Source of the DNA: Thermogemmatispora onikobensis
GTDB taxonomy: Bacteria; Chloroflexota; Ktedonobacteria; Ktedonobacterales; Ktedonobacteraceae
Assembly (NCBI RefSeq): GCF_001748285.1
Contig: NZ_BDGT01000014.1
Coordinates: forward strand, 1-64,000
Length of the DNA: 64,000 nucleotides
Direction of reading: 5' to 3'
Part shown: piece after piece, positions 1 through 64,000 of the stretch
Position numbering within the stretch: the first letter of the stretch is position 1
How the letters are laid out: the number at the start of each line of letters is the position of its first letter
Translations under genes and position numbers: made by a program
The notes under the pieces: generated by a model
What the model was told of the DNA's origin: nothing
What the model saw: only the letters and a program-made list of their open reading frames with translations
Databases searched by the model: none

Positions 1-571
1 CTGTCGAGACGTAGGGATCGAAAGCGATCACTTCCATCTCCAGGCCGCGGGCGCGCTTGGCCACCTCGCTTCCGACCTTGCCGAGACCAATGATCCCGAG
101 CACTTTATTGCGGACCTCGCTGCCCAGAAAGCGGCTCTTCTCCCACTTCCCGGCCTTCATACTCCGGTCGGCAGCGGGAATATGGCGAGCCAGGGCCAGC
201 AGCATGGCGATAGTGTGCTCGGCGGCAGCGATCACGTTGCCCAGCGGGGAATTCACCACCATGATGCCGAGGCGCGTCGCTGTCTCCAGATCGATATTAT
301 CCACGCCCACCCCGGCGCGCGCTACAATCTTCAGACGCTGGCCGGCGGTGAGTACCTCGCGTGTCACTTGCGTCTCACTGCGCACGACGAGGGCAGCGTA
401 GTCGTCAATGATCGAACACAGCTCAGCGGGAGAGAGACCGGTGCGCACATCGATCGTGGCCTCTGGCAGATGGGTGCGTAGAAAATCGATGCCCTCCTGA
501 GCCACGCGATCAGCAATCAAAATTTTAACAGTCTCTGTTGGCGCAGGCTGTCTATCCTCAGCCATCACCAT
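1..571 (-). CDS. serA: D-3-phosphoglycerate dehydrogenase, N-terminal part (gene runs off the left edge)
   Basis: Oxidises 3-phosphoglycerate to 3-phosphohydroxypyruvate, the first step of serine synthesis. Reading leftward from 571 the protein begins MVMAEDRQPAPTETVKILIA; about 190 residues are visible before the window ends. They include the substrate-domain start (ILIADRVAQEGIDFL), the VVRSETQVT and ARAGVGVDNID segments typical of the family, and the Rossmann glycine loop GIIGLGKVGSEVA near residue 150. GTG/ATG choices are ATG 571 or ATG 565; 571 is preferred because GAGGGGAG lies about 7 nt upstream. It follows the aminotransferase gene by 30 nt in the same direction, so the two are very likely one operon for serine/glycine metabolism. 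The C-terminal part, including any ACT domain, is outside the window. Confidence 0.93.
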   Translation of the reverse strand, partial: MVMAEDRQPAPTETVKILIADRVAQEGIDFLRTHLPEATIDVRTGLSPAELCSIIDDYAALVVRSETQVTREVLTAGQRLKIVARAGVGVDNIDLETATRLGIMVVNSPLGNVIAAAEHTIAMLLALARHIPAADRSMKAGKWEKSRFLGSEVRNKVLGIIGLGKVGSEVAKRARGLEMEVIAFDPYVST

Positions 572-601
572 AGCCTTGCTCCCCTCTTCCAGCAGCGGCG
601 T

Positions 602-1765
602 TCAGTGGCCTGTGAAGCCGAAAGAGCGCAGGCGCTGCTCCACCTTATCCATTGCCTCGGCCAGATCCTCCTCGCGGAAGTAGCCCAGGTGGCCGACGCG
701 GAAAATCTTGCCCTCCAGGTGCTCCTGGCCGCCGCCCAGCACGACGCCATCCTGCTCGCGTAGGGCCTTCATAAAGGCCTTACCATTGAAGCCCTCTGGC
801 AGACGGACCGCTGTCACCGTATTCGAAGCATAGCGCGGATTAGCGAACAACTCGAGGCCCATCTCGCGAGCGCGGCGGCGCACATAGTCACCGGCCTGGC
901 GATGGCGCTCAAAGATGGCCTCGCGGCCCTCTTCCAGCATCAGCTCCAGAGCGCGATCGAGGGCATAGAAGACGGAGACTGCCGGTGTCGTTGGGTGCTG
1001 GCCAACCTCCAGCTTCTTGCGCGAGCTGGCCCAATCGAAGTAGAAGCGCGGCAGTTTGGCGCTCTTATTAGCCTGCCAGGCGCGCTCGCTGGCGGCAATC
1101 ATCATCACCCCGGGGGGAGACATCCAGCCCTTCTGCGAACCTGTAAAGACAACATCCAGGTCCCACAGATCCATCTCCAACGGGATGCAGCCCAGGGAGC
1201 TGACGGCGTCCACGGCGATCAGTGCGTCGGGATTATGCTGTCTGATCAGGGAGGCCAGTGTCTGGATATCGTTGGTCACTCCCGTTGATGTCTCATTATG
1301 GGTAACCAGCACGCCGCGGTAGGGGGGCAGCGTCTTCAGGCGGCTCTCTACCACATTCGGGTCGGCTCCCTCACCCCAGGGAAACTCGATACGGCTCACC
1401 TGTAGCCCATAGGTCTCGGCGATACGTGCGAAACGATTGCCGAAGGAGCCGATCGTAATCGCCACCACATGGTCGCCCGGGGAAAACAGATTCACAATAG
1501 CGCTCTCCTGGCCGCCGGTACCAGAGGCGGGGTACGTCAGAACCGGTGAGCGCGTCTGGAAAAAGTATTGCAGCCGTGCTGTGACACGGCGCAGAATAGC
1601 GGCGAATTCCGGCCCGCGGTGGTTGATCATCGGGCGGGCCATCTCTGCCAGGATCTCATCCGGCACCACGGTGGGGCCGGGGATACGGAGATTCTGCTTA
1701 GGGATCGGAGCCCGTGGCTCAACCTGGGGAACGGGGATTGAATTCTTTTCCTGCTGAACAGTCAT
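602..1765 (-). CDS. class V aminotransferase (alanine/serine-glyoxylate type)
   Basis: PLP-dependent aminotransferase of about 387 residues, similar to alanine-glyoxylate, serine-glyoxylate and serine-pyruvate aminotransferases. Visible marks are the N-terminal IPGPTVVPDEIL, the cofactor loop ASGTGGQESAI, the VDAVSSLGC strand with its PLP-ring aspartate, and the Schiff-base lysine in TGSQKGWMSPPG. The gene sits 30 nt upstream of serA. In several lineages without serC such an enzyme is thought to transaminate phosphohydroxypyruvate, so it may be the second serine-pathway step; that role is inferred from the pairing. A GTG codon two codons upstream (1771) is possible, but AGAGG is correctly spaced for ATG 1765. 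A promoter lies at 1914-1942. Confidence 0.9.
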   Translation of the reverse strand: MTVQQEKNSIPVPQVEPRAPIPKQNLRIPGPTVVPDEILAEMARPMINHRGPEFAAILRRVTARLQYFFQTRSPVLTYPASGTGGQESAIVNLFSPGDHVVAITIGSFGNRFARIAETYGLQVSRIEFPWGEGADPNVVESRLKTLPPYRGVLVTHNETSTGVTNDIQTLASLIRQHNPDALIAVDAVSSLGCIPLEMDLWDLDVVFTGSQKGWMSPPGVMMIAASERAWQANKSAKLPRFYFDWASSRKKLEVGQHPTTPAVSVFYALDRALELMLEEGREAIFERHRQAGDYVRRRAREMGLELFANPRYASNTVTAVRLPEGFNGKAFMKALREQDGVVLGGGQEHLEGKIFRVGHLGYFREEDLAEAMDKVEQRLRSFGFTGH

Positions 1766-1854
1766 GCACACCTCTTCTTCCTGAAACAGGACTCAAAAGC
1801 CGAGCCAGCCAGGCGGTACGTGCCAGCCAATATCTTGCCCCGTTGCAATAAGGC

Positions 1855-1885
1855 GCGGCGGGATAACATCGCTATTACCCGCCGC
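1855..1885 (-). other. GC-rich stem-loop in the leader of the aminotransferase-serA operon
   Basis: GCGGCGGG (1855-1862) pairs perfectly with CCCGCCGC (1878-1885); after a bulged A the stem continues with TAA/TTA. It lies about 20-50 nt into the predicted transcript. No U-tract follows, so it may be a leader structure rather than a simple terminator. Confidence 0.5.
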
Positions 1886-1913
1886 AGCCGATGGCGCTGG
1901 TCTGATGTTTTCC

Positions 1914-1942
1914 AGTATAGTCCTATTCAGCGAGGATGTCAA
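1914..1942 (-). promoter_or_regulatory. promoter for the aminotransferase-serA operon
   Basis: On the minus strand TTGACA (1937-1942), a 17-nt spacer and TATACT (1914-1919) form a near-consensus sigma-70 promoter. The start would be near 1907, giving a leader of about 140 nt. Confidence 0.75.
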
Positions 1943-2037
1943 ACGAAACGAGCCTCTGTCGACCTGCCGCTGCCCTCCTCAGCTCAACGGCGTCGCGGCG
2001 AGGAGGGGAGAGGAGGAAGAGCCCAGAGCAGGCGCTA

Positions 2038-2060
2038 AGGCGCAGCAACCTTGCTGGCCT
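2038..2060 (-). terminator. stem-loop downstream of pyk
   Basis: Eight bases beyond the pyk stop, AGGC-CAGCA pairs with TGCTG-(C)-GCCT around a tight loop. It has no U-tract, like several other gene-end hairpins in this window. Confidence 0.5.
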
Positions 2061-2067
2061 GAGTAAG

Positions 2068-3573
2068 TTAGCTGGAGCGGGAGGTGCGCCCCTCGCCGAT
2101 GCGATGCAGTTTGACAAAATTCGTGCGTGCGCGACTGGCGACCGGGAGTCCTCCCATGATCACCACGTGCTCACCTTCGCCGAGCAAGTGATCGCTCAAG
2201 AGGCGCTGCTCAACAGTGGCGATCAGCTCCTCGGTCGTCCCATGCATCTCGATCAGACGCGGCCAGACGCCCCACCAGAGAGCCAGCTGGCGATAGACGC
2301 GCTCCGAGGGAGTGTAAGCCAGGATCGGGCGGCGTGGTCGGTCTTTGGAGATCAGGCGGGCCGAGTTGCCTGAGCGCGTAAAGACCACAATCGCGCGCAC
2401 ACTGGCCTCCTCGGAGAGAGCGCGGGCCGCGTGGCTGACGGCATGCTCCTGAGAGAGGCGTTGGCAATGTGGCGGCTGCGCGGTTCGATCCTCGGCCTCT
2501 GTCTCCTGAATAATGCGCACCATCATCGCCACGGCCTCCACCGGATAGGAACCACTGGCTGTCTCGGCGCTCAACATCACGGCGTCAGTGCCATCGAGGA
2601 GAGCATTAGAGACATCAGCGACCTCAGCGCGCGTTGGCGTTGGGTTGGTCACCATCGACTCCAGCATTTGCGTAGCCGTAATCACTGGTAGCCCTAGCTG
2701 GTTGCACCGAGCGATGACACGCTTCTGGATCAGCGGCACCTTCTCTAAGGACATCTCGACCCCGAGATCGCCGCGGGCCACCATCAAACCATCGGCCACC
2801 TCCAGAATCTCGTCGAGACGCGCCACGGCCTCCGGCTTCTCCAGCTTAACAATCAGAGGGATATCGCCCGCGGGCTGCCTCCTACCTGCCTGGGCGGCCA
2901 TCTCGGCCTGCAGCTTCTGGAGAAAGCGGCGGGCCTCAAGCACATCTTCTGGCCGACGGACGAAGCTCAAGGCCACGTAGTCAATGCCGTGTTGGACGCC
3001 GAAACGCAGATCGGCGCGATCCTTCTCACTCAGTGCTGGGGCGCTGACAGCCACACCTGGCAGATTCATGCCTTTGTGCTCCTTGAGCAAACCCCCGTGG
3101 ACCACCTCGCAGCGCACCGCCTGGCCATCGCTGGCAAGCACCCGTAGCTCCATCAGGCCATCGTCAAGCAGGATGCGATCGCCGGGCTTGACGTCTTGAG
3201 CGAGCAGCCCATAGGTGGTAGGAATCACTGTCAGCTCAGTGCTCTGCTCTGAGAGAGGCGTGCCCTCGCCATTGGTGGCCGGTTCGCGCGTCGTGATAAT
3301 CACCTGCCTGCCAGGCACCAGGCGCAGCGGCTGCCCGCCAGGCAAACTGCCAACACGGATCTTCGGCCCCTGCAGATCCTGCAGGATGGCCACGGGCCAG
3401 CCCAGCCGTGCCGAGATGCGTCGGATGCGCTCGATCACAGCGGCGTGCTCCTCGTGGGTGCCGTGAGAGAAATTGAGTCGGGCGACGTTCATCCCTGCCA
3501 GCATCAGCTGCTCCAGGCGCTCCTCACTGCTGCTGGCCGGTCCGATAGTACAGACAATCTTAGTACGGCGCAT
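2068..3573 (-). CDS. pyk: pyruvate kinase
   Basis: Converts phosphoenolpyruvate and ADP to pyruvate and ATP, the last step of glycolysis. Of 501 residues the start is MRRTKIVCTIGPASSSEERL, the classic pyruvate kinase N-terminus. Other family marks are NFSHGTHEEH, the active-site region IPLIVKLEKPEAVARLDEILEVADG followed by MVARGDLGVEM, and PVITATQMLESM. The reading frame stays open further upstream to 3804, but those residues do not look like pyruvate kinase and ATG 3573 fits the family start exactly; GAGGGGG lies about 12 nt upstream. Monocistronic, ending in the stem-loop at 2038-2060. Confidence 0.96.
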   Translation of the reverse strand: MRRTKIVCTIGPASSSEERLEQLMLAGMNVARLNFSHGTHEEHAAVIERIRRISARLGWPVAILQDLQGPKIRVGSLPGGQPLRLVPGRQVIITTREPATNGEGTPLSEQSTELTVIPTTYGLLAQDVKPGDRILLDDGLMELRVLASDGQAVRCEVVHGGLLKEHKGMNLPGVAVSAPALSEKDRADLRFGVQHGIDYVALSFVRRPEDVLEARRFLQKLQAEMAAQAGRRQPAGDIPLIVKLEKPEAVARLDEILEVADGLMVARGDLGVEMSLEKVPLIQKRVIARCNQLGLPVITATQMLESMVTNPTPTRAEVADVSNALLDGTDAVMLSAETASGSYPVEAVAMMVRIIQETEAEDRTAQPPHCQRLSQEHAVSHAARALSEEASVRAIVVFTRSGNSARLISKDRPRRPILAYTPSERVYRQLALWWGVWPRLIEMHGTTEELIATVEQRLLSDHLLGEGEHVVIMGGLPVASRARTNFVKLHRIGEGRTSRSS

Positions 3574-3612
3574 GAACAAACTATGCCCCCTCGTACTCTG
3601 CATTCGCGCCCC

Positions 3613-3618
3613 ATTATA
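3613..3618 (-). promoter_or_regulatory. probable -10 box of the pyk promoter
   Basis: TATAAT on the minus strand, 40 nt upstream of the pyk start codon. No convincing -35 hexamer is seen at 16-18 nt. Confidence 0.4.
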
Positions 3619-3797
3619 GCAGAGAGCTGGCGAGCGGAGTGCTCCCTTTCCTGCCTGCCGGACCCAGGGCTGCCAGCCCACCTTCGTCCCGTTCATTGTC
3701 CTCTGTAATCCGGGCCTGATGGTCGGAACGGCCAGTGATAAGCAGAGCAGGCGCGGACCTTTGCCCTGGGCAGACAGGGACGCCTCCATTCCATCTG

Positions 3798-3826
3798 TTG
3801 ACAAAATTTTTCGCCCGTGCTATCCT
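3798..3826 (+). promoter_or_regulatory. promoter of the rpsP operon
   Basis: TTGACA (3798-3803), 17-nt spacer, TATCCT (3821-3826). Transcription would start near 3832, about 350 nt before rpsP. Confidence 0.75.
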
Positions 3827-3831
3827 GATGA

Positions 3832-4182
3832 CGCCATTGGGGCCATGCCCTATGCCTTGTTCTGCATCTACTGCGTACGCCACCTAGGCAGCGGCACAGC
3901 GTTTGCTCCAGCTCTCTTGCTTCGGCGTTGTCTGTGCATGAAGCGCGCTCTCTGCCTCCGTATCGAACTGGGTAGAGGGGCAGGCGCGTCGTCCCCTGTG
4001 CCGGCTGGCTGGAGTGAGTGGAAGGGCAACTTGACGGGCGTGGTTCCGGCATCATATCAATGAGGGTGCTCGCTGGCTCTGTGGGAGCTGGCCACAAGCG
4101 TATGGGGCCCGGAGCAAGCTGGCGAGAGAGCAAGTACTGTTGAGGACTTTCTCCCGTTGGGGAGAGGTGAGAAGAGGGAAGC
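3832..4182 (+). other. long 5' leader of the rpsP operon
   Basis: About 350 nt between the promoter and rpsP without a convincing gene. A reading frame from 3845 begins soon after the predicted start but has cysteine-rich, non-protein-like composition. A small hairpin, CTCCC-GTTG-GGGAG (4151-4164), stands just before the ribosome-binding site GAGGGA. I recognise no known ribosomal leader motif, SRP RNA, or tRNA here. Confidence 0.4.
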
Positions 4183-4476
4183 ATGGCTGTTAAGATTCGT
4201 TTGATGCGTGTGGGTAAGAAGAAGGCGCCCAGCTATCGCATTGTTGTTGCAAACGCTCCTTCGCCGCGGGATGGGCGCATTATTGAAAATATTGGCTGGT
4301 ACAATCCGTTGCGCGAGCCGGCGGCGGTGCAGATTGATGAGCAGAAGGCGCTGCGCTGGTTGCAGAATGGCGCACAGCCCTCAGATGCCGTGGTCGCGCT
4401 CTTCAAGAGCGCTGGAGTGCTGGAGCGCTTTGAGCAGAGCAAGACTGGTTCCGCCTCCACTGGTAAGGCAGAGTAG
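4183..4476 (+). CDS. rpsP: 30S ribosomal protein S16
   Basis: Small-subunit ribosomal protein of 97 residues. The start [20 protein letters not shown] and the segment [15 protein letters not shown] are diagnostic of bS16. GAGGGA lies just upstream of the ATG. It is first in a three-gene cluster with a KH-domain protein (6 nt downstream) and rimM, the conserved neighbourhood for ribosome maturation. The usual fourth partner, trmD, is not present next to it. Confidence 0.98.
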
Positions 4477-4482
4477 CTAGCT

Positions 4483-4734
4483 ATGGCCATGAGAAATTCC
4501 TCAATGCGCCGCTTGGTGGAGTATATTGCGCAGTCGCTGGTTGATAACCCGGCGGCGGTGCAGGTGCGCGAGGTGCGCAACGACCGTCAGGCGGTGGTCC
4601 TTGAGCTGCGGGTGGCGCCCGAGGACTACGGCAAGGTGATCGGGCGAGAGGGCCGTGTGGCCAAGGCCCTGCGTACGCTAATGCGCGCTATGGGCACGCG
4701 CGAAGGCCGTCATACCTCCCTGAAGGTCGTCTAG
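4483..4734 (+). CDS. khpA: KH-domain RNA-binding protein (KhpA/YlqC family)
   Basis: RNA-binding protein of 83 residues (76 if translation starts at the internal ATG 4504, which gives MRRLVEYIAQSLVDNPAAV, the common family start). The KH core is visible as RVAPEDYGKVIGREGRVAKALRTLMRAM with its GxxG-type loop IGREGR. KhpA proteins usually pair with KhpB/Jag and affect RNA and cell-envelope processes; it lies between rpsP and rimM as in many Gram-positive lineages. No strong ribosome-binding site is seen at either start, and the 6-nt spacing from rpsP suggests coupled translation. Confidence 0.92.
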   Translation: MAMRNSSMRRLVEYIAQSLVDNPAAVQVREVRNDRQAVVLELRVAPEDYGKVIGREGRVAKALRTLMRAMGTREGRHTSLKVV

Positions 4735-4795
4735 CCTGGTCCCGCTGGCCCTCTTTTTCTCTCGGAAACTCCCAAGAGGAGACAGTGAGCGGGCA

Positions 4796-5398
4796 ATGGC
4801 TACCAATTCTATGCAGCGTGATATGGAATGGGCGACCGTGGGACGGGTAATTGCTCCCTTCGGACTGCGCGGCGAGGTCAAGGTCCTGCCGATGAGCGAC
4901 CTGCCCAATCGCTTTGCGCAGCTGGAGGCTGTCTATTGCGGTTCACCTCCCCGGCGCCATCGCATCGAGCATGTTCGCCCTTACAAAAGCGGCCTCGTCT
5001 TGCTGAAGCTGCAGGGCTTCGATTCGCTGACGGCTGCCGAGGCCCTGCGCAACTGCGCGCTACAAATTCCGCTAGCCGAATTACCTCCCCTGCCTCCCGA
5101 TTCGTATTATCAGCATGATATCCTGAACCTGCGGGTCTTGACCCTCGATGGCCAGGAAGTAGGCTTGATTACTGAGATCTGGCTGACTGGTAGTAACGAT
5201 GTCTACGCGATCCGCATGCGAGATGGCAGGCAGGTCTTGATCCCTGCCATCAAAGAGGTGATTAAAGAGATCGATCTGGTGCGCCGCACCATGTACATCG
5301 ATCCCCTGCCAGGCATGCTGGATGATCGTGAGGCCATTATCGATCGTGGCGAATCAGAAGAGGTGGCAAACGAGACAGGCGAAGCGCTTGACCGCTAA
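4796..5398 (+). CDS. rimM: ribosome maturation factor RimM
   Basis: Assembly factor that binds S19 and helps mature the 16S 3' domain. The 200 residues show the N-terminal barrel (VGRVIAPFGLRGEVKVLPMSD), the linker, and the C-terminal PRC-barrel with YYQHDILNLRV, GLITEIWLTGSNDVYAIR and VLIPAIKEVIKEIDL, which are typical. The tail after residue 180 is acidic and variable. An AGGAG lies about 15 nt upstream of ATG 4796; an internal ATG at 4811 is the alternative. It is the last gene of the rpsP cluster. Confidence 0.94.
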   Translation: MATNSMQRDMEWATVGRVIAPFGLRGEVKVLPMSDLPNRFAQLEAVYCGSPPRRHRIEHVRPYKSGLVLLKLQGFDSLTAAEALRNCALQIPLAELPPLPPDSYYQHDILNLRVLTLDGQEVGLITEIWLTGSNDVYAIRMRDGRQVLIPAIKEVIKEIDLVRRTMYIDPLPGMLDDREAIIDRGESEEVANETGEALDR

Positions 5399-5776
5399 GA
5401 GCCGCCTGCCTCTTGCTGGTCCCTCTTTCCCTGCCGGGCGCTGACGGCCCTGCTCTTCTGCATCTCGGTCTCTGAAGCTGCGCGTCAGAGTGTTGGCCTC
5501 CTGTAGCTCTCCTTCTTTCTCTCCTCTGCATCTGCCTCAGCGAGGGCCAGGCGACGAGCGGATCAAGCAGCCTGCTGTACCGGCTGCCAGATCAGACCTG
5601 TCCAGAGCCTCGGCCTGCGCTCCTCTCGACTGATAACCCCAGTTTTGAGGCCGATCTGCTTCTGATAGCTCGAGGAGGCCAGGCGCGCTGCGCTGCCCAG
5701 GTAGCGGAGACGAGAGCCGTCGGGCAGCTGTCCCCTGCCAGCTGAGGGTGGCGTTGACCGGATTGGGAGAGAGCTT
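5399..5776. other. intergenic region between convergent genes, no gene recognised
   Basis: About 380 nt between rimM and the TIR-like gene. Open frames here are short and have no recognisable protein signature. No clear U-tract terminator is visible. Confidence 0.5.
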
Positions 5777-7570
5777 TTAGACCTTATAAGGTGCCACATT
5801 CAGGGCCGCCAGTTCTGGCAAGTGATCGAAAATCCAGACCGCACCGCCGCTACGGAGGCCTGTGGCCGGATTCACCTCACCAATAAATGCCGTACGTGCC
5901 TGACTGAGCAAGTCGTCGAGCAGAGGGATGGTCGACGATGCCAGCAGCTGCTTGGGAGCCATATGGACCAGCTGGCGTGCATCCTGGCGTACCTGATCGA
6001 GATTAGCCTTCACGCGGTTCAGCTCGCTGTCGATCTGTCCGGCGAGCTGGCGCTGAGTGACCGAGGAATGGGGAGAGCTTGTCAGCGCGATCAGGTCCAG
6101 CTCGATATGGCGGATATAGCCGGGCACGGGCAGGGCCTTCTCATCCAGCGTTAGCAAAGGAACGCGCCCCACAGTTGGATCGACCAGGACGGGTGTGCCG
6201 CGGGGGACATCGTGGGAGACCAGCTCGGTGCCATCCAGGTAGTCCAGAATCTTCACCAGGGCCTGGTGCATCTCCGTGGCATTGCGCGGAACCCCGGTGC
6301 CGCGGGCTGCCGAGGCCCACTCGAAGATCTTGCTCACGTTCTCAAAGAACCAGACGCTGAGCCCTCCGTGGAGCGATAACTGATCCAGCTGAGGCTCGCT
6401 GCTAAGCAAGTGTCGCAGATGGTCCAGATTGCTATAGTGGACCATAGTATTGCCGACCGTCTCAGCCTGGGGATCTGGCACCTGGGGGATCTCTGCGTAG
6501 TAGCGCCAGTGGGTCAAATCAGCGGTTGGCGAGTCGGGCGTCAAAGCCGCGCTTTCCTCTGTGATCAGAAAGCGACTATAGCTATTCAGGAGATTTTGGT
6601 GATTGGGGCTGTTGTAGCGCAGATCGAGGTGGCCATTCACGGGAGTGAACTTCGCTAGCAACAAAGCGCCCCCGAGCTGACTTTTATCGCGCAGCAGCCA
6701 GGCGTAGAAACTCTGGCCGCTCTGAGGGGAACGTAGATTCTGCAGATGAATATCGAGTCCATCACAGATCCCGGTCGTATTATCGGCTCCGGTCAGACCA
6801 GTATTAAAAAACTCCAGGCGGCCATAGCTGATAGCGGCGGCGCTGCCAGTGGCGGGCGTCTGAGCGGAGTGGGTCAGGAGCAGAGCCATGACGGTGCCGA
6901 GAACCAGCGTAGCGACCAGCAAGAAAGAGAGGCCAATGATGGCTCGTCCTCGCTCCGTAGTTCCAAAGTAGAACTCCTGCAGAGGGCTGGCGGAGGAAAC
7001 GAGCCTGCCAGGGGGGAGAACTGGGCGATCGTAATGAGCTTGAGCCGAAGGGCGGGAAGGAAAAGCTGCGAGCCCGCCTGGAGCGGAGCCAGGCGAAGGG
7101 GTAGGCGTCAGGGCCTGAACCGTCTGAGGGGGAGCAAGCAACGGCGCTCGCTCTTTTTCCAGCGTCAACACCAGCTTCTCGATGGCCCGCGGATAATCGT
7201 AGGAGCCGTCGAAAGTGGGCAGAGCGGTCCACTCAGAAGGTGTCTCCGTCGACGACCCCTCGGGACTGGCCAGGAAGCGGAGCGCCCCCTGCAAGCGGTG
7301 CTGCTCCAGGAGCTTCAAAGCCGTATTGACGGCCATGCGTACCTGATAGGACTGAGCCGTTGTAGAAGTCTGAAATAGGATGAACCACTGGAGATCGGGC
7401 AGAGTCTGATTCAAAAAGGAGAGAAAGCCATCGTCGCTGACATGGCTCGGATACACAATGACGGTAGCACCCACCTCCTCAAGCCGCTGGCGCAAACGAG
7501 TTAGAATTTGTAATTCCTGATGAGCCTTTGTATCAAGGTCATGACAAATGAAGACGCCAGGCGAACTCAT
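5777..7570 (-). CDS. membrane protein: degenerate TIR-like domain, TM helix, RskA-like extracytoplasmic domain
   Basis: About 597 residues. Residues 1-150 look like a TIR-type flavodoxin fold (GVFICHDLDTKAHQ, then strands with TVIVYPSHVSDDGFL and WFILFQTSTTAQSYQVRMAV). The position of the catalytic glutamate of NADase TIRs (normally in a W..E motif) reads YQVRM, so enzymatic activity is unlikely. A proline/serine-rich linker leads to one TM helix (GLSFLLVATLVLGTVMALLL, about 210-235). The outer part has an IHLQNL...GQSFYAWLL...LITEE pattern like the anti-sigma-K (RskA) domain, followed by a helical C-terminal region. Start ATG 7570 is preferred to 7591, because the family-like sequence begins MSSPGVFICHD. 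It is divergent from the vWA-PP2C-kinase-WXG100-EssC run and may sense or signal for it (inference). Confidence 0.7.
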   Translation of the reverse strand: MSSPGVFICHDLDTKAHQELQILTRLRQRLEEVGATVIVYPSHVSDDGFLSFLNQTLPDLQWFILFQTSTTAQSYQVRMAVNTALKLLEQHRLQGALRFLASPEGSSTETPSEWTALPTFDGSYDYPRAIEKLVLTLEKERAPLLAPPQTVQALTPTPSPGSAPGGLAAFPSRPSAQAHYDRPVLPPGRLVSSASPLQEFYFGTTERGRAIIGLSFLLVATLVLGTVMALLLTHSAQTPATGSAAAISYGRLEFFNTGLTGADNTTGICDGLDIHLQNLRSPQSGQSFYAWLLRDKSQLGGALLLAKFTPVNGHLDLRYNSPNHQNLLNSYSRFLITEESAALTPDSPTADLTHWRYYAEIPQVPDPQAETVGNTMVHYSNLDHLRHLLSSEPQLDQLSLHGGLSVWFFENVSKIFEWASAARGTGVPRNATEMHQALVKILDYLDGTELVSHDVPRGTPVLVDPTVGRVPLLTLDEKALPVPGYIRHIELDLIALTSSPHSSVTQRQLAGQIDSELNRVKANLDQVRQDARQLVHMAPKQLLASSTIPLLDDLLSQARTAFIGEVNPATGLRSGGAVWIFDHLPELAALNVAPYKV

Positions 7571-7630
7571 GACGTGCCCTCGCTTTGGCATAGGATATGG
7601 CTCTTCTTAACCAGCAAGAATATCTCTGTG

Positions 7631-7659
7631 AGTATAACATGGTGTGGTATCATATTCAA
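7631..7659 (-). promoter_or_regulatory. promoter of the TIR-like membrane protein gene
   Basis: Minus strand TTGAAT (7654-7659), 17-nt spacer, TATACT (7631-7636), about 60 nt before the start codon in the divergent intergenic region. Confidence 0.6.
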
Positions 7660-7773
7660 GCTGAGGGTGTTTTGAGAGGCCGCGTTACTGGCAAAACGGG
7701 AGGCTGACGGGTCATAAGCGCAGCGGTCTTCAGCGGCCCGACTAATTTCTGGACCGGAGAGGAGGCAGAGACG

Positions 7774-8523
7774 ATGTACTACACGCAGCCGGCGACCTCC
7801 CTCACGCCGGCGCTGGTCATCTACCTGATTGATGCCAGCCACTCCATGAATGACCCCTGTGGCCCCACCACCAAGATGGGGCTGGTCAACCGGGCATTGA
7901 AGGAAGCAATCAAAGACATGGTCCGGCGTTCCATTCGCGATGGCATTGTCCAGAGGCGCTACAAAGTAGCGATCTTTGCCTATAGCACAGCAGTTGTCGA
8001 CGTGCTGGGGGGGGTCCGCGACTTGCCGGAGCTTGTCAAGCACGGCGTGCCAGTCATCAGCGCTGGCGGAGAGACCGACACCGCCGTCGGCTTCGCAGCA
8101 GTTGAGAGCCTCCTGCAAAAGCACCTTACCGAATTTGACGCCTGTCCTGCCCCTCTAGTCTGTCATCTGACAGACGCACTCATCACAGCCAGCGATCCCA
8201 CGCCGATCGTGCGCCGTATTCAAGCGATGGCCGTACGTGATGGGCCGGTGCTCGTTGAAAACGTCTATGTGGCCGATAACATGTTGCGCGCGCCAGTCCG
8301 CGACTGGCATCAGTGGGGAGGGGTCACCCGTCCTGGCCAGCTCACGAACGACTATGCGCGCTTTCTCTTCTCCCTCTCCTCACCGATGCCGGAGATCTAT
8401 CGGCAGAATATCAACAACTACGGCTACAACCTGCAGTCGGGGGCGGCCCTCTTCTTCCCGGGTGTTCACACCGACCTGGTGCGTCTGGCCTTCACCATCT
8501 CGACCGCGACCCAGCTGAAATAA
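7774..8523 (+). CDS. TerY-like von Willebrand factor A (vWA) domain protein
   Basis: A single vWA domain filling all 249 residues. The metal-ion-dependent adhesion site is intact: DASHS at 20-24, the later Thr in GGETDTAVG, and an aspartate in HLTDALITASDP. The form (short vWA beginning at the N-terminus with an LIDASHSM strand and a long RALKE helix) matches TerY-type proteins. In known TerY-P triads this protein is encoded beside a PP2C phosphatase and a protein kinase, exactly as here (33 nt before the PP2C gene). GAGGAGGC precedes the ATG by 9 nt. The role is probably phospho-dependent assembly or scaffolding (inference from family and context). Confidence 0.85.
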   Translation: MYYTQPATSLTPALVIYLIDASHSMNDPCGPTTKMGLVNRALKEAIKDMVRRSIRDGIVQRRYKVAIFAYSTAVVDVLGGVRDLPELVKHGVPVISAGGETDTAVGFAAVESLLQKHLTEFDACPAPLVCHLTDALITASDPTPIVRRIQAMAVRDGPVLVENVYVADNMLRAPVRDWHQWGGVTRPGQLTNDYARFLFSLSSPMPEIYRQNINNYGYNLQSGAALFFPGVHTDLVRLAFTISTATQLK

Positions 8524-8556
8524 GATCGTCTCGCGCCAGAGGAAGGAGCGAGAGCC

Positions 8557-9435
8557 ATGCTATCCGAGGACATCGAGCGGACAGAGCAGCCTGAGCCAAC
8601 GCATCTACGCTTTGAGACCGATCGAGAGAGCGAGTACTTTACCTCGCACACCATCAATAACCGGGTCGTTTTACGGCTGCTATCGCTGCGCAGCCGCGAA
8701 GCCCAGACCCAGGCGCTGGCCAATCAAGACTATGCTCGAGTCGTGGCCAGTCGCGATGGCACAGCCCTCTACTTCTGTGTCTGCGACGGCGTGGGCAGCT
8801 CATATCGCGGCGACTTTGCGGCCCGGTATCTGGGCCGCGCCGTGGTTGCCTGGTTACAAGAGCAAGAGGCGCGCACAGGTACGGTCAGGACCATAGCGGC
8901 CCGCCTGCGCCAGCGCATGGACGAATGGGCGCGAGCTGCCCAGGAAGAGCTGAGGAGCCTGCCCCTGGCGCCAGAGGCGCCGGCGCTTGTACGCGAGGTG
9001 CTGGAAGAGCTGCGGGAGGACTACGGTAGCGAGACCGTCTTTCTGGCTGGACGCATCGCTCTGGCTCCCTGGGAGGCCCAGCTACAGATAGCTCGCCCCA
9101 CTGAAGCCTTGCTCTGCTGGATGGGCAATGTCGCTGCCCGCCTCTTTGTCTCCGGCGAACACTCCTTTACACTCGGGGGCAGCACCGATGATGAAGGACG
9201 CTGGTCAACGGTACGCGGCACGCGCGGCTTGCTCAATGCCTGGAGCGTGGGCCTTTCCACCATTGAGCGCCTGATCGTCTACACCGATGGCCTGCTGCCT
9301 CTGGCCTCCTCTCTAAGCGAATTAAACGATCAAGAGCTGCAAGAGCGCGCTCGTGAGCTGCTGCTGCTCCCGGAAAACGACGATATGACCGCGCTCGATC
9401 TGCACTGGCTGCCAGCGGGCCACCCGCCCGGGTAA
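8557..9435 (+). CDS. PP2C-family protein phosphatase
   Basis: Mn/Mg-dependent Ser/Thr phosphatase of 292 residues. After a 45-residue N-terminal extension it shows NQDYARVV (motif with metal-binding Asp), CVCDGVGSSYRGDFAARYLG (core DGxG motif, D77), SETVFLAGRIAL, a LIVYTDGLLPLA strand, and the C-terminal ENDDMTALDL motif. These cover most PP2C metal-binding positions, so it should be active. AAGGAG stands 9 nt before the ATG. It lies between the vWA and kinase genes, as in TerY-P modules where phosphatase and kinase act on the same targets. Confidence 0.87.
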   Translation: MLSEDIERTEQPEPTHLRFETDRESEYFTSHTINNRVVLRLLSLRSREAQTQALANQDYARVVASRDGTALYFCVCDGVGSSYRGDFAARYLGRAVVAWLQEQEARTGTVRTIAARLRQRMDEWARAAQEELRSLPLAPEAPALVREVLEELREDYGSETVFLAGRIALAPWEAQLQIARPTEALLCWMGNVAARLFVSGEHSFTLGGSTDDEGRWSTVRGTRGLLNAWSVGLSTIERLIVYTDGLLPLASSLSELNDQELQERARELLLLPENDDMTALDLHWLPAGHPPG

Positions 9436-9563
9436 GGCCCTGCGAAAGGCGGGATGACCGTAGAATCAGCAACTCCCTCCTGGTACGCACTGGCCTGCCT
9501 CACACCTGGCCTGGTGCCGTTCGCACTGTGAGAGAAGAAGAAGAAGGAGAAGGAGATTGAGCG

Positions 9564-10496
9564 GTGACACGCTTTCAACCGTTTCCTGGCATGTTTTTGC
9601 GGATTGGCTCATCCTATTTCGAATTTCTGCCCCATCCCCTGCTGCCAGCTGACAAAGAAGCCGTATTTGTACTCGAAGGGGGAGAAGCGCTCGTCTATCA
9701 GGTGCGCAATCTGGATACGCAGGAACGCTGGGCCCTCAAAGTCTTCAAAGCCTCCTATCGTGGGCCACACCTGATGCGTGTGACGGAGGTGTTGCAGCGC
9801 CATGCCCATCTGCCAGGTCTCTATCTGGGCTACCGCATCTGCCTCACACAAGCCCACTATCCAGAAGCGATCGGAGCTTTTCCCGAGTTAGAGTACGCCG
9901 TGCTGATGCCCTGGATTGAAGCACGCACCTGGGCTGGTCTCATGCTGGATCAAGCGGCCAGCGTGAATTACAGCTTTGAACAGGCGCGCCAGCTGGCGCT
10001 CGCCACAGCTCAGGTACTCTGGAACCTCGAGATTCACAGCCTGGCTCACGGGGACATCGCTGGGAGCAATATCTTGCTCACGCCACAGCTCAGTGGGGTC
10101 CAGCTGCTGGACCTGGAGGGCCTCTATGCCCCTGGCCTGCCTCAGCCCAAGAAAGTCAGCTGGGGATCACCGGGCTACCAGCATCGCAATCTACCGCGTC
10201 AAGGTCAATGGGGCCCCCACGGGGATCGCTTCGCGGGCGCTGTGCTGCTCACCGAAATGCTTACCTGGTGGGAGCCGCGCGTTCGCGCCTACGTCGCCGA
10301 CCACGCGGAAACGCTTTTTTCCCCACAGGAATTGCAACAGATTCAGACTCCTCTCTGGCGAGTGGTGCGTGATGTACTGCTCTCTCTCAGTCGAGACTTG
10401 CTCTACCTCTTTGATCAAGCCTGGGCATCCTCAAGCCTGATAGAATGCCCTGAACTGGCGACATGGGCCATGACACTCTATTCAATTTTCGTGTAG
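9564..10496 (+). CDS. atypical protein kinase of the vWA-PP2C-kinase triad
   Basis: Kinase-fold protein of 310 residues, starting at GTG 9564 with AAGGAG 8 nt upstream. The N-lobe has a glycine-containing EGGEALVYQVRN loop and WALKVFK with the ATP-binding lysine. The catalytic loop reads HGDIAGSNILL, with Gly in place of the usual Arg of HRD. The metal-binding DFG is replaced by DLE (LLDLEGLYAPG), and GSPGYQHRNL stands for the APE region. The Asp and Asn of the catalytic loop are kept, so activity is possible as in other HGD kinases. It closes the triad. Likely substrates are the vWA protein or parts of the following secretion genes (inference). Confidence 0.82.
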   Translation: MTRFQPFPGMFLRIGSSYFEFLPHPLLPADKEAVFVLEGGEALVYQVRNLDTQERWALKVFKASYRGPHLMRVTEVLQRHAHLPGLYLGYRICLTQAHYPEAIGAFPELEYAVLMPWIEARTWAGLMLDQAASVNYSFEQARQLALATAQVLWNLEIHSLAHGDIAGSNILLTPQLSGVQLLDLEGLYAPGLPQPKKVSWGSPGYQHRNLPRQGQWGPHGDRFAGAVLLTEMLTWWEPRVRAYVADHAETLFSPQELQQIQTPLWRVVRDVLLSLSRDLLYLFDQAWASSSLIECPELATWAMTLYSIFV

Positions 10497-10501
10497 TCGC
10501 A

Positions 10502-10559
10502 TTGCTTTTTCGGAGAATAATCGGTATCATTTTGTCTAAAGCATGTTATACGAATGCTT
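10502..10559 (+). promoter_or_regulatory. promoter and dyad upstream of the WXG100-YukD-EssC genes
   Basis: TTGCTT (10502-10507), 17-nt spacer, TATCAT (10525-10530). Just downstream AAGCAT (10539-10544) and ATGCTT (10554-10559) form a perfect 6-bp inverted repeat that would overlap the transcription start, a typical operator position. The leader to the WXG100 gene would be about 260 nt and holds no other feature that I recognise. Confidence 0.5.
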
Positions 10560-10796
10560 CTTGAATTGATGTATTGATATGCTTGAGCCGCTGCAAGACA
10601 AGGAGGGCTCGCAAGCGGAGAGGCCGGGCAAGGCGCTCTCGCCTGGTAAAAGAGATGGGGGAGACAGGCGGAGCAAGCGAGGTATCTTGGGCGTGAGCTT
10701 TGCCGAGCTGACCTCAGCTGTTTTGTGTGCTTCTGGGGGCTGGTCTCAAGCATTCCTGGGTTTGGTTGTCACATTCACAGCGAGGAGGAACCTGCC

Positions 10797-11105
10797 ATGT
10801 CCTCACAGGGGGATCTGATTGGTGGTCGTACCCATCAGATGGATGCTGCCGCTCAGCGCTTTCTCACGGAGCTTGCGAACTTTGAGCCGGCTGTCCAGCG
10901 CATTACCGCTGCGGTTGCGGACCTGGAAGCCGACTGGTTTGGACGCGGCAGCGTGGCCTATCAGAATGCCATGACTATCTGGAATACGCATATGAGCGCG
11001 GTCCTGCGCGATCTTGAGCAGCTCACCAGGGGCTTGCAGGGCAGCTCGACAGCCTTGCAGGATCTGGACCATACGATGGCCTCCCTGTTCAGCGGCTACG
11101 AGTGA
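10797..11105 (+). CDS. WXG100-family (EsxA-like) protein
   Basis: Small helical-hairpin protein of 102 residues, the expected size for secreted ESX/type VII substrates or chaperone partners. The central turn reads ADWFGRGS, a WxG motif, between two amphipathic helices (QMDAAAQRFLTEL..., then YQNAMTIWNTHMSAVLRDLEQL). The C-terminus FSGYE lacks an obvious YxxxD/E export signal. Start ATG 10797 is chosen because GAGGAGGA lies 8 nt upstream; the upstream in-frame residues do not resemble the family. Next genes encode YukD- and EssC-like proteins, which supports the assignment. Confidence 0.88.
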   Translation: MSSQGDLIGGRTHQMDAAAQRFLTELANFEPAVQRITAAVADLEADWFGRGSVAYQNAMTIWNTHMSAVLRDLEQLTRGLQGSSTALQDLDHTMASLFSGYE

Positions 11106-11285
11106 TCGCAGGGAAGCAAAGCAGCACAGTCAGCAGAGACATCCCCTCTCGCAGCCTATTCTCTGGCGGCCTCTGGCTACAGTCGACGGAGGCCGCCAGC
11201 ACTCTGAGCACCTCAATTTGCAAGAGTGGCAGGGCATCGCAGTCCAATCCCACCGGGTACTGCCGGGGAAAGGGAGGGAGAAGCT

Positions 11286-11690
11286 ATGCGTAACAGAGCA
11301 CTGGTAACCGTTGTAGGGCCGGACCGTGCTCTCGATCTAGAGCTGCCGACTGATTACACTATCGGTGAACTGCTTCCTTTTCTGTGTGAACTCTGTGCTG
11401 CCCCCATGAGCAGGTCGACAGGAGGCGAAGGGGAGGAAGACGGGGAGGCAAGGGCAGAAGAGGAGTGGCTGCTCTTCATCGAAGGGTTCCCTGATCCGCT
11501 GGCTTCAGGGCAGACGCTGAGCGAGGCCGAGGTATGCGATGGCATGCGTCTGCTGCTCCGGACTCTTCCTCCCAACAGCGACCAGGTTGCTGCCGCTGAC
11601 ACGCAGGAGCTATTCTTGCCCTCCTTCATTGTCCCAAGCGACAGCACGGGCGGTATTGGAGTAACCTGGGAACAGCTCCCGTTATCCTGA
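11286..11690 (+). CDS. YukD-like ubiquitin-fold protein of the type VII locus
   Basis: A protein of 134 residues whose first part (ALVTVVGPDRALDLELPTDYTIGELLPFLCELC) matches the beta-grasp start shared by YukD and the cytosolic domain of EccD. A variable acidic insert (about 48-65) follows, then WLLFIEGFPDPLASGQTLSEAEVCDGMRLLLR, the usual end of such folds. There is no TM segment, so it resembles the free Firmicute YukD rather than the membrane-bound actinobacterial EccD. GGGAGG precedes ATG 11286. It lies 180 nt after the WXG100 gene and 23 nt before essC. Confidence 0.8.
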   Translation: MRNRALVTVVGPDRALDLELPTDYTIGELLPFLCELCAAPMSRSTGGEGEEDGEARAEEEWLLFIEGFPDPLASGQTLSEAEVCDGMRLLLRTLPPNSDQVAAADTQELFLPSFIVPSDSTGGIGVTWEQLPLS

Positions 11691-11713
11691 GCTGGCCATG
11701 ATGAGAAGGTGTT

Positions 11714-14700
11714 ATGCAGAAGCAGGCTACTACCTTTTATCGTCCAGCTCGCGCCTACCCGCCGCGGCTTCCGGACGACGAGATTGTCATTAGCGCCCCA
11801 CCAACGCTGCAGCCAGCCCAGAGCGGTCCACTCAACTGGCTCCAGTACGTTTTGCCAGTACTGGGCAGCGTGGGATCGGTTCTTTTCATGTTCACCTTCC
11901 ATACGAACCCGCTGATGATGGTGCTCAGTGGGAGTATGGGAGGTCTCATGATCTGTTCCGGCCTGATCATGGGCTTTGTGCAGCGCTATGCGCTGAAAAA
12001 GCAGCAGCAACAGCAGCGCAGCCTCTACCTCGCCTATCTCGAACGGGTGCGCAAGCATCTGCTTGGTCTGGCCAAGGAGCAGCGGCTCATTGAGCAGCGG
12101 CTTTATCCTTCCTATGAGGAGCTGGCGGAGCGCGTCGAGAGCCGTCAATACCTGTGGGAGCGGCGCCCCACCGACTTTGACTTCATGATGACCCGTATCG
12201 GCTTCGGGCCTGGTCCCCTCTGCTGCCCTCTGCGCGTAGATAGAGGTGATGCCAATTTCATGGTGCAGTATGTACCAGAGCTACGAGCCCAGGCTGAGGC
12301 GCTGGTTGCCGAATATAGCTATCTCAACGATATGGCGGCCACCGTCCCTCTGCGCTCCTTTGGCACTCTAGCGATCAGTGGGGACCTCCATGCGGCCCGG
12401 GCCTTGGCGCGGGCGATGATCTGCCAGCTCGTGACTTTTCACGCCCCGGAAGATGTGCGCTGTGTGGTCTATTTCCCTGGCGAGCGCGTTGAGGAATGGA
12501 GCTGGCTGAAATGGCTGCCCCATGTGCGGCGTCTCCATCAGGTCAAAGCCGAGCGTCGCTATGCGCCCGAGCAGCTCTGTATGCTGGCGACGACTGCCGA
12601 GGATCTACGGCGAATTCTGCAACAGCAGATTAAACCAGAGATCGAGAGGCGCACTCGTCTAAGCGAGGAAGCCGGCAACGACCAGCAGCAGCGCAAGCGC
12701 GCCGCTCAGGCCTGTCTTCCTCACCTGGTGGTGGTGCTCGATGGCTTTTCCCCCCATCGTCCCATTGGCCAGCTTCCCGAGCTGGAGCAGCTTTTTGTCG
12801 AGGCTCCCCGGGCCGGCGCCACGGTACTCTGCCTGGTTGAGGATCGTTCTCAAGAGCCGGCGGCCATTCAAGCGCGACTGGCCCTCTCGGAGGTGGGCGG
12901 CCTCCACTTTGAAGAGATCGCCTACGGTGGCCGCCGTCTGGAGGGCCTACTGCCTGATCATGTCGAGCCGACCCTCTGTGAACGCATCGCTCGCAGTCTG
13001 GCCCCGCTTACTCTTAGCGAGGCTACCCAGCAGGATCTGGCGCAGGATATCCGCTTACTTGAACTCTTGGGCCTTCCCTCCGCTGATAGCTTCAGTCCTG
13101 ACGAGTGCTGGCGAACGAGCGAGCGGGAGCACGAGGATTTCTTGCGTGTTCCCATTGGACGCCGTGCCGATGGGTATCCCCTGCTCCTCGACCTGAAGGA
13201 GGCCGCCGATAAGGGGATGGGGCCGCACGGCCTGATTGTGGGCGCTACTGGTTCTGGGAAGAGCGAGCTGCTGCGCACGCTGGTCAGCGCTCTGGCTATG
13301 ACCCACGACCCGCGCTCTCTCAACTTCGTGCTGATCGACTTTAAAGGCGGGGCCTCGTTCAATGATTTCCAGGCCCTTCCTCACGTGGTGGGCGTGGTGA
13401 CTAACCTGCAAAGCGATCTCGCGCTGGTTGATCGCGTCTATGCGGCTCTGCTCGGCGAGCAGCAGCGACGCCAGCGCATGCTGCGTGACGCAGGTAACCT
13501 CGACAATATTAAGCAGTATCGCGCCAAGTGGAAGATGCATCCCGAGCTGGAGCCAATGCCCCATCTGCTGATCATTGTCGATGAGTTCGCCGAATTGATT
13601 GCCCAGCGTAGCGATTTCTTGGATCTTTTTGTGACGATGGGGCGTGTCGGGCGTAGCCTTGGCCTCCACCTCCTCTTTGCTACCCAGCGTCTGGAGGAAG
13701 GGCGCATCAAGGGATTAGAGAGCCATCTGCGCTATCGGATCTGTCTGCGTACCTACAGCGCGGCAGAGAGCCGGACAGTGCTGGGAACGGCAGATGCCTA
13801 CTACCTGCCCTCGGTCCCAGGTATGGGCTACTTCAAGGTCGATGTCGAGACCTATGCGCTCTTCAAGTGTGCTCTGATCTCAGTCCCCTATTTGCCATTG
13901 AAAGAACAAAATTCGATAGAAAGCAAGATCCGCGTCTTTACTGCTAATGGAAAGCTTCTGCACTACCAGCAAGTGAGAGGCAATGAGCGCGGGCCCTTGG
14001 TCTCTCGGGCCGTACCTGGTTCTGCCGAGCTGCATACAGAAATGGATGTCATTATTGAGCGCCTGGCCCAGGCGGTGCCGTCGGCCTTCACGCGGGCCAT
14101 CCACCAGGTCTGGCTGCCTCCGCTGCCCCATGTTCTCACGCTTGAGGCGGTGCTTGCCCGCACAGAGCAGCCGCGGCTGACGGGGTGCTACGAGAGCGAG
14201 ATTCCGCCCTTTGGCGATTTGCGTGTGCCGGTTGGCCTGCTTGACAAGCCGCTAGAGCAGGCGCAAGAGCCGCTGTGGCTGGATTTCTCCGGCACTGGTG
14301 GTCATCTTTCCATCGTTGGGGCGCCCCAGTCCGGCAAGAGCACCTTTCTACGCACGCTGGTTACGGCTTTTATGCTGACACATACGCCGCGCGATGTCCA
14401 GTTCTACTGCATTGACATGGGAGGGGGCCGCCTGCGCATCTTTGAGCAGGCCCCTCACGTGGGCGCTGTCTGCAGCCGGCCCGAGCGCGACAAGATCAGG
14501 CGCGTGGTGCGTCAGATGCGGCGAGTGATCGAAGAACGTGAATTCCTGTTCCGTGAGCGCGGCATTGACAGCATGACAACCTTCCGTGCCATGCGCCAGC
14601 GCGGCGAGCTGGATGACGTGCCCTTTGGCGATGTCTTTCTGATCATCGATAACTTCGCCCAGTTCCATCAAGACTTCGATCAGCTGGAGCCTGACCTGGT

Positions 14701-15832
14701 CGAAATTGCCTCTAGCGGCCTGGCCTATGGCGTCCATCTGATCATCGCAACCAGCCGCTGGGCCGAGGTCCGTCCCCGTTTGCGCGACAATATTGGCACG
14801 CGCTTAGAGCTGCGCCTCAACGACCCTGTCGATTCGGAGCTAGGGCGAGCGCTAGCGGCGGCCATTCCTGCAGGTGTGCCGGGGCGTGGGGCCAACCGTG
14901 AGAAACTCTTCTTTCAGATTTCCTTGCCGCTGCTGATAGATGACAGGCAGGCAGAGATCGAAGATCTCCATCAGCGTGTTCAGCAGTATCTCCTGAGCCT
15001 CATTGAGCGCATACGTCAGGGCTGGAAAGGATTAGTGGCCCCGCCGGTCTTGATGCTGCCGCCGCTGGTGCGCTGGGAAGACCTGCCGGAGCCGTTGCCT
15101 GGGGAGCCGCCAGGGGTACCGATCGGGCTGGAAGAGTTTCGTCTGAAGCCAATCTATATTGATCTGATTGGGGGTGGTCCCCACTTCCTGATTCTGGGCG
15201 ACAGTGAGTGTGGCAAGACCACGCTGCTGCGTAGCTGGATACGTGGTCTGGAGAAGCGCTACACGCCTCAGCAGGTCGCCTATGCTATCATCGACTTTCG
15301 CAAGCGGCTGCTGGACTTTATCGACAGTCGGTCCTTATTGGTCTATGCCTACAACAGCCAGACCTTAACGAGCTGTGTAGGCAATCTCAAAGTGGACCTG
15401 GAGCGACGTCTCAGGAAGGTCTCGGAGGTGCCGTTGAGCGAGCTACGTCGCCCGCGGCAATGGGATGGCAGGCATTACTTTCTCTTCGTTGATGACTATG
15501 AGGCAATTGGGGGGATGAGCGGCAGCCCACTGATGCCACTGCAAGAATACCTGATTGTGGGGGGCGATATCGGCTTCCATCTGGTGCTTGTACACCGTGT
15601 GGGAGGGGCCTCCCGAGCTCTGTTTGAGCCGATCATGCAGCGTCTCCGCGAGATGGGAACGCCGGGCCTCATCATGAGCGGTGACCCGATGGAGGGGAAG
15701 CTCTTACACGGCCAGGCGGCGACGCCCTTGCCACCTGGCCGGGCCTACCTGGTGCAGCCGAAGCATCCACCGATGTTGGTGCAGCTCGCCTTTGCGGCGC
15801 CGCAGTGGGAGGAGCCTCAACCCGCGAGTTAG
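11714..15832 (+). CDS. EssC/EccC-type FtsK/SpoIIIE ATPase of a type VII secretion system
   Basis: Motor and substrate receptor of an ESX-like system; 1372 residues, the normal size of fused EccCa-EccCb. Order: N-terminal PPRLPDDEIVISAPP like EccC, two TM helices (about 45-65 and 68-90), a regulatory DUF-type domain, then three ATPase domains. Walker A motifs are GATGSGKS (510-517), GAPQSGKS (869-876) and GDSECGKT (1162-1169). Walker B is complete in domain 1 (LLIIVDEF, D623-E624), but domain 2 reads LIIDNF with Asn in place of Glu, and domain 3 reads LFVDDYE. That fits the known pattern of one active and two degenerate sites. No FHA domains are present, unlike Firmicute EssC. The stop is separated by one base from the convergent ROK gene stop. 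Confidence 0.92.
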   Translation: MQKQATTFYRPARAYPPRLPDDEIVISAPPTLQPAQSGPLNWLQYVLPVLGSVGSVLFMFTFHTNPLMMVLSGSMGGLMICSGLIMGFVQRYALKKQQQQQRSLYLAYLERVRKHLLGLAKEQRLIEQRLYPSYEELAERVESRQYLWERRPTDFDFMMTRIGFGPGPLCCPLRVDRGDANFMVQYVPELRAQAEALVAEYSYLNDMAATVPLRSFGTLAISGDLHAARALARAMICQLVTFHAPEDVRCVVYFPGERVEEWSWLKWLPHVRRLHQVKAERRYAPEQLCMLATTAEDLRRILQQQIKPEIERRTRLSEEAGNDQQQRKRAAQACLPHLVVVLDGFSPHRPIGQLPELEQLFVEAPRAGATVLCLVEDRSQEPAAIQARLALSEVGGLHFEEIAYGGRRLEGLLPDHVEPTLCERIARSLAPLTLSEATQQDLAQDIRLLELLGLPSADSFSPDECWRTSEREHEDFLRVPIGRRADGYPLLLDLKEAADKGMGPHGLIVGATGSGKSELLRTLVSALAMTHDPRSLNFVLIDFKGGASFNDFQALPHVVGVVTNLQSDLALVDRVYAALLGEQQRRQRMLRDAGNLDNIKQYRAKWKMHPELEPMPHLLIIVDEFAELIAQRSDFLDLFVTMGRVGRSLGLHLLFATQRLEEGRIKGLESHLRYRICLRTYSAAESRTVLGTADAYYLPSVPGMGYFKVDVETYALFKCALISVPYLPLKEQNSIESKIRVFTANGKLLHYQQVRGNERGPLVSRAVPGSAELHTEMDVIIERLAQAVPSAFTRAIHQVWLPPLPHVLTLEAVLARTEQPRLTGCYESEIPPFGDLRVPVGLLDKPLEQAQEPLWLDFSGTGGHLSIVGAPQSGKSTFLRTLVTAFMLTHTPRDVQFYCIDMGGGRLRIFEQAPHVGAVCSRPERDKIRRVVRQMRRVIEEREFLFRERGIDSMTTFRAMRQRGELDDVPFGDVFLIIDNFAQFHQDFDQLEPDLVEIASSGLAYGVHLIIATSRWAEVRPRLRDNIGTRLELRLNDPVDSELGRALAAAIPAGVPGRGANREKLFFQISLPLLIDDRQAEIEDLHQRVQQYLLSLIERIRQGWKGLVAPPVLMLPPLVRWEDLPEPLPGEPPGVPIGLEEFRLKPIYIDLIGGGPHFLILGDSECGKTTLLRSWIRGLEKRYTPQQVAYAIIDFRKRLLDFIDSRSLLVYAYNSQTLTSCVGNLKVDLERRLRKVSEVPLSELRRPRQWDGRHYFLFVDDYEAIGGMSGSPLMPLQEYLIVGGDIGFHLVLVHRVGGASRALFEPIMQRLREMGTPGLIMSGDPMEGKLLHGQAATPLPPGRAYLVQPKHPPMLVQLAFAAPQWEEPQPAS

Positions 15833-15833
15833 G

Positions 15834-17093
15834 CTAACGATCGCGACCGTGCAGGCGGCGAGGATTCAGTCGGGGATGGGGAGGCGCTGCGGGACCAAGG
15901 TCGTCGGGTAGGTGAGGTCCTGGTAGAAGGGGACGCTCGGCGAGCGAGCGACTGAGATCATCGCTGGTCGGGGGATAGCGATAGGAACGGACATCCCGCC
16001 TCTGGGCAGCGGCCAGCTCTTCACGCGCCGGTCCGCCTCCGCCAGCCAGCGCAGAGGGCTGCTGAGAGGGTGGTGCAGGTAAGGCCCCCTCAGCCTGGCT
16101 GGCTGGTACAGGAGCCAGAAACGGTACGGCGCTCCCGATGAGAGCGGCATCCCGTCCCAGATACGCCGGAACAATGCTCAGAGCCTGTACACGCTGGCTC
16201 TCCTCCACCGTCGGTGGCCCCCCAGATTGTGAGAGCAGCGAGTGGCGCAGATGGCTGAGCAGGAGCTCGTCGGCATTGAGCAGGCCGTTACCCACTACTA
16301 CCACCTCGGGAGCAAAATGGCGCACATAATGGGCCGCAGCAACTCCAAGCCAATGCCCTACCTCCTGATAGAGAGCGAGCGCCAGCCCATCGCCTCGGGC
16401 CGCTTCCTCGGCCAGCAATTGGGCGCTGAATTGCTCACGATTGCTAAGGCGCTGAATCAGACTACTCGGCTCACCCCTACGAGCGGCGCGCTGAATCAGA
16501 CGCTGGAGCGCCTCTAGCGAGACCAGGGTACTGATGCAGCCGCGACGCCCGCAGCTACAGCGCGGGCCATTATTGGCGACAGGCAGATGACAGACGTGGC
16601 CAGTGCAGTCGCGGGCCGTCGGCTCCGGTTGCCCATCGCTGATCAGGGCCGCTCCCACAACCGCTTGAACGGTGAGCAGCAAAGCACGACGTCTGCTCCT
16701 GGCGGCGCCAAAGGCATATTCGCCCAGCGCCGCCGCATCCACGTCGCTGTGCAGGCGCACGGGCAGGTGATAGCGCGTTTCCAACAGATCGCTCAGGGGG
16801 AAGTGGTTGAGTGAAGGCAGGAGAGGAATGAGAAAAGGACGGCGGTATGTCTGGTCAAGTTTTCCTGGCAAGGCCAGGCCAATGCCACGCAAGGCGTAGC
16901 CTGCTCCCGTGGCTCGCTGCAAGGCGGCATCTATCGCTCGTAGATATGGCTCCAACGTGGCCCGTGCTGGACGCCCGCGCAGCGTTCTGGCTTCGAAGCG
17001 CTCCCAAACCTGACCGTCGGCAGAAATAATTGCGATCGTTGCCCGACTGCTTCCAATCTCCACCCCGACCGCTGCGCTCAGCTCTCGCACCAT
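15834..17093 (-). CDS. ROK-family protein (sugar kinase / regulator-like, no HTH)
   Basis: ROK fold of 419 residues. It begins VGVEIGSSRATIAIISADG (ATP-binding phosphate 1 motif), and has GIGLALPGKLD, HSDVDAAALGEYAFG, and the zinc site CSCGRRGCIS typical of ROK proteins. No N-terminal helix-turn-helix is seen, so it looks like a kinase form rather than a NagC/XylR repressor; yet the usual EIGH-type motif preceding the zinc site reads DCTGHVCHL, so substrate and activity are uncertain. The last 100 or so residues are proline/alanine/arginine-rich low complexity, not part of the fold. It has its own operator-bearing promoter (17118-17241) and is downstream of the glycerol operon. Confidence 0.8.
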   Translation of the reverse strand: MVRELSAAVGVEIGSSRATIAIISADGQVWERFEARTLRGRPARATLEPYLRAIDAALQRATGAGYALRGIGLALPGKLDQTYRRPFLIPLLPSLNHFPLSDLLETRYHLPVRLHSDVDAAALGEYAFGAARSRRRALLLTVQAVVGAALISDGQPEPTARDCTGHVCHLPVANNGPRCSCGRRGCISTLVSLEALQRLIQRAARRGEPSSLIQRLSNREQFSAQLLAEEAARGDGLALALYQEVGHWLGVAAAHYVRHFAPEVVVVGNGLLNADELLLSHLRHSLLSQSGGPPTVEESQRVQALSIVPAYLGRDAALIGSAVPFLAPVPASQAEGALPAPPSQQPSALAGGGGPAREELAAAQRRDVRSYRYPPTSDDLSRSLAERPLLPGPHLPDDLGPAAPPHPRLNPRRLHGRDR

Positions 17094-17117
17094 ATCATGA
17101 TCCTGCTAGCGGCTTCT

Positions 17118-17241
17118 GCCCGGGTGCAGCACTCTATCAGAACAAATGTTCTACATGTGGTAGACCCGGGCAACATATGCAGAAACAATAACTACAGTTT
17201 ATGCAATTCAAAGTATACTCACTGTTGAGAACATTTGTCAA
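17118..17241 (-). promoter_or_regulatory. promoter and two operator-like sites for the ROK gene
   Basis: Minus-strand TTGACA (17236-17241), 18-nt spacer, TATACT (17212-17217). Palindrome AGAACAAATGTTCT lies at 17139-17152, downstream of the start. A related half, AGAACATTTGT (17228-17238), overlaps the -35 box. GCCCGGGT (17118-17125) and ACCCGGGC (17164-17171) form an 8-bp inverted repeat almost concentric with the first palindrome. The layout suits a looping repressor; the regulator is unknown. Confidence 0.6.
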
Positions 17242-17380
17242 GAGCATCTGTTCGTCTCGGGGGTGCCCTGGCACTGCCGGAGCAGGCCGGCGGACGGCGA
17301 GCGAATCGAGCGCGTGGAAGGGGCGAGTTCTGGCGAGGCCGATGGCCTGGGGTTAGCAGAGGAGGCGGAGCAAGCAAAGG

Positions 17381-17409
17381 AGCCACCTCGCTGATTCGGC
17401 GAGGTGGCT
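17381..17409 (-). terminator. stem-loop downstream of glpK
   Basis: AGCCACCTCGC (17381-17391) and GCGAGGTGGCT (17399-17409) form a perfect 11-bp stem with a 7-nt loop, about 77 nt past the glpK stop and before the ROK promoter. No U-tract on either strand. Confidence 0.6.
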
Positions 17410-17485
17410 TCCTGCTCCCGCTGGCAGACGGGTGGTAGTGAACAAACAAAAGAAAGCGCAGGCTGCGGGCAAAGCGAAAGCAGGC

Positions 17486-18967
17486 TCAAGCGATAGCGGC
17501 CCAACCACGCGCGCGCTCCACCGCATTAAACCAGCGCCGATAGAGTGCCTCGATCGAACCATTGCCCCGCGGGCGGTAGACCTTTGCCTCGTGCCAGAGG
17601 CGGGCTGTTTCCGTCTCATCGCGCCAGAGGCCGGCTCCAATCCCTGCCAAGAGAGCGGCACCCAGCGCTGTTGTTTCCTGGACGGCGGCGATATGCACCT
17701 CGACTCCAGTAATATCGGCCAGCGCCTGCATCAGGAAGCTATTTGCCGAGGCGCCCCCGTCGACCTTCAAGCTACCGATTGGGCGTCCCGTATCCTGGAC
17801 CATTGCCTGCAGCACGTCGCGCGTACTGAAGGCAATCCCCTCCAGGGTAGCCCGCACCAGGTGAGCGCGTGTTGTCCCGCGAGTCAGGCCGATGATCGTG
17901 CCGCGGGCGTAGCTATCCCAATAGGGGGCGGCCAGGCCGGCCAGAGCTGGCACAAAGAAGACGCCGCCGCTATCGGGGACGGAGAGGGCCAGCTCCAGCG
18001 TCTCCTCGGGGCTATGGACGAGGCCGATATCGCGCAGCCACTGGATGGCGGCCCCGGCCACATAGATGCCGCCGTCGAGGGCGTAGACGATCTCCTCGCC
18101 GCGTGACCAGGCAACCGTTGGAAGCAGGCCGTGGCGCGAAGTCGGCAGCGTCTGGCCGGCGTTGAGCAAGATAAAGGCGCCAGTACCGTAGGTTACCTTC
18201 ACGTCGTTGGGGGCGTAGCATGCCTGGCCAAAGAGGGCCGCCTGTTGGTCCACCAACGAAGCGGTCAGTGGCAAAGGGCAGCCGAAGCGCTCCGCCGAGA
18301 TCGTCCCAAAGAGCGAACAAGATGGTTGAATTTCGGGCAAGATCGAGCGAGGGATCTCCAGCAATGCCAGGATCTCCTCGTCCCAATCGCGCGCGCGAGG
18401 ATTGTAGAGCATCGTCCGTGAGGCTGTTGTCTCATCGGTGCGATGCTCGCCCAGCAGGCACCACATGAGCCAGGAGTCGGTGGTACCCGCCAGTAGCTCG
18501 CCACGAGAGGCCAGTTCGCGTGCCCCGGGCACATTATCCAGAATCCAGCGGATCTTCGTCGCTGAAAAATAGGGATCGAGCGGCAGCCCGGTGCGCTCGC
18601 GGATCAAGCGTTCGGCCCCCTCGCGGCGCAGCTGCTCGCACAGCAAATCGGTGCGGCGGTCCTGCCAGCTAATCGCATTGTAGAGTGGTTGCCCGCTGCG
18701 CCGGTGCCAGACCACTACCGTCTCGCCCTGATTCGCCAGGCCGCAGGCCAGCAAAGAGACCTCGCCGGCGGCCTGTAGAGCAGCGCGGGCATTCGCGATC
18801 ACGCTCTCCAGCAAGTCAGCGGGATTCTGTTCCACCCAGCCCGGTTGTGGATAAGTCAGTGGCACCTCGCTCGCTGCCTGGGCCAGACAACGAGCTTCGG
18901 AATCAAAGATGAGCGCTTTGGTGCGGGTGGTTCCCTGATCGATAGCGAGTATTGCGGGTACCATCAT
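17486..18967 (-). CDS. glpK: glycerol kinase
   Basis: Phosphorylates glycerol to glycerol 3-phosphate. The 493 residues carry FGGY-kinase marks: AILAIDQGTTRTKALIFD at the start, GLANQGETVVVW, SWQDRRT, GTTDSWLMWCLLGEH, SLVDQQAALFGQ, VTYGTGAFILLN, LDGGIYVAGAAIQWLRD and the C-terminal LKVDGGASANSFLMQALADI. The reading frame is open for 143 further codons upstream, but ATG 18967 has an AGGAGG-rich site just before it and gives the family start. It is the last gene of a minus-strand cluster with a GlpA-like dehydrogenase, so glycerol is taken to dihydroxyacetone phosphate by this operon. No glpF facilitator is seen nearby. Confidence 0.95.
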   Translation of the reverse strand: MMVPAILAIDQGTTRTKALIFDSEARCLAQAASEVPLTYPQPGWVEQNPADLLESVIANARAALQAAGEVSLLACGLANQGETVVVWHRRSGQPLYNAISWQDRRTDLLCEQLRREGAERLIRERTGLPLDPYFSATKIRWILDNVPGARELASRGELLAGTTDSWLMWCLLGEHRTDETTASRTMLYNPRARDWDEEILALLEIPRSILPEIQPSCSLFGTISAERFGCPLPLTASLVDQQAALFGQACYAPNDVKVTYGTGAFILLNAGQTLPTSRHGLLPTVAWSRGEEIVYALDGGIYVAGAAIQWLRDIGLVHSPEETLELALSVPDSGGVFFVPALAGLAAPYWDSYARGTIIGLTRGTTRAHLVRATLEGIAFSTRDVLQAMVQDTGRPIGSLKVDGGASANSFLMQALADITGVEVHIAAVQETTALGAALLAGIGAGLWRDETETARLWHEAKVYRPRGNGSIEALYRRWFNAVERARGWAAIA

Positions 18968-19034
18968 CCTTGCTCTCCTCCTCCTGTACTGATGCCCTTC
19001 CCAACGCAGCATGACCGATGGTATCTCATCGCCT

Positions 19035-19111
19035 CTGGTCTTGCTCGTACCCGATTGGCTCCTGGCTCGCAGGCAGGGAGCCAGAGGTGGCAGACGCACG
19101 AGCAAGACCAG
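19035..19111 (-). other. large nested stem-loop between the permease gene and glpK
   Basis: CTGGTCTTGCTCGT (19035-19048) and ACGAGCAAGACCAG (19098-19111) pair perfectly for 14 bp, extendable through a G-U pair. Inside, TGGCTCC (19056-19062) pairs with GGAGCCA (19077-19083). It lies in the 188-nt gap within the operon; no U-tract follows. It could be a partial terminator or an mRNA stability element that sets the glpK level. Confidence 0.6.
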
Positions 19112-19155
19112 GGGAGCAAGCAGGTTGGGTCGGTCGGCTAGAGTGCGCTCCTCTG

Positions 19156-20703
19156 CTACGTCGTTGACGAGCCTGAGATCTCGGCGGAAGGTGAGGAGTT
19201 GCCCAGGGCGCGAACGGTCTCCTCGATCGGCACCGTCTTCAAGACTTCCGGTCGAGCGATGAGCAGCCAGACGAAGTAGATCAGGCCGAGGGCGAACATT
19301 CCCAGAGTATAGAGCCAGGGAACAGCAAACTGCCCATCGCGGAAGATTAGCAGTTCGAAGACGAGCCAGACGAGGGCCAGGATAATCACCGGCCACTCAA
19401 AGAGACCCAGATTGAAGCCGCCGGGGATGGAGGGCAGGCGTCGCCGAGCGACCACATAGTAGATCACAGTCAACAAGTAGATAATCGCGGGCAAGAGCGT
19501 GGCCGCTGAGAAGAGATTGCTGAGGGTTGTCGTCTGGTTCAGCGCCAGGCCGATGCCGGCGAAGAGGGCCAGGACCAGCTCGCACAGGACAAAGGAGAGC
19601 ACGGTTGACGGAACGGGTGTGCCCGTATTGGGATTGACCTGGCGCAGCCAGTGCGAAGCAGGAAAGCGCTCATCGCGTGACATTGCCCAGATCAGGCGTG
19701 TCAGGGTGATAAAGATCACCAGGCCGCAGGCAAAGATTGAGAAGGTCACCAGCACCAGGAAAATATCGCCCACGATCGGCCCGAGGACATGAGTAATGAT
19801 ATCGGCCACCGGTGTCGCGGAGCCAGCCAGGGCCTGCAAGTTGTCCGAAGCCAGGTTGAGAGCGATCAGAAAGGCGAAGCCAACGACGCCGCTCAGCAGG
19901 ACTGAAGACCACATAGCAAACGGCACTGTGCGGTGCGCCTCATGCGTCTCTTCAGCCAGATTCGCGGCGGCCTCGAAGCCAACGATCGTGAAGGCCCCCA
20001 GTAAGAAGGAGAGCATAAAGGGGCCGCTGGAGAAGAGGCCACCAAGACTGAAGTAGTTAGCTGTTGACACGCTGCCTGTGCTGAAGAGATGATCAGGATG
20101 CAACAGGCCGCGGACACCGCCGACGATCAGCAGGAGCAAAGTCAGGCCCACGATGCCGACCACCTCCGTCCCGACGGCAGTGTTGTTGATGCGCGTCGCC
20201 CAGACAGTAGAAAAGAGCACGAGCAGCGTCTGGATGAGGATCACTGCGGCGGTGGCGATCCAGGCATTGACTGGCGTCTCTGTATAGCCAAAGAGCGTTG
20301 GCAGAACTGTCTGCGCCACCGCGTAGTCGACCGCCACAACATCAACCACCAGGAAGGTGAAGGAGATCCAGCCTGTGAGCCAGCCAATCTTCGGGTTAAT
20401 CAACCGCGAGGCCCACTGATACGAGTAGCCGGCCAGTGGAATGCGCGAGGCCAGGGCCCCAAAGACGAGCGCCACCAGAAGCTGACCAACGATGACCAGT
20501 GGCCAGGTCCAGATACCAAGAGGCCCGCCCCAGTTCAGCACTGAGCCGTAGGTGGTGAAGATACCTGTCGTGATCGAGATAAAGGAGAAACCCACGGCGA
20601 AGGAAGCAAAGCGCTTCAATTCGCGGCGGAACTCCTGCCGGTAACCAAACTGTTCGACAAGCTGCTCTTCTGAGACCAGCTGTGGTTGCTCGCTGAGCGA
20701 CAT
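19156..20703 (-). CDS. APC-superfamily amino acid/polyamine permease
   Basis: Integral membrane transporter of 515 residues with about 12-14 hydrophobic helices. The first helices (ASFAVGFSFISITTGIFTTYG, GPLGIWTWPLVIVGQLLVALVFGAL, SRIPLAGYSYQWASRL) match amino acid permeases of the APC family, GABA/choline-permease-like. GFEAAANLAEETHEAHRTVP is the conserved loop after TM6. Start ATG 20703 has AAGGAG 9 nt upstream; an earlier in-frame ATG (20736) does not. It stands in the glycerol operon between the SRPBCC gene and glpK; whether it carries a glycerol-related amine or is functionally separate cannot be told from sequence. Confidence 0.88.
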   Translation of the reverse strand: MSLSEQPQLVSEEQLVEQFGYRQEFRRELKRFASFAVGFSFISITTGIFTTYGSVLNWGGPLGIWTWPLVIVGQLLVALVFGALASRIPLAGYSYQWASRLINPKIGWLTGWISFTFLVVDVVAVDYAVAQTVLPTLFGYTETPVNAWIATAAVILIQTLLVLFSTVWATRINNTAVGTEVVGIVGLTLLLLIVGGVRGLLHPDHLFSTGSVSTANYFSLGGLFSSGPFMLSFLLGAFTIVGFEAAANLAEETHEAHRTVPFAMWSSVLLSGVVGFAFLIALNLASDNLQALAGSATPVADIITHVLGPIVGDIFLVLVTFSIFACGLVIFITLTRLIWAMSRDERFPASHWLRQVNPNTGTPVPSTVLSFVLCELVLALFAGIGLALNQTTTLSNLFSAATLLPAIIYLLTVIYYVVARRRLPSIPGGFNLGLFEWPVIILALVWLVFELLIFRDGQFAVPWLYTLGMFALGLIYFVWLLIARPEVLKTVPIEETVRALGNSSPSAEISGSSTT

Positions 20704-20973
20704 AGAAGGTGCTCCTTTCTTCTGCAGGGCAAACAACTGCGCATCCTTGAGGAACTACTGGCTGAGGGTCAGCTGCAACTCACCCCAGCCCGGTGGGCGC
20801 TACGCTAGCTTGCTAGCCGGGCTGAGGCGGTCCTCAGCTCGGGCCTCATGGGCGCGCTCCCCTGCGCAGCAGACCATGTGATAGCTTCATCCCGATGGGG
20901 AATGAAGGAAGGAGTAGCGGACCTGAGCCTGCCCGTTCCGGCGCTGGGCAGACCAGGCGAGCAATGGCCAACT

Positions 20974-21441
20974 CTAACGTTGACCAGGTTCCTGGGCCTG
21001 GGCAGAGAAGAGCTGAGCAACATTGGCGGCGAACTGTGACGCCAGCCGATTCGCTGTTGCCCGGATGATAGCCTCGCCCAGGCTGGCCAGGCGCCCCAGC
21101 ATCGAAAGCTCGATCGTGTAACGTACCTCCGTTCCTCCCGCGATGGGGATCAGGTCAACCACCAGGTGGGCACGGAAAGCCCCGGCCATTGCCAGCGGCT
21201 CGCCGACCATCTCAGCGACCAGATGATCAGGCTCACGCGCCTCCAGCAAGGCACCGTGGGCGCGGGCGCGGATGGTCATGAATTGAATCTTGACCGCCAG
21301 CTGCGCCTCATAGTGGGTATCGTCCAAACGCTGTGCCTGCTCACAGCCGGGGACGACTCGACAGAGCTGGGCCGGGTCCATAAAGATCTGCCAGACCTCT
21401 TCCCGAGGCGCGCTGACACTGACCGCTCCGTTGAGCTTCAT
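20974..21441 (-). CDS. SRPBCC/CoxG-family protein
   Basis: A 155-residue START-like fold: MKLNGAVSVSAPREEVWQIFMDP and CRVVPGCEQAQRLDD are typical of the CoxG (carbon monoxide dehydrogenase subunit G) group, followed by a TEVRYTIELSMLGRLASLGEAIIRATA helix. CoxG relatives bind hydrophobic ligands or anchor molybdo- or flavo-enzymes to the membrane. Its start codon overlaps the stop of the FAD oxidoreductase gene by 4 nt (ATGA), so translation is coupled, suggesting that the two proteins work together. No molybdenum hydroxylase genes are present here, so a CO-oxidation role is unlikely. Confidence 0.82.
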   Translation of the reverse strand: MKLNGAVSVSAPREEVWQIFMDPAQLCRVVPGCEQAQRLDDTHYEAQLAVKIQFMTIRARAHGALLEAREPDHLVAEMVGEPLAMAGAFRAHLVVDLIPIAGGTEVRYTIELSMLGRLASLGEAIIRATANRLASQFAANVAQLFSAQAQEPGQR

Positions 21442-22382
21442 GATACACCTCCTGGCAGCCTGGCTGCCACCTCTTTCCCCATGAGCAAGGAAGACTCATG
21501 ATCGATCTCAGGTCTGACCACTGTGCCGATAGCATAGATGCCCGGAATATTGGTGCGATAATGGGCATCAACAGCGATCGCGCCGGTGGCGGTGAGTTCG
21601 ATCCCGCTGCCTTTCAGCCAGTGCGTGCCTGCCAGCAGGCCAGCGGCGTAGATCAGGGTATCAACCTCGACCTCCACCGACTGCTGATCATCAGAGAGCA
21701 AGCGCACGGCGGAGAGACGAGGGAAACCGCAGATCTCCTGTATGGTTCCGCAGAGCCTGACAGCGCGACCGTTACTGCTGGGGGGGGCTGCCGTGATCAC
21801 CTCCAGACCCGCCTCCACCAGACGCCTGGCCGTGGCCAGAGCATAGCGCGAATCCCCGTATACCAGGGCGCGCCGCCCCGGCAGATAGCCACGGGCCAGC
21901 AGCTGCAGAGCCAGTACGGGGGTCATGACGCCCGCCGGGCGCGTTCCCGGAATGGCATCATGCTCGCGGGGGCGCTCCACGCCGCCGCAGGCAATCACCA
22001 CCTGGCGAGCACGCAGCTGCGCCGTCCCCTGGCGCCGCCGGACGACCAGCGTATGGCTCGACTCAGCATCGCTGCCAGGCAACAGCCCCACCGCTGTCGT
22101 TTGCAGGAGCAGCCTCACCCCCGCTGGAAGCTGAAAATGCTCTAGCAGCTCCCATTCTGCTCCAAAGCCGTCGGCTGGCAACAGGTAGCGCAGCAGACCA
22201 CCCACCTGCTCCTGATACTCGAGCACCACCGTGCGCCCGAGAGCCGCGACCCCGCTGTGCAGCAAGCTCAAGGCGCTCAAACCAGCTCCGACAATGGCCA
22301 CATCATAAACCTCTCCCTCATGCAAGTCTTCCATCAGAGGTATGTCCTCCAAGGTATGTACTGACATCTGCTCCTTCCTCAT
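21438..22382 (-). CDS. FAD/NAD(P)-dependent oxidoreductase accompanying GlpA
   Basis: Pyridine-nucleotide-disulfide-type flavoprotein of 314 residues without a disulfide motif. FAD binding: YDVAIVGAGLSALSLL; second dinucleotide region: ALVYGDSRYALATARRLVEAGLEVI; C-terminal FAD-ribityl motif: TNIPGIYAIGTVV. Similar proteins are often encoded directly after the FAD glycerol-3-phosphate dehydrogenase, where they may pass electrons on to NAD or a redox protein. Here the gene begins 38 nt after the glpA-like gene, and its stop overlaps the SRPBCC start. ATG 22382 has AAAGGA upstream; ATG 22367 is an alternative. Confidence 0.85.
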   Translation of the reverse strand: MRKEQMSVHTLEDIPLMEDLHEGEVYDVAIVGAGLSALSLLHSGVAALGRTVVLEYQEQVGGLLRYLLPADGFGAEWELLEHFQLPAGVRLLLQTTAVGLLPGSDAESSHTLVVRRRQGTAQLRARQVVIACGGVERPREHDAIPGTRPAGVMTPVLALQLLARGYLPGRRALVYGDSRYALATARRLVEAGLEVITAAPPSSNGRAVRLCGTIQEICGFPRLSAVRLLSDDQQSVEVEVDTLIYAAGLLAGTHWLKGSGIELTATGAIAVDAHYRTNIPGIYAIGTVVRPEIDHESSLLMGKEVAARLPGGVS

Positions 22383-22420
22383 CTACATCCTTTGTTCCTG
22401 TTCCAACCGCAACCGCCCTT

Positions 22421-23866
22421 TCAGCTCCTGCCCGTTGTTCTCACCTGGGCCGCTCGCCGCTGCGGGCGCTCGACCAGCAAGCGCGAGCCTGGGGCATGCT
22501 TCTCCAGAGACAAAGGATCGCGTCCCAGCTCCTGCTGGAACAATTCGATCAGGCGAGGGAGACAGAGATTGCCCTGGCACTCGCCCAACATCGCGCCCGT
22601 CCGTCGCTTCAGGCCATCCAGGGTCTGCGGAGGGAGAGGTGAACGCAGAGCGGCCAGAATCTCGCCGCGAGTAATCGAACGACAGAGACAGATCACCTCG
22701 CCATCTTCATGTGCGGCTTCACTCAACGGCTCCGGCAGCCCTTCGCGGTAGCTTGTACGCAGGCGCAGCCCCAACGTCTTCCCGACCAGCGTGCCAACAT
22801 AGCGCCCGATAGCCGGTGAAGCCGACAGGCCAGTAGAACGAATGCCAGCTACATGAAGCAGACGCTCGCTGACGGTTGATGGGCGAATGATATAGTCGCC
22901 AGTGCTGCTCACAGCACGCAAGCCAGCGAACTGGCGCACAGTGGAGGCCGTGGCCATTGCCGGCACCAGCCTCCCCACTCCTTGGCGAATGCGCTGCTGT
23001 CCCTCTGTGGTTGTTGCCAGGTCTCGCTTATCGCTGACATCCTCCGCCGTTGGCCCAAGCAGCACGCCGCCAAAAACAATCGGCGTCACCAAAATGCCTT
23101 TGGAGACCTCGCTTGGGACCGGCAAAATAATCTGCGCTACACCGTGATCTTCCTCGGTGATCAGAAACTCACCCTTGCGCGGTGTGAGGCTGAAGGAATG
23201 ATCACCCGCCAGACCTGCGATCTCATCGGCCCACAGTCCAGCGGCATTGACGACGAGGGCCGCTGAGAAGGTCTTGCCGCTAGCCGTATGCACCCGAAGC
23301 CGTTCTGGTGCTACCTCAACGGCGTTCACGCGCTCGCCTAGGAAGAGGCGGGCCCCATTGAGGATGGCATGCTCGCAATAGGCGCGCGTCGTCCAAAAAG
23401 GATCGATCACTCCTTCGCCTTCAACCAGGACGCCGCCGACGATCCGCTCGTTCACGTAAGGGGCTGCCTCCAAAATCTCCGCCCGGCTCAATGGCTGCAG
23501 CGTGACCCCATTGGCTTCGGCTTTCGGCACGATCTCCCTGGCAATGGTAGCCTGCTCCTGCTCGTTGAGGGCCACCATCAAGGCCCCCGTCTGCAGATAG
23601 GGAATGTGCAGACGCGCGATGACCTCCGGCCACAGCTGGCGCGCTTCGGCCAGCAGGCGCGCCTCCAGGGTGCCGGGCCGGGCATCAAAGCCAGTATGAA
23701 CAATAGCACTGTTGGCCTTGCTGGTTCCCTCACAGACGTCGGGGTACTGCTCCAGCAAAGCAACGCTGGCATCATAACGCGCAAGCTCACGCAGAATCGC
23801 GCAACCAACAACACCCCCACCGATCACAAGAATATCAACATCAAAATCTCTGCTGGACATCTCCAT
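22421..23866 (-). CDS. glpA: FAD-dependent glycerol-3-phosphate dehydrogenase with BFD-like Fe-S domain
   Basis: Oxidises glycerol 3-phosphate to dihydroxyacetone phosphate. The 481 residues open with the DAO-type FAD motif VDILVIGGGVVGCAILRELARYD and NSAIVHTGFDARPGT, and end the oxidase domain with GIRSTGLSASPAIGRYV. The last 90 residues are a BFD-like [2Fe-2S] domain with cysteines in VICLCRSIT and GECQGNLCLPR. This layout is known in anaerobe/thermophile GlpA-like enzymes. It heads the operon glpA-FAD oxidoreductase-SRPBCC-permease-glpK. L-2-hydroxyglutarate oxidase activity is the main alternative, but the glpK linkage favours glycerol 3-phosphate. Start may also be ATG 23860. Confidence 0.87.
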   Translation of the reverse strand: MEMSSRDFDVDILVIGGGVVGCAILRELARYDASVALLEQYPDVCEGTSKANSAIVHTGFDARPGTLEARLLAEARQLWPEVIARLHIPYLQTGALMVALNEQEQATIAREIVPKAEANGVTLQPLSRAEILEAAPYVNERIVGGVLVEGEGVIDPFWTTRAYCEHAILNGARLFLGERVNAVEVAPERLRVHTASGKTFSAALVVNAAGLWADEIAGLAGDHSFSLTPRKGEFLITEEDHGVAQIILPVPSEVSKGILVTPIVFGGVLLGPTAEDVSDKRDLATTTEGQQRIRQGVGRLVPAMATASTVRQFAGLRAVSSTGDYIIRPSTVSERLLHVAGIRSTGLSASPAIGRYVGTLVGKTLGLRLRTSYREGLPEPLSEAAHEDGEVICLCRSITRGEILAALRSPLPPQTLDGLKRRTGAMLGECQGNLCLPRLIELFQQELGRDPLSLEKHAPGSRLLVERPQRRAAQVRTTGRS

Positions 23867-24013
23867 ATACCTGCCTGATTACCTTCCTCGCTGGCACTGT
23901 CCGCCTCGCCCGGCCTCGCTGAGCACACACTCTCGCAACGACGACCTGCGCAGGCCCTAAGCCCTTCTGTTCCCTCCCTTCCTCCCTCTCGCTTCTATCC
24001 AGATGGATGTGAT

Positions 24014-24055
24014 AACTTATGATATAAGTTTACGGATTAGACGATGATTTGTCAA
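24014..24055 (-). promoter_or_regulatory. promoter and operator of the glycerol operon
   Basis: Minus strand TTGACA (24050-24055), 17-nt spacer, TAAACT (24027-24032). AACTTAT-GAT-ATAAGTT (24014-24030) is a perfect 7-bp inverted repeat overlapping the -10 box and start site, the usual place for a repressor. Leader to glpA about 155 nt. Confidence 0.65.
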
Positions 24056-24250
24056 CATTTTCTCTCGTATCATTGACACGAGGCCGCCAGGCGAAGGACG
24101 AGGATGGCTAAAGTCGGGGGGATAAGATGCTAACCGTAAAGCAAGCAACGTCGAGAGGAGAGGCTGCCTTCTGGAAAGAGATCGCTGACTCAAGCGAAGG
24201 GGCGATTGATCAGCAGCGGCCTCTCAAGTTCAGTCCGCGCTGGGGGGCAG
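24056..24250. other. intergenic stretch between the ECF operon end and the glycerol promoter
   Basis: About 195 nt; no gene or RNA recognised beyond the hairpin and promoter listed at its sides. Confidence 0.4.
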
Positions 24251-24289
24251 TGGCGCCGGCAGAGCAAAATCGCTGATGTGCCGGCGCCA
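24251..24289 (-). terminator. stem-loop ending the ECF transporter operon
   Basis: TGGCGCCGGCA (24251-24261) and TGCCGGCGCCA (24279-24289) form a perfect 11-bp GC-rich stem with a 17-nt loop, beginning one base after the ecfT stop codon. No U-tract. Confidence 0.65.
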
Positions 24290-24290
24290 G

Positions 24291-25130
24291 CTAGAAAGGA
24301 CTAACGAGGTTCAGAGCCACCAACAGCCCGCAGAGCAGCAGACAGCAGGCCAACGCCAGACTATCGGAGCCAGTCCACTGCAGCGCGTGCAACTTACTCC
24401 GACGCCAGCCGCGGTAGCCGGCGCGATAGCAACGGGCCTCCATTGCTGTGCTCAGCATCTCCACGCGCTGCAGCCCGCTCATAAAGAGGGGCACAATGAT
24501 CCCACTCAGCGCGCGAATACGCTGCACAGGATTACCCCGTCCGAAGCGCACGCCGCGCGTTGCCTGGGCGATGCTCAAGCGCTCCACCTCGGTGATAAGG
24601 AGCGGCACGAACTTCAGAGCAATCACAAAGACCATGACCAACTCGTGAACTGGCAGCCCGAGACGACGGAGTGGACGCAGCAAAGCCTCAGCCCCGTCAG
24701 CCAGGTCGACCAGCGAAGTCGTCAGCATCAGGAGCGAGGTCAAATAGTACAGGAAAATCACCCGCAGATCGACTTGGGTGCTATGAATGAGGCCCTCCCA
24801 AGAGATCGTCAACGGACCCCAGTGCCAGATGATGCTGTTTGCCTGTGTGCTTGAGGTATAGAACAGGACCTGAAAAGCATAGAGCACCAGCAGAAAGCTA
24901 ATGAACATGCGCATACCCTGCAGCACGTAGCGCAGCGGCAGACGAGAGAGCCATTGAAGAAAGAGGCAGAAAACGAGGCAGAACGTCAGAGCGGCGAACT
25001 GGCTAATATAGGTAAAAGCCGCCACGGTCAAGGCAAAACACAGAATCTTGGCCCGCGGATCAAGGCGTGTCAGCCAGGAGCCGTTATCGACGTATTGACC
25101 AAAGGAGATATGGCGCGAGATCTCGATCAT
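24291..25130 (-). CDS. ecfT: ECF transporter transmembrane T component
   Basis: Membrane scaffold of an energy-coupling-factor vitamin/metal transporter; 279 residues, with about five TM helices. The start (HISFGQYVDNGSWLTRLDPRAKIL) and the coupling-helix region (RRLGLPVHELVMVFVIALKFVPLLITEVERLSIAQATRG) are diagnostic. Another coupling motif follows in SGLQRVEMLSTAMEARCYR, with the alanine/arginine-containing A-R-G/Y signature. Start ATG 25130 has AGGTGG before it; an upstream in-frame start at 25220 would overlap the ATPase gene. It is the last gene of S-A1-A2-T. Confidence 0.93.
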   Translation of the reverse strand: MIEISRHISFGQYVDNGSWLTRLDPRAKILCFALTVAAFTYISQFAALTFCLVFCLFLQWLSRLPLRYVLQGMRMFISFLLVLYAFQVLFYTSSTQANSIIWHWGPLTISWEGLIHSTQVDLRVIFLYYLTSLLMLTTSLVDLADGAEALLRPLRRLGLPVHELVMVFVIALKFVPLLITEVERLSIAQATRGVRFGRGNPVQRIRALSGIIVPLFMSGLQRVEMLSTAMEARCYRAGYRGWRRSKLHALQWTGSDSLALACCLLLCGLLVALNLVSPF

Positions 25131-25152
25131 AGTGACCACCTGCTGGCAAGTC

Positions 25153-26037
25153 TCAAGAAGAGGAGAGCTGAGGCTTCTGGCTGGCGGCCTGCGGAAGAAA
25201 GCGAACCAGCTCCTCTTCAAGCTCGGCTAAGGTCAGCACATCGCAGCGGAGAGCGGGCCAGAGTGAGCGCAGGCCCAGAGCGATCTGTGTCGTCTCAGGC
25301 AAAGTAATGTCGAGCGCCAGCAGCTCCTCTGCGTGAGCCAGCACCTCGCGCGAGCTACCACTCAAGATCACCCGTCCCTCGTGGAGGACGATCACCTGAT
25401 CAGCCAGCGCTGCCACGTCGGCCAGGCTGCTAGAGGTGAGCACAATCGTCAGCTGGCGTTCCGTCTTTAAGCGCTGCAGCAAAGCCAGCAGCTCCTGCCG
25501 GCCCTGGGGATCGAGACCTGCCATCGGCTCATCGAAGAGAAGAGCCTCCGGCTCTAGTGCCAGCACCCCGGCGATTGCCACGCGGCGCTTCTGTCCGCCG
25601 CTCAGGGAAGCAACATAGCGCGTACGAAACTCCTCATAGGGAAGTCCTACCGCCTCCAGCGACTCCTGAACCAGGCGCCGCGACTGCGCCGGCGAGAGCT
25701 TTTTCCGACGAGGCCCGAAAGAGACATCCTTGCCCACCGTCTCCTCAAAGAGCTGGGCCTCCGGCGACTGGAAGACGATTCCGACGCGCAAGCGCAGGGC
25801 CTCAAGATCGAAAGTAGCCTGGTGGATATCCTGGCCGCGGAAGAGAACCGAGCCGCGACTCGGTCGCACCAGGCCCAGCAACGTCAGCAACAGCGTTGAC
25901 TTCCCGGCCTGCGTTGGCCCCACAATGGCGGTAATCTTCCCCTCGGGGATCGTCAGACTGCAGCCCTTGAGGGCCTCGACCGCAAAGGGAGTTCCGCGCA
26001 TGCGGGTATAGAAGACATCCTTTACTTCAAAGAGCAT
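25153..26037 (-). CDS. ecfA2: ECF transporter ATP-binding protein A2
   Basis: ABC ATPase of 294 residues. Walker A is GPTQAGKST, the Q-loop region VGIVFQSPEAQLFEETV is typical of ECF ATPases, the signature is LSGGQKRRVAIAGVLA, and Walker B is ALLFDEPMAGLDP. A C-terminal extension of about 60 residues follows the H-switch. Its start overlaps the end of ecfA1 by 16 nt, so the two ATPases are made together and should form the heterodimer. ecfT begins 22 nt downstream. Confidence 0.92.
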   Translation of the reverse strand: MLFEVKDVFYTRMRGTPFAVEALKGCSLTIPEGKITAIVGPTQAGKSTLLLTLLGLVRPSRGSVLFRGQDIHQATFDLEALRLRVGIVFQSPEAQLFEETVGKDVSFGPRRKKLSPAQSRRLVQESLEAVGLPYEEFRTRYVASLSGGQKRRVAIAGVLALEPEALLFDEPMAGLDPQGRQELLALLQRLKTERQLTIVLTSSSLADVAALADQVIVLHEGRVILSGSSREVLAHAEELLALDITLPETTQIALGLRSLWPALRCDVLTLAELEEELVRFLPQAASQKPQLSSS

Positions 26038-26861
26038 AAAGCCGCCTTCAGATCCTCCAGAGTCAGAATCACCTCTGGGAGCTGCGACCAGCCTCTGGCG
26101 CGCAAACGTTGGCCGAGCCGTGTAATCAGTGGCAGGCCCAGACCAGCGCGCTCCAGCTCCTCCCGATGGCGCAGAACATTGGCCGGTGTCCCATCCAGCA
26201 AGACATGCCCCCGGTCCATGACAATGACGCGATCGAAATCGACCAACTCGTACATATGATGGGTAATATGGAGCACGGTAATGCCTCGCTCACGTGCCAG
26301 GCGGCGTACCGTCTCGAGCAGCTGCTCGGCAGTGCGTCCGGGGATCATCGTCGTCGGCTCATCGAGAATCAGGTAGCGGGGGCGCATGGCCAGGACGCCA
26401 GCCACGGCCAGACGCTGCTTTTGGCCCTGAGAGAGATCGCTCACCGCGTGTCTGGCGTATGGTCGCAGATCCAGCAGATCGAGCATCTCCTCAACGCGCT
26501 CCTCAATCTCGAAGCGCGGCAGGCCCAGATTTTCCGGTCCAAAAGCGATCTCATCGATCACCGTATTAGCGACCAGCTGATCATCGGGGTTCTGGAAGAC
26601 AAGGCCCACAGACTGACGGATCTGCCAAAGGCTCTCGCCGCCGGCGTCCGTGCGCAGACCATCGACGATCACGCTTCCCCGCTGCGGCAGCAAGATCGCC
26701 GCCAGCAGCCGGGCCAGTGTGCTCTTGCCCGAGCCATTGTGACCGATGAGGGCGATAGTCTCGCCCTCACCGATCCGTAGCGTAACCTCTTCCAGGGCTG
26801 GTGCGATCCCTTCTTCGGCTTCGCCACTATAGCGGAACGTAACGTTGTTGACTTCGATCAT
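26022..26861 (-). CDS. ecfA1: ECF transporter ATP-binding protein A1
   Basis: ABC ATPase of 279 residues: Walker A GHNGSGKST, Q-loop VGLVFQNPDDQLVANTVIDEIAFG, signature LSQGQKQRLAVAGVLAMRP, Walker B YLILDEPTTMI. The residue after Walker B region reads TTMIPGR, where most relatives have xxLDPxGR, so the D-loop aspartate is missing in this subunit. ITHHMYEL contains the switch histidine. It overlaps ecfA2 and follows the S component by 20 nt. Confidence 0.92.
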   Translation of the reverse strand: MIEVNNVTFRYSGEAEEGIAPALEEVTLRIGEGETIALIGHNGSGKSTLARLLAAILLPQRGSVIVDGLRTDAGGESLWQIRQSVGLVFQNPDDQLVANTVIDEIAFGPENLGLPRFEIEERVEEMLDLLDLRPYARHAVSDLSQGQKQRLAVAGVLAMRPRYLILDEPTTMIPGRTAEQLLETVRRLARERGITVLHITHHMYELVDFDRVIVMDRGHVLLDGTPANVLRHREELERAGLGLPLITRLGQRLRARGWSQLPEVILTLEDLKAALCSLK

Positions 26862-26881
26862 GGCTCAGCGCGCCTGGCTCC

Positions 26882-27502
26882 TTAGTACGGCAGGGTATCG
26901 CGTGGCCTGGTCTCGCGTGCGCGCGCCAGCCGGCCCCGCACCGCCTCGTAGGAGCGCACGATCAAAGTGATCACGATCGCTGCCGCGATCGCCTCCACCA
27001 CGGCCTGGGGAATAATCAGCACAATAAAGCCCCAGGTCAGATAACCGCGCAGAAAACCAAGGCCGAGCACAAAGACCGTATTGGTGGCCGAGCCAACGGC
27101 GCCCGCCAGGGCCGAGGCCGCAGTGCGATTCGCGCGCTGCAGAGCGGCGAAAGCCAGCCACGAGGTTAGGCCAATCAGGATGCGCGGCAGGAAAGCGATC
27201 AGCGGATCTTTGAACAGAGGGCTGCCGGCGCGCAGGAAGCTGGTCAGGCCGAAAAAGAAACCCGTGATCATACCGACCAACGGGCCTTCAAGAACAGAAC
27301 CAACGATCACCGGCAGATGCTCCGTAGTGGCGGCCCCTGCCGGTGTTGGCAGAGGAATATAGCCGACGAAAGGAATGTAGGCCATTAAGATGGTCAGGCC
27401 GGCCAGCACACCGGCAGTGACGATGCGTCTCGTCGAGAGTGACCAGGGAGATTCCTTCGGAGGCGTGAATTTGCCCTGCGGGCTAAACGTATCATTGCTC
27501 AA
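26882..27502 (-). CDS. ECF transporter substrate-binding S component
   Basis: Small membrane protein of 206 residues with about six TM helices. After a polar N-terminus comes RRIVTAGVLAGLTILMAYIPFVGYIPLP, then TEHLPVIVGSVLEGPLVGMITGFFFGLTSFLR, the motif pattern shared by PanT/CbrT/HmpT-like S components. The substrate, probably a vitamin, cannot be named from sequence. It is the first gene of the operon, so this is a dedicated (group I) transporter rather than a shared module. CAAAGGAGT precedes the ATG. The predicted leader is about 215 nt. Confidence 0.85.
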   Translation of the reverse strand: MSNDTFSPQGKFTPPKESPWSLSTRRIVTAGVLAGLTILMAYIPFVGYIPLPTPAGAATTEHLPVIVGSVLEGPLVGMITGFFFGLTSFLRAGSPLFKDPLIAFLPRILIGLTSWLAFAALQRANRTAASALAGAVGSATNTVFVLGLGFLRGYLTWGFIVLIIPQAVVEAIAAAIVITLIVRSYEAVRGRLARARETRPRDTLPY

Positions 27503-27664
27503 CGCTGGTACTCCTTTGGTCCAGAAGCACTAGCTAGCTGCGGCAGTGCATTGCCTCATCTGCCAGCGCCGGCGGACACGAGAGCACAGCAGGCCAAAGC
27601 CAGCGCTGGCCAGGATGCAGCAATGAATCCATCCGCGATGCAAGAAGAAATAGCCGGACTACAA

Positions 27665-27710
27665 AAAAACCTCCTCTCCTCTTGCGAGAAAGAAGTCGAA
27701 GGAGGTTTTT
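27665..27710 (-). terminator. intrinsic terminator after rpiA, inside the ECF leader
   Basis: AAAAACCTCC (27665-27674) and GGAGGTTTTT (27701-27710) form a 10-bp stem; read on the minus strand it is followed by seven Ts. It sits about 40 nt after the rpiA stop. A minor TCTC/GAGA stem fits inside the 26-nt loop. It is also close downstream of the ECF promoter start, so it could act as an attenuator for that operon. It can work in both directions. Confidence 0.75.
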
Positions 27711-27725
27711 AAATATCTTAAAAAG

Positions 27726-27755
27726 ATTATAATGACAAAGCAAGTGAGCTGTCAA
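27726..27755 (-). promoter_or_regulatory. promoter of the ECF operon, overlapping the rpiA stop codon
   Basis: Minus strand TTGACA (27750-27755), 18-nt spacer, TATAAT (27726-27731): consensus hexamers. The -35 box overlaps the rpiA stop codon. Start near 27719. Confidence 0.7.
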
Positions 27756-28510
27756 GGAAGAGCGGGGCCTGCCGTGGTGCTGCTATCGGCCTCGGAGTGG
27801 CGGACCAGGTGGGTGATGCCGGCTGGTCCTGCGATCAGAGCCTCAGTAGCCATATGCAGGAAGAGGCCGGTTTCAACCACGCCGACGATGCGCCGCAGAC
27901 GGTTCTCCAACTCCCCCGGGTCAGCGATGCCGTTGGGGAAGTAACAATCGAGAATGAGATTGCCATTGTCTGTATAGAAAGGCTGGCCGTCGCGCTGACG
28001 CAGGCGAGCCTCAGCTCCGAGGGCCTCGAGGTGGCGTCTGACCGGGGTCAAAGCGAAGGGCACGGTTTCGATAGGCAGAGGGACATGGAGGCCGAGCAGC
28101 GGCACTTGCTTAGTGACGTCGGCGATCACGATGAAGCGGCGCGAAGCTGAGGCCACGACCTTTTCGCGGAGCAAGGCGCCTCCGCCGCCTTTAATGAGGT
28201 GGAGATGAGGATCGATTTCATCGGTGCCGTCGATATCGAGGTCCAGCTCAGGGTAATGATCGAGGTCCGTCAGGGGGATACCCACATCGCGCGCTACGGC
28301 TTCGGTCCGTTCCGAAGTAGGCACGGCTCCTGCGATCCGCAAGCCTTCCTGTTGGAGCCGGCGCCCCAGAGCGCGGATCATCCACTCGGCGGTCGAGCCA
28401 CTGCCCAGGCCGATGACCATGCCCGTTTCGACCAGAGCGGCGGCAGCCTCGCCCACCGCCCGCTTCCAGGCTTCTTTCTCTGGCAATTGTGCGCTTGCGC
28501 TTTCCTTCAT
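27752..28510 (-). CDS. rpiA: ribose-5-phosphate isomerase A
   Basis: Interconverts ribose 5-phosphate and ribulose 5-phosphate in the pentose phosphate pathway. The 252 residues contain the family motifs GMVIGLGSGSTAEWMI, DIDGTDEIDPHLHLIKGGGGALLREK (active-site Asp and Lys) and DNGNLILDCYF. The frame is open upstream to 28696, but MKESASAQLPEKEAWKRAVGE at 28510 gives the normal length and has GAGG about 10 nt before it. It is monocistronic and ends at a U-tract terminator. Confidence 0.95.
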   Translation of the reverse strand: MKESASAQLPEKEAWKRAVGEAAAALVETGMVIGLGSGSTAEWMIRALGRRLQQEGLRIAGAVPTSERTEAVARDVGIPLTDLDHYPELDLDIDGTDEIDPHLHLIKGGGGALLREKVVASASRRFIVIADVTKQVPLLGLHVPLPIETVPFALTPVRRHLEALGAEARLRQRDGQPFYTDNGNLILDCYFPNGIADPGELENRLRRIVGVVETGLFLHMATEALIAGPAGITHLVRHSEADSSTTAGPALP

Positions 28511-28944
28511 GCTCTTTGTCCTCGCTAGTTGCTCGCATGGGTTGAGAGAGAAAAGCCAGAGGCAAGAGCGTCGAGGCTTCTCTCTTCTCCTATAGCATAT
28601 CTCAAAGACGGGCAGTCTGCACACGCGCTGGTTTGCTGCCTCCCCTACCTCTTGGCTCCAGAGGAGCGAGCGGTGCAAGCGACGGCGACCGACCAATCAG
28701 CCAGGCTGCCTGTGGCGATGGGGGTAGAAAGGGGAAGAGAGTCGGCGGCAGCCTCGCTGTTCCTTGGGAGTGGGAGAGTAACCTCTCTTGGGGAGAATCT
28801 TTTCAAAATTGGCCCCTTTCCAGTACTATCTACTTAAGAGCAGCAGGCGTAGTCGCCCTTTTCTGTCTGCTTTCCAGCCTGCCACCCCTGAAGGGCAAGA
28901 GTCAGCCTCTGCAGTGCTTGATTGAGGTGGAAAGGCTTGTCCGC

Positions 28945-28973
28945 TTGTCATCCCAGCCCTGGCGTGGTATCAT
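28945..28973 (+). promoter_or_regulatory. promoter of the receiver-roadblock gene
   Basis: TTGTCA (28945-28950), 17-nt spacer, TATCAT (28968-28973). Leader about 155 nt. The remaining 28511-28944 between the divergent genes holds nothing that I recognise apart from a short GAGAG-TAAC-CTCTC hairpin near 28775. Confidence 0.6.
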
Positions 28974-29134
28974 CGTGCCGTAGCGAGAGGAGAGAGCGTG
29001 CGCTGTGTGGTAGGGAGGAGCAGCCGCACGAGGTGCCGAAAGCAAGCGAAGCATGAGGATACCGAAAGTGAGCTGTGCGCCGGCTTCTCAAGAATGTGAT
29101 GCAGAGATAGTCAACCCTCACGAGGATGCTGAAA

Positions 29135-31189
29135 ATGTCGGAGCAGTCGCGCATTCTGGTAGTCACTGATGATGCAGAAGAGGGCCGGGCCATGCTCACG
29201 GCCCTGCGCGCCGATGGGTATCTGGTTCAGGGGGTAAGCGGAACTGCCGAGGCTCTTCGCGTGCTCTGGCGCGAGATGCATCATCTTGTGATTGCTGAGC
29301 TGAGGCTGGCCAGCGCCGATGATTTTGAGCTGGTGCGCTGGTTGCGCCTCTACTATCCACGCACTGCGGTGCTCTTATTGACTCCGCCCGAGGCAGGCGA
29401 GGAACGAACGCAGGCCCTTGAGCGCGGCGTGGCCGCCCTTGTTGATAAGCCCCTCAATCTGGAGCGGCTACGAGCCGAGGTGCGGCGCCTGCTCACCCAA
29501 CCGGGCTTTTCCGCCAGCCTGGACTCGTTTGATCTCCTTGACGTCATTCAGATTGTCACGCTGAGCCGTAAGAAAATCGCCCTCGTTGTCAGCACGGACC
29601 AGGGCGAGCGTGGCGTGTTACGCTTCCAGAATGGAGAGCTGGTCTGGGCTGAGTATGGAGTGCTGCGTGGCGAAGAGGCTTTTTTCGCCCTGGCTGCCCA
29701 CCGCAATGGGACGGTCTCCTATCAGTCTTGGGACGGAGAGATTGCTCCGAATGTGGCTCAACCGCTCTCGCGCCTGATTTTGCAGGCGCTGCAGTATCGA
29801 GCAAAGCACGGCGCTGAGGTGGGAAGCGGTACCCTGCCGGCATTTGGGCCGCAGGCCAGTAACGCCAAGCCGGAGCAGAGGCAGCTCTCGTTAGAGGAGA
29901 TTGACGATACGCCCTTTGGTCTATTGGGGGAGGAAGTGCAGGTCTCAACAACGCGAGGGGAGGCCATGCCGAGCCGCGGCGTAGCCGCCCAGGAAGGAGG
30001 GAGTGAGGACGGAAGCCGCGAGTGGTGGATGGCGACGGGCTATATGCCCAGGCTGGCTGGCAACGAGCCGCGGCGAGAGGCTGATCCGGCTCAGAACAGC
30101 GAAAGTGGAGCGCTACCAGTGACCGGCCATCTGGCCGCTACCCCTGCCTCGGCCCCTGGCGCCAGCGTCGGGAGCACCGGCAAGATGCCAACCCCCAACC
30201 GCTTACAGCGCCTGCCCGCCTCTGATTCCGTAGAACTGCCCTCCTGGTTAACGGAGCAGCCGACGCACGCCGAACTCCCGCCGGTCATGCCTTCTGCCCG
30301 GTCCCCTTTGACTACCGGGCAGCTACCGGTCTTACCGACCCAAAGACAGGGAATGGCCTTCGGAGAAGGGCGCTCTCCCGCACCTGCCTCTCAAAGCTCT
30401 GCCGATCCTGAGCAGCCCCTGCATCGTCCTCTGTCGACTGATACAGGCATTCGACTGCGACGCATTGGGGGCAGCGAGGGTCAGCCTCCCCTGGCCTTCT
30501 CCAATCCAGCGAGTACCGCCCCCAGTAGCGGACCATTGCAGAGCCTCCTGTCACTTGGGCGAGCGAGTGGACCCTTGTCGCTCTCGCCCTCCGTGTCCTC
30601 CGCGTCTCCTGGCGCACATCAGGATGGTCCCACTTCGCCCGACACTGGTGCCCTGACTGGCCAACGCCCGACGGTGGGACCTGCCGCATCTGGTGCCTCA
30701 CCGACGGGTGGTCTGCTGGGTGGAGGATTCGGGCCGCGCAGTGGACCTTTACCTGCCAGCCCAGCTAGCCCGACTGGCCCGGCCAGCGGCCAGAGTGGGC
30801 CCTTGCCACGTGCCACCCGGCGCAACATTAGCGCCATTGTAGCAGCCTTACAGACGTTGGGCTATGCCATTCCTGGTTTTGTGGCCACGGCGGTCCTGAG
30901 CATGGAGGGTCAACCGATTGCTCAGGTCTCGGTTGACGATCTTGACCTCTCTCCGGTGGGTGGCCATCTCAAAGCGGTCATTCAGGGTATGCTGCGCTCG
31001 CTAGAGCTAGGTGGCTGGGGAGCCTATGAGGACCTGGTGGTGACAAGCTCCGACCATCGCTTACTCCTGCGTCTTATCGAAGGCGGAAGCGCCGCCTTTC
31101 ATGTCCTGGTCACCACGCGCGAGGCCGACCTCAAAGAAAGCATGGAAGTCATGGCTAATGTTGAGGGAGCGATTGCCGCTGCGCTATAA
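29135..31189 (+). CDS. receiver-DUF4388-roadblock/LC7 signalling protein
   Basis: Cytoplasmic protein of 684 residues with three parts. Residues 5-120 form a response-regulator receiver: acidic pair TDD, T83 and the conserved lysine in LVDKPLN (K105). However, the phospho-acceptor position reads LVIAELRL, with Glu55 where Asp is expected. Residues 125-235 form a DUF4388 (PATAN-like) domain (DSFDLLDVIQIVTLSRKKIALVV...GVLRFQNGELVWAEYG). A long Pro/Ser/Gly-rich linker spans about 240-560. The last 120 residues form a roadblock/LC7 domain (GFVATAVLSMEGQPIAQVSVD), which usually regulates small Ras-like GTPases such as MglA. No GTPase gene is adjacent. Start ATG 29135 has GAGG at the right distance; ATG 29126 is the alternative. 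Confidence 0.87.
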   Translation: MSEQSRILVVTDDAEEGRAMLTALRADGYLVQGVSGTAEALRVLWREMHHLVIAELRLASADDFELVRWLRLYYPRTAVLLLTPPEAGEERTQALERGVAALVDKPLNLERLRAEVRRLLTQPGFSASLDSFDLLDVIQIVTLSRKKIALVVSTDQGERGVLRFQNGELVWAEYGVLRGEEAFFALAAHRNGTVSYQSWDGEIAPNVAQPLSRLILQALQYRAKHGAEVGSGTLPAFGPQASNAKPEQRQLSLEEIDDTPFGLLGEEVQVSTTRGEAMPSRGVAAQEGGSEDGSREWWMATGYMPRLAGNEPRREADPAQNSESGALPVTGHLAATPASAPGASVGSTGKMPTPNRLQRLPASDSVELPSWLTEQPTHAELPPVMPSARSPLTTGQLPVLPTQRQGMAFGEGRSPAPASQSSADPEQPLHRPLSTDTGIRLRRIGGSEGQPPLAFSNPASTAPSSGPLQSLLSLGRASGPLSLSPSVSSASPGAHQDGPTSPDTGALTGQRPTVGPAASGASPTGGLLGGGFGPRSGPLPASPASPTGPASGQSGPLPRATRRNISAIVAALQTLGYAIPGFVATAVLSMEGQPIAQVSVDDLDLSPVGGHLKAVIQGMLRSLELGGWGAYEDLVVTSSDHRLLLRLIEGGSAAFHVLVTTREADLKESMEVMANVEGAIAAAL

Positions 31190-31264
31190 TCCAAGATAAG
31201 AAAGCCGCCGTCCCTGCCATGAGCACGTTGACGGGTGAAAGTCCGACTGGAGAGAGATACAGCG

Positions 31265-31396
31265 ATGAGTGAAGAAAGCCGGGGCAAATCGCCAAAGACT
31301 GAAGAGCAGCGCCGGAGAGACCAATACTCCTTCATCATTGGCATGATCATCGGGATGGTCATCCTCATAGCCTTTACTCTGCTCTTTAGTCACTAG
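31265..31396 (+). CDS. 43-residue single-TM membrane protein
   Basis: Small reading frame beginning MSEESRGKSPKTEEQRRRDQ and ending with a strongly hydrophobic helix YSFIIGMIIGMVILIAFTLL before FSH. A charged N-terminus of about 20 residues with one C-terminal TM helix is a common plan for small regulatory membrane proteins. GGAGAGAT lies a few bases upstream, and it follows the roadblock gene by 75 nt on the same strand, probably cotranscribed. No family is recognised. The hydrophobic pattern, the ribosome-binding site and the context support it as real. Confidence 0.6.
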   Translation: MSEESRGKSPKTEEQRRRDQYSFIIGMIIGMVILIAFTLLFSH

Positions 31397-31547
31397 CTAA
31401 TCGTCGGGCTGCTCTGGAGCCGGACGAAGCGGAGAATGCAACACAACACACCGTCCACTGCGCGCGTGACAGTTTGGGTGCCCTATGGGACTCTGTGTCG
31501 TCTCGCGTGACCAGCGAGCGACGGGACCCGCCAGCGGCTGAGCGTTC

Positions 31548-32609
31548 TCATTCGGGCAGATCGTCCTGGTGGCGATGGCCTGACTGCAGCGTCTCCAGCA
31601 GGAGAGAGAGATCGGTGAGCGTTGTCCGATCCAGGGCATCAGTTGTGCGCGTTGGAGCTTTGTCGGTAGCTTTGCGCGCACCCAAGCGGGTCCTTCCAGA
31701 GACAGAGGGGGCTGCTCTCTTTCCTGCCTCCTCCTCGTCGCCGCCCGCAGGGTCACGGCTGCTGGTTTCCTCGGCTGAGGAAGCCTCACTGGCTGGATTG
31801 CTGCGAGCGTGTAACTTGTGAAACTCCTTGGCGATGGCTAGCAGACCACTGCTCTCATGCAGTGCCTGAGCCGGCTCCCGTGAGGAGAGAGAAGAAGCAA
31901 GCGCCTCAGTGATCGGGGTCGGCTGCGGCTCCAGGGCTGCTTCCGGTACGGGAGCATGGGCAGATGAAGAAGCCTGTTCTCGCGCAGCTTTTCCCGGCTG
32001 ATGCCGGGGCTGCGCACCAGATGTCTGCTGCTGGCGCTGTTGCCGGCGTCGGTTGATCTCCTGTTGAAGCCGTTCTTGCTCGTTGAGAAGGCGCTGTTGG
32101 AGCTGTGTCTGCTGTTGATCGAGGTCCCACTGACGTCGCTGTCTCTCGTTGAGAACGTGTTGTTGAATACGCTCCTGACGCTGCTTCATCTCTAGCAAAT
32201 CGCTGGTGGTCTCCAATTCGCGCAGACGAGCTTCAAGCTGCTGGAGGGCATCGCGCATAGTACGGGCAAGGTGCTCCTGGGCTTGACGCTGTTGCTCATA
32301 GCGGAGAGCGAGGCGATTGACCTCATTGTACTGCAAGAGAGCAGCGCGGGCGGCCTCTTCATTCCCCTGTCGAAGAGCCTGCTCGGCCTTCTGGAGCCAG
32401 GCCGTGGCCTCCTCATGTTTCTCGCGTGCCCGGCGCTGGAGCTGGTGGGCAGTAGCGATGGCCGTTGCCACCTGAGTTTTCACCTGGACCAGCTGGTTGC
32501 GCATATCAAGCTGCAGCTGACGAAGAGACGACTGAGGGTCAGGGGCCTTTTCAATGAAGGCATCGATGTTGATGCGCAGCAGCGTAAGGACACGTTCCAA
32601 CAGGTTCAT
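31548..32609 (-). CDS. pspA: PspA/IM30 (Vipp1)-family protein
   Basis: Membrane-repair ESCRT-III-like protein. The 353 residues start MNLLERVLTLLRINIDAFIEKAPDPQSSLRQLQLDMRNQL, close to the PspA helix 0/1 consensus, and continue as long coiled coil (Q/R/E-rich to about 200). The rest, from about residue 205, is a low-complexity Pro/Ala/Glu-rich tail rather than normal PspA helices, making it longer than the usual 220-250 residues. It is downstream of flotillin and NfeD-like genes on the same strand, a known partnership for membrane stress. Confidence 0.86.
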   Translation of the reverse strand: MNLLERVLTLLRINIDAFIEKAPDPQSSLRQLQLDMRNQLVQVKTQVATAIATAHQLQRRAREKHEEATAWLQKAEQALRQGNEEAARAALLQYNEVNRLALRYEQQRQAQEHLARTMRDALQQLEARLRELETTSDLLEMKQRQERIQQHVLNERQRRQWDLDQQQTQLQQRLLNEQERLQQEINRRRQQRQQQTSGAQPRHQPGKAAREQASSSAHAPVPEAALEPQPTPITEALASSLSSREPAQALHESSGLLAIAKEFHKLHARSNPASEASSAEETSSRDPAGGDEEEAGKRAAPSVSGRTRLGARKATDKAPTRTTDALDRTTLTDLSLLLETLQSGHRHQDDLPE

Positions 32610-32848
32610 TGCTCATCCCTTTCCAAAGAGGCGTAGCGAATCCTACGATCAGCGGTTCGGTTCCCATAGCAGGTAAGGGAAAGCGTAACAGGAAGCAGCA
32701 GGAGCTTCCCGACGCCTTCCCTTCAGAGGGGGGCGAGCACTGTGCTAACGAGCAAGGAGAACCCGACAGGGACTCGCCCGGCCTCGCTTATAGAAACGGT
32801 GCGTTGCAGCACTTGACAACGGATGCTGATGCGCCGAAGGCATTCACC
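32610..32848. other. gap between flotillin and pspA
   Basis: 239 nt with no recognised gene. No clear promoter for pspA was found, so it is likely read from the upstream flotillin transcript. Confidence 0.35.
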
Positions 32849-34420
32849 TCAAGCCTGATGGTTACTGACTCCGGAGCGATCGACTCCGGCCTCCGCCTCA
32901 CTGGCTCGCTCGTCGCTGCTGGCAACCTGCTGATCAGTCTGGCCTTTAAGGGTAGGAACACGTGCCATCAGCTCATTAATATGTACACCACTCAGCAGCT
33001 CAAAGAGAGCCGGAATCTGAGCTGCCATATTCATGATATCACCTGTGAGGCGGCTGGCGCCCACACCATTAGCGCTATTGCCGGTAGAAACAATGGTCAC
33101 CTTATCGACCTTGCTGAGCGGCTCAGCGATCGCACGTACGATCTCAGGCATATTAGTCAGCAGCTTATCCAACACAGCGGCCTGATTGTACTCGTGGTAA
33201 GCGGCGGCCTTTACCTTCATAGCCTCGGCTTCTGCTTCGCCCTTTGCGCGGATGACCTCGGCCTCGGCCAGGCCCTTTGCGCGGATGACCTCGGCCTCAG
33301 CCATACCGCGGGCCCGTGCGGCCTCCGCCTCACCTGTCCCGCGCATGCGAGCCGCATCTGCCTGACCTTGGGCTTCGAGGATCAGGCGCTGCCGCTCGGC
33401 TTCAGCGACAGTCTCGATACGGCGGCGCTCGGCCTCAGCGGCCTTCTGAACGGTCGCCTGCAGCTCCAACTCGCGGCGCTGGATTTCAGCCTCCTGGACG
33501 CGGATCTGGGCATGCTTCTCGACCTCAGTGACCTTGATGGCCTCCTCGACGACCTGCTGCTGCATGATATTGGCCTGGATATCGTAAGCCTTATCGGCAG
33601 CCGCCTGCTGCTTCTTGACCTCAGCATCAAAGGCCGCCTTCTTCAAGAGCAGGTCGCGCTGGTACTCTGCCTGCTTGGCCTGTGACTCGGCCTCGGCCTT
33701 GGCGCGCTCCTGATCGGCGAGCGAGCGAGCAATGGCCGCTTCCCGAGCCGCCTGAGCCTGCTGGATTTGGGTATCGCGAGCTGCCAGGGCGGCGGCGATA
33801 TCGGCCTGCTTGCGGATCTCCGCGATCTGCGGGCGCCCCATATTAGCGATATAGTCATTCTTGTCGCGCACGTCCTTGATGGTAAAAGAGATGACCTCCA
33901 GGCCCATCTTCTCCATGTCGGCGCTGACCGTCTTGAGCATTTTGGCGCTCACGCTCTCCGGGTCCTTGACCAGGTCCTCGACCGTCAACTGGCCCACGAT
34001 CCCGCGCAGGTGCCCTTCCATTACCAGGCGGATCAGATTCTCGCGCTCCTGTTGGCTCTTGCTCAGGAACTGCTCCGCCGCCGTCTTGATGCTCTCCTTA
34101 TCGGAGCGCACCTTGATCTGAGTGACCGCCTCGACATTGACGGCCACGCCCTGGGAGGTGTAGAGATCCTGGGCTGGCGCAACATCGAACGACATCAATT
34201 CAAGAGGAAACTCCTGAGCGCGGCTGATCAGAGGGAAGACGAACTTGGCGCCACCGGTGACCACATCGGTGCCGCCAGCGCCGTAGATAATCAAGGCCCG
34301 GTTAGGTCCCACCTTGCGCAGCATGCTGGCCCAGAGGGCGATAGCGATGATGACCAGCACCACAAGCAGCAAGACGCCGCCGACAACCAGCCCGAGAACG
34401 CCTTCGAACATGACAGACAC
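32849..34420 (-). CDS. floT: flotillin-like SPFH-domain protein
   Basis: Membrane-microdomain scaffold of 523 residues. One N-terminal TM/re-entrant helix (VLGLVVGGVLLLVVLVIIAIALW) is followed by the SPFH domain (KVGPNRALIIYGAGGTDVVTGGAKFVFPLI to about 200). A long Ala/Glu-rich coiled coil follows (200-430) with EA repeats (GEAEAARARGMAEAEVIRAKGLAEAEVIRAKGEAEAEA is split here by its own tandem repeat of AEAEVIRAKG). The C-terminal oligomerisation part is VLDKLLTNMPEIVRAIAEPLSKVDKVTIV. It resembles FloT/YuaG, usually encoded beside an NfeD protein, as here (32 nt upstream). Confidence 0.93.
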   Translation of the reverse strand: MSVMFEGVLGLVVGGVLLLVVLVIIAIALWASMLRKVGPNRALIIYGAGGTDVVTGGAKFVFPLISRAQEFPLELMSFDVAPAQDLYTSQGVAVNVEAVTQIKVRSDKESIKTAAEQFLSKSQQERENLIRLVMEGHLRGIVGQLTVEDLVKDPESVSAKMLKTVSADMEKMGLEVISFTIKDVRDKNDYIANMGRPQIAEIRKQADIAAALAARDTQIQQAQAAREAAIARSLADQERAKAEAESQAKQAEYQRDLLLKKAAFDAEVKKQQAAADKAYDIQANIMQQQVVEEAIKVTEVEKHAQIRVQEAEIQRRELELQATVQKAAEAERRRIETVAEAERQRLILEAQGQADAARMRGTGEAEAARARGMAEAEVIRAKGLAEAEVIRAKGEAEAEAMKVKAAAYHEYNQAAVLDKLLTNMPEIVRAIAEPLSKVDKVTIVSTGNSANGVGASRLTGDIMNMAAQIPALFELLSGVHINELMARVPTLKGQTDQQVASSDERASEAEAGVDRSGVSNHQA

Positions 34421-34452
34421 TCCTTACTTGCGAGGATAGCTTTTCCTGTGTC

Positions 34453-35337
34453 TCAGAGGAGATCTTTGCCAGTCAGCAACTCGGAGCGATCATTGCCGTC
34501 CTGGTCCTGAAGGAGCGTGCGCAACTGCTCCAGCTCTGCTTCAGTTGGCGTACGCAGAGGCTGCTGTCCCGGTTCGCCTTCAAAGAACCGTTCCCAGGTC
34601 TCCACCTCAGCGATACCGTGTTCGTAGTGGAGGATAATCACCTCCTGTCCGCGGTCGATAGGCTGACCATCGACGCTACGGGCGGGCACGCTCTTATGCA
34701 AGCCGCCGGGCGAGACGTAGATGACCTCGCCGATGCTATTCTGCCGGATCGGCAGGCTAACCTTGCCGATCAAGCCCGTACGGTCCGAGACATCCTGGAT
34801 GGTCTCGGCCTCGCTATCGCCGAAGATGCGGAACAGTAGCGCCAGCACCAGCCCGGCCAGCAACAAACCCGTGATGAGGGCGAGCAGTAGCGAGAAGAGG
34901 ACATCCAGATGGGTAGCGTTATGGAAAACATAGCCAAAGAAGCCGAATCCGAGGAGGAAGAAGATCACGCTCCAGGGATTGACAAAGATGAGTAACTGAG
35001 AGACCCACGAAGAGGATAGTCCTTGAGCGGGCTGATCCTGGCCGTGGGAAAAGGTCCCATGTCCATGTCCCTGAGCGGCCTGACCGCTGTGGCTGGCATG
35101 GGCCAGGTCGGTCCCCGTATGGGCATGGAGGGCTGCCGAGCCTGGATGAACGTGGGGCAAGTGCAGGTGTTGGGCAAGACCGTGCGGGCTGGTGGAGGCA
35201 TGGAAGGCACTGCCACCGGCATGGTGAGCCAGGCCATGCCCCAGGCCCCCGAGTAGCGCCGAGATGACCAAGAAAAAGGTCCCGAACAGGAAGCAACCAA
35301 TAAAGACGAGCGAAAGCGGATCAGTGGCAATGACCAT
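34453..35337 (-). CDS. NfeD-like (YuaF) membrane protein with His-rich loop
   Basis: About 294 residues. N-terminal TM (PLSLVFIGCFLFGTFFLVISALL), then an unusual histidine-rich segment of about 70 residues (HGLAHHAGG, LAQHLHLPHVHPG, LHAHTG, HGHGTFSHG). Two or three TM helices follow (WSVIFFLLGFGFFGYVF; VLFSLLLALITGLLLAGLVLALLF). The C-terminal NfeD OB-fold is seen in TGLIGKVSLPIRQNSIGEVIYVSPGG...VIILHYEHGIAEVETW. NfeD proteins stabilise flotillin microdomains, and the flotillin gene follows 32 nt later. Start ATG 35337 has AAGGAG 8 nt upstream; the frame is open to 35421 without a better site. The histidine segment suggests metal binding (inference). Confidence 0.85.
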   Translation of the reverse strand: MVIATDPLSLVFIGCFLFGTFFLVISALLGGLGHGLAHHAGGSAFHASTSPHGLAQHLHLPHVHPGSAALHAHTGTDLAHASHSGQAAQGHGHGTFSHGQDQPAQGLSSSWVSQLLIFVNPWSVIFFLLGFGFFGYVFHNATHLDVLFSLLLALITGLLLAGLVLALLFRIFGDSEAETIQDVSDRTGLIGKVSLPIRQNSIGEVIYVSPGGLHKSVPARSVDGQPIDRGQEVIILHYEHGIAEVETWERFFEGEPGQQPLRTPTEAELEQLRTLLQDQDGNDRSELLTGKDLL

Positions 35338-35425
35338 AACCCGGCTCCTTTGCTGCTGCTGGTGCGCCTCTGCCCCCAGCTCGCACGAGAGCATCGTCGC
35401 ACCCTCTTCCTTCAGATCCACTGTG

Positions 35426-35455
35426 TATAGACGCTTTACCTTGGCAGGTATACAA
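35426..35455 (-). promoter_or_regulatory. possible internal promoter of the NfeD-flotillin-PspA genes
   Basis: Minus strand TTGTAT (35450-35455), 18-nt spacer, TCTATA (35426-35431). TGTATA (35424-35429) and TATACA (35449-35454) are inverted copies that overlap both boxes. Confidence 0.4.
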
Positions 35456-35551
35456 CGCCATGACCCTTTTCCTGTTGTGTTCTGCCCCGAGGGAGGAGGG
35501 GCTGGCCCAACCTCGCAAGGGGGGGTAGTCCTCGGGCTGGTCCAGGCTCAA

Positions 35552-36055
35552 CTAAGGGGTCAGCTCCTGCTCTGTGGCGCCCGAGCCAGACGCCGCCAAG
35601 GCACGCACAAGCTGCTCTAGCTCGGCCAGGGGCAGGGCCAGCAGCTCGCTGAGGAGTGCCAGATAACGACGTGGGTCCGTGGTTCGCGCCAGAGCTGTGA
35701 AAAAGCCGGCCACCTCTGGCTCTGTCTGCCATTCTTCTGCGCTGGCCTCCAGCCAGGTGGAGAGGCGATCGCTCTCTTCAGCCACGTCGGTCAACAGATC
35801 AGTGCTGAAGTCGGGCGGGTCGCTCACCAAATAGCCAGGGTGCACCTTGAAGAAGCGTGCCAGCAGATCGCGGGTGAAGGCTGTCAGATGGACGCGCTTC
35901 CCGCTTTCCAGTTGCGACAGATAGGCCTGGCTGATGGTCTCACCGAGTTCCTTCTCCATAGCGGCGACAACTTCCGTCTGCGTCATGGGTCGATTGAGAC
36001 CGCGTAGCTCTCCTTCCACCTTCCGTAAATGCCTGAGTTTCTCAGCGAGATCCAT
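35552..36055 (-). CDS. XRE-type HTH regulator (EspR-like layout)
   Basis: A 167-residue DNA-binding protein. The N-terminal HTH (about 1-75) reads MTQTEVVAAMEKELGETISQAYLSQLESGKRVHLTAFTRDLLARFF, followed by VHPGYLVSDPPDF and a helical C-terminal domain. The layout, with a split recognition segment AYLSQLESGKR and a following all-helical dimer domain, resembles mycobacterial EspR-like regulators. It heads the minus-strand run XRE-NfeD-flotillin-PspA and has paired dyads at its own promoter (36067-36110), so autoregulation is likely. GAGG lies 6 nt before the ATG. Confidence 0.83.
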   Translation of the reverse strand: MDLAEKLRHLRKVEGELRGLNRPMTQTEVVAAMEKELGETISQAYLSQLESGKRVHLTAFTRDLLARFFKVHPGYLVSDPPDFSTDLLTDVAEESDRLSTWLEASAEEWQTEPEVAGFFTALARTTDPRRYLALLSELLALPLAELEQLVRALAASGSGATEQELTP

Positions 36056-36066
36056 AGTGCCTCACA

Positions 36067-36121
36067 TAGCTATTTGCTAAATCATCTTTTCTACTATAGC
36101 GATCTGCTATCAGCATGTCAA
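36067..36121 (-). promoter_or_regulatory. autoregulated promoter of the XRE gene with two dyads
   Basis: Minus strand TTGACA (36116-36121), 17-nt spacer, TATAGT (36093-36098). ATAGC-N5-GCTAT (36096-36110) lies inside the spacer. A second copy, TAGC-N5-GCTA (36067-36079), lies just after the start site. Their centres are 30 bp apart, about three helical turns. Confidence 0.7.
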
Positions 36122-36186
36122 GAAAGAAAGGACAGCAAGCACCTTCAGCCGTTGTGTTTTCCTGAGCCAGCCAGCCGTGCCTGATT

Positions 36187-36855
36187 TTACAGCAAGCTAC
36201 TCAGTCCTTCGACCAGGAGCCAGAGACCAAGGGCTACCAGCAGCAAAGCGCTCAGGAAGAGCATCCGGTGATAGAGTGGCCCCTGGAGCCAGTGCCGGCT
36301 CCGGTTGACAGCGAACGCAACAGCGAGCTTGGTGCCAACCAGGAAAGCATAGAAGCCGAGCAGCAGCAAGATGGGACCGCCGGCCCCCTGTTCCTCATAG
36401 TTACGGATCAGCAGCTGGGCCCCCACTGTGCCCCAAAAGAGATAGGGATGGGGGTTGAGGGCATTGGTCAGGACGGCGCGCCAGAGGACGGTACCGCTGG
36501 CAGCAGTGGCGGAGACTGAGGGCGAGAGGGCCTGTGAGGAAGAAGCGCTCTGAGCGTAGCGGTAGGCAGTCAAGGCCGTCTCGCCGCCCAGATAGAGCAC
36601 AAACAGTCCGCCGGCCACCGCCAGCCAGCCAAGGGCGCTGGGTGGCAGCTGGCTGATCAGCAGAACAGCGAGCACGACGATCGGCAGGTCCGTGATGAGT
36701 GGGGCCAGCGCCACAAGATTGCCGGCGCGCCAGCCACGCTGCAGCGTCTGCGTGATCACCAGGCCAAGCATTGGGCCCGGGCTGATACCGGCGGTGAAGC
36801 CGTAGGAGATACCCAAAAAGAGAGCAGTTAACATCGGTGGCACACTGATTCTCAT
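36187..36855 (-). CDS. LysE-family amino acid exporter
   Basis: Membrane exporter of 222 residues with about six TM helices. TALFLGISYGFTAGISPGPMLGLVITQTLQRG is the LysE/RhtB start with the conserved PGP motif. It continues with APLITDLPIVVLAVLLI, GGLFVLYLGGETALTAYRYAQ, NPHPYLFWGTVG (NPK/NP-type motif) and a final hydrophobic helix. ATG 36855 has GGGGA at 5 nt; an open frame to 37002 overlaps the dienelactone hydrolase gene and is rejected as coding. It starts 71 nt after the hydrolase stop. Confidence 0.88.
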   Translation of the reverse strand: MRISVPPMLTALFLGISYGFTAGISPGPMLGLVITQTLQRGWRAGNLVALAPLITDLPIVVLAVLLISQLPPSALGWLAVAGGLFVLYLGGETALTAYRYAQSASSSQALSPSVSATAASGTVLWRAVLTNALNPHPYLFWGTVGAQLLIRNYEEQGAGGPILLLLGFYAFLVGTKLAVAFAVNRSRHWLQGPLYHRMLFLSALLLVALGLWLLVEGLSSLL

Positions 36856-36925
36856 TCTGTTCCCCGTCCGGCTGGCCTGCTGGCCGCTGGCCGGTCCGGG
36901 GAATAGCAATCGGCCTGCTGCCTTA

Positions 36926-37624
36926 CTAGCTGAGCTTCTCTTTGAGGAAGCGCACAGCCAGAGGCCAGGCCTCGGCGGCGGCCTTCTCGTTGCCCATGCC
37001 ATGCATCGGGTTCAGGAAGGCATGGCCCGCATCGTAGACTTTGACGGTGATATCCTTGCTGGCCTCCTTGTAGACCCGCTCGACCTTCTCGACCTGCTCC
37101 ATTGGGATGCTCTCGTCGTAGCGCCCATAGATCGCCAGAATGGGAGCGGTCACGTGGGCCACATTCTCAGGCTGGGGATCATAGCCGCCGGCGTAGAAGG
37201 GTACAGCCGCCGCCAGGTCGGCGTAGCGCTCAGCTACCTTATAGGTCAGCAAACCACCGACGCAGAAGCCGATCAGGCCGAGCTTCTTCGGCTCCACCGA
37301 GGGCATAGCCTTCAGGGTCTCCAACGCCCCGGTGATCTCCTTGATGGCGCGATCCATCTTCTCATGGATCATCGTCATCATCATCTTGAGCGCATCATTT
37401 GGCTCCGTTGCAATTTTCCCGTGGTAGAGATCGGGCACAGCCACGATGAAACCCTCAGTGGCCAACTTCTGCGCCAGATCCTGAATATGGGGTTCAATTC
37501 CCCACCATTCCTGAATCATCACCACTCCAGGGTGCTTCTGGTCATCGTCCGGCTGAGCCAGGAAGGCATAGGCACCGTTGCCATTGACTTTGAGATCTAC
37601 CAGCGAGGTACGTATGACTGCCAT
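36926..37624 (-). CDS. dienelactone hydrolase family protein
   Basis: Alpha/beta hydrolase of 232 residues. The nucleophile elbow reads GFCVGG (Cys), the acid YGRYDESIP (Asp), and the base DAGHAFLN (His), the Cys-Asp-His triad of dienelactone hydrolases. PGVVMIQEWWGIEPHIQDLAQKLATEGF is the family start region with the oxyanion segment. AAGGAG lies 9 nt before the ATG. The physiological substrate is unknown; no aromatic degradation genes are adjacent. An operator-like dyad at its start site suggests regulated expression. Confidence 0.93.
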   Translation of the reverse strand: MAVIRTSLVDLKVNGNGAYAFLAQPDDDQKHPGVVMIQEWWGIEPHIQDLAQKLATEGFIVAVPDLYHGKIATEPNDALKMMMTMIHEKMDRAIKEITGALETLKAMPSVEPKKLGLIGFCVGGLLTYKVAERYADLAAAVPFYAGGYDPQPENVAHVTAPILAIYGRYDESIPMEQVEKVERVYKEASKDITVKVYDAGHAFLNPMHGMGNEKAAAEAWPLAVRFLKEKLS

Positions 37625-37692
37625 TGCTCCGACTCCTTAAGAAAATAGTGCGTTGCTGGCCTGTGATCCTCTTGGCGGTAGGCGTTGCATGC

Positions 37693-37714
37693 AAGGGTTA
37701 CCCTTATAATTATA
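37693..37714 (-). promoter_or_regulatory. -10 box and dyad of the dienelactone hydrolase gene
   Basis: Minus strand TATAAT at 37709-37714 and, just downstream around the start site, the perfect dyad AAGGGT-T-ACCCTT (37693-37705). A -35 box is not obvious, so an activator or extended element may be needed. Confidence 0.45.
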
Positions 37715-37825
37715 TACTAGACTGGCTGCCCTGGCGCTGGCACTGCCTGAGACGGCGAGCTCCCTGAAGAGACTGGGAGGCCGGGATGGGCTGAGAATAG
37801 AGAAGGCTGCTTGTCCCAACCAATC

Positions 37826-37855
37826 TTGACGGTAGAAAGCGAAAGCGCGTACAAT
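37826..37855 (+). promoter_or_regulatory. promoter of the HEAT-repeat gene
   Basis: TTGACG (37826-37831), 18-nt spacer, TACAAT (37850-37855). Leader about 138 nt. Confidence 0.6.
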
Positions 37856-37929
37856 AGCGAAAAGCCTGGCTGACCGCTGGGGCCGCCGGCAGGAGGCCAT
37901 GCACTCCAGTCGATCCGCATTCGGGTACT

Positions 37930-37985
37930 GAACGCAAGAGGATACTCAAACGGCGATACTGCGAAAAAAAGAACGCAAGAGGATA
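37930..37985 (+). repeat. two 15-bp direct repeats in the HEAT-gene leader
   Basis: GAACGCAAGAGGATA occurs at 37930-37944 and 37971-37985, 41 bp apart; the second copy's AAGAGGA lies 14-20 nt before the ATG and may include the ribosome-binding site. Confidence 0.55.
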
Positions 37986-37999
37986 GTGAAAGGAAGAAC

Positions 38000-39955
38000 A
38001 TGGCAGACGTCTATCGTGATCAGCCAGAGCCTGCAGTGTCGGCCTCGGGGCAGGAGGCCAAAGCGGCGCCGGCCTCGGACGAGGAGACGCCCAGTGTCGA
38101 GATGAAGCAAGAGGCGGCCTCACCGGAGGAGGAAGAGGGCGCAGCTCTGTCAAAGGAAGAGAGCGCCGCGCCGGAGCCCCTGTCTGGCGAGGCGGTGGAG
38201 CAACCTGGCGAGACGGCAGCGGTGGCGACTGGAGAGGAGCGAAGAAGGCCGGCAGAGTATGCGGCCACTCTGGAGCATCTGCTAGCGCGTCAGCCGCAGC
38301 CTCCCCTGGATGCGGAGTCGCTGGCGGTCAGGGAACGTCTGAGCCGACTCCGTACCGATGTCACGACGTTGCTCACCGATTGGCGCTGGGGAGCGCTCAG
38401 TCGAGAGGAGGCGGCCAGCCGCCTGGTGCCTCTGCTCGACTTCAGTCCGCTCTCGCAGTGGGCCTCTTTGGTCGCTGCTCATCTCTATGAAATCGACCGT
38501 GCTGGTAGCCTGATACCGGTCTGGCAGGCCCTGATCGCGCGCGGTGACCTCCAAGACCAGAAGCAGGAGCAAAGGCCACGGCAAGACAGTAACCCGGCGG
38601 AGACCCCGCTGGGAAAGGCTCGCCGTCTTGCAGTACTGATGCTCGGCTGCTACAAAGAAGCGGAGCTGACAAACCTGCTTGGGCGCCTGGCGCTTGATCC
38701 CCAGCTTTCCCTGTATGCCGCGCAGGCCCTGCTGCGACAGAATACGCTGTTGGCTCGTCAGACCCTCATGCGAGCTGTAAAAGAAGCTCAAGGCTGGGCG
38801 CGTATCGACCTCATCGATACCTGTCTGAAGCTGAAGCAGCCGGGTTTCTTCGACCTCTTGCTCGCCCTTGGCCTGGAGGGCGTTCCGGGTCTTGAAGCCT
38901 ATGTCGCCCCCTCGCTCTATCGAACCATTCCTTTAGAGGTCTATCTTAATCCGCCCCCAGAGGTGACGGTACCATCCAGGCTGATCCAGCACGCAGCTCT
39001 GGTCTGTTACTATGTCTGTCTAGAAAGCATTCAGAGCGCCAGTGTTCAGCCTGAGCAGCCGCCGCTCGTCTTTGAACGCGAGCTACTGCCTTTAGTGGAG
39101 GCCCTCTTTAGCAGTGCACGCCGTTATGGAAGCTGGCCGCAGGTGGTAGCATTGCATCAGTTTGCCCTGCTCCTGGGGCGCTATTGGAGTGGCATCGCAC
39201 GTGGCCTCATCCGCGAGCCACGTGTCATCCAGTCCGTCACAGGCTGTCTGCCTCTCATGCCCGAAATCGAGCGTTGGATGAATGGACCGGCGCGCGATAT
39301 TTTGTTGGTGGCCCTCAGTGAGCGAGACGAGCGGGCCTGGTCGCCAGTCGTGAGGACGCTACTGGATCTACGCGAACTGCGATTATGTGCGCCTCTGCTG
39401 AACCACCTGGAGAGCGTTGATCGGCTGGAAAGCACTCAAGAGGCTCAGCGCCTTGGTCTAGCCTGCGAAGCTCTGGCGGCTCTTGGAGAAAGGCGAGCGC
39501 TGGAGGTCTTTCGGCGCCTTCTCACAGAGGTTGTGGCCCTGCCAGAACGCACTGCCCTTGCTCAGCGCGCCGACCCCTTGCTGCCTGAAGATGAGCATGT
39601 GCCGGGCAGTGTCCTCGCTGTGAACGTGCTGCGGGCCCTGGCTCTGCTTGGGGTTTCTGAGAGCCTCGATCTTGTAGTGCAGGCTTGCCGTGACTTTGAT
39701 CCGGTTGTGCGAGAGGCGGCTTTTGAGGCTCTGATGAAACTGGATGCCAGCGGCGAGCAATGGAACAGCCGTATGGCTATGCGTGAAGCGCTCAGTGACC
39801 CGGCCCCGGCGGTAACGGCTTTGGCCTGCCGTCTGGCGGCTCAGTATCGCGATCGCGAATCGCTGCCGGCCTTGCGCTACTTACTCCAGTCGCGCCCATC
39901 GGTGCGTGAGGCTGCTGCGGCAGCGCTTGCCCAGCTAGAGCAGGCCGTGGCCTAG
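38000..39955 (+). CDS. HEAT-repeat-like protein with acidic N-terminus
   Basis: 651 residues, no known enzyme motif. Residues 1-85 are acidic and low complexity (SPEEEEGAALSKEES). The rest is a helical solenoid. Its clearest HEAT-type repeats are at the C-terminus (VLRALALLGVSESLDLVVQACRDFDPVVREAAFEALMKLD, then SDPAPAVTALACRLAAQYRDRESLPALRYLL, then SRPSVREAAAAALAQLE). Such proteins usually act as protein-binding scaffolds. It precedes a membrane Ser/Thr kinase gene by 210 nt on the same strand, but that gene has its own promoter. No signal peptide is seen, so a cytoplasmic role is likely. Confidence 0.75.
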   Translation: MADVYRDQPEPAVSASGQEAKAAPASDEETPSVEMKQEAASPEEEEGAALSKEESAAPEPLSGEAVEQPGETAAVATGEERRRPAEYAATLEHLLARQPQPPLDAESLAVRERLSRLRTDVTTLLTDWRWGALSREEAASRLVPLLDFSPLSQWASLVAAHLYEIDRAGSLIPVWQALIARGDLQDQKQEQRPRQDSNPAETPLGKARRLAVLMLGCYKEAELTNLLGRLALDPQLSLYAAQALLRQNTLLARQTLMRAVKEAQGWARIDLIDTCLKLKQPGFFDLLLALGLEGVPGLEAYVAPSLYRTIPLEVYLNPPPEVTVPSRLIQHAALVCYYVCLESIQSASVQPEQPPLVFERELLPLVEALFSSARRYGSWPQVVALHQFALLLGRYWSGIARGLIREPRVIQSVTGCLPLMPEIERWMNGPARDILLVALSERDERAWSPVVRTLLDLRELRLCAPLLNHLESVDRLESTQEAQRLGLACEALAALGERRALEVFRRLLTEVVALPERTALAQRADPLLPEDEHVPGSVLAVNVLRALALLGVSESLDLVVQACRDFDPVVREAAFEALMKLDASGEQWNSRMAMREALSDPAPAVTALACRLAAQYRDRESLPALRYLLQSRPSVREAAAAALAQLEQAVA

Positions 39956-39985
39956 CCAGCCCAGGCCCGGCCAAGCCTGCTGGCT
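39954..39985 (+). terminator. stem-loop overlapping the HEAT-gene stop codon
   Basis: AGCCAG (39954-39959) pairs with CTGGCT (39980-39985) and CAGGC (39962-39966) with GCCTG (39975-39979): 11 bp with a 2-nt bulge. It begins in the stop codon; no U-tract. Confidence 0.55.
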
Positions 39986-40024
39986 GGGAGGATGAAAGTG
40001 CCTTCCCCTCTTTCTCCTGCTATC

Positions 40025-40054
40025 TTGTTTCATAGCCCCTCTGTATACTATACA
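40025..40054 (+). promoter_or_regulatory. promoter of the membrane Ser/Thr kinase gene
   Basis: TTGTTT (40025-40030), 18-nt spacer, TATACA (40049-40054), with a further TACAAT at 40051. Leader about 105 nt. Confidence 0.5.
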
Positions 40055-40165
40055 ATAGGAACCAGAAAACTCTATTTGCCCGTCAGGGAGAACTACTAAA
40101 CCTCTCTCGCGACTCCTTCCTGGCGAGCTTTCTCTCTGTTATCCAGGTAGTGAGGGTCAAACGGA

Positions 40166-41647
40166 ATGAATATGTTGGTGGGGAAGACGCTCGGTGGATA
40201 TCGTCTCTTACGGCTCCTCGAAAGTGGTGGGATGGGGGATATCTATCTTGCCCAGCATGAACGGATTGGGCGCAAGGTTGCTATTAAGGTCATCTGTAGC
40301 GATCTCCGCTCTGCTCCTCTCTCTCCCGAAGGTATTCAGGCTGCTCGCCGCTTTATCCGCGAAGCGCGGGCTGTCGCTGAGCTTGAACATGAGCATATTT
40401 TGCCCCTGTATCATTTTGGTGAAGAGACACTTGAGCCGGACTCAACGGTTATTACCTATCTGGTTATGCCCTATCTTTCTGAAGGCTCGCTCTGGAAGTG
40501 GTTGCAGCGACGGACGCAGCAGTACGGCTTTAGCTGGCCTATCTCGGCGGAGGAAGCCGGTTACTATCTGCTTCAGGCGGCCTCAGCTCTCCAGTGTGCC
40601 CATGATCATGGCATCGTCCACCGTGATATCAAGCCAACGAATTTTTTGATCCGCGTCGATCGCGGCCCGCTCAGTCCTACAGTAGACTCCGAGCGGGCGG
40701 CTTTGCTGAATCGCATCTTTCCGCATGGCCGGCCTCATCTGCTACTGGCCGACTTTGGTCTGGCGACCTTTTACCGCCAGGGCCGTTCGTTTCATCGCTC
40801 TGTTGGGACGCCGCTCTATATGGCGCCCGAGCAGTTTGATGATCCTGCTCAGGCTGATGCGGTGGCCGTTGGTCCTCCCGCCGACCAGTACGCGCTCGCG
40901 GTCATGATCTATCAGCTTGTCACTGGCCGGGCGGTCTTTGAGGGGACCGCCAGCCAGCTGCTGCATCATCACCATCATACTCCTCCGACGCCTCCCAGCG
41001 TCTATAATTCCTCGTTACCGCGAGAGTTGGATGAGGTCTTTCTGCGAGCATTAGCCAAGAAGCCTGAGCAGCGCTTCCCAACGATTCTGGCGTTTGCCCA
41101 GGCCTACGATGCCGTGATCCAGGCCAGGTTGCAGACGAGTGCCCAGCTTCATCAGCAGCGCAGCGAGGTGCGAGCGCTGGCGGTGGCGGCCAATCACCCC
41201 GCTTGTCTGGCCTTGCCTGAGCCAGTGGAGGAGCGGCTGGTGACGCCGAGGCGCACGCCCCAGCCGGAAGAGGCGCCGCTCAAGGCGGCGGCCCAGCTTA
41301 GACGGGCGCAAGAGGAGCGAGAACGGCACCAGCGGCAGAGGCAGACCCCAACTCCTGCCACTATGAAGCAGGTGGGGCAGGAGGCAGTTGCACCAGAGAA
41401 CGAACCAGCCCCTGCCCCAGAGCCGCAGAGCGAGGGCGAGCGTGGCGTGCAGGGCCAGATCAGCGCTGCTGAACGTTCACGAGAGTCGCAGCCGCTCTTA
41501 CTCACAAGCCGCTTGCTTGTGCTAACGCTGACGCTTCTGGCCGTAGTGGTTCTCCTCGGCGGCCTCCTGCTTTTTTTACTGCTGCTAGCGAGTCATCTCG
41601 GCGTTTTCTCCTACGTCATGCCGCCTGGTGAGCGTCTCTGGTACTGA
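40166..41647 (+). CDS. membrane-anchored Ser/Thr protein kinase (PknB-like)
   Basis: 493 residues. Kinase domain about 10-315: glycine loop [20 protein letters not shown] lysine, catalytic loop [17 protein letters not shown], and APE as MAPEQF. All key residues are present, so it should be active. A helical, Arg/Gln-rich juxtamembrane part (about 320-440) follows, then one TM helix ([25 protein letters not shown], about 450-475) and a 15-residue outer tail without a sensor domain. The sequence [15 protein letters not shown] before the last kinase helices is a natural variant of the H..TPP motif of this kinase group. The gene seems monocistronic. Confidence 0.93.
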
Positions 41648-41789
41648 CCGGGCTGTGCTGGGGACCACAGCGGCCTGACTTTCGCTCTTTGACTACCACC
41701 GCAAAACGCTACTGACGCGGTGTGGTCAGCTGTGCCAGGCCCAGCAAGCGCGCGATCTGATCAGCGCGGGTGCCGCGTACTGGCTGGCG

Positions 41790-41816
41790 GCCAGGGAGGC
41801 TGAACCGCTGCCTGGC
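41790..41816 (-). terminator. stem-loop after the S15-type hydrolase gene
   Basis: GCCAGG (41790-41795) and CCTGGC (41811-41816), a 6-bp stem starting 4 nt beyond the stop codon. Another imperfect stem (CCGC/GCGG region, about 41690-41730) lies nearer the kinase gene end. Confidence 0.4.
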
Positions 41817-41820
41817 TCCA

Positions 41821-43587
41821 CTAGTGAGGCACGATCGGCAGAACAACATAGGAAGGGTGCTCGCGATTATGGAGAATCGTCTGCTGAGCGGGGATCATCT
41901 CGGCGCTAGCCCCCAGTGGCTGGCCAGTATTCGGGTTGCGGTCCCAGCGGGGGAAATTGCTGCTGGTGATATCCAGGCGGATGCGGTGGCCTGCTTTAAA
42001 GAGATTGCTGGTCGACCACAGATCGATGACATATTCATACGCTTTGCCAGGCTCGATCAGCGAGGGGTCGCCGCCTCGTGGCGCATGGCGGTAGCGGGCC
42101 CGAATGATGCCGTCGGTCAGATTCTGAGCGTAGCCATCGGGATGGACATCGACCAGGCGTGCGACAAAGTCGGTATCGGGAGCGCTGGAGGCAGCCCACA
42201 AGTGGACGCGGATGGGGCCGGTGACCTCCAGGTCCTCCTGCAGGGGGGCGCTGGTATAGACCAGGACATCGTGGCGGCTCTCTGTGGGTCGCTGGTCGAA
42301 GGGGCCAGCGGGGTACTCGGGAGCCATCAGCAAAGCGCCGCCGCGCGTGATGACCGGGTGAGCTGGGTCGTAGGTATACTGATCGGCGCTCTCGTCCTCT
42401 GGCGGCTCAGTAGAGAGGGTGCCATCACCGTCAAGGGTATTAGCGTGGCCCTGGCTGTGCAGGTAGTAGCGTGTCTCGACGGCGCGGGCCAGGGGCCACT
42501 CCTGCTCATCGCGCCAGACATTGGCCCCCATCACGAAGATCTTGAGCGGGGCCTCCTGGGCGATACCATTCTCGATACCCTTGAGCCAATAGTCGAACCA
42601 GCGCAGCTGATAGGTCATGAAATCCTGCTGCAGATTAATAAAAGCGGTAGTCGAAGCGAAGCCGAAAGTCTGCTCGCCGATCAGGGTTCCTTGCGAGGTA
42701 TGAGCCCAGGGACCGATCAGCAGCTTACTCTGGCGGGCCTGGGGGGTAGCACCGCGCTGACGCATCGCGGTGAAGTGCTCCAGTGTATCCTGCAAGAAGA
42801 TATCGTACCAGCCGCCGCCACTGAAAGCTGGTGCGGTCACCCGGTCGTGCTTCCCGCTGATATTCATATATTCGGCGGCGGCGCGCTGCATTGGAAACTC
42901 CAGGGCCAGGAAGAAGGCAGGTGCAATCTCCTGGGTTTTCAGCGGGCGAAAATCCTTGAGGGGCAACGACCAATAGCCTTCCTTGCCCAGGGCGTCCATC
43001 TCCTTCGTCCAGAGGGCGATGGCCCGTCCCAGGGCCTGGGGATCGTTGCGGTACCGGCGCATCAGCACGTCCATCCCCATCTGCAGCTGCCAATGGGCCA
43101 TTGTGCCCAGCTCCAAGGCGCCGCCCCGGAAGACCACCCCATTAAAGGGATCGCTCCAGGTGAAGAGCGGGATCATCGTCTTCAGGGCTGGGGGCTGCTC
43201 GACCGCTGCCGACCACTGAGTGAAACCGAAATAGGAAGCGCCGTATGTCCCTACCTGGCCATTGCTATAGGGCAGGCGCGCTGCCCATTCGATTGTATCG
43301 AAGCCGTCGCGGGCCTCGTTGGCCATCGGCACCCAGTCGCCTTCGGAAGTGAAGCGTCCGCGTGTATCCTGCACGATGACCACGTAGCCGCGCCTGGCGG
43401 CCTGGGTGGGGTCCAGGATTGCGCTTGCCAGCGGCAGATCCTTGCCGTAAGGCAGGCGTGTCAGCAGCACCGGCCACTGTCCTTCGCCAGCCGGTCGGTA
43501 GATATTCGCGCGCAGCGTCGTCCCATCGCGCATGCGGGCGGGGACATCATAGTCTACGATGACTTGCTGACCCGGTTGCGTTGTCAT
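41821..43587 (-). CDS. CocE/NonD-family hydrolase (X-Pro dipeptidyl-peptidase S15 type)
   Basis: Serine hydrolase of 588 residues. The catalytic domain starts VPARMRDGTTLRANIYRP and VLLTRLPYGKD; the nucleophile elbow is GTYGASYFGFTQW. The acid/base region includes GPWAHTSQGTLIGE with the histidine. The C-terminal jelly-roll PepX domain is seen in GAALL...PLQEDLEVTGPIRVHLWAASSAPDTDFVARLVDVHPDGYAQNLTDG. Relatives hydrolyse cocaine esters, cephalosporin esters or X-Pro peptides; the substrate here is unknown. ATG 43587 is chosen by AAGGAG 12 nt upstream. It is divergent from an IclR regulator, which probably controls it. A long antisense frame exists but is a shadow. Confidence 0.9.
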   Translation of the reverse strand: MTTQPGQQVIVDYDVPARMRDGTTLRANIYRPAGEGQWPVLLTRLPYGKDLPLASAILDPTQAARRGYVVIVQDTRGRFTSEGDWVPMANEARDGFDTIEWAARLPYSNGQVGTYGASYFGFTQWSAAVEQPPALKTMIPLFTWSDPFNGVVFRGGALELGTMAHWQLQMGMDVLMRRYRNDPQALGRAIALWTKEMDALGKEGYWSLPLKDFRPLKTQEIAPAFFLALEFPMQRAAAEYMNISGKHDRVTAPAFSGGGWYDIFLQDTLEHFTAMRQRGATPQARQSKLLIGPWAHTSQGTLIGEQTFGFASTTAFINLQQDFMTYQLRWFDYWLKGIENGIAQEAPLKIFVMGANVWRDEQEWPLARAVETRYYLHSQGHANTLDGDGTLSTEPPEDESADQYTYDPAHPVITRGGALLMAPEYPAGPFDQRPTESRHDVLVYTSAPLQEDLEVTGPIRVHLWAASSAPDTDFVARLVDVHPDGYAQNLTDGIIRARYRHAPRGGDPSLIEPGKAYEYVIDLWSTSNLFKAGHRIRLDITSSNFPRWDRNPNTGQPLGASAEMIPAQQTILHNREHPSYVVLPIVPH

Positions 43588-43753
43588 AGATGCTGAAACT
43601 CCTTCCTGCAGATGCCTACCTACCTTTGTGGCTGTGGCCGCCTGGCCGGCCAGAGGCGACCAGGCCAGGTCGAACCAGAGCTGACGAGGCCCCACACGCA
43701 GGGCCTGAGTGATCATGGTGTATGATACAACGCCTCACGAGGAGAATGCCAGT

Positions 43754-43783
43754 CTTGACACTCCCTCAGCCGTCTGACTATAC
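43754..43783 (+). promoter_or_regulatory. promoter of the iclR-family gene
   Basis: TTGACA (43754-43759), 18-nt spacer, TATACT (43778-43783), in the divergent region shared with the S15-type hydrolase gene. Confidence 0.7.
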
Positions 43784-43854
43784 TGCCACTCATCAATTGT
43801 GGGACACTCTATTCCGGCAGGCGAACCAGGCAGGCCGGTATAAGGGGGAGACGT

Positions 43855-44640
43855 ATGCGGCATGGAGCGCCCCTGGATGGCGAAAAGACTGTCCAGATTG
43901 TCCATCGGATCGCCAGTGTGCTGCGCGCCTTTCATAGTCGCCGTTTGCTAGGGATCACTGACCTGGCCCAGGCGACGGGCCTGCCCAAGTCGACGACCCA
44001 TCGTTTGGTGACAGCCCTGGTGAATGAGGGTTTACTGATTCAGGATGAAGATACGCATAAGTACGGTTTGAGCTTGCATGTTACCGCCCTGAGCGCGAGC
44101 GTCCTGAGTTCTCATGCAGTACGTAAAGTGGCCCGGCCCATCCTGATGGAGTTGCGTGACCAGACGCGCGAATCGGTCCATCTGGCCGTGCTTGAAGGGG
44201 TGGAGGTGGTCATTATCGATACAGAGGATTCTTATTTCTTTGTGCGCGTCGTGAATGTGCCAGGCCAGCATCTACCAGCACATGCGGTGTCGACCGGCAA
44301 GGTGTTGTTGGCCTATCAGTGGGAGCATCGCCTCAGCGAGCTGATTGGGCAGATCAAGCTGGAGCGCTACACGGAGCGGACGATCACCGATCCTCGACGC
44401 TTTATCGAGGAGCTGCGTCGGGTGCGGATGCAGGGCTATGCGGTCTCAAGTGGCGAGCTGGAGGAAGGCGTCGATGCGGTGGCTGCGCCCATTTTTGACC
44501 ATCTTGGGGCAGCCGTAGCTGCCGTCTCGATTGGGGGACCAAGCGAGCGCTTTCATCCACGTCTCTCCGACTTTATTGAGGCGGCCGTGCACGCGGGCCA
44601 ACGCATCACTCAGGCCCTGCGCTATGTGGGCTGGAACTAG
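43855..44640 (+). CDS. IclR-family transcriptional regulator
   Basis: 261 residues. N-terminal winged HTH: VQIVHRIASVLRAFHSRRLLGITDLAQATGLPKSTTHRLVTALVNEGLL. C-terminal effector domain: HLPAHAVSTGKVLLAY (effector-loop motif), GYAVSSGELEEGVDAVAAPIFDHLGAAVAAVSIGGPSERF. These are the standard IclR motifs, and the length is normal. The divergent hydrolase gene is its most likely target, in response to a small organic acid (inference). An alternative start inside the first 10 codons is possible; GGGGGAGA precedes ATG 43855. Confidence 0.94.
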   Translation: MRHGAPLDGEKTVQIVHRIASVLRAFHSRRLLGITDLAQATGLPKSTTHRLVTALVNEGLLIQDEDTHKYGLSLHVTALSASVLSSHAVRKVARPILMELRDQTRESVHLAVLEGVEVVIIDTEDSYFFVRVVNVPGQHLPAHAVSTGKVLLAYQWEHRLSELIGQIKLERYTERTITDPRRFIEELRRVRMQGYAVSSGELEEGVDAVAAPIFDHLGAAVAAVSIGGPSERFHPRLSDFIEAAVHAGQRITQALRYVGWN

Positions 44641-45087
44641 GAAGGAAGCGGCTGACAGCTACGAGCGGCGGAGCAGCAGGGCTGCCAGCCGTCGTGTCTC
44701 TCTCTTTCTGCTGGAGGGCCTACAAAGGCTGGCGATGGGCGCGTTGTCTCCAGGCGGCAGATCGGAATATCCTACGGTGTCTGTGGGATTGTGGTATGCT
44801 ACAATCAGTGTGGGAGGGAAGAGGAAAGCGCACTCTATTCGTCCAGTGCCTGTGCCTGATCCACCTCGCCTCTTACCTGGTCTCAGCCTCTGCCACGGCC
44901 CGAAGCGCGCCCGGCTGTCCTGCCCGCGAGCTGCCCATGTGGGGGAGCCTGGGTGAGGTTGTACTGGTTTGTGGGTGAGCGAGTCAGTCAGGCTTGGGCG
45001 GAGTCAGGGGCGGCGCCTTGCCCACTTGTCTGCCTGCTTACCCTGCAAGCAAGAGCGGAGCGAGAACGGAGAACTGGATGCTGGTCC
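44641..45087. other. intergenic region upstream of the FHA gene
   Basis: About 450 nt. A TATGCTACAAT sequence near 44797-44807 could be a -10 region for the FHA gene, but no clear -35 is seen. No gene or RNA recognised. Confidence 0.4.
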
Positions 45088-45849
45088 ATGCGGAATGTGT
45101 TTTGGTTGATGCGTACTCGGGAACACAGACGCCTCAGCGAGGAGTGCCGCCAGATGTTGCGAGAGTCTTCAGAGCAGCCAGGGGTCGCCTATTTGGTGAT
45201 TCATCGCGAGCCGTTGCCGAACAAGCGTGTTGAGCTGTGGAATGAGTGTACCACTATAGGTCGCAGCCGTGACTGCGATATTTTCCTGGAGGATGTCAGC
45301 GTCCATCGCCGGCAGGCGAGCATTCTGTACACACCTCAAGGTTACCTGCTGCGCGATGATCATGGAAGTGGCGATAGCTTTGTAAATGGACGTCCCGTCA
45401 AGCAGGTACTCCTGCATGATGGAGACGAGCTGCGTTTTGGCAATACTCGTCTGACCTTTTATGCCCATGAAGGTACCCGCCCCTTCCAGCTGGCCTCTTC
45501 GCGAGGGAAAGAGCTGCATTTGACCAGGCAGCCCGATCCTGCAACCAGTGTGATTGCGCGTCTGGAACTGGGCAGCGTCAGGGGAGTCCCACGGACCTTT
45601 GAGCTGTTGCCCGAGATGACAATTGGCCGTAGTCGCGATTGCGATCTCTTCTTGGAAGATCTGACAGTCAGTCGTCTGCATGCCACGGTCCGCCAGTTGC
45701 CAGATGGCCAGTACGAGCTGGAAGATCGACGTTCAGCCACAGGCACTTTTGTCAATGGTCAGCGCATCTCGCGCTGTATCCTCAAAGATGGGGATGTTAT
45801 CCAGATCGGCAATCATCGCATCATTTTTCGCCTGGTACCTCCTTCCTGA
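45088..45849 (+). CDS. double FHA-domain protein
   Basis: 253 residues with two forkhead-associated domains, which bind phosphothreonine peptides. FHA1 (about 35-125): TTIGRSRDCDIFLEDVSVHRRQASI...DSFVNGRPV. FHA2 (about 150-250): MTIGRSRDCDLFLEDLTVSRLHATV...GTFVNGQRI. Both keep the GRS and SxxH/SxxR-type phosphothreonine contacts, FHA1 with HRRQ in place of SRxH. It is a plausible reader for Ser/Thr kinases encoded elsewhere in the window. The exact start is uncertain (ATG 45088, or 45109); the frame is open further upstream without a family signature. Its 3' end overlaps the convergent NadD-like gene by 29 bp. Confidence 0.85.
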   Translation: MRNVFWLMRTREHRRLSEECRQMLRESSEQPGVAYLVIHREPLPNKRVELWNECTTIGRSRDCDIFLEDVSVHRRQASILYTPQGYLLRDDHGSGDSFVNGRPVKQVLLHDGDELRFGNTRLTFYAHEGTRPFQLASSRGKELHLTRQPDPATSVIARLELGSVRGVPRTFELLPEMTIGRSRDCDLFLEDLTVSRLHATVRQLPDGQYELEDRRSATGTFVNGQRISRCILKDGDVIQIGNHRIIFRLVPPS

Positions 45850-46645
45850 GCACGGCTGCAACAGCTCGCAAGTGTTCCTCGTAGGGGTCAGGCGCACCTG
45901 GGGCTGCTGGCGCCTCGTAGGCGTGAGTCTCCCGAACGAAGCGCAGGACCTCTGAGGGGACCTCGTGGGCGTGGGCTGCCGGATTCTGACGCACACGGGT
46001 CGAGGAGATGTCTCGATAGGCCGGGTCGAAGGGCAGGGCCTGGACCGCGTCGGCGAATTGGCGATTCTCGGGCCGCGCCAGGAGCGCACGTAGCTCCTCT
46101 TCGCCATTGCTCCCTCGCGGAGCCACCAGCAGATGCGCCAGACGGAACAGCTCATGCAGGGCCGCATCGCGATCGCGATAGTAGCGCGCATCAAAAATCT
46201 GTACAATCTTGTCAAAGCCGACCAGGAAGGTGAGACGACTGACCCCCGGAAAGCTACGGTGTACTGCCTCTGCCTGCTCGACGTAGAGGCCGCGATTAAA
46301 CAGCAGCAGACCCACGCCCGGCAGCTCGTGCTGCAGAAGCTGTTGCAGTAATACCAGGCGATCCAGCAGGGTAGGGCGCTCGACATGCTCCTTATCGACG
46401 ATCTGCTTGCTGAGAGCCGCGTAGACCAAAACGTCGGCACCACCGTGCTCCTGGGCCTTGTGCAGCAAAGCCAGGTGAGCTGTTGTCGGAGGATTGAAGG
46501 AGGCAGGGAAGACAATGATATGGCCTTGTGGCTCTGCCGAAGGGGGTACAACGATCACTGTCGGCGGCTCGTGTGGATCAAGTTGCTCTAGCAAAGCCTG
46601 GAGAGCGCGGTACTGCTCCTGTAGCTCAACAGCTATCTGTCCCAT
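45821..46645 (-). CDS. NadD-like nicotinate-nucleotide adenylyltransferase family protein
   Basis: Nucleotidyltransferase-fold protein of 274 residues. The nucleotide-binding motif reads FPASFNPPTTAHLALL (T/HxxH), and the C-terminal motif reads RDISSTRVRQN (ISSTxxR), as in NadD and related cytidylyl/adenylyltransferases. It is longer than typical NadD (about 200), with an N-terminal helical extension (about 45 residues) and a long centre, and no substrate-defining motif can be read, so exact substrate is not certain. Start ATG 46645 has GAGGAG about 11 nt upstream. It is convergent and overlapping with the FHA gene. Confidence 0.8.
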   Translation of the reverse strand: MGQIAVELQEQYRALQALLEQLDPHEPPTVIVVPPSAEPQGHIIVFPASFNPPTTAHLALLHKAQEHGGADVLVYAALSKQIVDKEHVERPTLLDRLVLLQQLLQHELPGVGLLLFNRGLYVEQAEAVHRSFPGVSRLTFLVGFDKIVQIFDARYYRDRDAALHELFRLAHLLVAPRGSNGEEELRALLARPENRQFADAVQALPFDPAYRDISSTRVRQNPAAHAHEVPSEVLRFVRETHAYEAPAAPGAPDPYEEHLRAVAAVLRKEVPGEK

Positions 46646-46872
46646 GCGCTGCTTGCTCCTCGTCACTATCTGCCTGACACCGCTTGGTGAGGGTACTGCT
46701 AGCGAGCCAGGGTACGGCTGCTTCTTTAAGCATAGCACATGCCAGGGAGGGTGAGGAGAGGAAGCCTGGCCCAAGAGGGCGCAGCCTGATCTTCGGGGGC
46801 AGTCGCGAACTGGCAGAAGCTGGTAGGAGGCCAGTCGGAGCGTGTCCTGCGAAGCAGTTAGCTTCTTCCTGG

Positions 46873-47349
46873 CTAGCGGAGCCGATCGCGGAAGGCGGCG
46901 ATCTGCGCGCTATGTTCGCGCTTGTGGCCGTAGTACATATACACGATCAGGTCATCGAGCGAGTAGGGGTCACCATACCAGGGCAAGGTGCCCGCCTGGC
47001 GGCAGGTTTCCGCCGGGATGCGCGTGATCAGCTCCATAGTGCGCTCATGCGCTGAGACATACTCCTGGAGCACCTCGGCAAAACTGGATGTCCGGCGCAT
47101 TGCCACCTCGGTCTCGTTAAACTGCGGTCCCAGCTCGGTAAAGCGCCCCAGATAGGGAGTAGGATCGTCTTCGAGGAAAGAGATCAGGACATCGACCAGC
47201 ACCAATTCATACGAGGCAAGGTGAGCGATGAGATCTTTGACGGACCAGACTCCGCAGGCTCCACTCTGCTCACGTGCCGACTCGGGAAAGCCTTCCAGAG
47301 TCTTCATGACGGTCAAATGGCCGTATTTTAAGACATCGCTCGCGTTCAT
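46873..47349 (-). CDS. DinB/maleylpyruvate-isomerase-like four-helix protein
   Basis: 158 residues of the DinB/MDMPI four-helix bundle. Signature elements are WSVKDLIAHLASYELVLVDVL (helix 2 with the first metal histidine) and YSLDDLIVYMYYGHKREHSAQIAAFRD (helix 4 with HxxxH). Such proteins bind a divalent metal and may be thiol-dependent transferases; function here is unknown. Start ATG 47349 is set by GAGGAGG upstream; the in-frame extension to 47457 is unlikely. Confidence 0.85.
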   Translation of the reverse strand: MNASDVLKYGHLTVMKTLEGFPESAREQSGACGVWSVKDLIAHLASYELVLVDVLISFLEDDPTPYLGRFTELGPQFNETEVAMRRTSSFAEVLQEYVSAHERTMELITRIPAETCRQAGTLPWYGDPYSLDDLIVYMYYGHKREHSAQIAAFRDRLR

Positions 47350-47571
47350 TGTTTCTTCCTCCTCTGCACGCTGGCCAGAGACAACCGCTGGTGACCCGCT
47401 AGGGAAGTGATAGTCTTTCTCCCTTCCAGCCTTGCAACCGGGATCTGCCCACCGCATCGCAACGACCTCATAAGCCTAACCGACAGCGTCCCACCTTGTA
47501 AACCACAGAAGTACTGGCGGCTGAAAAGGAAAAGTCCCCAAAGCCAGAGGCCGTCTTCTCAGCAAGGGCAT

Positions 47572-47628
47572 GAGCAGCCAGCGGCCTCGCCGGGCCGCGC
47601 ACCCAAAGCGAGGCGTCCCTGGCTGCTC
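47572..47628 (-). terminator. nested stem-loop downstream of the aconitase gene
   Basis: GAGCAGCCAG (47572-47581) pairs with CTGGCTGCTC (47619-47628), and inside it GCCTCGC (47584-47590) pairs with GCGAGGC (47608-47614). It is about 92 nt past the acnA stop, with no U-tract. The rest of 47350-47720 holds nothing recognised. Confidence 0.55.
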
Positions 47629-47720
47629 TCCAGGTCTGCGGGTATCCCCCAGCAGAAGATGCCTTTGAGCCTGCAGAGGCTGGTCACCCTGGTTGGGGGC
47701 TGGCAGGACCGCGGGCTGGC

Positions 47721-50414
<2,694 letters not shown>

Positions 50415-50480
50415 GCTCTTCTGTCCTCTATCCTCTCATAGGTTCGCGATCTTGGGGAAAATCAGGACTGGTATGGTCGC

Positions 50481-50576
50481 TAGGGGAGTGAAGCTGAGAG
50501 AGAAGCGCAATCGGTAGCAAGTGCGTAGAGTCCACTGTATCAGGACTGGGGCCACCGCATCTAAGGAACTCCCCTA
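50481..50576 (-). other. inverted repeat in the acnA leader
   Basis: TAGGGGAGT (50481-50489) and ACTCCCCTA (50568-50576) are perfect inverted copies 78 nt apart, inside the predicted leader. The pair could close a leader stem. Confidence 0.4.
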
Positions 50577-50644
50577 CGCCACTCGGGTTTCCTGTCCGCC
50601 AGCGTAGCGATGGGTGACGGCTACAACAGTATCCAGCTTCATTA

Positions 50645-50674
50645 ATTATAATGGATGAGCAAGAGCCACGGCAA
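50645..50674 (-). promoter_or_regulatory. promoter of acnA
   Basis: Minus strand TTGCCG (50669-50674), 18-nt spacer, TATAAT (50645-50650). Start near 50638. Confidence 0.55.
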
Positions 50675-50830
50675 GCGTGCGGGAACTCCTAACCTGTATC
50701 GTACCGTCTCACAGCCGCAGGAGACCGGGGGTGGGCCAGCGCTGCTGGAGGAGATAGGAAGAGAGAGCTAGTGGAGAGAGGAGAGAGGCAGAAAAGAGGT
50801 GGGGGTCCGAGAGTGCCAGCGTGTCCGATA

Positions 50831-51017
50831 GAAGCTTACACAACGAAGAGTGAACACCGCACGGAGAGACAAAGATGCTACTCGTTTCAAAACCCGCAAC
50901 GGGCACAAAGACCGTTCCGAGCACCGGCGATGAGCCGTCGATAATCTTGGCCCCCGTAGCCAGGTCCCGGTCCCTGGCTAGAGCTTACCGTCGACCCATC
51001 GAACCGCAGTAAGCTTC
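50831..51017. ncRNA. candidate structured RNA (no known family recognised)
   Basis: A gene-free stretch of 790 nt contains nested stems. GAAGCTTAC (50831-50839) and GTAAGCTTC (51009-51017) could close a 187-nt domain with a 9-bp helix. Inside are CCCG-CAA-CGGG (50893-50903), CGGC-GATGA-GCCG (50925-50937), and an 8-bp hairpin TAGCCAGG/CCTGGCTA (50957-50964, 50973-50980). AGCTTAC (50982-50988) can pair with the same 3' arm as the outer helix, giving two alternative folds. Strand is undetermined. Flanks: histidine kinase gene end and acnA promoter. This is based on pairing only. Confidence 0.35.
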
Positions 51018-51205
51018 CATGAACACTGGCAGCTTCCCGGACCCCACCCAGTTATTACTATGCGTCATTGCCTGGCAAAACGCATCAGCAGATGTACCTA
51101 ATCGTCTTCGAGCAGCAATGTGGGAAGCGCTTTCTGCTGGGAGAGAGGGGCAAATGGTCTGACCTGTCCGGGTCTGGCCTAGTGGGGGGAGCGATGAGAG
51201 GGACG

Positions 51206-52780
51206 CTAGTGCGGTGAGTGAGGGCTCTGCTGTTCAGGAGGCAAGGGCAGCGAGAGGCGGATGGTGCAGCCCTGACCGGGGGCTGACTCGATTGCCAGCG
51301 TTGCGCCGATCAAAGCTGCGCGTTCGCGCATCCCGAGCAGTCCCAGGCCTCCCTGGGAGCCGTGTTCGCGTCCCGTGTCGACCTGCTCAGGGGAGAAGCC
51401 ACGGCCATTATCGCTCACAGCCACTGTCAAGCAATTGGGGAGGTAGGCCACATGCAGCCAGGCCTGGCTGGCCTGTGAGTGGCGCCAGACGTTTGAGAGC
51501 GCCTCCTGAACGATGCGAAAGACAGCGATCTCTGCCTCTGAAGAAGTCGGGCGAGGCTCGCCCGAGCAACTGAAGGCACAGGGAACGCCGCGTTCGGCAG
51601 AGCTGTCGCTGAGCCACTCCAGAGCTGCATGCAGACCCAGGTCATCCAGCACTGAGGGGCGCAGATCGCGGCAGGCGCGGCGCACGCCCTCCAGTGTACG
51701 ATCGGCCAGATTCTGCAGGCTGGCATGCCACTCCAGATCTTTCTCTGGCAGCTGGAGCTGGCGCATAGCGCGCCCCAACCCATCCAGGCCGAGAGAGAGG
51801 GCGATCAGGGCCTGAGCCGTATCGTCATGCAGCTCGCGGGCCAGGCGGCGGCGCTCCTCCTCCTGTACGCGCGTAATCAGAGAAGCGTAGTCGCGTAGCT
51901 CATCCTGGCGCCGACGGGCGCTGCGCAGGTCTTCGAGCGCGCGCTGCAGCTCATTGGTCTGGATGCTCAAGCGCGTACTCACCAGGGCCAGGTAGTAAAT
52001 AGCGAAGAGCGGCACCAAGAAGAAGAGCCAGGCCAGCTCGGCGGCCGCATCGTCGAAGATGTCGACCACAGGCAAGAGCGGGCCGACGCTCAGCACCAGA
52101 GCCTGAAAGCGCAGAAAAGGAGAAGCCAGGTAAGCGCGCCAGGCGGCCCCGGCGGGTCGTCCGGACCAACGGAACATTACCGGCAGGGCGATCAGAGCGA
52201 TGAGGATCATCATCACCACAGCGGCCAGCACGCTGCCGAGCAGCTCATTGGTTTCGGCCAGGCGTCCACTGTGCTGGAGAGGCAGATGCGTGCTGCCGGC
52301 CATCCAGACATAGACCGAGCCGGCCAGGAAGACGATCAAGCCTGTACTGGCCAGGCGATAGCAAGCCTCGCTCCATGAGATGAAGCCGCGTGCCAGCGTA
52401 TAGCCCTGGAGGACCAGCTGGGTGATGAGGGCTGTCAAGACGGCGGCGGGCACACTAATCAGCACGCTGGCGGCCAGATAGAAGGGGGCAGTGATGTCGA
52501 AGAGAAAGAGCGGGCGCCAGGTATCCAAGACCTGCTGCTGGGTATTTTTGGGATCGGCCAGTTCGGAGCGCAGCAGACGGAGCAACGAGTAGCGTCCCAG
52601 CAGGGCCAGCAGGGAGGTCAGGGCGACCAGGCTATAGATCGCACGTGGGCCGTAAAAATTGGGAACTGGTCGGTAGTTGTGGATAGACCAGAGCAGCAGA
52701 GGCAAAACAATGGCCAGAGAGAGCGCGATCACCAGCAGCCGTAGTGGTGAGAACTGTGCCTGCTTGAGCATGGTTCTCAT
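51206..52780 (-). CDS. sensor histidine kinase (HisKA_3, NarL/LiaS type)
   Basis: 524 residues. About seven TM helices occupy residues 10-270. A coiled linker then leads to the dimerisation/phosphorylation helix EERRRLARELHDDTAQALIALSLGLDGL, with His in ELHDD. The HATPase domain shows VFRIVQEALSNVWRHSQA (N box), VAVSDNGRGF (G1) and GGLGLLGMRERAALIGATL (G2). The many TM helices without a clear sensor loop suggest sensing within the membrane. Its start overlaps the stop of the response regulator gene by 4 nt, so the two are co-translated. Confidence 0.93.
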   Translation of the reverse strand: MRTMLKQAQFSPLRLLVIALSLAIVLPLLLWSIHNYRPVPNFYGPRAIYSLVALTSLLALLGRYSLLRLLRSELADPKNTQQQVLDTWRPLFLFDITAPFYLAASVLISVPAAVLTALITQLVLQGYTLARGFISWSEACYRLASTGLIVFLAGSVYVWMAGSTHLPLQHSGRLAETNELLGSVLAAVVMMILIALIALPVMFRWSGRPAGAAWRAYLASPFLRFQALVLSVGPLLPVVDIFDDAAAELAWLFFLVPLFAIYYLALVSTRLSIQTNELQRALEDLRSARRRQDELRDYASLITRVQEEERRRLARELHDDTAQALIALSLGLDGLGRAMRQLQLPEKDLEWHASLQNLADRTLEGVRRACRDLRPSVLDDLGLHAALEWLSDSSAERGVPCAFSCSGEPRPTSSEAEIAVFRIVQEALSNVWRHSQASQAWLHVAYLPNCLTVAVSDNGRGFSPEQVDTGREHGSQGGLGLLGMRERAALIGATLAIESAPGQGCTIRLSLPLPPEQQSPHSPH

Positions 52781-53496
52781 TGACTATCGTAGGTATCCTG
52801 GAGTGAGATCATTCCCTGGCGGAGGGCCTGGAGCACGGCCTCGGTGCGCGAGCCAACCTGCATTTTCTGGAAGATATTGGCCAGGTGGCTATGGACAGTA
52901 CGGATACTCAGACCCAGGCGGCGCGCGATCTCTTTATTAGGCAGGCCACGGGCGGCCAGACGCAGGACGTCAAACTCGCGCTCGCTGAGCAGGTCCGAAG
53001 AGCGCTGAGCTGGGTGACTGCTGCGGTTCGTCAGGCGGCGCATCATCTTCTCTGTCAGCGATGGCTGCAGCACCGACTCGCCGCGGGCCACAGCGCGGAT
53101 CGCATTCACCAGCTCCTGGCCGTGGACATTCTTCAGCAGGAAGCCGGCGGCTCCCGCCTCCAGCAGGGCGATCAAGTACTGCTCATCGTCGTAGGCGGAG
53201 AGCACCAGGACAGCCGTTTTAGGACAGTGGGCCTTGATCTGGCGAGTGGCCTCGATTCCTCCCATGCCGGGCATAGCGATGTCCATGATGGCAATATCGG
53301 GATTCAGGCGCCGAGCGGCCTCTACCGCCTCCTCGCCACTCGCCGCCTCAGCTACCACTGAGACATCGCTCTCTGCCTCAAGCAAGCGCCGTGTTCCCTC
53401 GCGCACCAGGGCGTGGTCGTCGGCGAGCAGCACGCGGATCACCCGCTGCTCCTCATGCTCGCCGTTGACTGCGCCGGGAGCGGTCTGTGTTGTCAT
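52777..53496 (-). CDS. NarL/LuxR-family response regulator
   Basis: 239 residues, partner of the adjacent kinase. Receiver: RVIRVLLADDHALVREG (acidic pair), phospho-acceptor D72 in AIMDIAMPGMG, VLVLSAYDDE and the lysine in GFLLKNVHG. C-terminal LuxR HTH: LSEREFDVLRLAARGLPNKEIARRLGLSIRTVHSHLANIFQKMQVGSRTEAV. ATG 53496 gives a normal N-terminus with AGGA upstream; the frame is open to 53556. A TATAGT box on the minus strand (53614-53619) may be its -10. Confidence 0.94.
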   Translation of the reverse strand: MTTQTAPGAVNGEHEEQRVIRVLLADDHALVREGTRRLLEAESDVSVVAEAASGEEAVEAARRLNPDIAIMDIAMPGMGGIEATRQIKAHCPKTAVLVLSAYDDEQYLIALLEAGAAGFLLKNVHGQELVNAIRAVARGESVLQPSLTEKMMRRLTNRSSHPAQRSSDLLSEREFDVLRLAARGLPNKEIARRLGLSIRTVHSHLANIFQKMQVGSRTEAVLQALRQGMISLQDTYDSQ

Positions 53497-53799
53497 GATG
53501 CTATCGTCCTGCTCTCGTAGCTCGCTGAACACTGTCAAAACCCTCCTGCGGAGCAACTTCCTCGCCGCCAGCCAGCACCAGCCAGTGTGAGACCGTCACA
53601 GCGTTTTACTCTTACTATAGAGGATCTCCGCCGGAGAGGACTACAGCAAATTTGCCGAAATCCTTGTCTTTTCATTATGGCACCGCCTGAGATGGAAGGC
53701 AAGCCCTTCTGTGGGGGGCAGAACAGGCGAAAATGGCCGCTGGGCAGCGCCCTGGCCGCACTTTGTGGTATCATGAGAAAAGCATGCTGGAACGTTCTC

Positions 53800-53828
53800 T
53801 TGACAGAGGAGGACCCTTTCGTTAGAGT
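53800..53828 (+). promoter_or_regulatory. promoter of the zinc-ribbon/TPR gene
   Basis: TTGACA (53800-53805), 17-nt spacer, TAGAGT (53823-53828). Leader about 110 nt. Confidence 0.6.
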
Positions 53829-53944
53829 AGGTCCCGGGTCCCTATATGCTTGCATGCTGCTGTTCCACCGTTTCTGCGATGTCTACGTGTTTGTATGTAT
53901 GAGGGAACGTTGTTAAAACGATGTGCTGAGCAGGGAGGAGGCCC

Positions 53945-55657
53945 ATGGGGGGCTGTTTGGACGCCGAAGGATGTGGTTATCAGAATCCCGATAAAGTGCG
54001 TTTTTGCGCCCAATGTGGAATTCCGACCAGAGGCTCATTCCTGCTGGGGCGCTATGAAATTATGGATCTGCTTTCTCGCGACCGCCAGACGGTGACGCTG
54101 CAGGCTCTCGATCACCATCGCGGGCTGCCCGTGACGGTGCGTGTGCTGCGCCCGCGCGAGACAACGGAGCAGGAGCGGGAAGAGTTCCTGCAAGATGCGG
54201 AGCTGGCCATGTCGCTCTCCAGCCGGGTCAATGAGCCGGGGAGCATTCGCGTGACCGATTATGGCCAGGATGGTCCGGTTGCCTTTCTGGTCAAGACAGA
54301 ATTCGATCCGGCGCGCCAGCCCGCCCGTCAGTTTCGTCCCCATATGACGGTCCGTGTGGGCAGCGACCTCTTGTGGTCGGAGGCCGAGGCGACGGTCCAG
54401 GCCGCGGCTGGGGTGAAGGAGGAGGAGGGAGGAGCGGAGGATGAGGTCAGTACTGAGCGCTATCCCGCGCTGCCCCGCCGGTCCATCTCGCAGCAGCGCC
54501 AGACGACTCCAACGGGCGTGCGTGACTGGCTGGCGGAGGCCAATGCGCTCTATGAGCAGCAGCGCTATGAGGAGGCGCTGGCGGCCTACGAGGTGGCTAT
54601 TCGCTCCCAGGGGAACCCGGTGGAGGCCTGGATCGGCAAGGGGGCTACCCTGATGCTCCTTGGGCGCCCGGAGGAGGCGCTGGCGGCCTACGATTATGCC
54701 TTGCGTCTGCGCCCGGACGATCCTGAGCTGTGGAACTCGCGCGCCAGTGTCTTGCATGAGCTGGGCCGCTACGATGAGGAGATGTATTGCTACGATCAGG
54801 CGCTGGCCCTCGATCCGAATTCGGCCTTCGCCTGGAGTGGCCGTGGCATGGCGCTGGCCGAGCAGAATCGCCCGGAGGAGGCCCTGCTGGCTTTCGATCG
54901 GGCCCTGGTGCTTGATCCCAATCAGAGCGTCATCTGGCAGGCCATGAGCGATACGCTCTATAGCTTGCAGCGCTATGAGGAGGCACTCATTGCGGTCGAT
55001 CGGGCCCTGGAGCTGGAGAGCCAGCGCGCTTCTTTGTGGGATATTAAGGGCAATATTTTGCGCCGCCTCAAGCAGCCCGATCAGGCCCTCCCGCTCCATG
55101 AGCGCGCGCTGCAGTTGGAGCCGCAGAATGCCCTCTACTCTTTTGATAAGGCCAACGATCTGCGCGATCTGCGGCGCTATGCGGAGGCGCTTGCAGCCTA
55201 CGATGAAGCCTTAGAACTTGATCCTACCCTGGCCGGCGCATGGTATAATCGAGGAAACGTCCTGGCTGCCCTCCACATGTATGAGGATGCCCTGGAATCC
55301 TATAATCAGGCGCTCCGCTACGATGATGGCCTGATCTCCGCCTGGTATAACAAGGGCAGCCTCCTCCATGAGCTGGGACGCTATGAGGAGGCCCTGGAGG
55401 CTTTCGATCGCGCTTTGGCCCTCGATGCCCACTATATCGCTGCCTGGAACAATAAGGGATTGTCGCTCTTCGCTCTGGGCCGTCTGGAGGAGGCCCTGGC
55501 GGCCCTGGATCAGGCGACGGCCTTCGCTCCCGAGGAACCCGATGCCTGGCATAATAAGGCGGTCGTGCTCGAACGCCTGGGACGCAGCGAGGAAGCCCGC
55601 TCCTGTCAGGAGTGGGTGCGCTCTCTGGAGCAGCAGGCGGCGTTGCGCAAGACCTGA
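53945..55657 (+). CDS. zinc-ribbon protein with a truncated kinase N-lobe and 11 TPRs
   Basis: 570 residues. The start has a zinc-ribbon-like CLDAEGCGYQNPDKVRFCAQCG. Residues about 30-125 align by eye with the kinase N-lobe of the next gene (GRYEIMDLLSRDRQTVTLQALDHHRGLPVTVRVLRP; TDYGQDGPVAFLV against LDYGRDGPSVFLI). The ATP lysine (VAIK in the paralogue) reads VTVR, the glycine loop is lost, and there is no C-lobe. A 65-residue linker leads to 11 tandem TPRs (about 195-560), each ending with the xAW/xxW pattern. So it is probably a phosphorylation-independent scaffold derived from a kinase gene. GGGAGGAGG precedes the ATG. Confidence 0.85.
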   Translation: MGGCLDAEGCGYQNPDKVRFCAQCGIPTRGSFLLGRYEIMDLLSRDRQTVTLQALDHHRGLPVTVRVLRPRETTEQEREEFLQDAELAMSLSSRVNEPGSIRVTDYGQDGPVAFLVKTEFDPARQPARQFRPHMTVRVGSDLLWSEAEATVQAAAGVKEEEGGAEDEVSTERYPALPRRSISQQRQTTPTGVRDWLAEANALYEQQRYEEALAAYEVAIRSQGNPVEAWIGKGATLMLLGRPEEALAAYDYALRLRPDDPELWNSRASVLHELGRYDEEMYCYDQALALDPNSAFAWSGRGMALAEQNRPEEALLAFDRALVLDPNQSVIWQAMSDTLYSLQRYEEALIAVDRALELESQRASLWDIKGNILRRLKQPDQALPLHERALQLEPQNALYSFDKANDLRDLRRYAEALAAYDEALELDPTLAGAWYNRGNVLAALHMYEDALESYNQALRYDDGLISAWYNKGSLLHELGRYEEALEAFDRALALDAHYIAAWNNKGLSLFALGRLEEALAALDQATAFAPEEPDAWHNKAVVLERLGRSEEARSCQEWVRSLEQQAALRKT

Positions 55658-55782
55658 CAGAGACACTGGCTGGATACCCCGGGTGGCTACGCTCTCTCGT
55701 GAGCTGAGCCGAGCTGAGCCGCGCCTGGTTGGTGTCGATGGCGCCACGGAGAGACTGTGAGAGACTGAAAGAGGAGGAGGGC

Positions 55783-57582
55783 ATGCGACGCTGCGCCGAC
55801 CTGGATGACTGCGGATACGAGAATCGTGAGTCTGATCTCTTTTGCCGGGCCTGCGCTCTCCCTCTATTGGGGACAGCGCTCGCCGGTCGCTATGTCGTTG
55901 AGGCTTTGATTAGTAAGGGGGGCTATGCCGCGGTCTTCCGTGGAATCGATCGCCATTTGTCTCGCCATGTGGCGATCAAGCTGCTCCTGCCAAGCAGGAC
56001 AACCACGGCTGAACGCGAGCATTTTTTGCGTGAGGCCCGGATTGCCGCGGCCCTGGATCATCCCAATATTGCCCCGGTGCTGGACTATGGCCGCGATGGC
56101 CCGAGTGTCTTTTTGATTATGCCCCTCTATACCGCGGGTTCACTGCGGACGCGCCTGGCCAATGCAGCTGGCCCTCTGCCCTTCTGGGAGACGGTTCAGC
56201 ATTTTCATCAGTTGGTGTCGGCCCTGCATTATGCTCATACGCGCCCTCGCCCGGTGATTCATCGCGATATTAAGCCCGAGAATCTCTTGATCCATCAGGA
56301 AGATCATCGCCTGGTGATCACCGACTTCGGCATCGCCCGCGCTCTGGAGCCGGGGGCCCGCGTAGGGATGACGGTGACGGTGCGCGGTACGGTCGGCTAT
56401 ATGGCCCCCGAGCAGGCTCACGGCATTGTCGATCCCCGCAGCGATCAATACGGTTGTGCGGTCGTCCTCTACGAAATGCTCACCGGTTATCATCCCCATG
56501 ATCCGCTCAGTGGCGTGATTGTGCCTCCTTCCTCGCTGAATCGCGAGCTGACTCCAGAACTGGATGAGGTGCTGCTGCGGGCCCTGGCTGCGCGCCCGGA
56601 GGAGCGCTATAGCGATATGTTGGAGTTTCAGTATGACTTTGATCGCGCCTTGCAGCCCGGCCAGGGAGCGCGGGCCCTGGTGGTGCGCTCGCGCGAGGTA
56701 GGGCGTCTGCCCCCGACGGCAGGATCGCGGCGGGCCTTGCCTGCTCAGGCTCAGGCCCCGGCGGCCCTCCAGAGCGAGGCTGAGAGCAACGGGGTGGAGG
56801 CGCGGGTCAGCGCTGCCCTGCCGGTTCAGCAGCAGACGCGGATTTCGTCGCGCATCAGCAGCAGCGTGCGTGAGAAGTGTCAGGAGGGGGACCAGCTCTT
56901 GCGCCAGCAACACTATGCGCAGGCACTGCGAGCCTATGAGGAGGCGCTCCAGCTCTCTCCCCGCAATTTCCATGCCTGGAATGGCAAGGGGACAGCCCTC
57001 TACAATCAGGGGAATTATCGCAAGGCCTATGAGGCTTTTCAGCGTGCGACGGAGATCGATCCCGAGAGCGCGGTGGTCTGGGTGAGCGCTGGCCTGGCTC
57101 TCCATCGGCTGCAGCGCTATCAGCAGGCCCTGGTCCACTTTGAGCGGGCCCTGGCTCTCGATCCTCATTATGTGGCGGCCTGGAATGGGAAGGCCGATGC
57201 TCAGCTGGATATGGGCCTGACCAGTGAGGCGCTGGCTTCCTATGAGCAGGCCCTGGCCTGCGATCCCCATAGTTTTCATGCCTGGAATGGCCTGGGCAAT
57301 GCCCGCTCGGCGCTCCACGATTTTGCCGGGGCGGTCGAAGCCTATACGCGGGCCCTCCTGATTAATCCGCGCAGCGCGGTGGCCTGGTGCAATAAGGCGG
57401 AGGCTCTTTTGCGCCTCGGCCATCATCGCGCCGCTCTCGATGCGCTCAATGAGGCCACCGAGCTTGATCGTAGCTATGCCCGCGCCTGGATGTTGAAGGC
57501 GGAGATCTACGAGTTGCTCGGCCAGTATCAGGAGGCTCAAAAGGCTCGCCGCCGCATGCGACCCTGGGGACCGCTGAGCTGA
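55783..57582 (+). CDS. zinc-ribbon Ser/Thr kinase with C-terminal TPRs
   Basis: 599 residues. N-terminal ribbon CADLDDCGYENRESDLFCRACALPL, then a complete kinase domain (about 32-295): ISKGGYAAVFRG glycine loop, HVAIKLLLP lysine, HRDIKPENLLI, DFGIARAL, MAPEQ. A linker of about 75 residues follows, then seven TPRs (about 365-595). No TM helix is seen, so it is cytoplasmic. ATG 55783 has GAGGAGG directly upstream; in-frame ATGs from 55729 lack one. It follows the N-lobe-only paralogue by 125 nt, and both may be one transcript. Confidence 0.93.
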   Translation: MRRCADLDDCGYENRESDLFCRACALPLLGTALAGRYVVEALISKGGYAAVFRGIDRHLSRHVAIKLLLPSRTTTAEREHFLREARIAAALDHPNIAPVLDYGRDGPSVFLIMPLYTAGSLRTRLANAAGPLPFWETVQHFHQLVSALHYAHTRPRPVIHRDIKPENLLIHQEDHRLVITDFGIARALEPGARVGMTVTVRGTVGYMAPEQAHGIVDPRSDQYGCAVVLYEMLTGYHPHDPLSGVIVPPSSLNRELTPELDEVLLRALAARPEERYSDMLEFQYDFDRALQPGQGARALVVRSREVGRLPPTAGSRRALPAQAQAPAALQSEAESNGVEARVSAALPVQQQTRISSRISSSVREKCQEGDQLLRQQHYAQALRAYEEALQLSPRNFHAWNGKGTALYNQGNYRKAYEAFQRATEIDPESAVVWVSAGLALHRLQRYQQALVHFERALALDPHYVAAWNGKADAQLDMGLTSEALASYEQALACDPHSFHAWNGLGNARSALHDFAGAVEAYTRALLINPRSAVAWCNKAEALLRLGHHRAALDALNEATELDRSYARAWMLKAEIYELLGQYQEAQKARRRMRPWGPLS

Positions 57583-57736
57583 GCTGCGCTCTTTCTCCTC
57601 GCAGCCCCGCTCCGATCTGCTCTCTTGTTCTTGTCTCCTCTCTCCTCGATTTCCTTGTCTCCTCTTCTTCCTCTCAAGTTATATAGAGATCTTCAGCTTT
57701 TTTGGTGAATTATAATGGAAACTAAGGTGATCTGCT

Positions 57737-58324
57737 ATGGCTATCACTTCCTTCCTGGTCGGTGAGGAGGAGACCCCGATGGGAGCGCGTTTTCGTACCC
57801 CCAGGGCGCTGCGCAGAAACGAGGAGGCGCTGGCTGTTCCCAGGCTGATGGTCGCTGGGGCCGGGCTGCTGAATGAGACGGAGGAGCTGCCCGGAACGGT
57901 TTGCTATGATCTGGCTGAAGAGTATCTGGCCAGGCTCGATGCCTGCTATCAGCGGCTGAGCAAAGAGCATGCCCATCTGCGCCGGCGCCTGGCTTTAACG
58001 CATCGCCTGGTGGTGGGGGTGTTGCCAATGAGTATGCTCTCCCTGGGTCTGGCCCTGGCCGGTCTCTTGCTGGCCCTGCCTCTGGAATGGAGCATCGGGG
58101 CAGCCTCGCTGGCGGTGGTGCTCACGCTGCTACTGCTGCGCTTCCATCAGCGCTCTCAGCGCGAGCTGGAGGAGCATCTGCAACAGCTGCATGAGCTGTA
58201 TGCGGCCTATCTGGAATGCTTCCGGGCCTATGAGGTGGCTGACGTTCAGCAACGTGGGGAGGCTCTTGCTTCTCTGTTTGAGCACTGGGTGGGGCCGCAT
58301 CAGCCCCCTCGCTCGTGTGAGTAA
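57737..58324 (+). CDS. two-TM membrane protein with flanking coiled coils
   Basis: 195 residues: a polar N-terminus, a helical segment (CYDLAEEYLARLDACYQRLSKEHAHLRRRLALTHRL), two TM helices (VVGVLPMSMLSLGLALAGLLLAL and WSIGAASLAVVLTLLLLRF), and a second coiled segment (HQRSQRELEEHLQQLHELYAAYLECFRAYEVADVQ). The helix-TM-TM-helix plan resembles small bacterial membrane domains found beside signalling proteins (TRADD-N-associated type); this match is by layout only. AAGGTGAT is 7 nt before the ATG, and TATAAT (57711-57716) may be its -10. It shares its plan with the next gene. Confidence 0.65.
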   Translation: MAITSFLVGEEETPMGARFRTPRALRRNEEALAVPRLMVAGAGLLNETEELPGTVCYDLAEEYLARLDACYQRLSKEHAHLRRRLALTHRLVVGVLPMSMLSLGLALAGLLLALPLEWSIGAASLAVVLTLLLLRFHQRSQRELEEHLQQLHELYAAYLECFRAYEVADVQQRGEALASLFEHWVGPHQPPRSCE

Positions 58325-58335
58325 TATATGTTTTC

Positions 58336-58365
58336 TATTGTTTTTACCTAGAACATAAAACAATA
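58336..58365 (+). promoter_or_regulatory. AT-rich inverted repeat between the two membrane-protein genes
   Basis: TATTGTTTT (58336-58344) and AAAACAATA (58357-58365) form a perfect 9-bp dyad with a 12-nt centre, in a locally AT-rich strip. TTGTTT (58338-58343) could also serve as a -35 box. It may be an operator/promoter for the next gene. Confidence 0.45.
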
Positions 58366-58411
58366 TATGATATGAGTAGTAAGCGATCCTGTGCCGGGTT
58401 GGGGGGCTGGT

Positions 58412-59014
58412 ATGCGTGATCACTCGGCAGAGCAGGGAGCGGGCCCGTCCGAGGAGGCTGAGGGCACATCGCGCCGGACCAGGCGCCGCCAGGTCCAGGC
58501 GAAGGTGGTGGCATCCCCTTCTGAGCCGCTGGCATACTTTCCCGACCATCTGGCTGATTTCTATCAATTGCTTAAGTCGGACTATGAAGAGCTTCGCCGT
58601 GCCAATCGTATCATCTTCTATGAGACGCGGGTCATTGTCTGGCTCTGCGTGATTGTGGCTTTGGTGATTATGTTCAGGGCCTCCGTTGTGGGTGGCTCGA
58701 TTCTCTCGGTGGCGACGCTGCTGGTAAGCCTGATTGGTAAGCTGATCAAGGTTAAGAGCAGCGAGCGGGAGGATCTGGGAAAGCGGCTGGAGGCGCTGCG
58801 CCTGACGACGTTGGAGATTGAACGCATCTGTCTCAGTTTGCATCTGGCCCGCTCCATTAGCGATCAGCAGCGCCGTGATCGGCTGCTGGAGGAGCTGGCG
58901 GAGGAGCGGGGCCTGACCAGCGAAGAGGCGAGGCAGTCCCCTGCTGCCGGTTCTCCTATTGCCGACCAGGAGCCTGGGATGCAGCAGTTTCCGCCCCAGG
59001 AAGGGCGGACCTAG
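58412..59014 (+). CDS. two-TM membrane protein, second of the pair
   Basis: About 200 residues. N-terminal 40 residues are charged and low complexity. Then YFPDHLADFYQLLKSDYEELRRANRIIFYETR, two TM helices (VIVWLCVIVALVIMFRA and VGGSILSVATLLVSLIGKLI), and a helical segment (EREDLGKRLEALRLTTLEIERICLSLHLARSI) with a disordered tail. The helix-TM-TM-helix form matches TRADD-N-associated membrane domains in outline, but I cannot confirm it. ATG 58412 is preferred because GGGGGG lies 6 nt upstream; GTG 58391 is possible. It ends before a strong bidirectional stem-loop. Confidence 0.65.
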   Translation: MRDHSAEQGAGPSEEAEGTSRRTRRRQVQAKVVASPSEPLAYFPDHLADFYQLLKSDYEELRRANRIIFYETRVIVWLCVIVALVIMFRASVVGGSILSVATLLVSLIGKLIKVKSSEREDLGKRLEALRLTTLEIERICLSLHLARSISDQQRRDRLLEELAEERGLTSEEARQSPAAGSPIADQEPGMQQFPPQEGRT

Positions 59015-59071
59015 CGCGTTGCGACTAAGGCAGAGAGTGAACAGCCGCAGCATTCCCCGGATCTCCTTTAA

Positions 59072-59136
59072 GGACGAGCAAGAGGAGCGAAGGTCGAGTA
59101 CCCAGGCCAGGGTGGGCCTTCGCTCCTTGCTTGTCC
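59072..59136. terminator. long stem-loop between convergent genes
   Basis: Arms at 59072-59093 (GGACGAGCAAG, then GGAGCGAAGG) and 59117-59136 (CCTTCGCTCC, then TTGCTTGTCC) pair over about 20 bp with one small bulge and one G-U pair. It lies between two converging stops and probably ends transcription from both sides. No U-tract. Confidence 0.7.
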
Positions 59137-59166
59137 TGGTCGCGGTAAGGTGCCGGATGCAGCCGC

Positions 59167-60201
59167 TCACGGAGACTGGTGGGCTGCCCGGTCAGGAGGG
59201 GGGGCGGCGATGGTGTTGCGCAGGAGACCTAGCCCGGCGATCTCTAGCTCTACGACGTCGCCCGCCACCAGCCAGCGATGGCGCTCCTGGCCAAGTTCGA
59301 GCAGGCAGCCGCCGCCGCAGGTGCCGGAGCCCAGGATGTCGCCAGGGCGCAGGCGGACGTGCTGTGAGGCGCGCTCGATCATCTGGGGAAAGGTGTAGTG
59401 GATCTCCTGAAAGTTGGCTTCGGTCAGGAGGAGGCCATTGACGCGGGCGCGCATGGGGAGGTCGAAGCGCTCGTGGGCGCCGCTGCCACGGCGGTAGGGC
59501 TGCAGCTCGTCGGGCGTGACCAGGCAGGGACCGAAGGAGGTGGCGAAGTCTTTGCCTTTGGCAGGTCCCAGCTGGACGGCCATTTCCTGAAGCTGGAGGT
59601 CGCGCGCGCTCCAGTCGTTCATAATCATATAGCCTGCAATGTAGTCGGCAGCTTCCTCGGCGGCGATGTCCTGGCCCTTGCGCCCGATGACGGCGGCCAT
59701 CTCTAGCTCATAGTCCAATGCCTGGCTGTGGCGTGGATAGGGAATCGCTTCGTCGTGCCCGTAGAGGGCCGAGGTGTTCGAGAAATAGAAGACAGGAATC
59801 TGGTACCATTGCGGCGGCACCTCCAGTCCGCTGCGGGCGCGGGCGTTGCGCACGTGGGCCTCGAAGGCGAAGAAGTCGCGGATGGTGGGAGGGGTGGGAA
59901 TGGGCGGGCGCAGGTGGACCTGCTCCAGCGGGTAGGCCAGTCCTTCTTGACTTTGCAGCCATCTTGGTTCACGCTGGCTGGCCAGGGCGAAGGCAGCGCG
60001 CAGTCGCTCCCAGGCCGCTGCTCCTTGCTGAAGGAGGGCCAACACTGTGGAAGGAAGGGGCTCTTCGCTGCCTGCGCTGAGAGATCCGGCAGCCAAGCGA
60101 CCAAGGGCGGCCAGGTCGAGAACGAGGCTGTTGAGGAGGACGCCGGCCCTCCCCTCGTCGCACGGTGCGGTGGGGTTGAGGACATAGGTTACCAGTTTCA
60201 T
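59167..60201 (-). CDS. fumarylacetoacetate hydrolase family protein
   Basis: 344 residues. Catalytic-core marks: IRDFFAFEAHVRNARA, PVFYFSNTSALYGHDEAIPYP, LDYELEMAAVIGRKGQDI (metal-binding ExE plus D), MIMNDWSARDLQLQEM, GPAKGKDFATSFGPCLVTPDEL, GDILGSGTCGGGCLLEL. This is the long form with an N-terminal cap, like fumarylacetoacetases and acylpyruvases; substrate unknown. Metal residues appear complete, so it should be active. A likely role is hydrolysis of a 1,3-diketone acid from amino acid or aromatic breakdown. It precedes nothing on its strand and is downstream of the MBL-fold gene by 203 nt. Confidence 0.9.
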   Translation of the reverse strand: MKLVTYVLNPTAPCDEGRAGVLLNSLVLDLAALGRLAAGSLSAGSEEPLPSTVLALLQQGAAAWERLRAAFALASQREPRWLQSQEGLAYPLEQVHLRPPIPTPPTIRDFFAFEAHVRNARARSGLEVPPQWYQIPVFYFSNTSALYGHDEAIPYPRHSQALDYELEMAAVIGRKGQDIAAEEAADYIAGYMIMNDWSARDLQLQEMAVQLGPAKGKDFATSFGPCLVTPDELQPYRRGSGAHERFDLPMRARVNGLLLTEANFQEIHYTFPQMIERASQHVRLRPGDILGSGTCGGGCLLELGQERHRWLVAGDVVELEIAGLGLLRNTIAAPPPDRAAHQSP

Positions 60202-60404
60202 GGGCTTCTACCTCCAGAGAGACCTCGGCTGGTGGGCCGAGTGGGGAAAGCAGTCGACTCGACGTGCTTGTGCTGATGCTGGCTGGGGTCCCTCTTCCTG
60301 CAGGAGGCCTCTCTATCTCCTTCTCTGCTGTGAGGGCCGGAGATGCGAGCGATGCTGAAGAAGGAGAAGAGAGGCTCAGCCTGACGCTGGCTTACGCGGG
60401 ACGA

Positions 60405-61349
<945 letters not shown>

Positions 61350-61669
61350 GTCTTCTCTTTCCTCCCTTGTTGGTCTCCTGCCTGGCTGGCTGGCTGGGTC
61401 CCTGACGGTGCCGCCAGCCAGACCTTCCTTGGGCCTGGTAGCCCCAAGGCGGAGGTGCTATTGTGAACTCCCTGATCCTTTCCTTGCTGGTCCTGATACA
61501 GTATCGCACGTCTTCCCAGCCTTGGCGAGGGGAATCGTTATGTGCTGGCCGCTCGGGCCTTCTCCTTGCTGAGGACGACTTTCCATGCTCGCTGCTGGGA
61601 AAGGTCATTATGACCTATCTATATCGAAAAAAATAAATTTAACATGGGCAAAATTGGGGCATATAACTA
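61350..61669. other. divergent intergenic region with a GATAC palindrome
   Basis: About 320 nt between the MBL-fold gene and the exporter promoter. GATAC-A-GTATC (61495-61505) is a perfect 11-bp palindrome that may be an operator. A short AT-rich strip lies at 61625-61645. No gene recognised. Confidence 0.4.
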
Positions 61670-61698
61670 TTGATCTTCGCCACTTATGCTGATATAAT
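61670..61698 (+). promoter_or_regulatory. promoter of the MFS exporter gene
   Basis: TTGATC (61670-61675), 17-nt spacer, TATAAT (61693-61698). Leader about 150 nt. Confidence 0.7.
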
Positions 61699-61855
61699 AG
61701 GTCACTGTGAGTGATCTCCGTTATCGGTTCTACCAGCTACCTGGAACTGGCTGACGATAAGCCCCGACCTGTTCCTGCGGAGGGACATGGGTCGTCTGCT
61801 GCTTTCGTTGGCGGTACACTTGTGCTAAGAGAACGAGTAAAGGGAGGTAAAGGGC

Positions 61856-63589
61856 ATGGTACAAGCAACAAGGCCGGCAAGCGGTCTGGGGCGCGGGACG
61901 AATCCCTGGCTGGCGCTGCTGGCGATGATGTTCGGGCTGTTTATGGCCCTGTTGGATCTGTCGATTGTGACGATTGCTTTGCCGGCCATTGTGCAACAGT
62001 TGCAGACCGATCTGACGATGGCTGGCTGGGTGTTGGATGCCTATAGCCTGGTGTTCGCTGTGCTGCTGGTGACCGTGGGGCGCCTGGCCGATCTGTTCGG
62101 GCGCAAGTGGATCTTTATGGCTGGGATGGCGGTCTTTATGCTGGGGTCGCTGCTCTGTGGACTGGCTCCTTCGATCGGCTGGTTGATTGGCTTCCGGGCG
62201 TTTCAGGCTGTGGGGGCGGCGGTGCTGAATCCCGTCAGTCTGGCCATTTTGATGGCCATCTTCCCCCGCGAGCAGCGGGGGGCGGCGGTCGGCCTCTGGG
62301 GTGCGGCGGCTGGTCTGGCTACGGCCCTTGGCCCGGTCCTGGGCGGGCTGATTGTCCAGACGCTGAGCTGGCGCTGGATTTTTTACGTCAATTTGCCGTT
62401 CTGCCTGGTTGGGCTGGTCCTGGTCTGGCTCTGGGTGCCGGAGACGCGCGAGGTGCGTCGGGATGGGCGCGCCGGGCGCCTGGATTGGTCCGGTTTGTTG
62501 TTGTTGAGTGTGGCCCTGTTCTCGCTGGTGCTGGCGGTGATGCAGGGCAATGATTGGGGGTGGGGTTCGCTGCCTACGCTGGCGCTCCTGGGCCTGGCCC
62601 TGGTCGGTCTGGCGGTCTTTGTCGGGGTCGAGCTGCGTGTGCGGGAGCCGATGGTCAACCTGCGCCTCTTCGGGATTCGTAGCTTCCTGCTCTCGGATGT
62701 GGCGATGTTGCTCTTCGGGGTGGCGATGCAGGGGGCCTTTGTGATGGCTGTCTTCTACTTTACCGAGCTGCGTGGCTACGGGCAGCTGGAGGCAGCCTAT
62801 GCTTTGCTGCCGCTACCGCTGGCCTCACTAGTCCTATCGCTGCTGATGGGGGCTGTCGGGCGCCGCCTGCCGCCGCTCCTGGTGGGCCTGACGGGGCTGC
62901 TGCTGGTGGCGCTGGGGTTCACCCTGCTGGCGCTGGTGAGCGCCTCGGCGGGATCGCTCGACACGGCCTGGCGCCTGGCCTTGATTGGCGTGGGCATGGG
63001 CATGTGTTTCCAGAGCTTCCCCACCTTTGCTCTCAGCGAGGTGCCCCCGGCTCAGCTTGGGGTCGGCAGCGGGATTCTGAATACCTTCCGCCAGGTGGGC
63101 TTTGCGCTCGGGGTGGCTGTGCTGATTGCCCTCTTCACGGCCCAGCTTCAGCAGGATCTGCAGCAGGCCCAGCAGGAGAGCCTGCAGGTGGTGGCGAGCG
63201 ATCAGCAGTTGCCGCCGGCTTTGCGCAGTCACCTGGTGACGGCCTTGCGGCAGGCACAGACGGGACAGACGGCGACACAGGCTCAGACGGGAGGTACAAC
63301 GACGACGGTCGATTTGAGGCCACTGGCCCAGACGGTGCCTCCTGGCCCACAGCGGGAGGCTCTGCGTAGCCATCTGCAGATGTTGGGTGGGCGTATTAGC
63401 GCGATCTTCAAAGATGAGGTGATGGCGGCTTTTGCGGCGACGTGGTGGGCTTCTGCCGCCTTCGCTGCCCTGGGTCTGGGGTTGACGGCGCTGGCAGCTT
63501 TCTCGAGCAGGGGGAAGGGCCGCGCTCGTCAGGGCGCGCCCAGGGGCGGCGATGAGACGGTTATGGCTGAGGCGGGCGCCGTTTCCTAG
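61856..63589 (+). CDS. MFS drug exporter of the DHA2 (EmrB/QacA) type, 14 TM
   Basis: 577 residues with about 14 TM helices. DHA2 marks: FMALLDLSIVTIALPAIVQQL (motif D1), GRLADLFGRKWIFMAGMAVFMLGSLLCGL (motif A), FQAVGAAVLNPVSLAI (motif B) and GAAAGLATALGPVLGGLIVQTLSWRWIFYVNLP (motif C, antiporter signature). A long outer/inter-helix loop rich in Gln/Thr (about 425-500) stands before the last helix. AAGGGAGGTAAAG precedes the ATG. Proton-driven export of hydrophobic drugs is expected; the exact substrate is unknown. Confidence 0.93.
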   Translation: MVQATRPASGLGRGTNPWLALLAMMFGLFMALLDLSIVTIALPAIVQQLQTDLTMAGWVLDAYSLVFAVLLVTVGRLADLFGRKWIFMAGMAVFMLGSLLCGLAPSIGWLIGFRAFQAVGAAVLNPVSLAILMAIFPREQRGAAVGLWGAAAGLATALGPVLGGLIVQTLSWRWIFYVNLPFCLVGLVLVWLWVPETREVRRDGRAGRLDWSGLLLLSVALFSLVLAVMQGNDWGWGSLPTLALLGLALVGLAVFVGVELRVREPMVNLRLFGIRSFLLSDVAMLLFGVAMQGAFVMAVFYFTELRGYGQLEAAYALLPLPLASLVLSLLMGAVGRRLPPLLVGLTGLLLVALGFTLLALVSASAGSLDTAWRLALIGVGMGMCFQSFPTFALSEVPPAQLGVGSGILNTFRQVGFALGVAVLIALFTAQLQQDLQQAQQESLQVVASDQQLPPALRSHLVTALRQAQTGQTATQAQTGGTTTTVDLRPLAQTVPPGPQREALRSHLQMLGGRISAIFKDEVMAAFAATWWASAAFAALGLGLTALAAFSSRGKGRARQGAPRGGDETVMAEAGAVS

Positions 63590-63787
63590 CTGAGGATGGC
63601 CCTGCTCCTGTCAGACCCCACTGAGGTGGAGGGACTGGGGCCGGGCCTTCGGCTGGGCTGGTCCTGCGGCTCTGTCCCAAAGAGGGGCGAACAAACCGGC
63701 CCTGGCGCGTGGAGAAGAGGAGGAGTTGCACGCTGCCCTGCCCCGCGCGGCTCCGCTGGCTGAAGCCGGGAGCCTGGACTGCGAGCT

Positions 63788-63814
63788 GCCGCGGCTCGCT
63801 GCGAGGCCGCGGCT
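63788..63814. terminator. stem-loop between the exporter gene and the last gene
   Basis: GCCGCGGCTC and GAGGCCGCGGC pair with one bulged G. It begins a few bases past the stop of the minus-strand gene at 63821. No U-tract. Confidence 0.45.
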
Positions 63815-63820
63815 GGGTGG

Positions 63821-64000
63821 TTAGTTGTCGGACGCCACTTGCGGCTCTGGGCCGGCTGTGGTGGCTGCCTCTTCCTGGGCCAGGTGCTGCAGGACACCCT
63901 CGCGCAGCTGCTTGGCCCAGTACAGCTCAAGTTTCCATTGCTCGATCCAGTGGTACATGACGTTGAGGATGTGCTCAAGGCGCTCGGGGCTTCGGAGTGC
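63821..64000 (-). CDS. C-terminal fragment of an unidentified protein (gene runs off the right edge)
   Basis: Reading leftward from 64000 the frame is open with sequence ALRSPERLEHILNVMYHWIE followed by QWKLELYWAKQLREGVLQHL and a disordered tail ending VASDN before the stop (63821-63823). About 59 residues are visible, mostly one or two amphipathic helices. It might be the C-terminal part of a PadR- or TetR-like regulator of the exporter, but nothing in the visible part proves it. Confidence 0.6.
   Translation of the reverse strand, partial: ALRSPERLEHILNVMYHWIEQWKLELYWAKQLREGVLQHLAQEEAATTAGPEPQVASDN

Follow-up and report, generated by a model that had tools for sequence, protein, structure and literature searches.

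We found, in the 64,000 nucleotides of Thermogemmatispora onikobensis DNA analysed here (contig NZ_BDGT01000014.1; hereafter the window), a 10-kb cassette that is probably a mosaic type VII secretion system (T7SS) which exports WXG100-linked toxins and has its activity set by a kinase and a PP2C phosphatase. Its components, read with the same measured confidence, would be a T7SSa-like EccC motor, a WXG100 partner, a free YukD, the vWA-phosphatase-kinase trio known from T7SSc, and a protein that joins a TIR domain to a transmembrane (TM) helix and an ectodomain (Table 1). What we observed directly is the presence of the genes, the homology of their products, the way they are gained and lost together, and catalytic residues that remain intact; by the general criteria for a T7SS, a three-P-loop FtsK-type ATPase of the EccC/EssC kind and a co-encoded WXG100 protein are both present. 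The trio-linked T7SSc (TscA-TscG) of Paenibacillus, Brevibacillus and relatives was published in 2024 (Garrett, Higginson, Palmer; PMC11217815), which puts the trio-T7SS association on record for Bacillota and does not mention Chloroflexota. Among open-access papers, we found no other on T7SSc and none on a T7SS in Ktedonobacteria.

Table 1 Features of the secretion cassette, in positions of the window.
Feature	Position	Strand	Remarks
Whole cassette	5522..15833		Limits given by empty sites in two same-genus species
TIR-TM gene	5777..7591	-	Divergent, left end of cassette, 604 aa
vWA gene	7774..8523	+	Homologue of T7SSc TscE
PP2C/PPM phosphatase gene	8557..9435	+	Homologue of T7SSc TscF
Ser/Thr kinase gene	9564..10496	+	Homologue of T7SSc TscD kinase domain
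WXG100 gene	10797..11105	+	EsxA/TsxA type
YukD/EsaB ubiquitin-like gene	11286..11690	+	Soluble product
EccC gene	11714..15832	+	Three-ATPase secretion motor, T7SSa type

Open reading frames and domain searches, with assignments judged against Pfam/NCBIfam cut-offs, bore out all six genes that a sequence-only reading had called, on the shared plus strand and in the order given. Its extent of 7570-15832 takes in these six, but position 7570 falls inside the 5′ end of a seventh, the TIR-TM gene on the minus strand, which it had missed. All reading frames of the cassette are open. Scans for promoters and terminators returned sites no more numerous than in shuffled sequence. A gap of 300 bp separates the kinase and WXG100 genes, so that a single transcript is not certain. 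The WXG100 protein scored 47 bits (cut-off 27.3), has a W-F-G turn, and carries a C-terminal LQDLDHTMASLF that matches HxxxD/ExxhxxxH; the ribosome site GAGGAGGA before the ATG at 10797 places its start there rather than in the longer frame from 10725. YukD (54 bits, cut-off 27) is a soluble protein of 134 aa with no TM segment and a C-terminal tail GGIGVTW; its match to the EccD model is confined to the N-terminal end.

The motor has three P-loop domains, with Walker A motifs at residues 510, 869, and 1162, and exceeded the curated NCBIfam cut-offs for both EccCa (753 bits against 509) and EccCb (725 against 347), whereas it stayed below that of the EssC model; its closest PDB relative by sequence search was 4nh0, annotated FtsK/SpoIIIE, and no FHA domain was among the matches listed. 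Evolutionarily, a common clade of Ktedonobacterales EccC and T7SSc ATPases was rejected in favor of grouping with T7SSa (AU test, p-AU 9e-7), in a tree without a certain T7SSb outgroup because EssB, sought as a source of such sequences, was not found in relatives of the Neobacillus genome. The NCBIfam scores of window-type EccC were likewise reversed relative to those of T7SSc ATPases. By these comparisons the ATPase is of the T7SSa/EccC type, and of the "EssC/EccC" motor proposed earlier the three-ATPase EccC stands while the Firmicutes EssC type does not. The resemblance to the T7SSa/ESX systems of Actinomycetota lies in this EccC type; the cassette differs in its YukD, which is free rather than fused to an EccD membrane domain, and in its additional trio and TIR-TM protein. 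EccB matched in 0 of 47 genomes, in a search whose control was likewise silent. With the Ess/Yuk systems of Bacillota (T7SSb) the cassette shares WXG100, free YukD, and a fused three-ATPase motor, but it differs in the sub-threshold EssC score and in the FHA domain missing from the listed ATPase matches; EssB/YukC was found in none of ten Ktedonobacterales genomes, the window's included, with a positive Bacillus subtilis control.

The trio had been read as a re-used TerY-P triad, and this did not survive comparison. Models of the T7SSc type scored 300 bits against the window's vWA, 183 against its PP2C, and 246 against its kinase, whereas TerY/YegL, PphC/Ter-PP2C, and YegI/Ter-kinase models reached at most 20.5 bits (the Yeg-Ter control for the vWA comparison gave 64-79), so that HMM and profile comparison together ruled out TerY-P/Yeg kinship. 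By these scores the three proteins are counterparts of TscE (vWA), TscF (PP2C), and TscD (kinase). Against Pfam, PP2C_2 matched at 37 bits (cut-off 24), and the vWA and kinase fell under their cut-offs (24.5 and 24.0 bits); the predicted structure of the vWA protein is nevertheless a vWA fold (pLDDT 91.7, best Z 18.8 in structure comparison), with no sequence-related solved structure found. Functionally, the vWA protein keeps its MIDAS residues (D20-x-S22-x-S24, T101, D134), and the PP2C metal residues D58, D77-G78, D244, and D276 and kinase residues K59, D164, N169, and D183 are invariant among relatives. Since kinase and phosphatase thus retain all catalytic residues, reversible phosphorylation by the pair is plausible, and of the phospho-controlled secretion suggested earlier this much can be upheld, the control itself being inferred.

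It could be argued that the trio is a general TerY-P-like module for envelope or stress signalling with some other target, merely neighbouring the secretion genes. The same three domain types do stand side by side in the ter operon and in E. coli yegL-pphC-yegI, the kinase marginally resembles its Ter counterpart, with a weak match at E 2e-4, and two nearly complete Chloroflexota genomes (G301 and G146) carry trio-like genes with no EccC. Yet the vWA and PP2C proteins lack specific similarity to TerY/YegL or PphC, and the distribution of the genes speaks against this account, which we regard as very improbable. The vWA family and clade-A EccC, traced through 47 Ktedonobacterales genomes, occur in an identical set of 17, and the remaining 30 have neither (Fisher p 4e-13, uncorrected for relatedness), and within-genus contrasts in g1, g5, g9, and g17 are concordant. 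In a GTDB scan with vWA as the sole query, 76 of the 80 loci, the majority of them from Paenibacillus, had EccC/EssC no more than 10 kb away. Within the window's genus, two species lack the cassette cleanly, and in a third deletions have eroded it, the empty sites and deletion scars taking it out as one whole. Trio and core mostly remain adjacent through rearrangement and inversion, so that, of the conserved six-gene order that had been anticipated, proximity is largely kept and the order itself shuffled; rare adjacency in relatives, named beforehand as grounds for dismissing the link as chance, is not what we found. The trio and secretion core are one inherited unit. A kinase and a vWA protein always accompany the T7SS cluster and a phosphatase usually does; in 5 of those 17 genomes no PP2C was found, so the phosphatase is not essential.

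A closer rival is that the cassette is a plain T7SSc of Chloroflexota, diverged with its lineage and with nothing special in its architecture. Like T7SSc, it clusters a WXG100 protein, a ubiquitin-like protein, an ATPase without FHA among the matches listed, and a vWA protein, PPM phosphatase, and Ser/Thr kinase, the last three clearly homologous between the systems; in all, of the seven kinds of T7SSc component it has six, as whole proteins or as their domains. Moreover, other Chloroflexota loci (L085, L146, and L147) have ATPases nearer to T7SSc, two of them (L146 and L147) with kinases predicted to have membrane segments, and TscG, the EspG-like component, was found in G001, G020 (with relatives in the loci of these two), G012, and the Neobacillus control G402. 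However, the window's EccC falls outside the T7SSc clade, and its kinase (310 aa) lacks a TM segment by hydropathy, whereas the T7SSc kinase has one and nearly all Bacillota relatives carry it at about residue 430-470; the cluster also adds the TIR-TM protein and a YukD tail of the form GGIGVxW. TscG had no match in the window's genome at E 0.01, a threshold that a very diverged copy could escape; a TscG-like match at 43855-44640 (E 0.19) was taken as chance. Given the T7SSa-type ATPase, the kinase without TM, and the TscG not found, the cluster is, on sequence grounds, not a T7SSc member, and we consider a plain T7SSc rather unlikely.

The TIR-TM protein comprises an N-terminal TIR domain, one TM helix (about residues 221-239 by hydropathy), and an extracytoplasmic RskA-like/helical domain. 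Pfam returned no match for its 604 aa, but homologues in L047, L041, and L038 scored above the TIR_2 cut-off, and the best Foldseek matches of its model (pLDDT 55.7 overall, poor outside the TIR part and usable for that part only) were TIR domains. Every full-length relative found lies inside a T7SS locus, although only part of the Ktedonobacterales clusters have one, and the ectodomain varies between loci.

No toxin gene was recognised within the window's cassette, which, together with its frequent loss within the genus, would suit a decayed system or one that exports its own WXG100 protein alone. We think this unlikely, as the open frames, the kept catalytic residues, and a complete cassette in G039 with an EccC 95% identical to the window's all speak against it, as does a gene in the window's own genome that combines WXG100 with a MafB19-like deaminase and is a substrate candidate. 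A second candidate, a WXG100-EndoU protein, is encoded inside the L038 cluster.

Returning to the mosaic system, we posit that EccC would act as the pump for WXG100-bound substrates, including antibacterial toxins with a WXG100 head whose genes lie in other parts of the genome. Kinase and phosphatase would determine the phosphorylation of a cluster component, which may switch assembly or ATPase activity on and off, and the metal site of the vWA protein could make it the adaptor that delivers both enzymes to the motor; no FHA phospho-reader was seen. Because the kinase lacks the membrane anchor of TscD, the TIR-TM protein is the probable envelope-spanning, signal-receiving part. More tentatively, these may form a distinct Ktedonobacterial T7SS subtype in which a TscD-like function is split between a soluble kinase and the TIR-TM protein, with exchangeable ectodomains (RskA-like or jellyroll) sensing the outside and the TIR domain, probably without its catalytic glutamate, recruiting the trio to a T7SSa-kin EccC, a possibility we consider less likely than not.

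Relative to the published T7SSc trio, the cluster differs in its type of motor, in its shortened kinase, and in having a new TIR-containing membrane protein. The kinase/phosphatase-linked T7SS is thereby extended from Bacillota to Chloroflexota. That the vWA-kinase-phosphatase set turns up with two distinct ATPase lineages speaks for a genuine role in the secretion machinery rather than for chance proximity. With natural losses in one genus and tractable T7SSc-bearing Paenibacillus at hand, phospho-control of T7SS export is directly testable.

The six-gene arrangement put forward in the sequence-only reading was confirmed and strengthened: the vWA, PP2C, kinase, WXG100, YukD and EccC genes lie in one direction on contig 14 (G000:C14), of which the window is part, in a genome of 5.56 Mb, with intergenic gaps from vWA to EccC of 33, 128, 300, 180 and 23 bp in gene order and with three Walker A motifs in EccC (residues 510, 869 and 1162). 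The cassette has a seventh member, a TIR-TM gene.

Genes of the secretion cassette in the window
Feature	Position	Strand	Remark
vWA, PP2C, kinase, WXG100, YukD, EccC, in that order	7774-15832	+	six genes
TIR-TM gene	5777-7591	-	seventh member of the cassette

Evolutionarily, the vWA-PP2C-kinase trio belongs with the T7SSc, known from Paenibacillus, Brevibacillus brevis and others, in which TscA is a WXG100 protein, TscB is ubiquitin-like, TscC is an ATPase without FHA, TscD is a kinase with a transmembrane helix, TscE is a vWA protein, TscF is a PPM phosphatase and TscG is EspG-like (Garrett, Higginson and Palmer 2024, PMC11217815). HMMs built from T7SSc-type loci of Bacillota and other non-Ktedonobacterial lineages scored the window's vWA, PP2C and kinase at 300, 183 and 246 bits, whereas E. 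coli YegL/PphC/YegI and the TerY/PP2C/kinase set of a plasmid ter operon reached at most 20.5 bits (as a control, YegL detects TerY at 64–79 bits). The earlier identification of the trio as a TerY-P triad is thus not supported, the resemblance being one of domain types only. Functionally, all three proteins should be active, judging from their conserved residues: the kinase motifs are kept in 13/13 relatives (ATP lysine K59; catalytic H-x-D-I-A-G-x-N with D164 and N169; D183), the alignment of relatives shows D58, D77-G78, D244 and D276 retained in PP2C, and the vWA protein keeps D20, S24, T101 and D134 (S22 nearly so) across the Ktedonobacterial set; in a wider set of 38 sequences, D20, S24 and D134 are invariant. 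The predicted structure of the vWA protein (pLDDT 91.7) matches vWA domains with Z up to 18.8.

Searching the GTDB genome collection with nothing but the vWA alignment gave 80 loci, which are mostly from Paenibacillus and so a non-independent sample (Brevibacillus, Neobacillus and Roseiflexaceae are included), with EccC/EssC within 10 kb in 76, kinase in 74, PP2C in 68 and WXG100 in 75. Four loci have no EccC nearby: L070 and L072 lie close to contig ends, L073 has WXG100 genes, and the genome of L092 (G410) encodes EccC elsewhere. Separately, trio-like vWA and kinase genes occur in two EccC-less Chloroflexota (L145 in G301, also with PP2C, and L148 in G146); these are true exceptions, with FtsK-like matches of the ordinary kind only.

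The sequence-only reading had held that the trio-secretion link would be chance if the genes were rarely adjacent in relatives; the link is not due to chance. A protein search for EccC in 47 genomes of the order and an HMM search for vWA in 400 Chloroflexota, including the order, identified the same 17 of the 47 as positive, with no genome carrying only clade-A EccC (the window's clade) or only vWA, and 30 carrying neither (Fisher's exact p 4e-13, relatedness ignored). Presence and absence are mixed inside each of genera g1, g5, g9 and g17, vWA and EccC always going together, and G012 and G024 each hold two copies of both. The trio is downstream, convergent or divergent in loci L038, L039, L043 and L045/L047/L048, and 6 kb distant in L044; gene order is thus variable yet the genes stay near, a pattern expected of selection for proximity. 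Within the window's genus, nothing between window positions 5521 and 15834 is present in G038 and G042, where 160–210 bp at the joint are unmatched. G040 has lost 5891-8684 and 8739-15711 in two deletions, keeping 54 bp of the PP2C gene and the far ends of the TIR gene and of eccC; in G025, of a different genus, all that is left is fragments of those last two genes. Together with the co-occurrence, these losses indicate that the seven genes are gained and lost as one cassette.

The motor and the kinase nevertheless differ from those of the T7SSc. The window EccC scores above cut-off with the T7SSa models EccCa/EccCb and below it with the EssC model; for the T7SSc ATPases of Brevibacillus and Neobacillus the reverse is true. 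Maximum-likelihood trees, which have some long branches and no certain T7SSb outgroup, group the window EccC with actinomycete EccC, and forcing it together with T7SSc ATPases is 152 log-likelihood units worse (p-AU 9e-7). The window kinase (~310 aa) has no transmembrane segment by hydropathy, in contrast to TscD; nearly all Bacillota kinases (460–720 aa) have one at about residue 430–470. TscG was detected in G001, G020 and G012 and not in the window's genome, and the T7SSb component EssB was absent from 10/10 Ktedonobacterales genomes tested (B. subtilis control positive). The YukD tail is GGIGVxW-like in 13/16 Ktedonobacterales loci, unlike the Paenibacillus TscB tails examined, which lack it; this C-terminus (window gene 11286-11690) may be a docking motif. 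Elsewhere in the order, a second, distant EccC clade occurs without the trio (L050, L051, L052, L053 and L060), and several of its loci are flanked by conserved genes of their own (families F6 and F19-F24). On a Streptomyces coelicoflavus plasmid (L159:9953-18343), an EccC with 40% identity to that of the window is accompanied by WXG100 genes, a gene for a LamG-type protein and an EccD-like gene, and no EccB is annotated within 10 kb.

As for substrates, the WxG turn is present in the window WXG100 protein, whose C-terminus matches the HxxxD/ExxhxxxH pattern reported for WXG100 proteins (PMC3935865). The Ktedonobacter SOSP1-85 cluster includes a WXG100-EndoU nuclease protein (L038:7756-8763), and the window's genome has one more WXG100 gene on contig 5 (L062:8952-10238, minus strand), fused to a MafB19-like deaminase (HAE...PCxxC; Pfam scores just under cut-off) and adjoining tandem paralogues of ~300 aa each that may be immunity proteins. 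Antibacterial secretion is the likely purpose of the system.

The TIR-TM protein has an N-terminal TIR domain (Pfam above cut-off in three homologues; Foldseek), a single TM helix and an ectodomain whose type varies between loci, RskA-like or jellyroll-like (weak Pfam matches); its full-length relatives (>480 bits) are confined to these T7SS loci. NAD-cleaving TIRs usually have a catalytic glutamate, and that position is substituted in the window TIR (alignment judged by eye), which tentatively makes a scaffold role more likely.

In T7SSs generally, EccC is the motor that both recognises helical hairpins of the WXG100 type and powers their export, and the window EccC would do the same. The kinase and PP2C would act on a cluster component; since no FHA reader was seen, EccC, YukD or the WXG100 protein may be the direct target of the switch. 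Among the three control proteins, vWA shows the highest conservation (54–98% identity) and every positive genome has it, and PP2C is missing from 5/17, so that vWA with the kinase looks to be the indispensable part of the control. Where TscD of Bacillota combines anchor and sensing in a single chain, the window cassette adds the TIR-TM protein, which could supply both. Thus, phosphorylation-controlled secretion, as first suggested, is plausible and was largely anticipated by the T7SSc; what appears new, as far as the open-access literature searched shows, is that such a system occurs in this phylum, combines motor and control set as a mosaic, and has a soluble kinase and a TIR-TM partner.

What the first reader, a model, noticed from the sequence alone, without database searches (positions are those of the whole stretch)
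53945..57582. Paralogue pair in which one member keeps only the kinase N-lobe
Both proteins share an N-terminal zinc ribbon and a matching N-lobe segment (TDYGQDGPVAFLV against LDYGRDGPSVFLI). The upstream protein then jumps to 11 TPRs, with no catalytic loop, DFG or C-lobe, while the downstream one has a full kinase plus seven TPRs. The truncated lobe has lost the ATP lysine. It may be a decoy or allosteric partner that dimerises with the active kinase.
Basis: seen in the sequence. Interest (0 to 1): 0.65.

Follow-up and report, generated by a model that had tools for sequence, protein, structure and literature searches.

The report
Conserved half-kinase beside its full kinase
One family of bacteria keeps, next to a complete signalling kinase, a relative that has only the small half of the kinase fold joined to a long protein-binding scaffold; it is not a decaying gene and may be a non-catalytic partner of its neighbour.

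Summary
The upstream 570-residue protein (NL, 53945-55657) has a four-cysteine zinc ribbon, a kinase N-lobe, a disordered linker and 11 TPRs, with no C-lobe. The downstream protein (K, 55783-57582) has the same ribbon, a complete kinase and seven TPRs. AlphaFold2 gives NL all five N-lobe strands and helix C; the best structural matches are kinases. NL is not decay: it occurs in 28 of 29 family genomes (13 genera), always just upstream of K, forms one old clade and is under purifying selection. The ATP-site Lys is Arg and the gatekeeper is Lys, each in 28 of 28; the Gly loop is Asp/Glu-Arg. None of 63 other N-lobe-like loci tested in the class lacks a C-lobe. K's N-lobe is unusually conserved relative to its C-lobe, which fits an N-lobe-binding partner. 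Best reading: NL is a non-catalytic adaptor or allosteric subunit of K. A PknB-type back-to-back dimer is only half supported: the Arg10 and Asp76 equivalents are kept, the Leu33 equivalent and its loop are not. No interaction was tested. New variant of a known kind (bacterial pseudokinase), moderate interest.

The parts
53945..55657 (+). NL gene: zinc ribbon + kinase N-lobe + linker + 11 TPRs, 570 aa, no C-lobe
53945..54034 (+). NL zinc ribbon (residues 1-30; Cys 4, 10, 21, 24)
   Evidence: cysteines invariant 28 of 28; Zn_Ribbon_1 just under its cut-off
54053..54298 (+). NL N-lobe (residues 37-118: beta1-beta3, alphaC, beta4-beta5), ATP-site Lys replaced by Arg66
54305..54526 (+). NL disordered linker (residues 121-194)
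   Evidence: pLDDT under 50 for most of it; mean pairwise identity 0.20
54527..55651 (+). NL TPR solenoid, 11 repeats (residues 195-569)
55783..57582 (+). K gene: zinc ribbon + complete Ser/Thr kinase + 7 TPRs, 599 aa
55888..56667 (+). K kinase domain (residues 36-295), Lys66, Glu84, HRD and DFG intact
56869..57579 (+). K TPR region, 7 repeats (residues 363-599)
53800..53828 (+). promoter-like site upstream of NL (10 of 12 matches); consensus match only

Best explanation
NL is an old, non-catalytic half-kinase that works with the adjacent kinase K as an adaptor or allosteric subunit. A zinc-ribbon/kinase/TPR gene was duplicated in or before the ancestor of the family; one copy lost the kinase domain from the hinge onward, with a flexible linker in its place and a long TPR scaffold after it. 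The N-lobe's ATP site was replaced by fixed charged residues, and its cleft face, no longer covered by a C-lobe, is kept as a docking surface. I propose that NL's ribbon and N-lobe dock onto K's ribbon and N-lobe while the 11 TPRs bring a substrate or signal protein to K, and so set K's activity or choice of target. Shown: predicted fold, family-wide conservation, strict gene pairing, unusual conservation of K's N-lobe. Inferred: the contact itself, its surface, its sign (activating or inhibiting) and the TPR cargo.
For: Predicted N-lobe fold matching kinases. NL in 28 of 29 family genomes and next to K in 28 of 28 loci, gap 35-223 bp in the 25 that could be measured. Purifying selection, dN/dS 0.01-0.06 in the N-lobe, 30 invariant ribbon and N-lobe columns. 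NL and K are each one clade. K's N-lobe is more conserved than its C-lobe in 300 of 301 pairs, against 67 of 203 for other kinases. Catalytic motifs of K intact: Lys, HRD and DFG 28 of 28, APE 27 of 28.
Against: No contact was tested or modelled. The extra conservation of K's N-lobe could reflect another partner; the pairs are not independent and the controls were chosen by likeness to NL's N-lobe. The Leu33 equivalent is lost in NL. Gene adjacency also fits co-regulation without contact. NL's N-lobe evolves faster than K's (mean identity 0.61 against 0.86).
Confidence: 0.5

Rival explanations
1. PknB-like allosteric activator: NL's N-lobe pairs back-to-back with K's N-lobe and holds K in its active form.
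For: The Arg10 equivalent is kept in 27 of 28 NL and the Asp76 equivalent in 28 of 28, against 45 and 55 of 63 other kinases. N-lobe dimers activate PknB and PknD (PMC3601408, passages); MviN's pseudokinase forms such a dimer (PMC12599244, section).
Against: The Leu33 equivalent, mutated in PknB dimerisation studies (PMC8541300, passages), is polar and variable in NL, and its loop is the least conserved stretch tested (0.45). NL's conserved faces are the cleft, alphaC and beta4-beta5.
Confidence: 0.2
2. Phosphorylated scaffold: K phosphorylates NL's linker and the phosphorylated NL recruits an FHA-domain or other protein, as PknB does with MviN. The N-lobe is only the docking handle.
For: A recurring motif, acidic stretch then T-x-x-R-hydrophobic, in an otherwise unconserved linker: strict form in 14 of 28, shuffles mean 0.46, maximum 3. 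MviN precedent.
Against: The strict motif is absent from all six Thermogemmatispora NL proteins including this one, and L056 has almost no linker. Shared ancestry can keep a motif without function. No FHA gene was seen at the locus in the window.
Confidence: 0.15
3. Exapted lobe: the N-lobe binds a small anion, nucleotide or peptide of its own and NL acts without touching K.
For: Invariant Arg47, Arg66 and Lys117 and mostly Asp84 on the cleft side.
Against: Strict pairing with K and K's N-lobe conservation are then unexplained.
Confidence: 0.1
4. Decay: the N-lobe is a leftover with no role and only the TPRs matter.
For: Catalytic residues are gone, and the lobe diverges faster than K's. One species (L050) has both genes interrupted.
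Against: 28 of 29 genomes keep it; dN/dS 0.01-0.06; 30 invariant columns; predicted to fold.
Confidence: 0.05

Closest known systems
MviN pseudokinase domain (ActPs3 family, Mycobacterium tuberculosis)
   Same: Bacterial Hanks-type pseudokinase with lost catalytic motifs, N-lobe constraints and a partner kinase (PMC12599244, section read).
   Different: MviN keeps both lobes and belongs to a transmembrane protein; NL has only the N-lobe, with a zinc ribbon and TPRs.
HipS of HipBST
   Same: A separate gene for the N-terminal part of a kinase that binds and controls the kinase in trans (PMC10627512, abstract and one section).
   Different: HipA/HipT superfamily, where HipT lacks that part; here K is complete and NL is an extra copy. 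HipS inhibits; NL's effect is unknown.
PknB / PknD / PknE N-lobe dimers
   Same: Precedent for control through N-lobe contact (PMC3601408, passages); two of three contact positions kept in NL.
   Different: Those are homodimers of full kinases; NL has lost the Leu33 equivalent.
PknG
   Same: K has the order cysteine-ribbon, kinase, TPR, and a PknG homologue is reported in Ktedonobacter racemifer (PMC8546545, passages).
   Different: K has no CxxCG motif (0 of 28), and PknB and PknA are its best solved relatives.

Membership tests
Hanks-type kinase fold, N-lobe (NL) | five antiparallel strands plus helix C in kinase order | tested here: met
   SRPK1 Z 12.9 (87 residues, 1.7 A) and PknB Z 11.7 (88 residues, 2.1 A)
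Active protein kinase (NL) | ATP lysine, HRD, DFG and a C-lobe | tested here: not met
   Arg66 in 28 of 28; no HRD and no C-lobe in 28 of 28
Active protein kinase (K) | ATP lysine, alphaC Glu, HRD, DFG | tested here: met
   28 of 28 for each
PknB-type back-to-back dimer (NL) | equivalents of Arg10, Leu33, Asp76 | tested here: inconclusive
   Arg10 27 of 28, Asp76 28 of 28, Leu33 not kept. Arg10 as a contact is recalled
ActPs3/MviN pseudokinases (NL) | two-lobed pseudokinase domain | tested here: not met
   no C-lobe; linker then TPRs
PknG (K) | rubredoxin-like domain with two CxxCG motifs, as defined in PMC8546545 | tested here: not met
   0 of 28 K proteins have CxxCG in the first 40 residues. 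The PF16919 search found nothing, but no control rang either
HipS-like kinase partner (NL) | binds and inhibits the kinase in trans | not testable with these tools
   no complex prediction or assay available

The most novel reading that the evidence does not exclude
NL is a regulatory half-kinase of the Hanks type: a free-standing N-lobe, its ATP cleft rebuilt into a fixed charged docking face, that binds the neighbouring kinase in trans and delivers TPR-bound cargo to it. It would be a kinase regulatory subunit born by clean loss of the C-lobe from a duplicate.
Probability: 0.35. Interest if true: 0.75.

Novelty: new variant of a known kind. Interest (0 to 1): 0.55.

Why it matters
The pseudokinases I found described keep both lobes. 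An N-lobe without a C-lobe, kept across a bacterial family beside its full-length sister, would show that the N-lobe alone can be a selectable regulatory unit. It also offers a natural test of N-lobe control of bacterial Ser/Thr kinases, so far studied with point mutants of PknB. Thermophilic members should give stable protein for structures.

Tried and rejected
Recent decay: rejected.

Other N-lobe-only proteins in the class: one search listed 66 matches that are neither NL nor K orthologues. Sixty were fetched: in 59 a C-lobe profile match follows the N-lobe in the same frame; the last, L173, shows HRD, DFG and APE by eye in the printed sequence though the profile gave no significant match. 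Three more (in L066, L067, L068) were read as full kinases. Three (G039:C1:5025028, G040:C35:10945, G034:C1:1064679) were not examined. So 0 of 63 tested is N-lobe-only. Phylum (301 genomes drawn evenly): all matches at E<=1e-60 lie in the same family; weaker ones were not tested one by one for a C-lobe. The scan of 84,980 species by short peptide patterns gave 26 Ktedonobacterial loci and one actinobacterial contig that matches only the ribbon; it reaches close relatives only.

PknG membership of K: rejected on the cysteine pattern; the family search was uninformative. Pfam does not recognise NL's N-lobe, and the PDB sequence search reaches only E 0.046 for PknA, so the fold claim rests on homology to K and on the models. 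Low whole-model TM-scores (0.28-0.38) go with the disordered tail of the 192-residue query. pLDDT of the lobe is 71-86 for residues 31-90 but only 51-63 for 91-120. A last script stopped with an error after seven lines; only those lines are used.

Literature: searches listed no paper whose title or abstract start describes an N-lobe-only bacterial Hanks-type family. The library lacks most subscription papers, so this is no proof of absence.

Full report
What is there. The window's nearest named relatives are Thermogemmatispora aurantia, T. tikiterensis and T. carboxidivorans (record titles). Two genes stand head to tail on the + strand. NL (53945-55657, 570 aa) reads zinc ribbon, N-lobe-like segment, linker, 11 TPRs. 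K (ATG 55783, stop 57582, 599 aa) reads zinc ribbon, kinase, linker, 7 TPRs. Their first ~116 residues are about 37-38% identical (E 6e-20 in the whole-genome search), well beyond chance. K's best solved relatives are PknB and PknA.

Does the segment fold as an N-lobe? AlphaFold2 on residues 1-192 with 26 sequences gives five strands and helix C in kinase order (37-45, 49-56, 61-68, 75-94, 101-107, 110-118). pLDDT is 71-86 for residues 31-90, 51-63 for 91-120, and the linker is mostly under 50. A separate full-length run repeats the topology and shows 11 TPR helix pairs, mostly above 90. Foldseek's best matches in the PDB are kinases (SRPK1 E 4.0e-5, PknA 1.6e-4). VIA-align gives SRPK1 Z 12.9 over 87 residues at 1.7 A and PknB Z 11.7 over 88 residues at 2.1 A. 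NL thus stops near the hinge: strand 5 ends at 118 and disorder begins soon after.

What is changed in the lobe. In 28 NL against 28 K sequences (PknB numbers corrected by one), the ATP-site Lys40 position is Arg in 28 of 28 NL and Lys in 28 of 28 K. The alphaC Glu59 position is Asp 25, Glu 2, Asn 1 in NL and Glu in 28 of 28 K; an Arg-Asp pair could keep the salt bridge (inference). The Gly-loop positions G20-G21 are Asp/Glu then Arg in NL, the Arg in 28 of 28. The gatekeeper Met is Lys in 28 of 28 NL. Four residues are inserted after alphaC in all 28 NL. Of 63 other kinase rows of the class, 61 keep the Lys, 62 the Glu and 54 a Met gatekeeper.

Is it old and kept? In 47 genomes of the class, NL orthologues (57-98% identity to this one) occur in 28 of 29 genomes of the window's family counting its own, in all 13 genera, and in 0 of 18 genomes of the three other families. 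The one miss, G045, is 76% complete and has no K hit either. In 301 genomes of the phylum, all matches at E<=1e-60 belong to this family. Against five genus mates the N-lobe shows dN/dS 0.01-0.06, the linker 0.06-0.13 and the TPRs 0.02-0.04. NL is one clade (support 100/99) and K one clade (99/99) in a 58-row tree, so the split predates the family's radiation. The tree does not settle which kinase is NL's closest relative outside the family. Thirty columns of the ribbon and N-lobe are invariant in 28 sequences. This refutes recent decay. Against a perfect picture: one species (L050) has both frames interrupted (NL 154 aa, K 215 aa) and L065 has an interrupted K (338 aa); sequencing error and real loss cannot be told apart.

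Is it alone in the class? Of 66 further N-lobe-like matches, 63 were examined and all carry a C-lobe; three were not examined.

Pairing. K follows NL on the same strand in 28 of 28 loci, the window included. The gap is 35-223 bp in the 25 loci where both starts were placed and NL is uninterrupted (L045 and L053 were not measured, L050 is interrupted). No terminator-like site was listed between the two in the window. In the f2 genome G001, the nearest K-like genes (L066, L068; 42-45% identity to K) are full kinases without an NL neighbour in the fetched stretch. So NL was not seen without K, while K-like kinases exist without NL.

Signs of contact. Among 63 other kinase rows, 203 pairs with C-lobe identity 0.6-0.9 have N-lobes on average 0.030 less identical than their C-lobes, and N exceeds C in 67. 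For K, 301 such pairs have N-lobes 0.099 more identical, and N exceeds C in 300. Pairs are not independent and the controls were gathered by likeness to NL's N-lobe, so this is a pointer, not a test of contact. The known bacterial N-lobe dimer was checked: NL keeps the equivalents of Arg10 (27 of 28; that residue as a contact is recalled) and Asp76 (28 of 28) but not Leu33, and the loop around it is NL's least conserved tested stretch (mean share of the commonest residue 0.45). The cleft-face positions (0.94), beta4-beta5 (0.88) and alphaC (0.85) are conserved. This points to docking through the cleft or alphaC side rather than, or besides, the PknB back face.

Mechanism. I commit to NL as a non-catalytic partner of K (0.5), docking by ribbon and N-lobe and bringing cargo by its TPRs. 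Rivals are a PknB-like back-to-back activator (0.2), a phosphorylated scaffold (0.15), an exapted ligand-binding lobe (0.1) and decay (0.05). The linker holds a recurring acidic, T-x-x-R-hydrophobic motif (strict form 14 of 28; shuffles mean 0.46, maximum 3) that could be a phosphosite, but the strict form is missing in Thermogemmatispora itself.

Compared with what is known. MviN is a bacterial pseudokinase that forms back-to-back dimers and is phosphorylated by PknB (PMC12599244, section 8 read), but it has both lobes. HipS is a separate N-terminal kinase subdomain that inhibits HipT in trans (PMC10627512, abstract and one section), but in another kinase superfamily. N-lobe dimerisation activates PknB and PknD (PMC3601408, passages). 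PknG shares K's order of parts (PMC8546545, passages), but K lacks CxxCG motifs. A term search in the pseudokinase review found no mention of truncation or TPRs (PMC12599244). I therefore call NL a new variant of a known kind.

Setting. An aconitase gene lies near the pair in 24 of 27 other loci and in the window, mostly divergent upstream. The three misses (L042, L043, L047) are on contigs that end near the pair, and in L055 and L064 it lies on the other side. A link to central metabolism, as for PknG, is a guess.

Noticed in passing
window 47721-50414 (-): Aconitase gene, found near the NL-K pair in 24 of 27 other loci, mostly divergent upstream; it may hint at a metabolic role of the pair.
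   Followed up: partly
window 51206-53556 (-): Histidine kinase and LuxR-type response regulator lie between aconitase and NL in Thermogemmatispora and in L045, L053 and L063, but not in most other genera.
   Followed up: partly
window 57737-58324 and 58391-59014 (+): Two membrane-protein-like genes downstream of K without a Pfam match above cut-off; similar genes were found only in Thermogemmatispora loci.
   Followed up: partly
L066, ORF of 639 aa (G001 contig C2): Zinc ribbon, kinase, a second kinase-like domain that reads HRNVKPSN and GFD where HRD and DFG are expected, then a C-terminal ribbon: possibly a fused kinase-pseudokinase pair.
   Followed up: no
L067 (G000 contig C61): Two neighbouring ORFs of 950-964 aa with ribbon, kinase domain, a hydrophobic stretch and a long C-terminal part that looks like a periplasmic ligand-binding protein (by eye).
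   Followed up: no
L050 / L082 (Ktedonobacter sp. SOSP1-85): Both NL and K frames are interrupted in this one species; sequencing error and real loss cannot be told apart.
   Followed up: no
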